DNA from: Phenylobacterium deserti
Lineage (GTDB): Bacteria; Pseudomonadota; Alphaproteobacteria; Caulobacterales; Caulobacteraceae
Length of the DNA stretch: 35,003 nucleotides
Direction: 5' to 3'
Assembly (NCBI GenBank): GCA_945859865.1
Contig: CAMAOY010000010.1
Coordinates: 1 to 35,003, forward strand
The translations under genes and the position numbers were made by a program. Below, in pieces: positions 1 through 35,003 of the stretch. Numbering within the stretch: position 1 is the stretch's first letter; each line of letters starts with the position of its first letter. The notes below the pieces were generated by a model that saw only the letters and a list, made by a program, of their open reading frames with translations, had not been told where the DNA came from and searched no databases.

Positions 1-87
1 CAGCCGGCGGTGAAGACGCTGTCCAACTCGGACGCGCCGAACCGTTCGCTCTGGCAGGTCAAGTTCGGCCTGAGGTACGCGTTCTAG
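1..87 (+). CDS. C-terminal fragment of an outer-membrane beta-barrel protein, probably a TonB-dependent receptor (5' truncated by window)
   Basis: Frame 1 reads QPAVKTLSNSDAPNRSLWQVKFGLRYAF*; a terminal aromatic (F) beta-strand is typical of outer-membrane barrels. Confidence 0.55.
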   Translation, partial: QPAVKTLSNSDAPNRSLWQVKFGLRYAF

Positions 88-91
88 AATT

Positions 92-155
92 GGCCCCGGC
101 TGCGCCGGGGGCCTGACGGCGACGGGGGCGGTCCGGCGACGGGCCGCCCCTTTTT
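92..155 (+). terminator. Rho-independent terminator, with an additional GC hairpin just before it
   Basis: GGCCCCGGC...GCCGGGGGCC (92-113), then GGGGCGG...CCGCCCC followed by TTTTT (125-155). Confidence 0.75.
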
Positions 156-223
156 CATGCGCCGGCTTGACGCCGGTGCCCGCCTTGCCCATCTGCCCGC
201 GTCCCTTGAGGGAGAACCGCGCC

Positions 224-1222
224 ATGTCCCGTCCCGTCCCCGCCGAATGGGCACCCCACAGGGCCATGTGGCTGGGCTTTCCCAGCCATGAAGACCTTTG
301 GGAGGACAATCTTGGCCCCGCCCAGGACGAGGTGGAGGCCCTGGCCCGCGCCCTGGCCGGCCCGGGCGGAGAGCGCGTGCGCCTGATGACCGGGTCCGAC
401 GCCGGCGAGGCCGAGGCCCGCCGGCGGCTGGACGGCGTGGCCGGCGTCGAGATCGTCCCCGGCCGGTTCGGAGACGTCTGGCTGCGCGATACTGGGCCCA
501 TCTTCCTGGGCCCGGGGGCCTGCGTCGGGTTCCGGTTCAACGGCTGGGGCGGCAAGTACGACCTGCCGCACGACGATGAGGTTGCCGCCCAGGTCGCCGG
601 GGTTGCCGGGGCGACCCTCCTGCAGAGCGAAGCGGTGCTGGAGGGCGGCGCCCTGGACCACGACGGCGAGGGGACAGTGCTGACCACGCGCCAGTGCCTA
701 CTCAACACCAACCGCAACGCCGGCTGGACAGAGGCGGTGGCCGAAGCCGCCCTCGCCCGGGACCTGGGGGCGCAAAAGGTGCTCTGGCTCGGCGACGGGC
801 TCCAGAACGACCACACGGATGGGCATGTCGACAACCTGGCGCGGTTCGCGGCGCCCGGGGTGGTCGTCTGTCCCATGGCCTTCGGGCGCGGGGATCCCAA
901 CGCCGAGGTCTATGACGCCGCAGCCGAGGCCCTGGCCGGGATGACCGACGCCGCCGGCCGCCGCCTTCGGGTGGTCCGGATACCCTCGCCCGGCTGGATC
1001 GAGGCCGGGGGCGTGGGCGGGGTCCCCGCCAGCCACATGAACTTCATCATCGCCAACCAGGCCGTGATCCTGCCAGTGTATGGCGAGGGCCTTGCGGCCA
1101 GCCTGGCCGCCCAGGGCCTTGCGGAAGTCTTCCCGGACCGGAAGATCATTCCCCTGCCGTCCAACGCCCTGCTCACCGGCGGTGGATCCTTCCACTGCAT
1201 TTCCCAGCAGGAGCCGGCCTGA
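224..1222 (+). CDS. aguA: Agmatine deiminase
   Basis: MSRPVPAEWAPHRAMWLGFPSHEDLWEDN..., WLRDTGPIF, NGWGGKYDLPHDDEVA, GGGSFHCISQQEPA are peptidyl-arginine-deiminase/agmatine deiminase hallmarks; ATG at 224 preferred over the longer ORF start at 167. Confidence 0.93.
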   Translation: MSRPVPAEWAPHRAMWLGFPSHEDLWEDNLGPAQDEVEALARALAGPGGERVRLMTGSDAGEAEARRRLDGVAGVEIVPGRFGDVWLRDTGPIFLGPGACVGFRFNGWGGKYDLPHDDEVAAQVAGVAGATLLQSEAVLEGGALDHDGEGTVLTTRQCLLNTNRNAGWTEAVAEAALARDLGAQKVLWLGDGLQNDHTDGHVDNLARFAAPGVVVCPMAFGRGDPNAEVYDAAAEALAGMTDAAGRRLRVVRIPSPGWIEAGGVGGVPASHMNFIIANQAVILPVYGEGLAASLAAQGLAEVFPDRKIIPLPSNALLTGGGSFHCISQQEPA

Positions 1223-2100
1223 TGCCCCGAATGCTCACCGTCGCGGCCCTTCAGAGCGCCTACGGCGCCGACCGGGGCGCCAACATCGCCCGCACGGCCG
1301 ACCTGATCCGGCAGGCCGCCGACCAGGGCGCCCAGGTCATCCTGCCCTCCGAGCTCTTCCAGGGCCCCTATTTCTGCGTCGCCCAGGAGGAGCGCTGGTT
1401 CGCCGAGGCCCACCCCTGGCGCGAGCACCCCTGCGTCATCGCCCTGGCTCCCCTGGCGGCCGAACTGGGCGTGGTCCTACCCATCTCCATCTTCGAGCGC
1501 GAGGGCCCGCACTACTTCAACAGCCTGGTCATGGTCGACGCTGACGGGTCCCTTCTGGGCCTCTACCGCAAGAGCCACATCCCTGACGGTCCCGGCTACA
1601 TGGAGAAGTATTACTTCCGGCCCGGCGACACCGGCTTCCGGGTCTGGGACACCCGCTTCGGCCGCATCGGCGTCGGGATCTGCTGGGACCAGTGGTATCC
1701 GGAGTGCGCCCGGGCCATGGCCCTGATGGGGGCCGAGGTCCTGCTCTATCCCACGGCCATCGGCTCGGAGCCCCATGACGACAGCCTCGACACCGCCGCC
1801 CCCTGGCGCCGGGCCATGCAGGGCCATGCCGTCTCCAACGTGATTCCCGTGGTGGGCGCCAACCGCACCGGCTTCGAGCCCTGGGACGGCTATCCCGGCG
1901 GCGGCCAGAGGTTCTACGGCTCCAGCTTCATCGCCAATCACCGAGGGGACCTGGTGGCGGACATGGCGCGGGATGAGGAGGGCGTCGCCGTGGCCACCTT
2001 CGACCTGGACTTCCTGGCCGGCCACCGGGCGGCCTGGGGCTTCTTCCGGGACCGGCGGACCGACCTCTACGGGGCGCTGACGGCGTCGCGGCCGGCGTGA
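1222..2100 (+). CDS. aguB: N-carbamoylputrescine amidase (nitrilase superfamily)
   Basis: VAALQSAYGADRGANIARTADLIRQAADQGAQVILPSELF, YRKSHIPDGPGYMEKYYFRPGDTGF, GVGICWDQWYPECARAMALMGAEVLLYPTAIGSEP; starts inside the aguA stop (ATGA). Confidence 0.94.
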   Translation: MPRMLTVAALQSAYGADRGANIARTADLIRQAADQGAQVILPSELFQGPYFCVAQEERWFAEAHPWREHPCVIALAPLAAELGVVLPISIFEREGPHYFNSLVMVDADGSLLGLYRKSHIPDGPGYMEKYYFRPGDTGFRVWDTRFGRIGVGICWDQWYPECARAMALMGAEVLLYPTAIGSEPHDDSLDTAAPWRRAMQGHAVSNVIPVVGANRTGFEPWDGYPGGGQRFYGSSFIANHRGDLVADMARDEEGVAVATFDLDFLAGHRAAWGFFRDRRTDLYGALTASRPA

Positions 2101-2627
2101 TTGTCACCGACCGCCTGGTCCTCCGCCGATGGACCGACGCTGACCGTCCGGCCTTTGCGGCGATCAACGGCGACCCGCGGGTCCATGACTGGCTGGGCGG
2201 GCCCATCACGGCCGAGGCGAGCGACGCCATGGTCGACCGGATCAACGCCGGGATCGATGCGCAGGGCTTCGGCCTCTGGGCGGCGGAACAGCGCGCGGAC
2301 GGGCGGCTGGCGGGGATGATCGGACTGTCCAGGGTGGCGGCGGGCGATCTTCCCGTCGGCCCCTGCGTGGAGATCGGCTGGCGGCTGCATCCCGACCTCT
2401 GGGGCCAGGGCCTCGCCAGCGAGGGCGCCCGGGCGGCCCTGGACTGGGGATTCGGCCCAGGAGCCCTTACGGAGATCGTGGCCTTCACAGCGGAGACCAA
2501 CCTGGCCTCGCAGGTGGTCATGCGCCGGATCGGGATGGTCCCCGACCCGGCGCTGGACTTCGACCACCCGCGCCTGGCGCCGGACCACCCCCTGCGCCGG
2601 CACGTGGTCTGGACCGTGAGATCCTAG
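2097..2627 (+). CDS. GNAT-family N-acetyltransferase (RimJ/RimL-like)
   Basis: IVTDRLVLRRWTDADRPAFAAINGDPRV...GLASEGARAALDWGF...NLASQVVMRRIGM; GTG start overlaps the aguB stop. Confidence 0.88.
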   Translation: MIVTDRLVLRRWTDADRPAFAAINGDPRVHDWLGGPITAEASDAMVDRINAGIDAQGFGLWAAEQRADGRLAGMIGLSRVAAGDLPVGPCVEIGWRLHPDLWGQGLASEGARAALDWGFGPGALTEIVAFTAETNLASQVVMRRIGMVPDPALDFDHPRLAPDHPLRRHVVWTVRS

Positions 2628-3505
2628 CGCAGGACCGTCAGGCCGTTGCGGATGACGGTGACGTTGCGGGCCTTCACTCGGGCCTCGAACGAGATGTTTT
2701 TCCCGTCCTTCCAGATGTCGACCGTGATCACGTCGCCCGGGAAGACCGGCGAGGAAAACCGGGCCTGGTGCGAATAGATCGGGTCCGGGTCAAACCCGGT
2801 CACCGCCTGGAGCACCGCCCGGCAGGTGATGCCGTAGGTGCACAGGCCGTGCAGGATCGGCCGGTCGAAACCAGCCCTCTTGGCCACGCCGGGGTCGGAA
2901 TGGAGCGGGTTGCGGTCGCCGTTCAGGCGGTAGATCAGGGCCTGGTCCTCGCGGGTGGAGAAGTCGACCGAGATGTCCGGCGCCCGGCTCGGCACCGCGT
3001 GGGGCGCAGGAGCGCCTTCAGAGGGGCCGCCAAAGCCGCCATCGCCCCGGGCAAAGGTCGATCCGGTCAGGGTGGCGACCTTCTCGCCCTTCTCGTCGGT
3101 CCAGACCGTCTCATTGAGGATCACCGCGCCCTTACCCTCGCCCTTGTCGTAGGCACCGACGGTGCGGCCTTCGGCAGTGAAGGTCCCGCTGGTCGACAGG
3201 GGCTTGTGGAGCTCGACCTTCTGCTCGCCGTGGACGACCATCAGGAAGTTGATCTGGCTGGGCCGGTGGCCGGCGGGCATTTCCGGGGCCGGACCCGATT
3301 CCCCGCGCAGGGCGGCCGCCAGGACGGTTGCCGCGGTCGGTACGACCTTCAGTCCGTTTTCGTAGACGAAGGCCAGCTCGGTCTCGTCCATGGGGTCCTG
3401 ACCCAGGCCGATGCCGAGGGCGTAGAGCATCACGTCCTTGTCGCCATAGGAAAATGTCCTTGGGGCGGTACGCTGCTGAAGGATGTCCGGATAAAAGATC
3501 GCCAT
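2624..3505 (-). CDS. MaoC-family dehydratase (hotdog fold, 2-enoyl-CoA hydratase type)
   Basis: From MAIFYPDILQQRTAPRTFSYGDKDVMLYALGIGLGQDPMDE through YRLNGDRNPLHSDPGVAKRAGFDRPILHGLCTYG; the ORF extension to 4417 is antisense to SapC and rejected. Confidence 0.9.
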   Translation of the reverse strand: MAIFYPDILQQRTAPRTFSYGDKDVMLYALGIGLGQDPMDETELAFVYENGLKVVPTAATVLAAALRGESGPAPEMPAGHRPSQINFLMVVHGEQKVELHKPLSTSGTFTAEGRTVGAYDKGEGKGAVILNETVWTDEKGEKVATLTGSTFARGDGGFGGPSEGAPAPHAVPSRAPDISVDFSTREDQALIYRLNGDRNPLHSDPGVAKRAGFDRPILHGLCTYGITCRAVLQAVTGFDPDPIYSHQARFSSPVFPGDVITVDIWKDGKNISFEARVKARNVTVIRNGLTVLR

Positions 3506-3700
3506 GAAATCGTTTCCTCTCCCTAGGCGGGTGCGCCGCCGGTTCTTATGGCACGATTGAAGCGGCTGAGGCCCGCCGGCGCAAGCTGCAGAGGTGCCGA
3601 TTTGCCGCCAATCCAGCAATCGGTTAGAAGCGGCGACCTTCGCAGCAGAGGCCCTGCCCCTGCTGCGTCCTGAACGCGACCTCCAGACTGCAGGCATCCC

Positions 3701-4510
3701 ATGGCGACCCCCACATCGATCTCCCGCGGCGGCCAGATTTCCGGCACCGTCCTCTTCTACAACAAGCCGGAGCCGCTCTCCCCCGAGCTGCACAAGGGCC
3801 TGGGCGTCAAGCGCCTGGATGGCCCCTTCAGCTTCGCGCGAGCCGGCCACGCCGTGCCGTTGACAGTGACCGAGTTCAGCATCGCTTGCCTGACCTATCC
3901 GATCATCTTCGTGGGCGAGGAAAAGACGCCCCTGGCGGTGATGGGCCTGAATGCCGACCAGAACATGTTCCTGCGGGAGGATGGCCTGTTCGACCCCGGG
4001 ATCTATGTTCCGGCCTATATCCGCCGCTATCCCTTCGTCTTCGCCAATGACGATGCCGCCCAGCAGTCGATCCTGTGCATCGACCGTTCCGCGGAGTTCA
4101 TCGTCGAGGGCGGCGACCTGCCCTTCTTCAATCCGGATGGCAAGCCCAGCGAGTACACCCAGAACTGCATCGAGTTCTGCAACAACTACGAGATCGAGCG
4201 GCAGAAGACGATGAGCTTCATCCAGCTCCTCAAGGAACTCGACATCTTCGAAGTTAAAACGGCGACGCACACGCCGATCAACGAAGACGGCACGGCGGGC
4301 GAACCTCAGCAGATCGCCGAGTACTTCGGCATCTCCGAGGCCAAGCTCAATGCCCTGCCGCACAACAAGCTGGCCGAGCTTCGCGACAACGGCGCCCTGC
4401 AGCAGATCTACGCCCACCTGATCAGCCTGTTTGGCTGGGACCGGTTGGTGGCCCTGCAGATCTTCAAGATGTCCGAGGCCCAGGTCCTGGCCGCCGGACA
4501 GGCCGTCTAG
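3701..4510 (+). CDS. SapC family protein
   Basis: LGVKRLDGPFSFARAGHAVPLTVTEFSIACLTYPIIFVG...ALMGLNADQNMFL-type N-terminus and YIRRYPFVFAND motif of the SapC family. Confidence 0.88.
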   Translation: MATPTSISRGGQISGTVLFYNKPEPLSPELHKGLGVKRLDGPFSFARAGHAVPLTVTEFSIACLTYPIIFVGEEKTPLAVMGLNADQNMFLREDGLFDPGIYVPAYIRRYPFVFANDDAAQQSILCIDRSAEFIVEGGDLPFFNPDGKPSEYTQNCIEFCNNYEIERQKTMSFIQLLKELDIFEVKTATHTPINEDGTAGEPQQIAEYFGISEAKLNALPHNKLAELRDNGALQQIYAHLISLFGWDRLVALQIFKMSEAQVLAAGQAV

Positions 4511-4560
4511 ATCCTGTTCCGATAAGTGGGAACCGGTTATCGGATCGAAACAGGATCTAA
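4508..4560. repeat. Extragenic palindromic element A
   Basis: Arms TAGATCCTGTT (4508-4518)/AACAGGATCTA (4549-4559) and CCGATAA (4519-4525)/TTATCGG (4537-4543), apical GTGGGAACCGG. Confidence 0.8.
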
Positions 4561-4573
4561 CTTTATGGGCTTG

Positions 4574-4620
4574 GAGCCTGTTATGCCCCTTCAGGCGGTC
4601 CGTCTGAAGGGAACAGGCTC
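4574..4620. repeat. Extragenic palindromic element B
   Basis: Arms GAGCCTGTT (4574-4582)/AACAGGCTC (4612-4620) and CCCTTCAG (4587-4594)/CTGAAGGG (4604-4611). Confidence 0.8.
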
Positions 4621-5012
4621 TACCGCGCGAAGACGGAGCGGGTCAGGCAGGAGAAGACCAGCCGGCCCGCCTCGTCCAGCAGGTCATGCTGGGCGATGAT
4701 TATGCCCTTGCCCTCGCCCACCGGGTCCTTGCCCATGATGGTCATGCGCCCGCGCAGCATCTCCCCTGCTGGTGGGTTGCGCACCCACCGCAGGGCGTCC
4801 ACCCCCAATCGCTTGGTCTGAGGCCAGCCGATCGTGGCGACCGCGTCGAGCCGGCTCCAGATGGCGTAGACCATGGCGTCCGGGGCGCCTCGCTCCGCGG
4901 GCCACTCCGGGGCGAAGGCTTCGATGAACCCTTCCAGCGCCCGGGTGTCGACGCGGACGTCGCCCAGGGCCACCACCCGCCCGATCTCGATCTCGTCAAA
5001 CCTGCCCGGCAT
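4620..5012 (-). CDS. MaoC-like / hotdog-fold dehydratase-type protein
   Basis: MPGRFDEIEIGRVVALGDVRVDTRALEGFIEAFAPEWPAE...LRWVRNPPAGEMLRGRMTIMGKD; alternative start at 5054. Confidence 0.7.
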   Translation of the reverse strand: MPGRFDEIEIGRVVALGDVRVDTRALEGFIEAFAPEWPAERGAPDAMVYAIWSRLDAVATIGWPQTKRLGVDALRWVRNPPAGEMLRGRMTIMGKDPVGEGKGIIIAQHDLLDEAGRLVFSCLTRSVFAR

Positions 5013-5168
5013 GCACGGCTCTCCCTCATCGCGGTTGCCACTGACCGGGATCATGGCCGCAGGACGGACTGAAATCGACCCCCTGCGTCCGAAGCCCGCC
5101 GATTGCCATAATGGGGTGTGGACCCATATTAGACGCGGCCCTGGTCTGCGCCGCCCTCGGGGAAGCCT

Positions 5169-7292
5169 ATGTTCAACAGATTGCTCGCCGGCCTGGTCGC
5201 CCTGGTCGCCCTGTCGGTCCTGCTCCCGTCACCAAGCCTCGCGGCCCCGGTCCGGTCAGGGCACATCGAGTCGGAACTGGTTTCCGCCTCCCGCGGGGTG
5301 TCGCCGGGCGGTGAGGTCCGCCTGGCTCTCCGCCAGAAGATCGACAAGGACTGGCATACCTACTGGCGCAACTCCGGGGATTCCGGCGCGCCGACGGAGC
5401 TGGCCTGGACGCTTCCGCCGGGCGGGTCCGTAGGCGAGCTCGTCTGGGCGCCGCCGGCCCGGACCCTCGTCGGCCCGCTGATGAACTACGGCTATTCCGG
5501 CGAGGTCCTCCTGCCGGTAACGGTCCGGGTGCCGGCCAGCGCCCGCCCCGGCGGCCAGGTCACGCTTTCCGCCAAGGCCGCCTTCCTCGTCTGCTCGGAC
5601 GTCTGCATCCCCGAGGACGCAGATCTTTCCATCACCCTCGATGTGGTCTCCGGCCCGGCCCCTGCCGATCCTGTCTGGGCCCCGAGGATCGAGGCCGCCC
5701 TCGCCGCCGCGCCCCGGCCCGGTCAGGTCCAGGCCGTCCTCGCAACCGGACCCTCGGGCCTACGACTGGCCGCCACGGGCGCGCCGATTGCCGGGGGCAC
5801 CGCCCGGGCGGTCTATTTCTTCCCCTATGTCGGGGGTGTCATCGACCATGCGGCCCCCCAGGCCCTCGACCGCGGACCGGAGGGGGTGACCCTCACCCTG
5901 AAGCCGACGCCGGGCGCTGCTGCCCCCACCAGCCTCTCCGGCGTCCTTGAGGTCGATGGCAAGGTCTACGAGGTCGACGCCCGGCCAGGTCCCATCCCCG
6001 CAGGAGCCTTGGGCCTTGGCCCGCCCCCCGCCGCTGCCAAGGCGGCCGGCGGCGGCGGCGGCCTCCTGGGTGCCATCGTCTTCGCCTTCCTGGGCGGTCT
6101 CATCCTCAACCTCATGCCCTGCGTCTTCCCGATCCTGGCCATGAAGGCCGCCTCCCTGGCCGGGCATGGCCATGACCGGCGCGCATCACGGTTCCAGGGC
6201 CTGGCCTTCCTCGCCGGGGTGATGGCGACCTTCCTCGGACTTGCGGCCCTCCTCCTGGTCGTACGGGCCGGCGGGGCCGCCGTGGGCTGGGGCTTCCAGC
6301 TGCAATCGCCGCCCGTGGTCTCTGCCCTCGCCCTGCTGATGCTGGCGGTGGGCCTCAACATGTCGGGCCTGTTCGAGATCGGGTCCTCCCTGCAGGGGAT
6401 TGGCGCCGGCGCGGCCGCCCGGGGTGGCGGACTGGGGGCCTTCCTGACCGGTGCCCTCGCCGTTGTCGTCGCTGCGCCCTGCACGGCGCCCTTCATGGCA
6501 CCGGCCCTGGGTTGGGCCATGACCCAGCCGCCCGCCGCCTCGCTTGCGGTCTTCGCCGGCCTGGGCCTGGGCTTTGCAGCGCCCTTCACCCTTGCCGCCC
6601 TGTCGCCGGGGCTGTTGTCGCGCCTTCCCCGACCGGGTCCCTGGATGGAGACCTTCCGGCGGGTCCTCGCCTTCCCGATGTACGGCGCGGCCGGATGGCT
6701 GGCTTGGGTTCTCGCCGTCCAGGCGGGCTCGGACCTTTTGGCGCGTCTGCTGGCGGCGGCCGTCGCCCTGGCCTTCGCCTGCTGGCTCGCAGGTCTCGCC
6801 CAGGCCCGCTCTGCCCAGGGCCGGCCCGCGCGCCTCCAGGGGCTCGCCGCCCTGCTTATCGCCGTCCTCGCGGTCGCCGGTGCGGTCTGGCCCGGCGCCG
6901 CCGAGCCCTCGTCTCCGACCGGGTCTGGCGAGTCCGGAGGTCTGGCCTACGAAGCCTATTCGCCCGGGCGTCTCGCAGCCCTGCGGGCCGAAGGCAAGGC
7001 CGTCTTCGTCAACTACACCGCCGCCTGGTGCGTCACATGCCAGGTGAACGAGCGGGTCGCCTTTGCCACGCAGACGGCCGCGGACGCCTTCAAGTCCAGC
7101 GGTACGGTCTATCTCAAGGCGGACTGGACCCGCCGCGACAGCGTCATCGCAGAGGACCTGGCCCGGTTCGGCCGGGCGGGGGTTCCGCTCTATCTGGTCT
7201 ATCCCGCCGGGAGTGGCGATCCGAAGATCCTGCCCCAGATCCTGACCCCGGACATCGTCGCCCGGGCCGTGAAGGAAGCCGCCAGGGGGTGA
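5169..7292 (+). CDS. dsbD: DsbD-family protein-disulfide reductase with C-terminal thioredoxin-like domain
   Basis: Signal peptide, DWHTYWRNSGDSGAPTELAWTLPPG, CSDVCIPEDA, FLGGLILNLMPCVFPILAMKAASL, APCTAPFMAPALGWAM, NYTAAWCVTCQVNE. Confidence 0.9.
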   Translation: MFNRLLAGLVALVALSVLLPSPSLAAPVRSGHIESELVSASRGVSPGGEVRLALRQKIDKDWHTYWRNSGDSGAPTELAWTLPPGGSVGELVWAPPARTLVGPLMNYGYSGEVLLPVTVRVPASARPGGQVTLSAKAAFLVCSDVCIPEDADLSITLDVVSGPAPADPVWAPRIEAALAAAPRPGQVQAVLATGPSGLRLAATGAPIAGGTARAVYFFPYVGGVIDHAAPQALDRGPEGVTLTLKPTPGAAAPTSLSGVLEVDGKVYEVDARPGPIPAGALGLGPPPAAAKAAGGGGGLLGAIVFAFLGGLILNLMPCVFPILAMKAASLAGHGHDRRASRFQGLAFLAGVMATFLGLAALLLVVRAGGAAVGWGFQLQSPPVVSALALLMLAVGLNMSGLFEIGSSLQGIGAGAAARGGGLGAFLTGALAVVVAAPCTAPFMAPALGWAMTQPPAASLAVFAGLGLGFAAPFTLAALSPGLLSRLPRPGPWMETFRRVLAFPMYGAAGWLAWVLAVQAGSDLLARLLAAAVALAFACWLAGLAQARSAQGRPARLQGLAALLIAVLAVAGAVWPGAAEPSSPTGSGESGGLAYEAYSPGRLAALRAEGKAVFVNYTAAWCVTCQVNERVAFATQTAADAFKSSGTVYLKADWTRRDSVIAEDLARFGRAGVPLYLVYPAGSGDPKILPQILTPDIVARAVKEAARG

Positions 7293-7297
7293 GCACC

Positions 7298-8854
7298 ATG
7301 TCCGATCCCTGGGAGGTGTTCGCCAGATCGGCGGCGGCGGACCCGCCTCTGCGTCGGCTCTTCGATATCGAGCCCGACAGGGTCCGTAGCCTGACCTTCG
7401 AGGCCTGCGGCCTTGCCCTCGACCTTTCCAAGCAGCCCTGGTCGCAGGCCAGCTTTGCCCGCGCCCTGGACCTGGTCGCCGCCGCCGATCTTCCAGCCGC
7501 CCGCCAGGCCCTGTTTGCTGGCGAGCCGGTGAACGCCTCGGAAGGCCGGGCCGTGCTGCACATGGCCCTGCGCGCGCCGGAGGCCGGGCCCTGGACCGCC
7601 CTTGGCCAGGATGTCACCGAAGAGGTCCGCTCTGCCCGGGACCGCATCCTCGCCTTCGCCGGGGAGGTCCGGCGGAAGGGCGAGATCGACGCCGTCCTGC
7701 ACATCGGCATCGGTGGCTCGGACCTTGGGCCGCGTCTCGTCTGGGAGGCCCTGGCCCCGGTCGTCCCCGGGATCGACCTGCGCTTCGCCGCCAATGTCGA
7801 TCCGTCCGAGATCACCGCTGCCCTCGCCGGCCTGGATCCGGCCCGGACCCTGGTGGTGGTCGCCTCCAAGACCTTCACCACCCAGGAGACCCTGTTCAAC
7901 GCCCGCGCCGCCCGCGCCTGGCTGGAGACGGCGCCGGAGGCCGGGGCCCGCCTGGTCGCCGTCACCGCCGCGCCAGAGGCCGCTGCCGCCTTTGGCGTCG
8001 CCCCGGAGCGTATCTTCCCCTTCGCGGACTGGGTTGGGGGACGCTTCTCCCTGTGGTCGGCGGTGGGCCTGTCCTGCGCCATCGCCCTGGGACCTGAGCC
8101 CTTTTCGGGCCTGCTGGGGGGTGCTGCGGCCATGGATGCCCACTTCCGCCAGGCCCCGTCCGGTGAGAGCCTGCCCGTGGTCCTGGCCCTGGCCCACGTC
8201 TTCAACCGGGACATCCTCGGTCGCCCGGCCCGCGCGGTGGTTCCCTATGCCCGGCGCCTCAGGCTCCTGCCGGCCTTCCTTCAGCAGCTGGAGATGGAGT
8301 CCAACGGCAAGTGCGTGGGCCGCGATGGGCGCCCCGTCGCCCGGCCGACCGCCGGCGTGGTGTTCGGCGAGCCGGGCACCAACGGCCAGCACGCCTTCTT
8401 CCAGGCCCTGCACCAGGGGACCGACGTCATCCCCCTCGACATCCTCGCCGTCCGCCAGCCGGTGGAGGGGGACCCGGCCGCCCACCGCGCCCTCCTGGCC
8501 AACGCCGTGGCCCAGGCCGAGGCCCTGATGGCCGGACGGACGGAGGCCGAGGCCCTGCAGGCCGCTGGCGGCGATCCCGTCCTCGCCGCCCAGAAGGCCT
8601 TTCCCGGCGACCGGCCCTCAGGCTTCCTTTTGATGGAAGGGCTGGACCCGCCGACCCTCGGTGCCCTCCTGGCCCTGTTTGAGCACAAGGTCTTTGTCGA
8701 GGGTCTCCTGTGGGGGCTAAACAGCTTCGACCAGTGGGGCGTGGAGCTGGGCAAGGTGCTGGCGGCGCGTATCCTTCCCGAGCTGGAGGGCGGCCCGGCC
8801 GGAACACACGATCCCTCTACCGAGGCCCTGATCGCCCGCCTGCGCGGGGCCTGA
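7298..8854 (+). CDS. pgi: Glucose-6-phosphate isomerase
   Basis: IGIGGSDLGPRLVWEAL, VVASKTFTTQETLFNA, DWVGGRFSLWSAVGL, QQLEMESNGKCVGRDG, GEPGTNGQHAFFQALHQGTDVIPLD, SFDQWGVELGK. Confidence 0.97.
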   Translation: MSDPWEVFARSAAADPPLRRLFDIEPDRVRSLTFEACGLALDLSKQPWSQASFARALDLVAAADLPAARQALFAGEPVNASEGRAVLHMALRAPEAGPWTALGQDVTEEVRSARDRILAFAGEVRRKGEIDAVLHIGIGGSDLGPRLVWEALAPVVPGIDLRFAANVDPSEITAALAGLDPARTLVVVASKTFTTQETLFNARAARAWLETAPEAGARLVAVTAAPEAAAAFGVAPERIFPFADWVGGRFSLWSAVGLSCAIALGPEPFSGLLGGAAAMDAHFRQAPSGESLPVVLALAHVFNRDILGRPARAVVPYARRLRLLPAFLQQLEMESNGKCVGRDGRPVARPTAGVVFGEPGTNGQHAFFQALHQGTDVIPLDILAVRQPVEGDPAAHRALLANAVAQAEALMAGRTEAEALQAAGGDPVLAAQKAFPGDRPSGFLLMEGLDPPTLGALLALFEHKVFVEGLLWGLNSFDQWGVELGKVLAARILPELEGGPAGTHDPSTEALIARLRGA

Positions 8855-8867
8855 TCCCCGGGACGGC

Positions 8868-8895
8868 TTTACGCTTCCCGTCCCTCCGCTAGAGT
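8868..8895 (+). promoter_or_regulatory. Candidate Caulobacter-type sigma-73 promoter for the acyl-CoA synthetase gene
   Basis: TTTACGC-N13-GCTAGAGT compared with the published consensus TTGACGS-N10-14-GCTANAWC; located 48 nt before the ATG at 8944. Confidence 0.35.
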
Positions 8896-8943
8896 GCGCG
8901 CAAGCGGGCCCCCAGCGCCCCCGACGGAGGAGACCCGGGCAAG

Positions 8944-10485
8944 ATGTATCTCGCCGACCACGCGCGCCTGACCCCTGACAAGCCGGCCCTGATCTCGGCG
9001 GACACCGGCAGGGTCGTGACCTTCGCCGAGCTCGACGAACGCGCCCTGCGGATGGCCAACCTGTTCCGTGACAGGGGCCTGAAGCGCGGCGACCACGTGG
9101 CCCTGCTGATGGAAAACAACCTCGCCTTCATGGATACAGTCTGGGCCTGCTTCCGCTCGGGCCTCTACATCACCACCATCAACCGCTACCTGCCAGCAGA
9201 CGAGACCGCCTACATCGTCAATGACTGCGGCGCGAAGGTCCTGGTCAGTTCCTTCGCCAAGCGCGAGATTGCCGAGGGCCTGGCCGACCTGATCCCGGCC
9301 TGTCCGATCCGCCTGATGGTCGATGGCGTCATCCCGGGCTGGGAATCCTACGAGGCCGCCCGGGATGGCGCCTCGCCTGCCCCCCTCGACAGGGAGTGGG
9401 TGGGTGACTCCATGCTCTACAGCTCGGGCACAACGGGCCGTCCCAAGGGCATACTGCGCCCCCTGCCGGAGGTGAGCCCCGCCGAGGCCTTCGCCCTGCG
9501 GCAGCAGGCGAACCGCTACGAATTCAGCCCCGAGACCGTTTACCTGTCACCAGCGCCCCTCTACCACGCCGCCCCCCTGGCCTACGTGGTCACCGTCCAG
9601 TCCTTCGGCGGGACGGTGGTGATGATGGAGCGTTTCGACGCCGAGCGGTCCCTCGAACTCATCCAGGACTACCGGGTTACCCATTCCCAATGGGTGCCCA
9701 CCATGTTCGTGCGCATGCTCAAGCTGCCGAAAGAGGTCCGCCAAGCCTTCGACGTCTCCAGCCTGCGGGTCGCCATCCACGCCGCGGCGCCCTGCCCGGT
9801 GGAGGTCAAGCGTCAGATGATCGACTGGTGGGGGCCGGTCCTCTACGAATACTACGCGGGCACCGAAGGGTCGGGCTCGACCTTCATCGACAGCGAGGAC
9901 TGGCTGAAGCACCCCGGCTCGGTGGGCCGGGCGGCGGTGGGCGTCCTGCACGTCTGCGACGAGGAGGGGAACGACCTGCCTCCCGGTGAGACGGGGCTGG
10001 TCTATTTCGAACGCGAAATCCCGACCTTCGAGTACCACAACGACCCCGAGAAGACCCGGTCCGCCCGCCATCCGCTCCATCCCGGCTGGAACGCCCTGGG
10101 TGACGTCGGCCACCTGGATCCGGACGGCTATCTCTACCTCACCGACCGCAAGGCCTTCATGATCATCTCTGGCGGGGTGAACATCTATCCCCAGGCCATC
10201 GAGGACGCCCTGATCACCCACCCCAAGGTCGCCGACGTGGCGGTCTTCGGGGTGCCCGACCCCGAGATGGGCGAAGCGGTCAAGGCGGTGATTGAGCCGG
10301 CCCCCGGCGTGGCGCCCACCGAGGCGCTCGCCGCAGAGCTCATGCAGTATGCCCGCGAGCACCTGGCCCACTACATGGCACCGCGCTCCCTCGACTTCAT
10401 CGAGGAAATGCCCCGCCTGCCCACGGGCAAGCTCTATAAGCGCCTCCTCCGCGACGCCTACTGGCAGGGCGATCGCAAGATCTGA
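8944..10485 (+). CDS. AMP-binding acyl-CoA synthetase
   Basis: MLYSSGTTGRPKGILRPLPE, YEYYAGTEGSGSTFI, YLTDRKAFMIISGGVNIYPQAIEDALI, PTGKLYKRLLRD adenylation motifs. Confidence 0.93.
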   Translation: MYLADHARLTPDKPALISADTGRVVTFAELDERALRMANLFRDRGLKRGDHVALLMENNLAFMDTVWACFRSGLYITTINRYLPADETAYIVNDCGAKVLVSSFAKREIAEGLADLIPACPIRLMVDGVIPGWESYEAARDGASPAPLDREWVGDSMLYSSGTTGRPKGILRPLPEVSPAEAFALRQQANRYEFSPETVYLSPAPLYHAAPLAYVVTVQSFGGTVVMMERFDAERSLELIQDYRVTHSQWVPTMFVRMLKLPKEVRQAFDVSSLRVAIHAAAPCPVEVKRQMIDWWGPVLYEYYAGTEGSGSTFIDSEDWLKHPGSVGRAAVGVLHVCDEEGNDLPPGETGLVYFEREIPTFEYHNDPEKTRSARHPLHPGWNALGDVGHLDPDGYLYLTDRKAFMIISGGVNIYPQAIEDALITHPKVADVAVFGVPDPEMGEAVKAVIEPAPGVAPTEALAAELMQYAREHLAHYMAPRSLDFIEEMPRLPTGKLYKRLLRDAYWQGDRKI

Positions 10486-10505
10486 CGCCAAAAGGAAAGA
10501 CCCCC

Positions 10506-11366
10506 ATGCAGGACCTCGCGGGAAAGACCGCCTTCATCACCGGCGGGGCCAGCGGCCTCGGCCTGGCCATGGCGCATGCCTTCGGCGCTGCGGGCATGAA
10601 TGTCATGCTCGCCGATATCGAGGCCGAGCCCCTGGCCCGCGCCGTGGCTGAGCTTGAGGCCCGGCAGGTACGCGTCGCCGCCGTCCAGTGCGACGTCACC
10701 GACCGCGCTGCCCTGGTCGCCGCCGCCCGGGAAACGGTCTCCGCCTTCGGCAAGGTCCACGTCCTGTGCAACAACGCCGGCGTTGGTGCCGGCGGTCCCG
10801 TGGACGAGGTGAAGCCCTCCGACTGGGACTGGACCTTCCAGGTCAACCTCATGGGGGTGATCTACGGCTTGGAGGCCTTCCTGCCCCACATCCGCGCTCA
10901 CGGCGAGGGCGGGGCCATCATCAACACCGCCTCCATGGCCGGCCACATATCGCCTCCGGGCATGGAGGCCTACAGCGCCTCCAAGTTCGCGGTGGTGGCC
11001 CTGACCGAGGGCTGGGCGGCCCAGCTGGCGGTCGAGAACATCCAGGTCCAGGTCCTCTGCCCGGGCTTCGTGCGCACCGGCATCAACCAGTCGGGACGCA
11101 ACCGCCCGGCGAAGTTCGGCGGTCCCCAGATTCGGGAAATCGTCCCGGACGACCGGGTCGCCAACGGCATCGACCCGGCCCGGGTCGGCGCCCGGGTGCT
11201 GGAGGCCCTGCAGGCTGGCGACCTCTACATCTTCACCCATCCGGACATGCGCCCCTTCGTCCAGATGCGGTTCCAGAAGATCATGGAGGGGTTCGATTCC
11301 GCCGATCGCAGTACCGCCCTGTCCGGCCTGGAATACCGCACGCCGGACCTCGACCTCCTGCCCTGA
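10506..11366 (+). CDS. SDR-family NAD(P)-dependent oxidoreductase
   Basis: GKTAFITGGASGLGLAMA (TGxxxGxG), NNAG, S...YSASK catalytic motif. Confidence 0.93.
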   Translation: MQDLAGKTAFITGGASGLGLAMAHAFGAAGMNVMLADIEAEPLARAVAELEARQVRVAAVQCDVTDRAALVAAARETVSAFGKVHVLCNNAGVGAGGPVDEVKPSDWDWTFQVNLMGVIYGLEAFLPHIRAHGEGGAIINTASMAGHISPPGMEAYSASKFAVVALTEGWAAQLAVENIQVQVLCPGFVRTGINQSGRNRPAKFGGPQIREIVPDDRVANGIDPARVGARVLEALQAGDLYIFTHPDMRPFVQMRFQKIMEGFDSADRSTALSGLEYRTPDLDLLP

Positions 11367-11428
11367 TCCCCGTCCGTCCGGCCCCCGGGGCTGGACGGCC
11401 CGGCGGCGATGGGCTACGGACCCAGCCC

Positions 11429-11506
11429 ATGTTCCGTCAGGTTCATCATCACCGCCTCCACCATCCGACCTGTGAAAGCGGGAGCGGGCGAGTGCGTTCG
11501 GCCTGA
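11429..11506 (+). CDS. Putative histidine-rich leader peptide (25 aa) of the hisS-hisZ-hisG operon
   Basis: ATG TTC CGT CAG GTT CAT CAT CAC CGC CTC CAC CAT CCG ACC TGT GAA AGC GGG AGC GGG CGA GTG CGT TCG GCC TGA = MFRQVHHHRLHHPTCESGSGRVRSA*; 5 His in 7 codons. Confidence 0.75.
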   Translation: MFRQVHHHRLHHPTCESGSGRVRSA

Positions 11507-11558
11507 TCGAACCTCCGGCGCCGGCCCCCGCGCAATGCGGACGGGCCCGGCCGGCGGC
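11452..11558 (+). promoter_or_regulatory. Candidate his attenuator: mutually exclusive RNA segments 1:2, 2:3 and 3:4
   Basis: 1:2 = CCGCCTCC (11452-11459) with GGAGCGG (11481-11487); 2:3 = CGGGAGCGGGCG (11479-11490) with CGCCGGCCCCCG (11519-11530), 10/12 pairs; 3:4 = CGCCGGCC (11519-11526) with GGCCGGCG (11549-11556). Confidence 0.6.
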
Positions 11559-11588
11559 TCCGTCCCTGGCAAACCCAAGGGATAGGAA

Positions 11589-13112
11589 ATGACCACCTCC
11601 ACGACTGACATCGTCCCCAACAGGGAGACGCCCCGCCCCGAAGCCCGACCTGAGGTCCGACCCGAGGCCCGCGCCCCCCGCGGCTTCATGGACCGGCGCG
11701 CCCGCGACCTGGCCACCGAGCGCCGCATCCTGACCCGCGTTTCCGAGGTCTATGAGCGTTACGGTTTCGAGGCCCTCGACACCGGCGCCCTGGAGTATGC
11801 CGACGCCCTGGGCAAGTTCCTGCCCGACGCAGACCGCCCGAATGAGGGCGTCTTCGCCCTGCAGGACGACGACGACCAGTGGATGGCCCTGCGCTACGAC
11901 CTCACCGCGCCCCTGGCCCGGTTCGTCGCCCAGAACCGCGAAGGCCTCACCAAGCCCTTCCGCCGCTACGCCTTTGGCCCGGTCTGGCGGAACGAAAAGC
12001 CTGGCCCGGGCCGGTTCCGAGAATTTACCCAGTGCGACGCCGATACGGTGGGTTCGGCCCGGCCCGAGGCCGACGCCGAGATCATCGCCATGGCCGCCGA
12101 GGGCCTGGCTGCCGCCGGCCTGCCCGAGGGCGGCTATGTCCTGCGGATCAATAACCGACGGCTCCTGAACGGCCTCCTCGAACGGGCCGGCGTGGCCGAC
12201 GAAGGCCAGAAGCTCGCCGTCCTGCGGGCGGTGGACAAGCTGGATCGGCTGGGTCCCGAGGGGGTCCGCCTGCTGCTGGGCGAGGGCCGCCGCGACGAGT
12301 CCGGCGCCTTCACCCGCGGGGCGGGGCTGGCCACCGCCGCCGTCGACTCCGTCCTGGCCTTCACCGCTGCCGGGGCCGGGGACCGGGCCGAGACCCTGCG
12401 CCGGATCGCCGACGTGATTGGCGGCTCGGCCGAGGGCGACGCCGGCCTCGCGGAACTGGCGGGCATAGACAAGGCCCTGGCCAGCATGGGCGTGGGCGCG
12501 GACCGGGCGGTCTTCGATCCGTCAGTGGTCCGAGGGCTAGAGTACTACACCGGCGCCGTCTTCGAGGCCGAGCTCCGGCTGGAGACCCTGGACGAGAAGG
12601 GCCAGCCCGCCCGCTTCGGCTCGGTGGGCGGCGGTGGCCGTTACGACGACCTGATCGCCCGCTTCACCGGCGAACGCACCCCGGCGACTGGGTTCTCCTT
12701 CGGCGTCTCCCGACTGGCGGCCGCCCTGCGCGCCGCCGGTCAGGACGCCGGCCAGCAGGCGAGGGGCCCCGTGGTGGTCATCGCCTTCTCCCCCGATGAC
12801 ATGGGCGCCTATTTCGCCGTGGCCGCCGAACTCCGGGCTGCGGGGATCGCCGCCGAGGTCTACCTGGGCGGCTCAGGCATGAAGGCCCAGATGAAGTACG
12901 CCGATCGCCGGCTCTCGCCTGCGGCTGTCATCCTTGGGGGTGACGAGATCGCCGCGGGAACCGTTACGGTGAAGGACCTCGACCTCGGCCGGGCCCTGGC
13001 CTCCGACGTCACCGACAACGCCGCCTGGCGGGCAGATCGACCTGGCCAGCAGACGGTCCCCCGGGACCAGGTGGTCGCCGTCGTGCGGCGCATCCTCGGA
13101 GACGCGCCGTGA
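11589..13112 (+). CDS. hisS: Histidyl-tRNA synthetase (divergent alphaproteobacterial type)
   Basis: Class II aaRS motifs: RRYAFGPVWRNEKPGPGRFREFTQCDADTVGS, RGLEYYTGAVFEAEL, GGGGRYDDLIARFTGERTPATGFSFGVSRL. Confidence 0.93.
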   Translation: MTTSTTDIVPNRETPRPEARPEVRPEARAPRGFMDRRARDLATERRILTRVSEVYERYGFEALDTGALEYADALGKFLPDADRPNEGVFALQDDDDQWMALRYDLTAPLARFVAQNREGLTKPFRRYAFGPVWRNEKPGPGRFREFTQCDADTVGSARPEADAEIIAMAAEGLAAAGLPEGGYVLRINNRRLLNGLLERAGVADEGQKLAVLRAVDKLDRLGPEGVRLLLGEGRRDESGAFTRGAGLATAAVDSVLAFTAAGAGDRAETLRRIADVIGGSAEGDAGLAELAGIDKALASMGVGADRAVFDPSVVRGLEYYTGAVFEAELRLETLDEKGQPARFGSVGGGGRYDDLIARFTGERTPATGFSFGVSRLAAALRAAGQDAGQQARGPVVVIAFSPDDMGAYFAVAAELRAAGIAAEVYLGGSGMKAQMKYADRRLSPAAVILGGDEIAAGTVTVKDLDLGRALASDVTDNAAWRADRPGQQTVPRDQVVAVVRRILGDAP

Positions 13113-14245
13113 TCCAGGAGCCGCCCTTCCCCGCCGATGGTCTCGAAGCCCTCCGCGCGCCCTTCCGCCAGACCGGTGCCATCTGGGTCCAGCCACCCAT
13201 GTTACAGCCTCTGTCCCTGGTGCTTGACCTCGCCGGAGAGGCTCTTCGCTCCCGGCTCTTCGTCCTGCAGGCGGCCGCCGGCCAGGAGGTCTGCCTGCGT
13301 CCCGACTTCACCGCGCCTGTCGCGCGCCTGCACCTGGCCTCGGGCGCGGCCGGAGGCGACTATGCCTACGAGGGCCTGGTCTTCCGCGCCTCCGAGGACG
13401 AGGCGGAGGAAGTCCTGCAGATCGGGATCGAGCGGTTCGCCGCTGCCAGCGACCGGCCCGCCGACGATGCCGACCTGGTGGACTTGCTCTGGCGGGCCGC
13501 TATGGCAGGAGGGCGCGGCGACCTTTCCCTCCGGTTGGGCGACGCCGGCCTGTTTCCCGCCTTCCTTGACGCGCTGGGCCTTCACCCGGCCCAGGCCTCG
13601 CGGCTGACCCGCATGGCGGGACGCCCCTCCCGGCTCGCCGCGGAGCTGGAGCGGAACGGGCAGGCGAAGGATCGGTCCGGAGCGGGGGAGGGCGTCCTGT
13701 CCGGACGCCTCGCCGCCCTGCCCCCGGAAGAGGCCTCCGCCCTCCTCGAGGAAGTCTGGACCCTCGCCGGGATCACCCCGGTCGGAGGCCGCACCGCCGC
13801 AGAGATTGCAGCTCGCCTGGTCACCCGCTCGGAAGCCTCCCGCGCGCCGGCCCTGTCGCCCGGACAGGTCGAGGCTGTCCGGGCCTACCTATCCGTCAGC
13901 GAGGCCCCGCGGGCGGCGTTGGCGCAGATTGCGGGCCTGGCACCCCCCGCCGCCGCCCTTCGGGCGCGCCTGGCGGAATGGGAGCGCCGACTGGACCGGA
14001 TCGAGGCCGCCTCGGTGGGCGCCGCGCCGGCCGTCTTCGATGCCGCGCCCCGAGGCGACTTCGCCTATTATGACGGCCTCGTCATCGAGGTCGTATCGGA
14101 AGCCCTCGGCCCGGCGCGTCCCGTCGCGGTGGGAGGGCGCTATGACAGCCTGCCGGCCCGGCTCTCCGGCGGGTCCAATGGCGGCGGATCGGCGCTCGGA
14201 GGTATGATCCGGCCAGGCCGGGCCTTTGTGGAGGTGGGACAATGA
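13109..14245 (+). CDS. hisZ: ATP phosphoribosyltransferase regulatory subunit (HisS paralogue)
   Basis: HisRS-like fold: RLFVLQAAAGQEVCLRPDFTAPVARLHL, YAYEGLVFR, FAYYDGLVIEV, VGGRYDSL, lying between hisS and hisG; GTG start overlaps the hisS stop. Confidence 0.9.
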   Translation: MIQEPPFPADGLEALRAPFRQTGAIWVQPPMLQPLSLVLDLAGEALRSRLFVLQAAAGQEVCLRPDFTAPVARLHLASGAAGGDYAYEGLVFRASEDEAEEVLQIGIERFAAASDRPADDADLVDLLWRAAMAGGRGDLSLRLGDAGLFPAFLDALGLHPAQASRLTRMAGRPSRLAAELERNGQAKDRSGAGEGVLSGRLAALPPEEASALLEEVWTLAGITPVGGRTAAEIAARLVTRSEASRAPALSPGQVEAVRAYLSVSEAPRAALAQIAGLAPPAAALRARLAEWERRLDRIEAASVGAAPAVFDAAPRGDFAYYDGLVIEVVSEALGPARPVAVGGRYDSLPARLSGGSNGGGSALGGMIRPGRAFVEVGQ

Positions 14246-15198
14246 GCGACCCCCTGATCCTGGCCATACCGTCCAAGGGACGCCTCAAGGACCAGGTCGA
14301 AGCCTGGCTCCAGGACTGCGGCCTCGGCCTCGCCATGAGCGGGGGCGATCGCGGCTACAGGGCGCGTCTGCGCGGCGCCGAAGGCGTCCAGGTCCGCCTG
14401 CTCTCGGCGGGCGATATCGCCGAGGCCCTTGTGGCCGGGGATGTCCACCTGGGCGTCACCGGCGAGGACCTCCTCGGGGAACAGGGGCCGGGGTCCGCCG
14501 AGGCGACCCTCCTGCTCCGTCCCCTCGGCTTCGGCCGGGCCGACCTCGTGGTCGCTGCCCCCCGCAGCTGGCTCGACGTGTCCGTCATGTCCGACCTGGA
14601 GGACGTGGCCCATGAGCGACTTGTCCGTACCGGCCGCCGGCTGAGGGTGGCGACCAAGTACCTGGCCCAGACCCGTGAATTCTTCGCCCGCCACGGAATC
14701 GCCGACTACCGGATCGTCGAGTCGGGGGGTGCCACCGAAGGCGCCCCGGCCGCCGGGGTCGCCGACATCATCGTCGACATCACCACGACGGGGGCTACCC
14801 TCCAGGCCAATGACCTGAAGATCCTGGAGGACGGCGTCATCCTGAGGAGCCAGGCCCACCTCGCCGCCGGCCTTCGGGCCGACTGGACCCCGGAGGGGCT
14901 CACCGCCGCAGAATCGTTGATCCGGATCTTCGAGGCCCGGGCTGCTGCCCACGCCTCGGCCACCCTCATCTGGCCCGGTGGCGACGACGATCCGATCCTG
15001 CCCGCCCTTGAGGCCCTGGGGGCCGTCCGTCGGCCCAACGGCCTGCTGGCGCCGGTGGCCCTGGTCCCCCGGGTGGCGGAGCGTCTGACTTCGGCGGGAC
15101 GGGGTCCGGTTACCGCCTCCCGGCCGGACTTCGTCTTCGAGACGGCCTGTCCGCCTTGGGACGGGCTCCGGGCTGCCCTGAGAAAAACTGACAAATGA
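14242..15198 (+). CDS. hisG: ATP phosphoribosyltransferase catalytic subunit
   Basis: LILAIPSKGRLKDQ, DIAEALVAGDVHLGVTGEDLL, RVATKYLAQTREFF, VESGGATEGAPAAGVADIIVDITTTGATL; ATGA overlap with hisZ. Confidence 0.94.
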   Translation: MSDPLILAIPSKGRLKDQVEAWLQDCGLGLAMSGGDRGYRARLRGAEGVQVRLLSAGDIAEALVAGDVHLGVTGEDLLGEQGPGSAEATLLLRPLGFGRADLVVAAPRSWLDVSVMSDLEDVAHERLVRTGRRLRVATKYLAQTREFFARHGIADYRIVESGGATEGAPAAGVADIIVDITTTGATLQANDLKILEDGVILRSQAHLAAGLRADWTPEGLTAAESLIRIFEARAAAHASATLIWPGGDDDPILPALEALGAVRRPNGLLAPVALVPRVAERLTSAGRGPVTASRPDFVFETACPPWDGLRAALRKTDK

Positions 15199-15299
15199 GT
15201 CAGATAATTCCCGGTTCATCTGCACGGGCGGGCCTTGAAACAGGGCGGTGGTTGACAGGGTCGCGAATTTGACATCAATTCGCCCCAAGCGAGAGACAC

Positions 15300-15402
15300 G
15301 ACGGCATTCGACCATCGATCTCCGGCGTTTCGGGGAGGAAACGCCCTTCTAGATTCGGAGCTGCAGAGCTCAAGCAACCCGCCGCAAGGCGGGTTGTTTT
15401 TT
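15300..15402 (+). ncRNA. Candidate small RNA or structured 3'UTR with three stem-loops ending in an intrinsic terminator
   Basis: GGCGTTTC-ggggag-GAAACGCC (15324-15345), GAGCT-GCAG-AGCTC, then the terminator hairpin. Confidence 0.35.
15375..15402 (+). terminator. Strong Rho-independent terminator
   Basis: CAACCCGCC-GCAA-GGCGGGTTG-TTTTTT. Confidence 0.93.
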
Positions 15403-15410
15403 GCCTGACC

Positions 15411-15800
15411 TCAGAATTTTGACCGTTTTGTCAGTTTTGGGGGGTTGCAGCCGGAAAAGGGCTCGGCCTGGCAGGCGGCCAACTGCGCCTTCCACTCCGC
15501 CTGGGCCCGCTCCCAGGCCTTCGCCTTGGCCTGGGCCTCGGCATTCTGCGCCGACCACTCCGCCAGGCGCGCCTGATACAAGGCTTCCTCCTCGGCGACA
15601 CTCCGCGCGGTGTCTGCGTTCCGGCGGTCCACCTCGGCGTTCCGGGCGTTGACGCCTGCGTTAAGGGCCTCGCTCTGGCGGCCCTGCTCGCTGGGCCTGG
15701 CCGCCTGCGGCGGCGAAGGCGGCGCTTGCGTCCAGGCGGGTGACGCCGCCAGAAGGAGGAGGGCGGCGGCGACCGCCCGCAGGGGTTGTTTGCGGTTCAT
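15411..15800 (-). CDS. Hypothetical secreted small protein, Ala/Glu/Gln-rich, probably helical
   Basis: MNRKQPLRAVAAALLLLAASPAWTQA signal peptide followed by NARNAEVDRRNADTARSVAEEEALYQARLAEWSAQNAEAQAKAKAWERAQAEWKAQLAAC. Confidence 0.65.
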   Translation of the reverse strand: MNRKQPLRAVAAALLLLAASPAWTQAPPSPPQAARPSEQGRQSEALNAGVNARNAEVDRRNADTARSVAEEEALYQARLAEWSAQNAEAQAKAKAWERAQAEWKAQLAACQAEPFSGCNPPKLTKRSKF

Positions 15801-15858
15801 GTCGCCAGACTGCCGCTAAAGCCCCGAAACCGCCAGTCCGTCTTTACCCGGAGCCCCC

Positions 15859-17070
15859 ATGTCCATGCCAAGTCCCAGGGTCGTCATCGTCGGTGCCGGC
15901 CCGGCAGGTCTCATGGCCGCTGAGACGCTCGCCCGCGGCGGAGCCCGGGTCGTGGTGCACGAACGCATGCCCAGTCCGGCGCGGCGCCTGCTGATGGCCG
16001 GACGCGGGGGTCTCAACCTGACCCACTCCGAGGGCCTGACGGAGATGATCGCCCGTTACGGCGACCGGTCAGGGACCCTCGCCCCCCTGCTGGAGGCCTT
16101 TCCGCCTCAGGCCCTGCGCGACTGGGCCGAAGGCCTGGGCCAGGACACTTTCGTCGGCTCCAGCGGCCGTGTATTTCCACGCCGCCTGAAGGCCTCGCCC
16201 CTGGTCCGGGCCTGGCTGGCCCGGCTTGACAGCCTGGGCGTGGAGCTTCGGCTTGCCTCGACCTGGACCGGCTGGGACGGGGAGGGCCGACCCACTTTCC
16301 GCCAGGCCGGGGGCGAGGACACCCCCGAGGCGGCCGACGCCCTGCTACTTTCCATGGGGGGCGCGAGCTGGCCCCGGCTGGGCGCGGACGGCGCCTGGGT
16401 TGCGACCCTTGCAGAGGCCGGCGTGGTGTCGGCACCCCTCAGGCCTGCCAACTGCGGTTTCGTCGCGGACTTCAGCCCGCCCTTTCCCGGCGACCATGCA
16501 GGTCGTCCCCTCAAGGGTGTCGAGGTCCGGTTCGCCGGGCGCGCGGTGCGAGGCGAGGTGATGCTGACCCGGCAGGGGATCGAGGGCGGCGCCGTCTACG
16601 CCCTCTCGGCCGCCCTCCGGGACGCGGTGGAGGCGGGGGGCGAGGCGATCGTCGAGATCGACCTCAGGCCAGGCCGCAGCCCCGAAGATCTTGTCGCCAG
16701 ACTGGCGCGCACCGACCGGAAGGCCAGCCTCTCCAACCGCCTCCGCAAGGCCCTGGCCCTGTCGCCGCAGGAAATCGGGCTCCTCCGCGAGGCGGGGCCG
16801 CCAACCTCGGACCTGGAGGTCCTGGCGGCCCGCATCCGCTCGGTTCCCCTGCGCCTGGTTGCCACTACGGGCCTCGAACGCGCCATCTCCACCGCCGGCG
16901 GTGTCCGGTTCGAAGATCTCGACCCGGGCCTTCAGCTCCGGGCCCGGCCGGGGGTCTGGATCGCCGGGGAGATGCTCGACTGGGAGGCGCCCACGGGGGG
17001 CTATCTCCTCCAGGCCGTCTTCGCCACAGGCGTCTACGCCGCCCGGGACATCCTCTCGCAGCGGGGGTGA
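15859..17070 (+). CDS. FAD-dependent flavoprotein, BaiN/HI0933-like (TIGR03862-type)
   Basis: VVIVGAGPAGLMAAETLARGGARVVVHERMPSPARRLLMAGRGGLNLTHSE, GSSGRVFPRRLKASPLVRAWL, GGVRFEDLDPGLQLRARPGVWIAGEMLDWEAPTGGYLLQ. Confidence 0.92.
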   Translation: MSMPSPRVVIVGAGPAGLMAAETLARGGARVVVHERMPSPARRLLMAGRGGLNLTHSEGLTEMIARYGDRSGTLAPLLEAFPPQALRDWAEGLGQDTFVGSSGRVFPRRLKASPLVRAWLARLDSLGVELRLASTWTGWDGEGRPTFRQAGGEDTPEAADALLLSMGGASWPRLGADGAWVATLAEAGVVSAPLRPANCGFVADFSPPFPGDHAGRPLKGVEVRFAGRAVRGEVMLTRQGIEGGAVYALSAALRDAVEAGGEAIVEIDLRPGRSPEDLVARLARTDRKASLSNRLRKALALSPQEIGLLREAGPPTSDLEVLAARIRSVPLRLVATTGLERAISTAGGVRFEDLDPGLQLRARPGVWIAGEMLDWEAPTGGYLLQAVFATGVYAARDILSQRG

Positions 17071-17074
17071 ACCC

Positions 17075-19117
17075 CTACCAGATGCGGGCCCGCGTCTCCG
17101 GAGGCAGGTACATGTCGTCCCCCGGCTTCACACCGAAGGCCCGGTAGAAGGCGTCGACATTGCGCATCGGGACGTTGACGCGCGCCCGGGGTGGCGAATG
17201 CGAATCGGTGGACAAAAGCTGGCGGACCCGGTCCTCCCGAACCTTGGAGCGCCAGACCTGCGCCCATCCGTAGAACACCCTCTGCTCTCCGGTGAGCCCA
17301 TCGATCACCGGGGCTGGCGCGCCTTTCAGGGAGGTCCGGTAGGCGTCTAGGGCCAGGAGGACCCCGCCCAGGTCGGCGATGTTCTCGCCCATGGTCAGTT
17401 CGCTCTTGATGAAGGCGCCGGGCAGGGCCTCGAAAGCAGAGTACTGGGCACCCAGCTTGGTCGCCTCGATGGTGAAGCGCTTGGCGTCCTCGGGGGTCCA
17501 CCAGTCGGACAGCCGACCGTCGCCGTCGGACTTGCGGCCCTGGTCGTCGAATCCATGGGTGATCTCGTGGCCGATCACGCCGCCGATCCCGCCATAATTG
17601 ATGGCCATGTCGCCGTTGGGGTCAAAGAAGGGCGGCTGCAGTATGGCCGCCGGGAAGACGATCACGTTCCGGGTCGAGGAGTAGTAAGCGTTTACCGTCG
17701 CCGGGGTCATGCCCCACTCCTTGCGATCGACCGGCTGGTCGAGGCGGGCGACGCGGCGGTTCCAGTCCCACTGGCGCGAGCGGCTGACATCGCCGAACAG
17801 GTCGCCAGGCGTCATCTCCAGACCGGAATAGTCCCGCCAGGTCTCGGGATAGCCAATCATAACGCTGAACTTGGACAGCTTTTCGAGCGCCTTGGCCCGC
17901 GTCTCGGGACCCATCCACGAGACCGTCTCGATCCGGCCCCGCATGGCGGTCTTGATGTCGGCGACCAGGCCTTCCATCAGTGCCTTGGACTGCGGGGGGA
18001 AGTAGGCAGCCACATAGTCACGGCCCAGGGCCTCGCCCAGCTGGTCGTCCACCAGGGTCACGGCGCGCTTCCAGCGCGGCTGCTGTTGCGGCTGACCGGT
18101 CAGCACCTTGCCGCGGAACTCGAAGTTGGCCTGGTCGAAGGCCGGGGCGAGGTAGGGGGCGGCCTTATCTGTCAGGCTGAGGGCCATGTAGGCCTTCAGG
18201 GTGGACAGGGGGGTTTCGGCGAAGATTTTTGCGATCTCGGGGAAGGCGCCCTGTTCCCGAACCACCACCCGCTTGGCCCCGCCCAGGCCTGCAGCCTTGA
18301 GATAGTCCGCCCAGGGGAAGCCGGCGGCGGTCCGGGACAGTCCGGCCAGGTCCGTGGCGTTGTAGGTGCGGTCGCGGTCCCGGCGCTGGGCGCTGGTCCA
18401 GGACGCCGTGGCGATCTGGGTCTCGAAGGCAAGGACCGCATCCGCGGATTTGGCGGCGTCCGGCCAGCCGGCGAGACCCAGCATGCGCTCTACATAGGCC
18501 CGGTACTCTGTCCTCTGTCGCGCGAAACGCGGCTCCAGGTAGTAGTCGCGGTCCGGAAGATTGAGTCCAGACTGGCCAAGGTAGACGGCATAGGCCTGCG
18601 GGTTGCGGGCATCATCTGCGACATTGACCGAGAAGATGGATCCGCCAAACCCGCCTGCGGCCTTGCCCATGAGCCGGGCGATGTCCCGCCGGCTGCTGGC
18701 CGCGCGGATTTCCGCAAGGGCGGGCTGGATGGGCCCGGCGCCCAGGGCGCTCACGGCCGGCTCGTCCATGAAGTTACGATAAAGGGTCGCCAGGCGCTGG
18801 CGGTCAGCCGAGGGTGCCGGATCGGCGGCGGCGGTCTCCAGGACTGCGTGCATCCGGTCCACCGAGAGTTCGCGCAAGCCGTCGAAGGCCCCGAAGCTCG
18901 ACCGGTCCGCCGGGATGACCAGCCGGTCGACATAGGCACCATTGGCGTGGGCGAAGAAGTCCCCGCCGGCGGGGGTCGCCGGATCGCGTCCGGACATGTC
19001 GAAACCCCAACTGCCCATGCGGGGGGCGCTGAGGTCGGCCGCCAAGGCCGGCGGGGCCAGGGCCGACAGGACGAGGGTGGCGGCCCCAAGGACGAGGCGG
19101 TGGCGGGACAGGGACAT
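17075..19117 (-). CDS. M13-family metallopeptidase (neprilysin/PepO-like), secreted
   Basis: MSLSRHRLVLGAATLVLSALAPPALAADL signal peptide; NAYYSSTRNVIVFPAAILQPPFF; GHEITHGFDDQGRKSDGDG (HExxH); MGENIADLGG. Confidence 0.95.
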   Translation of the reverse strand: MSLSRHRLVLGAATLVLSALAPPALAADLSAPRMGSWGFDMSGRDPATPAGGDFFAHANGAYVDRLVIPADRSSFGAFDGLRELSVDRMHAVLETAAADPAPSADRQRLATLYRNFMDEPAVSALGAGPIQPALAEIRAASSRRDIARLMGKAAGGFGGSIFSVNVADDARNPQAYAVYLGQSGLNLPDRDYYLEPRFARQRTEYRAYVERMLGLAGWPDAAKSADAVLAFETQIATASWTSAQRRDRDRTYNATDLAGLSRTAAGFPWADYLKAAGLGGAKRVVVREQGAFPEIAKIFAETPLSTLKAYMALSLTDKAAPYLAPAFDQANFEFRGKVLTGQPQQQPRWKRAVTLVDDQLGEALGRDYVAAYFPPQSKALMEGLVADIKTAMRGRIETVSWMGPETRAKALEKLSKFSVMIGYPETWRDYSGLEMTPGDLFGDVSRSRQWDWNRRVARLDQPVDRKEWGMTPATVNAYYSSTRNVIVFPAAILQPPFFDPNGDMAINYGGIGGVIGHEITHGFDDQGRKSDGDGRLSDWWTPEDAKRFTIEATKLGAQYSAFEALPGAFIKSELTMGENIADLGGVLLALDAYRTSLKGAPAPVIDGLTGEQRVFYGWAQVWRSKVREDRVRQLLSTDSHSPPRARVNVPMRNVDAFYRAFGVKPGDDMYLPPETRARIW

Positions 19118-19290
19118 CAGCAACTCCGGTCGTCGACAGGTCGGGGCGCAAACAATGCCGCTGAACCGAGGCTGCGGCATCCATTTTCTGGCATCTGGGC
19201 GGTTCCGGGCCGCCGCGACCTGGGGCGGAGTTGCGACGGGGTCGCGCACCCCGGTGTCCTGGGCCATAGTCCGGTCTGACGAGGAGAAAC

Positions 19291-21042
19291 ATGGCACCCC
19301 CGGCTCCCGGAGATTTCAAGGACGTTGTCCTGTTCCTGGCGACAGCGGGCATAGTGGTTCCCCTGTTCCGTCGCTGGCGGATCAGCCCGGTATTGGGCTT
19401 CCTCGGGGCGGGCGTCCTGCTTGGACCTTCCGGACTGGGCGCCCTGGGCGCGCATGCGCCCTGGGTTGCTGAGCTCACCATCAATTCGCCCCGGGAACTG
19501 GCCCAGCTGGGGGAGCTGGGCGTGGTCTTCCTGATGTTCATGATCGGGCTCGAACTGTCCTGGGCCCGGCTCTGGCTCATGCGACGCTATGTTTTCGGCC
19601 TCGGCGCCCTGCAGGTCCTCGGCTGCGGACTGATCGTCGGCCTGACGGCCTATCTCCTCGGGGCCTCCCCCGCCGCCTCCGCCGCCGTCGGTGCGGCGAT
19701 GGCGCTTTCGTCCACCGCCGTCGTCATGCCCATCCTGACGGAGAGTCGTCGCCAGCATGTCCAGGCCGGGCGGGTCACCTTCGCCGTGCTCCTGTTCCAG
19801 GATCTCGCCGTCGCGCCCATACTGATCACGCTTTCCCTCCTCGGCCGCGAGGACGGCGCGGGCCTGTCGCCCGATCTGCTCCTCAGCTTCGCGCCGGCTG
19901 TCGCCGCAGTCGCCGGCCTGGTCGGGTTCGGCAGGTTCCTCCTGCGACCCATGATGCGGTCGGTGGCCAAGGCGCGGAGCGAAGAGCTGTTTATGGCCGC
20001 CTGCCTCCTGGTGGTCCTGGGGTCCGGCCTGCTGGCGGCCTTCGCCGGCCTTTCCATGGCGCTCGGCGCCTTCGTCGCTGGCTTGCTCCTGGCCGAGACC
20101 GAATTCCGCCATGAGGTCGAGCAGGTCATTGAGCCGTTCAAGGGCCTGCTGCTCGGGCTCTTCTTTCTCGCCGCCGGGATCGGCCTGGATATCGGCCTGA
20201 TTCTCGAGGAGCCCCTCCAGGTCGCCGGGGTCACCTTCGGCCTCATGGGCCTGAACGCAGCCCTGATCTTCGGGCTTGCCAGAGGGTTTGGCCTGAAATG
20301 GCGGTCGGCCGTGGAAACCGCCCTGCTCCTGGCGGCCAGCGGGGAATTCGCCTTCGTCATCCTCGGCTCAGCCATGGCCCAGGGACTGGTTCCCGATGCC
20401 CTGGGGCAAAGCCTTCTGGTGTCGGCGACCCTTTCCATGATGTGCATCCCGGCCCTTGCCGCCCTGGGGCTGCGCATTGCCGGTCGCGCCGTCGCCGGAG
20501 TCGCGGAGGCTGCTGGCCCTGCCGAGGCCGGTGAGGGGCGAATCCTGCTGGTCGGCTTCGGCCGGGTCGGCCGGCTGGTTGGAGAGATGCTCGACCGGCA
20601 CGGCCTGCCCTGGTCGGCGATTGACCAGGATGCAGGTGTGGTCGAGCGGGGACGCAGGGCCGGGCACAGCCTTTACTTCGGAGACGCCCTGCGTGCGGGC
20701 TTCCTGGAGCGCTGTGGCCTGAATTCGGCCCGGGCCCTCGTCGTTACTGCCGACGCCGACGGGGATGACGTCGGTGCCGTCGAGGCCCTGGTCTCCCTCG
20801 TCCGTGACCGCAGGCCGGACCTGACCATCGTCGCGCGGGCGCGGGACAGCCGTCAGGCCCTGCGTTTGTATGACCTGGGGGTGAGTGATGCGGTACCCGA
20901 GACGGTGGAGGCCAGCCTCCAGCTGTCAGAGGCGGTCCTGTTGGGCGTCGGCCTACCCGCCGGGCCTGTGATCGCCTCAATCCACGAAAGACGGGACGCC
21001 TTCCGGCGGGAACTCAACCCCAGAGATGGTTTGCGCACGTGA
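19291..21042 (+). CDS. CPA2 monovalent cation:proton antiporter, KefB/KefC-like, with C-terminal TrkA-N domain
   Basis: Many TM helices, LGFLGAGVLLGPSGLG, AMALSSTAVVMPILTE; RCK: ILLVGFGRVGRLVGEMLDRHGLPWSAIDQDAGVVERGRRAGHSLYFGDA. Confidence 0.92.
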   Translation: MAPPAPGDFKDVVLFLATAGIVVPLFRRWRISPVLGFLGAGVLLGPSGLGALGAHAPWVAELTINSPRELAQLGELGVVFLMFMIGLELSWARLWLMRRYVFGLGALQVLGCGLIVGLTAYLLGASPAASAAVGAAMALSSTAVVMPILTESRRQHVQAGRVTFAVLLFQDLAVAPILITLSLLGREDGAGLSPDLLLSFAPAVAAVAGLVGFGRFLLRPMMRSVAKARSEELFMAACLLVVLGSGLLAAFAGLSMALGAFVAGLLLAETEFRHEVEQVIEPFKGLLLGLFFLAAGIGLDIGLILEEPLQVAGVTFGLMGLNAALIFGLARGFGLKWRSAVETALLLAASGEFAFVILGSAMAQGLVPDALGQSLLVSATLSMMCIPALAALGLRIAGRAVAGVAEAAGPAEAGEGRILLVGFGRVGRLVGEMLDRHGLPWSAIDQDAGVVERGRRAGHSLYFGDALRAGFLERCGLNSARALVVTADADGDDVGAVEALVSLVRDRRPDLTIVARARDSRQALRLYDLGVSDAVPETVEASLQLSEAVLLGVGLPAGPVIASIHERRDAFRRELNPRDGLRT

Positions 21043-21206
21043 GGACCTGACGGTCCCGGAGCCTTGGGATTCCCGGTTTCGCTCCCGGAAGCGAAGTGCA
21101 AAAACAAGTTTGTGTTGCACTCCCGACACTTCCACGACATGTCGAGGGTGGTATACAAAGTGTTAGGTGTCAGAGGTGGCACCTTTGGGCAAGAGAGGGC
21201 TCTGAT

Positions 21207-22403
21207 ATGAAAATCAAACTTCTGGCTGGAGCGGCTCTTGCTGCTGTCGCCATCGCTTCCGGGGCTTCTGCCCGCGAAGTGGGCTGGTACGGCGCTGTCG
21301 ACGCTGGTTACCATTGGCCGAACGGCATCGATGCAACGTCGAGCAACAACGCCGCCAATGGCAAGCCCTACGACTGGACGATCAACCAGGCGGAAGATTG
21401 GGCCGGCTTCGCCCGTCTCGGCTACCAGGTGTCCAGGAACTGGCGCGTGGAACTCGAGGGCGGCTATCGCCCCGGCGACGTGGACTCGGTCCGCGGCGGC
21501 GCGAGCAACGCCATCCTCGGCCTTTGCCAACCTGGCGTGGTCCGCACGGCGACCGCCCCGAACTGCGGTTCGCCCACGGGCAGCCTGGTGTCGATCACCG
21601 GCATGGGCAATGTGCTGTATGACTTCCTCCCGGACTCCGCGCTGAACCCCTTCATCGGCGCGGGTATCGGCATCAACAACGTCACGGTTGACACCGTGGT
21701 GGGCCAGTTCTCGACCATCACTCCGGTCGGCCCCGCCGCCACGGCGACGAACCCCGCCCATCAGAACCTGGCCATTGACGACAGCGACACCGCTTTCGCT
21801 TGGCAGGGCATCGCCGGCGTGGCTTGGGCCGTGACCGATCGCCTGGATGTGGACCTGACCTACCGCTATCTCAGCGGGTCGGACCTGACCTTCGCCTCCA
21901 AGGGCACCCATGCCCTGCAGCCCGGCGCCTTCGCCGGTGCCTATGAGGACCAGTCCCTGACCGTGGGCCTGCGTTACTCCTTCGCGCCGCCGCCGCCCCC
22001 GCCGCCCCCCCCCCCGCCGCCGCCCCCGCCTCCCCCGCCGCCGCCGCCTCCGCCGCCGCCGGCCTACGAGGCGAAGCAGTTCGTGGTCTACTTCCCGTTC
22101 GATGAATCCGTTCTGACGCCGGAAGCCCAGACCATCGTCACTGAAGCGGCTGAATACGCCAAGACGGGCAACGCCACCCGCGTGATCGTGGTCGGCCACA
22201 CCGACTCGTCCGGCTCCCCGGCCTACAACACCCGCCTCTCCGAGCGCCGGGCCAAGGCCGTTGCAGACGCCCTGGTCGGCCAAGGTGTCGGCCAGCAGCT
22301 GATGCAGGTGGACTGGAAGGGTGAAACCCAACTCGCGGTCGCCACTGGCGACGGCGTGAAGGAACCCCTGAACCGCCGTTCGACGATCGACATCAACTTC
22401 TGA
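21207..22403 (+). CDS. OmpA-family outer-membrane protein: beta-barrel, 25-residue polyproline linker and OmpA peptidoglycan-binding domain
   Basis: Signal peptide MKIKLLAGAALAAVAIASGASA, WYGAVDAGYHWP barrel, P25 linker (21987-22061), FVVYFPFDESVLTPEAQ...VVGHTDSSGSPAYNTRLSERRAKAVADAL. Confidence 0.95.
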   Translation: MKIKLLAGAALAAVAIASGASAREVGWYGAVDAGYHWPNGIDATSSNNAANGKPYDWTINQAEDWAGFARLGYQVSRNWRVELEGGYRPGDVDSVRGGASNAILGLCQPGVVRTATAPNCGSPTGSLVSITGMGNVLYDFLPDSALNPFIGAGIGINNVTVDTVVGQFSTITPVGPAATATNPAHQNLAIDDSDTAFAWQGIAGVAWAVTDRLDVDLTYRYLSGSDLTFASKGTHALQPGAFAGAYEDQSLTVGLRYSFAPPPPPPPPPPPPPPPPPPPPPPPPPAYEAKQFVVYFPFDESVLTPEAQTIVTEAAEYAKTGNATRVIVVGHTDSSGSPAYNTRLSERRAKAVADALVGQGVGQQLMQVDWKGETQLAVATGDGVKEPLNRRSTIDINF

Positions 22404-22412
22404 TTTCGATCG

Positions 22413-22466
22413 CAGGCGGAAACGCCTGGAAATATGGGGGCCCGGTCTCACGACCGGGCCCTTTTT
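22413..22466 (+). terminator. Rho-independent terminator with preceding GAAA-tetraloop hairpin
   Basis: CAGGCG-gaaa-CGCCTG (22413-22428), then GGGCCCGGTC-tcac-GACCGGGCCC-TTTTT (22438-22466). Confidence 0.93.
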
Positions 22467-22677
22467 CCATTCCGGGAACCGCCGCGAGGGCGGGTCCGTG
22501 TCCACCGCAACCCTCTCCGCCTGAGCCCCAAAAACCGTTCACAGTCTCGTGATTCAAGATTCGCGGGTGCGTCGAAACCCCTGCATGTTCAAGCGTCAAG
22601 CCCCCTGTTAATCTCTCGTTAGCAAAAAACTCCGGGGGACAACCCGCTGGCCCCGTTGACGATTCATGAGGCTCGTG

Positions 22678-22724
22678 GCCCATGATGTTGCGTAGTCGGG
22701 CGGGGTGCCCACTAGATGTAGTCA
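22678..22724 (+). promoter_or_regulatory. Tandem NrdR-box-like sites upstream of nrdA
   Basis: GCCCATGATGTTGCGT (22678-22693) and CCACTAGATGTAGTCA (22709-22724), 31-bp centre spacing; compared with acaCwAtATaTwGtgt. Confidence 0.6.
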
Positions 22725-22775
22725 TAGGGATGCGGCAGGCGCGGGATCGCACCGCGCCGCCAGCGAGGATATCGG

Positions 22776-24650
22776 GTGCAGGTCATGAGTGGGAATGAAG
22801 CCGTCAGGCGGCTGGAGCAGGCGGACGCCAAGGCGGCGGCGGAGCCGACGGAACGCCCCCAATTGCAGCTTGTCCGGAAGGTCCAGGTCGACCGGTCCCG
22901 GGACGCCCTCCTCACCGACTTCGGCAAGACCACCCTGGAGGACCGTTACCTCCTTGCCGGCGAGTCCTACCAGGACATGTTCGCCCGGGTCGCCACGGCC
23001 TACGCCGATGACGCAGACCATGCGCAGCGGGTCTATGACTATATCTCGCGCCTGTGGTTCATGCCTGCCACCCCCGTGCTGTCGAACGGCGGGGCGGACC
23101 GAGGCCTGCCCATTTCCTGCTTCCTGAACGCGGTGAATGATTCCCTCGACGGCATCCAGGGCGTGTGGAACGAGAACGTCGCCCTGGCCTCCAATGGCGG
23201 CGGCATCGGTACCTATTGGGGTGGCGTCCGGTCCATTGGCGAGAAGGTCAAGGGTGCCGGCCAGACCAGCGGCATCATCCCCTTCATCCGCGTCATGGAC
23301 AGCCTGACCCTGGCCATCAGCCAGGGCTCTCTCCGGCGCGGTTCGGCGGCGGTCTACCTCGACATCCACCATCCCGAGATCGAAGAGTTCCTCGAGATCC
23401 GGAAACCCTCGGGCGACTTCAACCGGAAGTCGCTCAACCTCCACCACGGGATCTCCATCACCGACGAGTTCATGGAGGCCGTACGCGAAGGCGCGCCCTT
23501 CGGCCTGCGCTCTCCAAAGACCGAGGAAGTCCTGCGGGAAGTCGACGCCCGCAGCCTCTGGCAGAAGATCCTCGAGATCCGCCTGCAGACCGGCGAGCCC
23601 TACCTGATCTTCTCCGATACCGTGAACCGCTCCATGCCGCAGCACCAGCGGGACCTCGGCCTGTCTGTGCGTCAGTCCAACCTGTGCTCGGAGATCATGC
23701 TTCACACCGGCCTCGACCACCTGGGGAAGGAGCGCACCGCCGTCTGCTGCCTGTCGTCGGTCAATGCCGAGACCTTCCTGGAGTGGCGCGACCATCCGAC
23801 CTTCATCGAGGATGTCATGCGCTTCCTCGACAACGTCCTGGAGGATTTCATCACCCGGGCGCCCCCGAGCATGGCCAACGCCATCTACGCCGCCCAGCGC
23901 GAGCGCTCGGTCGGCCTGGGGCTGATGGGCTTCCATTCCTTCCTGCAGCTGCAGAACGTGCCCTTCGAGTCCGCCCTGGCCAAGTCCTGGAACATGCGGC
24001 TGTTCAAGCACCTCCGCCGCCAGTGCGACACCGCCTCACGCGTCCTGGCCGCAGAGCGCGGTCCCTGCCCGGACGCCGCCGAGCGCGGTGTCATGGAGCG
24101 CTTCTCGCACAAGCTGGCCATTGCCCCGACCGCCTCGATCTCGATCATCTGCGGCGGGACCAGCGCCGGCATCGAGCCCATCCCGGCCAACATCTACACG
24201 CACAAGACCCTTTCGGGCACCTTCGCGGTCCGCAATCCCTACCTCGAGCGCCTGCTCGAGGCCCGCGGCGAGAATACCCCCCCAGTCTGGGACTCCATCC
24301 TCGAGAACGAGGGTTCGGTCCAGCACCTCGACATCCTGACCCAGGACGAGAAGGACATCTACAAGACCGCCTTCGAACTCGATCAGCGCTGGGTGGTAGA
24401 ACTGGCCGCTGACCGCACGCCCGACATCTGCCAGTCCCAATCGGTCAACATCTTCCTGGCAGGGGATGTCGACAAGTGGGACCTGCACATGCTGCACTGG
24501 ACCGCCTGGGAGCAGGGGTGCAAGTCCCTCTACTATCTGCGCTCCAAGTCCGTACAGCGCGCCGCCCACGCGGGTGCCGAGACGGCAGAAATCGTCGCGA
24601 TGGTCGAAGGCGTTCGGACAGACTACGAGGAATGCCTAGCCTGCCAGTAA
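22776..24650 (+). CDS. nrdA: Ribonucleoside-diphosphate reductase class Ia, alpha subunit
   Basis: MPATPVLSNGGADRGLPISCFLN, SNGGGIGTYWGGVR, NLCSEIMLHT, GLMGFHSFLQ, APTASISIICGGTSAGIEPIPANIYTHKTLSG, C-terminal CLACQ. Confidence 0.97.
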   Translation: MQVMSGNEAVRRLEQADAKAAAEPTERPQLQLVRKVQVDRSRDALLTDFGKTTLEDRYLLAGESYQDMFARVATAYADDADHAQRVYDYISRLWFMPATPVLSNGGADRGLPISCFLNAVNDSLDGIQGVWNENVALASNGGGIGTYWGGVRSIGEKVKGAGQTSGIIPFIRVMDSLTLAISQGSLRRGSAAVYLDIHHPEIEEFLEIRKPSGDFNRKSLNLHHGISITDEFMEAVREGAPFGLRSPKTEEVLREVDARSLWQKILEIRLQTGEPYLIFSDTVNRSMPQHQRDLGLSVRQSNLCSEIMLHTGLDHLGKERTAVCCLSSVNAETFLEWRDHPTFIEDVMRFLDNVLEDFITRAPPSMANAIYAAQRERSVGLGLMGFHSFLQLQNVPFESALAKSWNMRLFKHLRRQCDTASRVLAAERGPCPDAAERGVMERFSHKLAIAPTASISIICGGTSAGIEPIPANIYTHKTLSGTFAVRNPYLERLLEARGENTPPVWDSILENEGSVQHLDILTQDEKDIYKTAFELDQRWVVELAADRTPDICQSQSVNIFLAGDVDKWDLHMLHWTAWEQGCKSLYYLRSKSVQRAAHAGAETAEIVAMVEGVRTDYEECLACQ

Positions 24651-24670
24651 GCCACCTATCCCCAGCCCGT

Positions 24671-24717
24671 GCACAACATGTTGAGCCGGGTGATATGACA
24701 CCCCCTAGATGTCGGCA
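24671..24717 (+). promoter_or_regulatory. Tandem NrdR-box-like sites upstream of nrdB
   Basis: GCACAACATGTTGAGC (24671-24686) and CCCCTAGATGTCGGCA (24702-24717), 31-bp centre spacing. Confidence 0.55.
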
Positions 24718-24783
24718 TGGTGCCGTGTCTAAACTGATTATTCGCCTGCCGCTCCTATCCCTGTCTCCCTGGAGAGCCTGATC

Positions 24784-25815
24784 GTGTCCGCCAAGTCACT
24801 CCTGCCGGGTCTCCTCACCCCGTCCTATGCCTACAAGCCCTTCCGGTATCCCTGGGCCTACGAGTTCTGGAAGCGCCAGCAGCAGGTCCACTGGATGCCC
24901 GAAGAGATCCCGCTCGGCGAGGACCTCAAGGACTGGGCCACCAAGCTCAATGACCGCGAGCGCAACCTGCTCACCCAGATTTTCCGGTTCTTCACCCAGT
25001 CGGACGTCGAGGTGAACAACAACTACATGGAGCGCTATTCGCGCGTCTTCCGCCCGACCGAGATCAAGATGATGCTGGCCTCGTTCTCCAACATGGAGAC
25101 GATCCACATCGCCGCCTACGCCCTGCTGCTCGAGACCATCGGCATGCCCGATTCCGAGTTCACGGCCTTCCTGGAGTTCCAGGAGCTCAAGGCCAAGCAC
25201 GACTACATGCAGCAGTTCGGGGTCGAGACCGAGGCCGACATCGCCCGGACGCTCGCCATGTTCGGGGCCTTCACAGAGGGCCTGCAGCTGTTCGCCAGCT
25301 TCGCCATGCTGATGAACTTCCCCCGGCACAACAAGATGAAGGGCATGGGGCAGATCGTGTCCTGGTCCGTGCGTGACGAGAGCCTGCACTGCGAGGGCAT
25401 CATCAAGCTCTACCATGCCTTCAATCAGGAAACCGGGGCGGTCACCCCCTCCGTTGCTGACGACATCATCGACTGCTGCAAGACAGTGGTCGGGCTGGAA
25501 GACAAGTTCATCGACCTCGCCTTCTCGGCCGGCGATATCCAGGGCATGACGCCGGACGACATCAAAGCCTACATCCGGTTCATCGCCGACTGGCGCCTGC
25601 GCCAGCTGTCCCTGCCGGAGGTCTACGGGGTCAGGGAAAACCCCCTGCCCTGGCTGCAGTCCATGCTGTCGGGGGTCGAGCACGCCAACTTCTTCGAGGC
25701 CCGCTCGACCGAGTACTCCAAGGCCGCGACCCGCGGCCAGTGGCATGGTGACGCGGGTGTCTGGACAGAGTTCGACCGGCTCCTGGTCCGTCGACAGGCC
25801 GAGCCCGCCGAATAG
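24784..25815 (+). CDS. nrdB: Ribonucleoside-diphosphate reductase class Ia, beta subunit
   Basis: YPWAYEFWKRQQQVHWMPEEIPLGEDLKDW, FFTQSDVEVNNNYMERYSRVFRPTEIKMMLASFSNMETIHIAAY, SWSVRDESLHCEGIIKLYH, ANFFEARSTEYSKA; GTG start. Confidence 0.97.
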   Translation: MSAKSLLPGLLTPSYAYKPFRYPWAYEFWKRQQQVHWMPEEIPLGEDLKDWATKLNDRERNLLTQIFRFFTQSDVEVNNNYMERYSRVFRPTEIKMMLASFSNMETIHIAAYALLLETIGMPDSEFTAFLEFQELKAKHDYMQQFGVETEADIARTLAMFGAFTEGLQLFASFAMLMNFPRHNKMKGMGQIVSWSVRDESLHCEGIIKLYHAFNQETGAVTPSVADDIIDCCKTVVGLEDKFIDLAFSAGDIQGMTPDDIKAYIRFIADWRLRQLSLPEVYGVRENPLPWLQSMLSGVEHANFFEARSTEYSKAATRGQWHGDAGVWTEFDRLLVRRQAEPAE

Positions 25816-25821
25816 GGCGAG

Positions 25822-26679
25822 TTACCCGCCCTTCATCTCCATCAAGGCCGCCACCCGGTTAGCGGTGGACGGATGGGTGGAGAACAGGTTGTCCATCCCT
25901 TCGCCCGAAAGCGGATTGATGATGAACATGTGGCTGGTGGCCGGGTTGGCCTCGGCGTCGGGGTTTCTCACGCCCTGGGCATAGGCCTCGATCTTGCTGA
26001 GGGCGCTGGCCAGGGCCTCGGGATCTCCCGAAATCTCGGCACCCCCGCGGTCGGCCTCATACTCGCGGCCGCGGCTGATGGCCATCTGGACCAGGGCCGC
26101 CGCGATCGGCGCAAGGATCATGACCACAAGGCCCATGAGCCCGCCACCCCGCCGTTCGCCGTTGCTGGATCCGCCGCTGAAGGCAGCGAAGTTAGCCAGG
26201 CTCGAGATGGCGCCCGCTATGGTCGCGGTGATGGTCATGGTCAGGGTGTCGCGGTGCTTCACGTGCGCCAGCTCATGAGCCATGACGCCCCGGATCTCCC
26301 GCCGGTCCAGCATCTGCAGCAGGCCCCGGGTGGCCGCCACTGCGGCGTGATCCGGGTTCCGCCCGGTGGCGAAGGCGTTCGGCTGGTCCTGGTCGATGAT
26401 GTAGACCTTCGGTGCCGGCATTCCGGCCCGTGACGCCATCTCGAGCACATCCTCGGCATAGGCCCGGACCCGGGCGTCCTGGTGGGAGGCATCCACCGGC
26501 TGGGCCCGGTACATCTTCAGGACGATCTTGTCCGAGTTCCAGTAGCTGAACAGGTTCATGGCCATGGCGAGGCCGAAGGCGATCAGCATACCCCCGGGAC
26601 CGGCCATGCTGTAGCCGATCCCCAGGAAGATGGCCGTCAGGGCGGCCAGCAAGGTGAAGGTGCGAAGGGTGTTGCGCAT
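25822..26679 (-). CDS. htpX: Zinc metalloprotease HtpX (M48)
   Basis: [91 protein letters not shown]. Confidence 0.97.
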
Positions 26680-26745
26680 CGGAGTCCGCCGGAAGTTGTT
26701 GTCGAGAAAGTATAGGCTGTGGATCGTGTCCGTGGAAGACCGGCC

Positions 26746-28008
26746 TCAGGCGGGCCGGGCCTCCGCCTCCTGGGGATCCTCAATCTGGTTCTCCCACTTC
26801 GCCACCACCGCGCTGGCCACCGAGTTGCCCACCACGTTGGTGGCCGACCGGCCCATGTCGAGCAGCTGGTCCACGGCCAGGATGATGCCGATGCCGGCTT
26901 CCGGCAGGCCGAAATAGGCGAGGGTGGCGGCGATCACGACGATCGAGGCCTTGGGTACCCCAGCCATGCCCTTTGACGTCACCATCAGCAGGCCCAGCAT
27001 GGTGATCTGCTGCATCAGGGTCAGCTCGATCCCGTAGATCTGGGCGATGAACAGGGTCGCGAAGGTACAGTACATCATCGACCCGTCCAGGTTGAACGAG
27101 TAGCCAAGGGGCAGGACGAAGCTGGCCACCTTGCGCGAGACGCCGAACTTCTGCAGCGCCGCCAGCGTGCCCGGATAGGCGGCCTCGGACGAGGCGGTGG
27201 AAAAGGCCAGGAGCATGGGCTCGCGGATGCCAGCCACCAGCTTCAGACCCCGAAGCCCCACCACCAGGATCAGGGCCGCCAGCAGCAGGGTCCAGAGCAC
27301 GCCGAGGGACAGGTAGAAGCCGCCCACGAACTTGGCGTAGGCGCCCAGTATGTCCAGGCCCTCGACGGCGATCACCGAGGCGAGGGAGGCGAAGATGGCC
27401 GCCGGCGAGACCAGCATGACATAGCCGGTCACCTTCAGCATGATGGATGAGATTTGTTCGACTAGGGCCATGACCGCGGGCGCGCGATCTTCGATCGAGG
27501 CTATGGCCGTGCCGATGAAGACCGAGAAGACGACGATGGGCAGGATCTCGTTGTTGGCCATGGCCTTGATGATCGAGTCCGGCACCAGGTGGGTGGTCAG
27601 GAATTCCTTCAGGGTCAGCTTGGCGGCAGGCACCACCCCCCGGTCGGCCAGGGCCGAGGGGTCCAGGGTGATCCCGGCACCGGGCTGGATCAGGTGCACC
27701 ATCAAGAGGCCCACGGTCAGCGAAACGATGGAGGCCAGGAGGAACCAGGCGATCGACTTCACCCCGACCCGGCCGACAGCCGCGGCGTCCTCCATGTGGG
27801 CGATCCCGGCCACGAGGGTGGCGAAGACCAGGGGGGCAATGATCATCTTGATCATGCGCAGGAACAGGGTGGTGATCACCGACAGGCCCTCGGCGAAGGC
27901 CGCGGCCTGTTCCGGCGACAGGAAGTTGTGGGCGGCCCAGCCCGCCAGGACCCCTGTGACCATGGCCGCGATAACGAAGATGTTGAACAGGCGCATGGCG
28001 TTTCCCAA
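26746..28008 (-). CDS. Dicarboxylate/amino acid:cation symporter (DAACS family)
   Basis: LFLRMIKMIIAPLVFATLVAGIAHM, AFSTASSEAAYPGTLAALQKFGVSRKVASFVLPLGYSFNLDGSMMYCTFATLFIAQ, SKGMAGVPKASIVVIAATL; alternative start 27996. Confidence 0.94.
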   Translation of the reverse strand: MGNAMRLFNIFVIAAMVTGVLAGWAAHNFLSPEQAAAFAEGLSVITTLFLRMIKMIIAPLVFATLVAGIAHMEDAAAVGRVGVKSIAWFLLASIVSLTVGLLMVHLIQPGAGITLDPSALADRGVVPAAKLTLKEFLTTHLVPDSIIKAMANNEILPIVVFSVFIGTAIASIEDRAPAVMALVEQISSIMLKVTGYVMLVSPAAIFASLASVIAVEGLDILGAYAKFVGGFYLSLGVLWTLLLAALILVVGLRGLKLVAGIREPMLLAFSTASSEAAYPGTLAALQKFGVSRKVASFVLPLGYSFNLDGSMMYCTFATLFIAQIYGIELTLMQQITMLGLLMVTSKGMAGVPKASIVVIAATLAYFGLPEAGIGIILAVDQLLDMGRSATNVVGNSVASAVVAKWENQIEDPQEAEARPA

Positions 28009-28107
28009 GGGGCGGTTCCATTGCTGTTTTGGCCATAAACAGCCCCGCCGTCCATCCTGTGCGGCGCTCCCTCTCGGAATTCGGCCTGCGACGGGCTATG
28101 ATGGGGC

Positions 28108-29559
28108 ATGAAAGTTCAAGCTGAAGCCGAGCGCATCTGTGATGCGCTGGAGGCCGAGTACGACGCCTCCGTCACCTCTCTCCGTAACGCCCTCAGGGCC
28201 TTCCTGTCCGAAGGCATCGCCCCGGACCCGGCCCTGCGGGCCTCCGGTGCCTTCGCCTATCCCGCCCTTCGGCTGGAATGGCCTCCGGGCCAGGACTATC
28301 CGCGTCTCGCTCGTGCCTATGCCCGGCTAGGCGCGCCCGGCGCCTACGAGACCACCGTCACCCGGCCCCATCACTTCAGAGAATTCTTGGTTGAGCAGCT
28401 GTCCCTGCTCATGGCCGACTTCGACGTCACGGTCACCGTCTCCCGATCGTCCCAGGAAATCCCCTTCGCCTACGTCCTCGACGCCTCGGTCGACCTGGCC
28501 CGGGCCGACATCGGGTCCGCCGAGATCGCCCGGCACTTCCCGACCACCGAGCTGGCACACATCGGTGATGAGGTGGCCGACGGTCTCTGGGTTTCGCCTG
28601 TCGACGCCGCCCGGCCCCTGGCCCTCTTCGACGGCCTTCGCACTGACTTCTCCCTGGCGCGATTGACGCATTACACGGGCGCGCCCGCTGAGCACGTCCA
28701 GTCCTATGTGCTGTTCACCAACTACCACCGGTACGTTGATGAGTTCGTCCGCTGGTCCTGCGAGCGCCTGAAGGCGGACGATGGCTACACGGCCCTGTCC
28801 ACCGCCGGCGGCGTCCTGGTCACCCGGGACACGCCAAATCCCGAGCAGGTGGTGGCCGATGCGCCCTGGCGACGCCACCAGATGCCGGCCTACCACCTCA
28901 TGGCGCCGGGCCGCCGGGGCATCACACTGGTCAACATCGGCGTCGGCCCATCCAACGCCAAGACCATCACCGACCACCTTGCGGTGCTCAGGCCGCAGGC
29001 CTGGCTGATGATCGGCCATTGCGGCGGCCTGCGCGGGTCGCAGACCATCGGCGACTATGTCCTGGCCCACGCCTACCTGCGCGACGACCATGTCCTCGAC
29101 GACGTCCTGCCGCCGGAGATTCCCATACCGCCCATCGCCGAGGTGCAGGTCGCCCTCGGCCGCGCCGCCGAGGCCGTCACCGGTGAGAGCGGCGAAGCGC
29201 TCAAGCGGCGGCTTCGCACCGGTACCGTGGTCACCACCGACGACCGCAACTGGGAGCTGCGTTACTCCTCCAGCGCCCTCCGGTTCAACCAGTCCCGGGC
29301 CGTGGCCATCGACATGGAGAGCGCCACCATCGCCGCCCAGGGCTACCGGTTCCGGGTGCCCTACGGCACCCTCCTTTGCGTGTCTGACAAACCCCTGCAT
29401 GGCGAGATCAAGCTACCTGGCCAGGCCAACGCCTTCTACGACCGCGCCATCGGCCAGCACCTCCAGATCGGCCTCGCCACGGTGGATCTGCTCCGCCGCG
29501 AAGGGGCCGGCCTGCATTCCCGCAAGCTGCGCAGCTTCGACGAGCCGCCCTTCCGCTGA
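28108..29559 (+). CDS. amn: AMP nucleosidase
   Basis: YPALRLEWPPGQDYPRLARAYARLGAPGAYETTVTRPHHFREFLVEQL, QMPAYHLMAPGRRGITLVNIGVGPSNAKTITDHLAVLRPQAWLMIGHCGGLRGSQTIGDYVLAHAYLRDDHVLD, VAIDMESATIAAQGYRFRVPYGTLLCVSDKPLHGE. Confidence 0.96.
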   Translation: MKVQAEAERICDALEAEYDASVTSLRNALRAFLSEGIAPDPALRASGAFAYPALRLEWPPGQDYPRLARAYARLGAPGAYETTVTRPHHFREFLVEQLSLLMADFDVTVTVSRSSQEIPFAYVLDASVDLARADIGSAEIARHFPTTELAHIGDEVADGLWVSPVDAARPLALFDGLRTDFSLARLTHYTGAPAEHVQSYVLFTNYHRYVDEFVRWSCERLKADDGYTALSTAGGVLVTRDTPNPEQVVADAPWRRHQMPAYHLMAPGRRGITLVNIGVGPSNAKTITDHLAVLRPQAWLMIGHCGGLRGSQTIGDYVLAHAYLRDDHVLDDVLPPEIPIPPIAEVQVALGRAAEAVTGESGEALKRRLRTGTVVTTDDRNWELRYSSSALRFNQSRAVAIDMESATIAAQGYRFRVPYGTLLCVSDKPLHGEIKLPGQANAFYDRAIGQHLQIGLATVDLLRREGAGLHSRKLRSFDEPPFR

Positions 29560-29622
29560 TCGTGGGTGCTGACACGGGCCCGCGCTTCGCCTAATCGTCG
29601 CGCGCCGAACAGGGAGGGCGAA

Positions 29623-30792
29623 ATGCAGAGTTTCCAGCCGCCGAGACGTATCCTCATGGGGCCCGGCCCCTCCGACGTCAGCCCGCGGGTGCTCGCCGCC
29701 CTGTCCCGTCCGACCGTGGGTCACCTGGATCCGGCCTTCCAGGACCTGATGGAAGAGATCAAGGCCGCCCTGGCGCGCCTCTTCAACGCCCCCGACCACG
29801 TCTGCGTCCCCCTGCCGGCCCCCGGTACGGCGGGCATGGAGGCGGCCCTGATGAACCTGCTGGAACCCGGCGACCGGGCAGTGATCGCCGTCAACGGCGT
29901 CTTCGGCGGGCGCATGGTCGACATGGCGGGCCGGGCGGGCGCCGAGGTGGTCCGGGTCGACGCCCCCTGGGGCGAGCCCGTCGACGTCGCCGCTGTCGAG
30001 GCCGCCCTCGCCTCCGGGCCGGCCAAGGTTCTGGCCTTTGTCCATGCCGAGACCTCAACCGGGGTCCGCTCCGACGCCGCCGCCCTCTGCGCCCTAGCCC
30101 GCCGCCATGGCGCCCTGTCCATCGTTGATTGCGTCACCTCCCTGGGTGGGGTGCCCGTCGACGCCGCCGCATGGGACGCCGATGTGCTCTATTCCGGCAC
30201 CCAGAAGTGCCTCTCCGCCCCCCCCGGCCTGTCGCCAGTGGCCTTTTCCCGACGCGCCCTGGAGGCCGTCGCCGCCCGCACCACGCCGGTGCGCAACTGG
30301 CTGCTCGATGTCAGTCTGCTGATGGCCTACTGGGGCGGGGAGGGCGGCCGGACCTATCACCACACCGCCCCGATCAACACCCTCTACGGCCTGCACGAGT
30401 CCCTGGTCGCCCTGTTCGAGGAAGGCCAGCAGGCCGTCTTCGTCCGGCATGCCCGCATGCACGAGGCCCTGGTCGCTGGCCTGGAGGCCCTGGGCCTCCA
30501 GATGCTGGTCGCCCCTGAGCACCGCCTGCCCCAGCTCAATACGGTCCGGGTCCCGGAGGGCGTCGACGAGGCGGCTGTCCGCACCCGCCTGCTCGCGCAC
30601 TGGGATCTGGAGATCGGGGCCGGCCTTGGGCCGCTTAAGGGTCAGGTCTGGCGGATCGGCCTGATGGGCGCGTCGGCCAGTCCCTGGCATGTCCGAGTGT
30701 GCCTGACCGCCCTCGCCGACGCCCTGGGGGCCCAGGGACGTCAGGTCGACCTCACCGCCGCCCTCGACGCCGCCGACGCGCGCCTGGGCTGA
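29623..30792 (+). CDS. Class V aminotransferase (alanine-glyoxylate aminotransferase family)
   Basis: RRILMGPGPSDVSPRVLAALSRPTVGHLDPAF, HAETSTGVRSD, DCVTSLGGVPVD, YSGTQKCLSAPPGLSPVAFS, YHHTAPINTLYGLHESL. Confidence 0.93.
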   Translation: MQSFQPPRRILMGPGPSDVSPRVLAALSRPTVGHLDPAFQDLMEEIKAALARLFNAPDHVCVPLPAPGTAGMEAALMNLLEPGDRAVIAVNGVFGGRMVDMAGRAGAEVVRVDAPWGEPVDVAAVEAALASGPAKVLAFVHAETSTGVRSDAAALCALARRHGALSIVDCVTSLGGVPVDAAAWDADVLYSGTQKCLSAPPGLSPVAFSRRALEAVAARTTPVRNWLLDVSLLMAYWGGEGGRTYHHTAPINTLYGLHESLVALFEEGQQAVFVRHARMHEALVAGLEALGLQMLVAPEHRLPQLNTVRVPEGVDEAAVRTRLLAHWDLEIGAGLGPLKGQVWRIGLMGASASPWHVRVCLTALADALGAQGRQVDLTAALDAADARLG

Positions 30793-30848
30793 CAGGCGAC
30801 GCAGTCGGGCGCATAATTAGCTCTCAGGATTTGCTGAGGAGCGCCCCC

Positions 30849-31730
30849 ATGCATGACGACGACAACACCCCCCAAGAGCCGCAGTCGGGAACGGGACTGT
30901 CCCGCCGGGACCTTGGCGTCCTCGCCGCTGGCGCTGCGGTGGCGGTCTCCACCACGGCTGAGGGCGCGCCGCTCAAGGTGATGGAAATGGATGTCGAGGT
31001 GCAGACCCCGGATGGTCTCTGCGACGCCGTCTTCGTCCACCCCACAGGCAAGGCCCCCGCCGGGGGTTGGCCGGCGGTGCTGGTCTGGACGGACATCATG
31101 GGCCTGCGTCCCGTCTTCCGGCAGATGGCCAGCCGCATGGCCGCCGAGGGGTACGCCGTCCTGGTTCCCAACCCCTTCTACCGTAAGGGCCGGGCACCCA
31201 TGCCCTCTGGACCGGTCAACTGGGCCGATCCAGCCGATCGGGCCAAGCTCATGGAACTGAGGTCGGCCCTGACGCCGGAGGCCACGGCCCGGGACGCCAT
31301 CGCCGGATTCGCCTTCCTCGACGGCCAGTCCATGGTCGATCCCGGCAAGGGCGCGGGCGTGCAGGGCTATTGCATGGGCGGACCCATGGCCTTCCAGGCC
31401 GCCGCCGTCCTCCCGGACCGCGTCGCCGCCGTCGGGTCCTTCCACGGTGGGGGCCTGGTCACCGCGTCTCCCGACAGCCCGCACAGGCTGATCACCCGGA
31501 CCCGGGCGGATTACCTGGTGGCCATCGCCGAGAACGACGACCAGAAGGAGCCCCAGGCCAAGGATGACCTGAGGTCCGCCTTCAAGGCTGCGGGCCGCCC
31601 GGCCACGGTCGAGGTCTATGCGGGTGCCCAACACGGCTGGTGCATTGCGGGTTCGCCCGTTTACAACCCCGAAGGCGCGGAGAAGGCCTGGTCAGCCCTG
31701 CTCGCCCTCTACCGCCGCCGCCTTACCTGA
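30849..31730 (+). CDS. Dienelactone hydrolase family protein with putative Tat signal
   Basis: SRRDLGVLAAGAAVAV twin-arginine leader; WPAVLVWTDIMGLRPVFRQMASRMAAEGYAVLVPNPFYR, GVQGYCMGGPMAF, HGWCI. Confidence 0.9.
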   Translation: MHDDDNTPQEPQSGTGLSRRDLGVLAAGAAVAVSTTAEGAPLKVMEMDVEVQTPDGLCDAVFVHPTGKAPAGGWPAVLVWTDIMGLRPVFRQMASRMAAEGYAVLVPNPFYRKGRAPMPSGPVNWADPADRAKLMELRSALTPEATARDAIAGFAFLDGQSMVDPGKGAGVQGYCMGGPMAFQAAAVLPDRVAAVGSFHGGGLVTASPDSPHRLITRTRADYLVAIAENDDQKEPQAKDDLRSAFKAAGRPATVEVYAGAQHGWCIAGSPVYNPEGAEKAWSALLALYRRRLT

Positions 31731-32208
31731 CCGGCGATTTACCTGATCGTCGGCCGCGCAGGGCGCGGAAGAATCCCCGCAGCAGGTCGCCGGACTCCCT
31801 GGCCAGAACGCCTCCGGTGACCTCAGGCCGCCAGTGGCAGGTTGCCGTGTCGAAGACCCGCGCCCCGTGGACCACGCCGCCGCCCTTGGGATCATCGGCA
31901 CCGAACACCACCCGGCCGATCCGGGCGTGGCTTATGGCCCCGGCGCACATGGGGCAGGGCTCCAGGGTCACGTAGAGGGTCAGGCCGGTCAGCCGGTAGT
32001 TGCCAAGCCTGCGGGCCGCCGTGCGCAGGGCGCGAATCTCCGCATGGGCCGTGGGGTCCTGGTCCCCGATGGGCGCATTGCCCTCGGCCGCCAGCACCTC
32101 CCCCGTGGCCGGGTCGACAATGACCGCCCCCACCGGGGTCTCCCCTCGGTCTGCAGCGGCTTGCGCCTCGGCGAGCGCAATGCGCATGTATTCTGGGTCA
32201 TGGTCCAC
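31723..32208 (-). CDS. tadA: tRNA(Arg) adenosine(34) deaminase / nucleoside deaminase
   Basis: MRIALAEAQAAADRGETPVGAVIVD, DPTAHAEIRALRTAARRLGNYRLTGLTLYVTLEPCPMCAGAISHARIGRVVFGADDPKGG; GTG start at 32208 or ATG at 32187. Confidence 0.93.
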   Translation of the reverse strand: MDHDPEYMRIALAEAQAAADRGETPVGAVIVDPATGEVLAAEGNAPIGDQDPTAHAEIRALRTAARRLGNYRLTGLTLYVTLEPCPMCAGAISHARIGRVVFGADDPKGGGVVHGARVFDTATCHWRPEVTGGVLARESGDLLRGFFRALRGRRSGKSPVR

Positions 32209-33684
32209 GATCCGTTACGAACCCCCGCCGGCGGCGAAGGTCAATCCCCGGAGGGCGGCGGCGAGCGCGTCGCCAAGGCCCTGGCCCGTGCCGGCGTGGC
32301 CTCCCGCCGGGAGGTCGAGCGCCTGATCACCGAGGGCCGGGTTGCGTTGAACGGCCGCACACTGGATACCCCCGCAGTCCGCATCGACCCGGGCGACATA
32401 CTGACCGTGGACGGAGAAGTGATCGCCGACGCGGAGCCGGTCCGCCTGTTCCGCTATCACAAGCCCTCGGGCCTGATGACCTCGCATAACGATCCCCAGG
32501 GCCGCCCGACCGTCTTCCAGGCGCTTCCTCCAGGCCTTCCGCGGCTGATTTCCGTCGGCCGTCTCGACCTTGCGACAGAGGGCCTGCTCCTCCTCACCAA
32601 TGACGGGGGCGTGGCCCGGACCCTGGAACTGCCCGCCACGGGCCTCGTCCGCCGCTACAGGGCCCGCGCCTTTGGCCGGATCACCCAGGACAGGCTGGAC
32701 GCCCTCAAGGCCGGCGTAATGGTGGAAGGCGTTCGTTACGGCCCGGTCGAGGCGGTGATCGACAAGGCCCGGGAGGGTGTCTCCGGCGCCAACCTCTGGG
32801 TCAGCGTTACCCTCTCAGAGGGCAAGAACCGCGAGGTCCGTAAGGTGCTGGAATCGGTCGGCCTCAAGGTCAACCGGCTGATTCGCCTGGCCTACGGTCC
32901 CTTCGCCCTCTCCACCCTGCCTCCGGGCGAGATCGAAGAGGTGGGGCCAAGGGTGATCCGCGAACTCTTCAGCCACATCATCCCCCCCGAGGACCTGCCC
33001 GGGGGAGACAGGCCGAAGTGGAGCCGACGGGCCCCGGTCTCGGAAAAGCGCCGCGAGGTCGTGGCGGCGGAGACAACCCCTAAGGGCGATTCCGCCGACC
33101 GGGGTCGTCCCGCCTACAAGGCTGGCTGGGCCCGACCCAAACCGAAGGCACCGGGGGGATATCCGCCCCGGAAGCCTGGCGATCGCAAGCCCGACACCGG
33201 GAAGCCAGACGCCCGCAAGCCGGAAGCCCGGAAGCCCGTTGCCCGGAAGCCAGACGATCGGAAACCCGTTGCCCGGAAGCCTAGCGATCGGAAACCCGAT
33301 GCTCGGAAGCCTGACGATCGGAAACCCGTTGCCCGGAAGCCTAGCGATCGGAAACCCGATGCTTGGAAGCCTGACGATCGCAAGCCCGATGCTCGGAGAG
33401 CCGACACCGGCAAGCCAGGCGACCGGAAGCTAGCCGCCCCCAAACCCGGCACCCGGAAGCCGGCCGCCAGCAGGGCGGGGAAGACAGATATCGGCAGGCC
33501 GCCGGCGGGGCCCAAGGCCCGCTCCGGCGGCCCCACCCGCGCCGTCAGACCTTCTGGATCTCCACCGGACGGCGGGCGGCCTCCAGGGCCAGGCGGGCCG
33601 AAGCGGTCCGCATCACTTCCAGGAACGACCGGCGCTCCTCGGAAAGGCCCTCCGAAAGGGGGCGGTCGAGGGCCGCGCGGGTAA
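32200..33684 (+). CDS. RluB/RsuA-family rRNA pseudouridine synthase with long basic repetitive C-terminal tail
   Basis: S4 domain GERVAKALARAGVASRREVERLITEGRVALNG; RLFRYHKPSGLMTSHNDPQGRPTVFQALP, LISVGRLDLATEGLLLLTNDG, VTLSEGKNREVRKVLESVGLKVNRLIRLAYGPF; tail of RKPxx repeats. Confidence 0.93.
   Translation: MVHDPLRTPAGGEGQSPEGGGERVAKALARAGVASRREVERLITEGRVALNGRTLDTPAVRIDPGDILTVDGEVIADAEPVRLFRYHKPSGLMTSHNDPQGRPTVFQALPPGLPRLISVGRLDLATEGLLLLTNDGGVARTLELPATGLVRRYRARAFGRITQDRLDALKAGVMVEGVRYGPVEAVIDKAREGVSGANLWVSVTLSEGKNREVRKVLESVGLKVNRLIRLAYGPFALSTLPPGEIEEVGPRVIRELFSHIIPPEDLPGGDRPKWSRRAPVSEKRREVVAAETTPKGDSADRGRPAYKAGWARPKPKAPGGYPPRKPGDRKPDTGKPDARKPEARKPVARKPDDRKPVARKPSDRKPDARKPDDRKPVARKPSDRKPDAWKPDDRKPDARRADTGKPGDRKLAAPKPGTRKPAASRAGKTDIGRPPAGPKARSGGPTRAVRPSGSPPDGGRPPGPGGPKRSASLPGTTGAPRKGPPKGGGRGPRG
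33174..33480 (+). repeat. In-frame tandem repeat (15-bp/5-aa subunit, 60-bp higher-order unit) in the RluB-like tail
   Basis: 33241-33300 and 33301-33360 are 58/60 identical; subunits encode ARKPD DRKPV ARKPS DRKPD. Confidence 0.95.
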
Positions 33685-34348
33685 GCCGCTTGGCGGCGGC
33701 TATGCCCTCGGCCCCGCGCCCCTCCCATTCCTGCGCCATCTCCAGGGCCCGGGCCAGGGGGTCAGCCGCTAGCTCATGTACCAGGCCGATGGCATGGGCC
33801 TCCGCGCCCGTGAAGGTCAGGCCGCGCAGGATGATCTCCAGGGCCCTGGCCTCGCCCACCACCCGAGGCAGGCGCTGGGTGCCGCCGCCGCCGGGGAAGA
33901 TACCGATCCGGGTCTCGGGCAGGCCGATGGAAGCCGCTTCCGGCGTGGCGATCCGGAGGTCGCAGGCCAGGGCCAGCTCGAAGCCGCCGCCCTGGCAGAG
34001 GCCGTTGATGGCCGCCACCACCGGCTTGTCCACAGCCGCGATCATATCCGTCAGTTCCAGGAAGCCGGGCACCGGCGGCGGCGCGTCGGCGCGCGGCGGG
34101 GAAGGGGGTGGCCCGTCCTGCAGTCGGGCGCTCATGTCGGCCAGCTCGTCTACGTCATAGTGCCGGATGAAGATGCCGGGCACGCCCCCGGTCAGGATCA
34201 GGCAGCGCACCGTGGGATCGCCTAGTGCGACCTCCGCTTCGGTGTACATCTCCCGGGCACCGGCCGCGGTCATCGTGCCCCAGGGCGGGTTGGCATAGGT
34301 CAGGACGACCGCCGCCCCCTTGCGTTCGCGGGTCACCAGGCTCATCAC
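33545..34348 (-). CDS. Enoyl-CoA hydratase/isomerase family protein
   Basis: [36 protein letters not shown]-type core ([63 protein letters not shown]). Confidence 0.94.
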   Translation of the reverse strand: [267 protein letters not shown]

Positions 34349-34407
34349 GACCTCCCTGTCTGTCTTTATCCTGCCGCCACCCTAGACCTGACCGAGGCGA
34401 GCCCGCC

Positions 34408-34983
34408 ATGCGCATTGTTTCCGGCGCCCTCAAGGGCCGCAACCTCGTCGCGCCGCCCGGGCAGGCCACCCGGCCCACTTCCGACCGGGCCCGTCAGGCT
34501 GTCTTCAACATCCTGGAGCACGCCGCCTGGGCGCCGCCCCTGGCGGGCGCCCGGGTCATCGACCTCTTCGCCGGTTCGGGTGCCCTGGGGTTCGAGGCCC
34601 TGTCCCGGGGTGCAGCCTTCTGCCTCTTCGTGGAGACTGAGGCGGCCGCCCGGGGCGCCATCCGCGACAATGCCGAGGCCTTTGCCCTCTTCGGTCGCAC
34701 CCGCATCCACCGCCGGGACGCCACCGACCTGGGCGTCCGCCCCGGAGCCGACGGCCCGGCCTTCAACCTGGCCTTCCTCGACCCGCCCTACGGCCAGGGC
34801 CTGGGCGAGACCGCCCTGGCCTGCCTGCGCGAAGGCGGCTGGCTGGCCGCCGACGCCCTCGCCGTCCTCGAGACCGGCGCCGGCGACCCCACCCCGGAAA
34901 CGCCTGGCTACACTCTCCTCGACGCCCGCACCTGGGGCGCGGCAAAGGTCTGGTTCCTGCAGCTTGAGGGCGGTTCGGGCTAG
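34408..34983 (+). CDS. rsmD: 16S rRNA (guanine(966)-N(2))-methyltransferase
   Basis: MRIVSGALKGRNLVAPPG...TRPTSDRARQAVFNIL, VIDLFAGSGALGFEALSRGA, FLDPPYGQGLGE. Confidence 0.96.
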   Translation: MRIVSGALKGRNLVAPPGQATRPTSDRARQAVFNILEHAAWAPPLAGARVIDLFAGSGALGFEALSRGAAFCLFVETEAAARGAIRDNAEAFALFGRTRIHRRDATDLGVRPGADGPAFNLAFLDPPYGQGLGETALACLREGGWLAADALAVLETGAGDPTPETPGYTLLDARTWGAAKVWFLQLEGGSG

Positions 34984-35003
34984 GTGCGCCCCAGCCGCGC
35001 CGC

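Follow-up and report, generated by a model that had tools for sequence, protein, structure and literature searches.

How is the hisS-hisZ-hisG operon of Phenylobacterium deserti controlled, given that a short, histidine-rich open reading frame (ORF) lies directly in front of it? We addressed this question in a stretch of 35,003 nucleotides (in the following, the window) and in related loci. The ORF and the surrounding elements are the following:

11391–11418, + strand: candidate promoter, CTGGAC (11391–11396), 16 nt and GCTACG (11413–11418), read by eye, ending 10 nt before the leader ATG
11429–11506, + strand: His leader peptide ORF, MFRQVHHHRLHHPTCESGSGRVRSA and stop, kept in Phenylobacterium and Caulobacter, with no purine-rich Shine-Dalgarno sequence upstream
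11444–11464, + strand: putative regulatory codons CAT CAT CAC CGC CTC CAC CAT (five His of seven), equivalent to His columns 6–8 and 10–13 of the leader alignment
11589–13112, + strand: hisS, histidine--tRNA ligase (TIGR00442, 387 bits vs. a cut-off of 287)
13109–14245, + strand: hisZ, ATP phosphoribosyltransferase regulatory subunit, with a GTG start and overlapping hisS (NF008949, 399.5 bits, slightly below the cut-off of 420)
14242–15198, + strand: hisG, ATP phosphoribosyltransferase (TIGR00070, 163 bits vs. a cut-off of 76)

The leader ORF comprises 25 codons from an ATG at 11429 to a TGA at 11504–11506, with His codons at 11444–11452 and 11459–11464; the hisS ATG lies at 11589. We gauged the probability of such an ORF arising by chance from intergenic shuffles and from the window itself. 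None of 20,000 dinucleotide shuffles of positions 11367–11588 yielded an ATG-started ORF of 10–40 codons with five His in seven, and the leader is the sole example of a five-His-in-seven ORF on either strand of the 35-kb window. A search with a His-codon DNA pattern over six genomes gave matches scattered genome-wide, none of them at hisS. The His-rich leader, which had been noticed in a preliminary description of this DNA and which recurs in relatives (see below), is real. The three gene assignments made there are borne out by the family models listed above, and the RNA segments named there lie where they had been placed (CCGCCTCC, 11452–11459; GGAGCGG, 11481–11487; CGCCGGCCCCCG, 11519–11530; GGCCGGCG, 11549–11556; AGGTTCATC, 11439–11447; GATCGAACCT, 11505–11514). 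Just 3' of the hisG stop (15198), a match to the CrfA sRNA of the carbon-starvation response (RF01527, 41.2 bits) was found at 15289–15408 on the + strand.

For a comparison across relatives, as the preliminary description had proposed, 101 distinct hisS upstream regions from 110 loci were set in hisS orientation. By HisS identity (97%), the nearest named locus is that of a Phenylobacterium deserti MAG. An automatic rule that required three or more clustered His in a short ORF selected 63 regions; two of these ORFs (L081 and L100), which overlap the start region of hisS and resemble chance occurrences, were dropped. A His-rich leader is therefore found at the same place in 61 of the 101 distinct Caulobacteraceae hisS loci, each with at least four His, and follows the consensus MTRxAHHHGHHHHPTxxGxxRxRxA-stop. 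These loci belong to Phenylobacterium, Caulobacter and related genomes, across which the short ORF and its clustered His are conserved; the Brevundimonas and Asticcacaulis hisS loci examined are devoid of this leader. Aligning the leaders reveals two invariant His columns (8 and 13) and four almost invariant ones (6, 7, 11 and 12); CAC and CAT are both used at several His columns, and all alignment gaps are whole codons. Variability at the three codon positions is 0.24, 0.28 and 0.32, respectively; the third is only slightly the highest, as expected because the RNA is constrained as well. A Gly inside the His run and a Pro-Thr after it are conserved in the peptide, and further residues beyond the run vary in a region in which the RNA segments are preserved. 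Presence of the leader goes along with gene order, as hisZ directly follows hisS in 60 of the 61 leader-bearing loci vs. 9 of the remaining 40; in the lone exception (L086), a contig end cuts hisS. The conserved His ORF and its linkage to hisSZG support the earlier proposal that a His leader peptide in front of this operon would sense charging of histidyl-tRNA.

How translation of the leader might begin is suggested by its upstream sequence. In the window and in relatives, the leader ATG lacks a purine-rich Shine-Dalgarno sequence, and most relatives carry a GCTATA(G)-like element about 10–17 nt upstream of this ATG. Support for this promoter is weak for the window taken alone, since a generic sigma-70 scan of the window finds none at the leader. 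Based on the −10-like element, the absent Shine-Dalgarno sequence and the analogy to the trpL leader of S. meliloti, which is a leaderless ORF (PMC10117765), the simplest reading is that the transcript probably starts at the leader AUG.

Within and downstream of the leader ORF, the RNA contains five segments with alternative partners:

11478–11490, + strand: segment 2, GCGGGAGCGGGCG, located within the leader ORF; duplex 2:3, −24.6 kcal/mol
11519–11531, + strand: segment 3, CGCCGGCCCCCGC, with a conserved CCCCGC core; partner, segment 2 or 4
11537–11547, + strand: segment 4, GCGGACGGGCC; partner, segment 3 or 5; its column 99 in alignment A1 covaries with column 129
11556–11569, + strand: segment 5, GGCTCCGTCCCTGG; partner, segment 4 or 6
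11575–11587, + strand: segment 6, CCAAGGGATAGGA, the hisS ribosome-binding region, paired with 11559–11569 in the proposed OFF state, which is the fold with segment 4 occupied; duplex 5:6, −14.5 kcal/mol

A MAFFT alignment of 51 sequences (A1) displays as conserved motifs the CCCCGC core of segment 3, GCGGAYGGGG in segment 4 and CCRTCC in segment 5; segment 6 is located at the start site. In A1, 93.5% of helix 4:5 is paired. Column pair 99:129 of this helix is either U-A (27 sequences) or C-G (23 sequences), without any mixed state, a distribution that needs at least five switches on the HisS tree and leaves only two independent pairs when well-supported branches alone are counted. For helix 3:4, pairing amounts to 90.3%, and both partners have changed at three of its pairs. 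The columns of 5:6 do not beat shuffles on A1, a count that is uninformative because the 3' end of this alignment is misaligned; support for 5:6 comes instead from an alignment-free swap test, in which the pairing of a segment with its own partner was compared to that with partners taken from species less than 70% identical. In this test, own partners outperformed swapped partners for 3:4 (−21.0 vs. −19.3 kcal/mol; p = 7.5e-6), 4:5 (−19.1 vs. −17.3 kcal/mol; p = 4.5e-7) and 5:6 (−10.5 vs. −9.0 kcal/mol; p = 1.4e-5), with Wilcoxon p values that ignore relatedness and are uncorrected for kinship; for the control pairings 3:6, 1:4 and 2:6, own partners were no better than swapped ones. Pairing 2:3 is strong (−24.7 vs. 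−19.6 kcal/mol for shuffled sequences) and exhibits no coevolution in the swap test, as expected for a pairing inside the codon-constrained coding region. As judged by comparison among relatives, 3:4, 4:5 and 5:6 make up a conserved, coevolving cascade, in which segment 6 comprises the ribosome-binding site and the start of either hisS or a preceding short ORF.

These results modify the RNA architecture drawn in the preliminary description. Its logic of 2:3 vs. 3:4 is supported, and relatives share pairing 2:3 as well as the 3:4 core. The conserved core, however, joins CCCCGC to GCGGAYGGGG, and the 3:4 arms originally drawn are a clade-specific outer extension. The covariation expected there for 1:2, 2:3 and 3:4 is borne out as coevolution of 3:4, but does not extend to the other two pairings. 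Pairing 1:2 had to be abandoned (own −18.0 vs. swapped −17.2 kcal/mol; p = 0.12; no covariation), as had an exclusive AGGTTC/GAACCT pairing, whose first arm is not conserved and reads GCGCAC in most relatives. Conserved pairings 4:5 and 5:6, which had been missed, tie the switch to the hisS ribosome-binding site. Two further candidates also failed the swap test; a visually plausible hairpin that spans the leader stop codon was no better with own than with swapped partners, and for segment 4 with CCATCCG of the leader own pairs were weaker than swapped ones.

Where, then, would the output of the switch lie? The locus combines clustered cognate codons in a short ORF with mutually exclusive downstream pairings, as in an attenuator, and lacks the 3:4 hairpin with a following U-tract that characterizes the hisL type. 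A terminator search of the window found none, and at least five T in the 8-nt stretch after 3:4 were present in only 4 of 51 relatives. An intrinsic terminator after 3:4 is thus absent from the window and rare in relatives, and for these reasons the 3:4 hairpin is not the output element that it had originally been taken for. The earlier remark that this hairpin lacks a clear U-tract was correct, and the fallback suggestion of translational control of hisS is now supported by the coevolving pairings 4:5 and 5:6, which reach the hisS ribosome-binding site. In Caulobacter and in the clade of the window, segment 6 coincides with the start of hisS. Many Phenylobacterium species instead have, at segment 6, the beginning of a 20–30 codon ORF or of an in-frame N-terminal extension about 50–100 nt before the usual hisS start, so that control of hisS there would operate via coupling or an alternative start. 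Loci L006–L028 and similar Phenylobacterium loci bear a second −10-like element, TAAGCG, right before the usual hisS ATG and downstream of the segment-6 ORF or extension; it resembles an element before hisS in genera without the leader. In these Phenylobacterium loci, an attenuated and a second, unattenuated leaderless hisS transcript may coexist.

Computational folding of relatives is in line with a switch of this kind. On average, when segment 3 was occupied, 4:5 formed (0.79) and the start codon was 0.33 paired; when segment 4 was occupied, 5:6 formed and the start codon was 0.68 paired. The ribosome-binding region was more paired with segment 4 occupied than with segment 3 occupied in 47 of 48 species. 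With a masked ribosome at the stop codon, 3:4 and 4:5 averaged 0.71 and 0.03, respectively, vs. 0.37 and 0.32 with the ribosome at a His codon. For the window alone, equilibrium folding with a masked ribosome gave no shift between the stalled and the released state, 3:4 staying at 0.71. The 4:5 helix of the window has lost one G compared to sister species (−15.1 vs. a mean of −19.1 kcal/mol) and still reaches 0.56 when segment 3 is taken. Given the lack of an equilibrium shift and the weakened 4:5 helix, a switch in the window could only be kinetic, and such a co-transcriptional mechanism is possible.

From sequence comparison and folding models, we consider it likely that the leader works as a ribosome-mediated attenuator, with charged tRNA-His as its signal and translation initiation of hisS-hisZ-hisG as its main target. 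We infer the following order of events. When histidyl-tRNA is scarce, a ribosome initiating on the leaderless transcript would stall in the His run, leaving segment 2 free to pair with segment 3; with 2:3 formed, segment 4 would pair with segment 5, and the hisS ribosome-binding site (segment 6) would be free, turning the operon ON. When histidyl-tRNA is plentiful, the ribosome would reach the stop codon and cover segment 2, such that 3:4 would form, segment 5 would pair with segment 6 and initiation at hisS would be blocked (OFF). As the operon encodes both the synthetase, HisS, and the committed enzyme, HisZ-HisG, one charged-tRNA signal would feed back on both.

Other readings have to be weighed against this proposal. 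In classical transcriptional attenuation, 3:4 would end transcription, intrinsically or via Rho, and 4:5 or 5:6 would be side effects. Leaders found with the same covariance model before other genes (thrS, L146/L147; L144; asd, L148; GNAT acetyltransferase, L153/L157; see below) do bear a U-rich stretch after 3:4, so the hairpin can be a terminator elsewhere, and ribosome-free leaders could be targets of Rho. However, the window has no terminator-like site, the T-rich stretch is confined to the 4 of 51 his leaders mentioned above, and 4:5 and 5:6 show coevolution that reaches the start of hisS, a feature not required by termination alone; we thus regard this reading as rather unlikely. It is most improbable that the region is a conserved non-regulatory 5' leader, or a site of plain translational coupling without histidine sensing. 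The failure of the window's own fold to switch at equilibrium would fit such a reading, but seven conserved His columns, the coevolving alternative pairings and the absence of the His ORF from most loci without hisZ after hisS speak against it.

The ORF could also encode a functional His-rich micropeptide, for example a metal-binding one, that does not act in cis. Its sequence is conserved, including the Gly in the His run and the Pro-Thr after it, and action in trans is known for the leader peptide peTrpL (PMC7298713). We nevertheless deem this very unlikely, since residues past the His run vary where the RNA segments are preserved, the peptide goes with hisSZG linkage, and the corresponding position in another family of the order is occupied by an unrelated His6 peptide, MNTxLHHHHHH. 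Finally, the region might mainly be an antisense or trans-acting small RNA with an incidental His ORF. CC3513 (Rfam RF01528), which reportedly stems from Landt 2008, occupies the same DNA in Caulobacter as this leader, but is filed as an sRNA on the strand opposite hisS. In four of five loci searched, it matches that strand over the leader (L049, 1224–1397; L054; L012; L008), with up to 134.7 bits and at or above the gathering score in Caulobacter and other Phenylobacterium loci. The window, in contrast, is below gathering, the reverse complement of the CC3513 consensus itself encodes MARKPHHHGHHHHPTSPRGIGRVRSL followed by a stop, and the His codons are conserved with synonymous changes. In addition, G-U wobbles in helix 4:5 favor the hisS strand (38 vs. 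2 on the other), while wobbles in 3:4 and 5:6 do not discriminate between strands. We therefore find it scarcely credible that the region is mainly such a small RNA; CC3513 is probably mis-stranded and really this leader, the alternative being a true antisense RNA.

The proposed attenuator shares features with several known systems. As in enterobacterial hisL, a leader peptide with His codons precedes histidine genes, and the position of the ribosome would select between exclusive RNA pairings. Unlike in hisL, the first gene is hisS rather than hisG of a full operon, a U-tract is missing, the additional segments 5 and 6 would carry the output to the start site, and the leader is probably leaderless; the Rfam His_leader model has no match at gathering in the window, nor at E<=5 in five hisS loci including that of the window. 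The hisS*/hisZ attenuators of Bacillus likewise place a His-codon leader before hisS and hisZ paralogs, but are premature transcription terminators in Firmicutes, and the same study notes that Firmicute leaders lack sequence similarity to proteobacterial ones (PMC2965389). S. meliloti trpL/rnTrpL is also an alphaproteobacterial leaderless ORF starting at AUG, as we infer for the present leader, but has Trp codons, targets trpE and has been described as a transcription attenuator that releases an sRNA (PMC7298713, PMC10117765). Leader-peptide attenuation is known in Caulobacter from the ilv leader, which differs in its Ile/Val codons and Rho-independent terminator (PMC4117421). Access to a Shine-Dalgarno sequence is controlled by an amino-acid or tRNA signal, as proposed here, in the ileS T-boxes and the leuA LEU element of Actinobacteria, which are T-box or pseudoknot switches and not this cascade (PMC1262725). 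Our literature search, whose scope did not extend to key predictive papers, found no description of a Caulobacterales hisS leader. Attenuation of operons for amino acids and aminoacyl-tRNAs has reportedly been predicted by Vitreschak 2004 and Lopatovskaya 2010, where some such leaders may already appear.

How far does the architecture extend? A covariance model of the kind suggested in the preliminary description, built from A1 and searched over sampled genomes, finds the leader at 60–111 bits in each of the 12 genomes sampled from the window's genus. Beyond that genus, it also detects the leader in the Caulobacter-like genus g22 (18 genomes) and in a single genome of g6. Weak matches (25–40 bits) are non-random. 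Many are leaders before asd (e.g. MSFAATKTITRKTTHLGGAAGVRAI and stop), including in Brevundimonas and a second family of the order; others lie before thrS (MHRVAHLCTTTTTTTRFGGPDGVVMR and stop) in distant Alphaproteobacteria and before a GNAT acetyltransferase gene, these gene names being assigned from protein starts rather than by family search. The asd leaders in Caulobacter, Brevundimonas and other Alphaproteobacteria (L152, L154–L156, L158–L167, L170, L148, L150) are Thr/Lys/Ile-rich ORFs with a similar RNA architecture. They resemble SEP5 of Sinorhizobium, a Thr/Lys-rich small ORF in the 5' UTR of an aspartate-pathway gene, which has been suggested as a leader peptide, with no structure given (PMC10117765). 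Thr-rich leaders before thrS (L141, L146, L147), one with seven consecutive Thr codons, combine a similar architecture with U-rich stretches, and of the leader ORFs before a GNAT acetyltransferase gene (L153, L157, L169), L153 and L157 have a true-looking terminator. In folding, pairings similar to 4:5 and 5:6 are seen in the thrS and several asd and GNAT leaders, and in some of these a U-tract follows 3:4. Compared to shuffles, 4:5 has z-scores of about −3 to −0.6 in nine leaders with a correctly located hairpin, and the shared pairings are therefore suggestive only.

Different His-rich ORFs accompany hisS elsewhere. In family f2 of the order, 13 of 15 genomes have MNTxLHHHHHH(A/S/V)-stop before hisS, and the sequence and structure downstream of it are different; a conserved TTGACTT...TATCC promoter accompanies these loci (L178, L206, L211, L212, L215, L216, L218, L222, L224, L225, L228–L230, L232). 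No His leader was found before hisS in the samples of families f3, f4 and f5 (34 genomes). In a small, AT-rich alphaproteobacterial genome (L197, 1275–1459), a His-rich ORF, MKNIVLNHTHHHTHAKHGLGN and stop, and a tRNA-His gene (1383–1459) lie between tRNA-Phe and hisS-hisZ-hisG.

We tentatively raise the possibility, to which we would give somewhat less than even chances, that these leaders form a modular alphaproteobacterial family. A leaderless ORF with exchangeable codons (His for hisS, Thr for thrS, Thr/Lys for asd) would feed a shared 2:3/3:4/4:5/5:6 cascade controlling translation start, and in some members 3:4 would double as a terminator, such that one signal would act at two levels. 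The present findings suggest that translation start, and not termination, is the target of some amino-acid attenuators in GC-rich Alphaproteobacteria, and terminator-based searches would therefore miss them. For the Caulobacteraceae, including the model organism Caulobacter, the leader would provide a specific feedback by histidine; the synthetase responsible for charging the sensed tRNA would be part of its own regulatory loop, together with the committed enzyme of the pathway.
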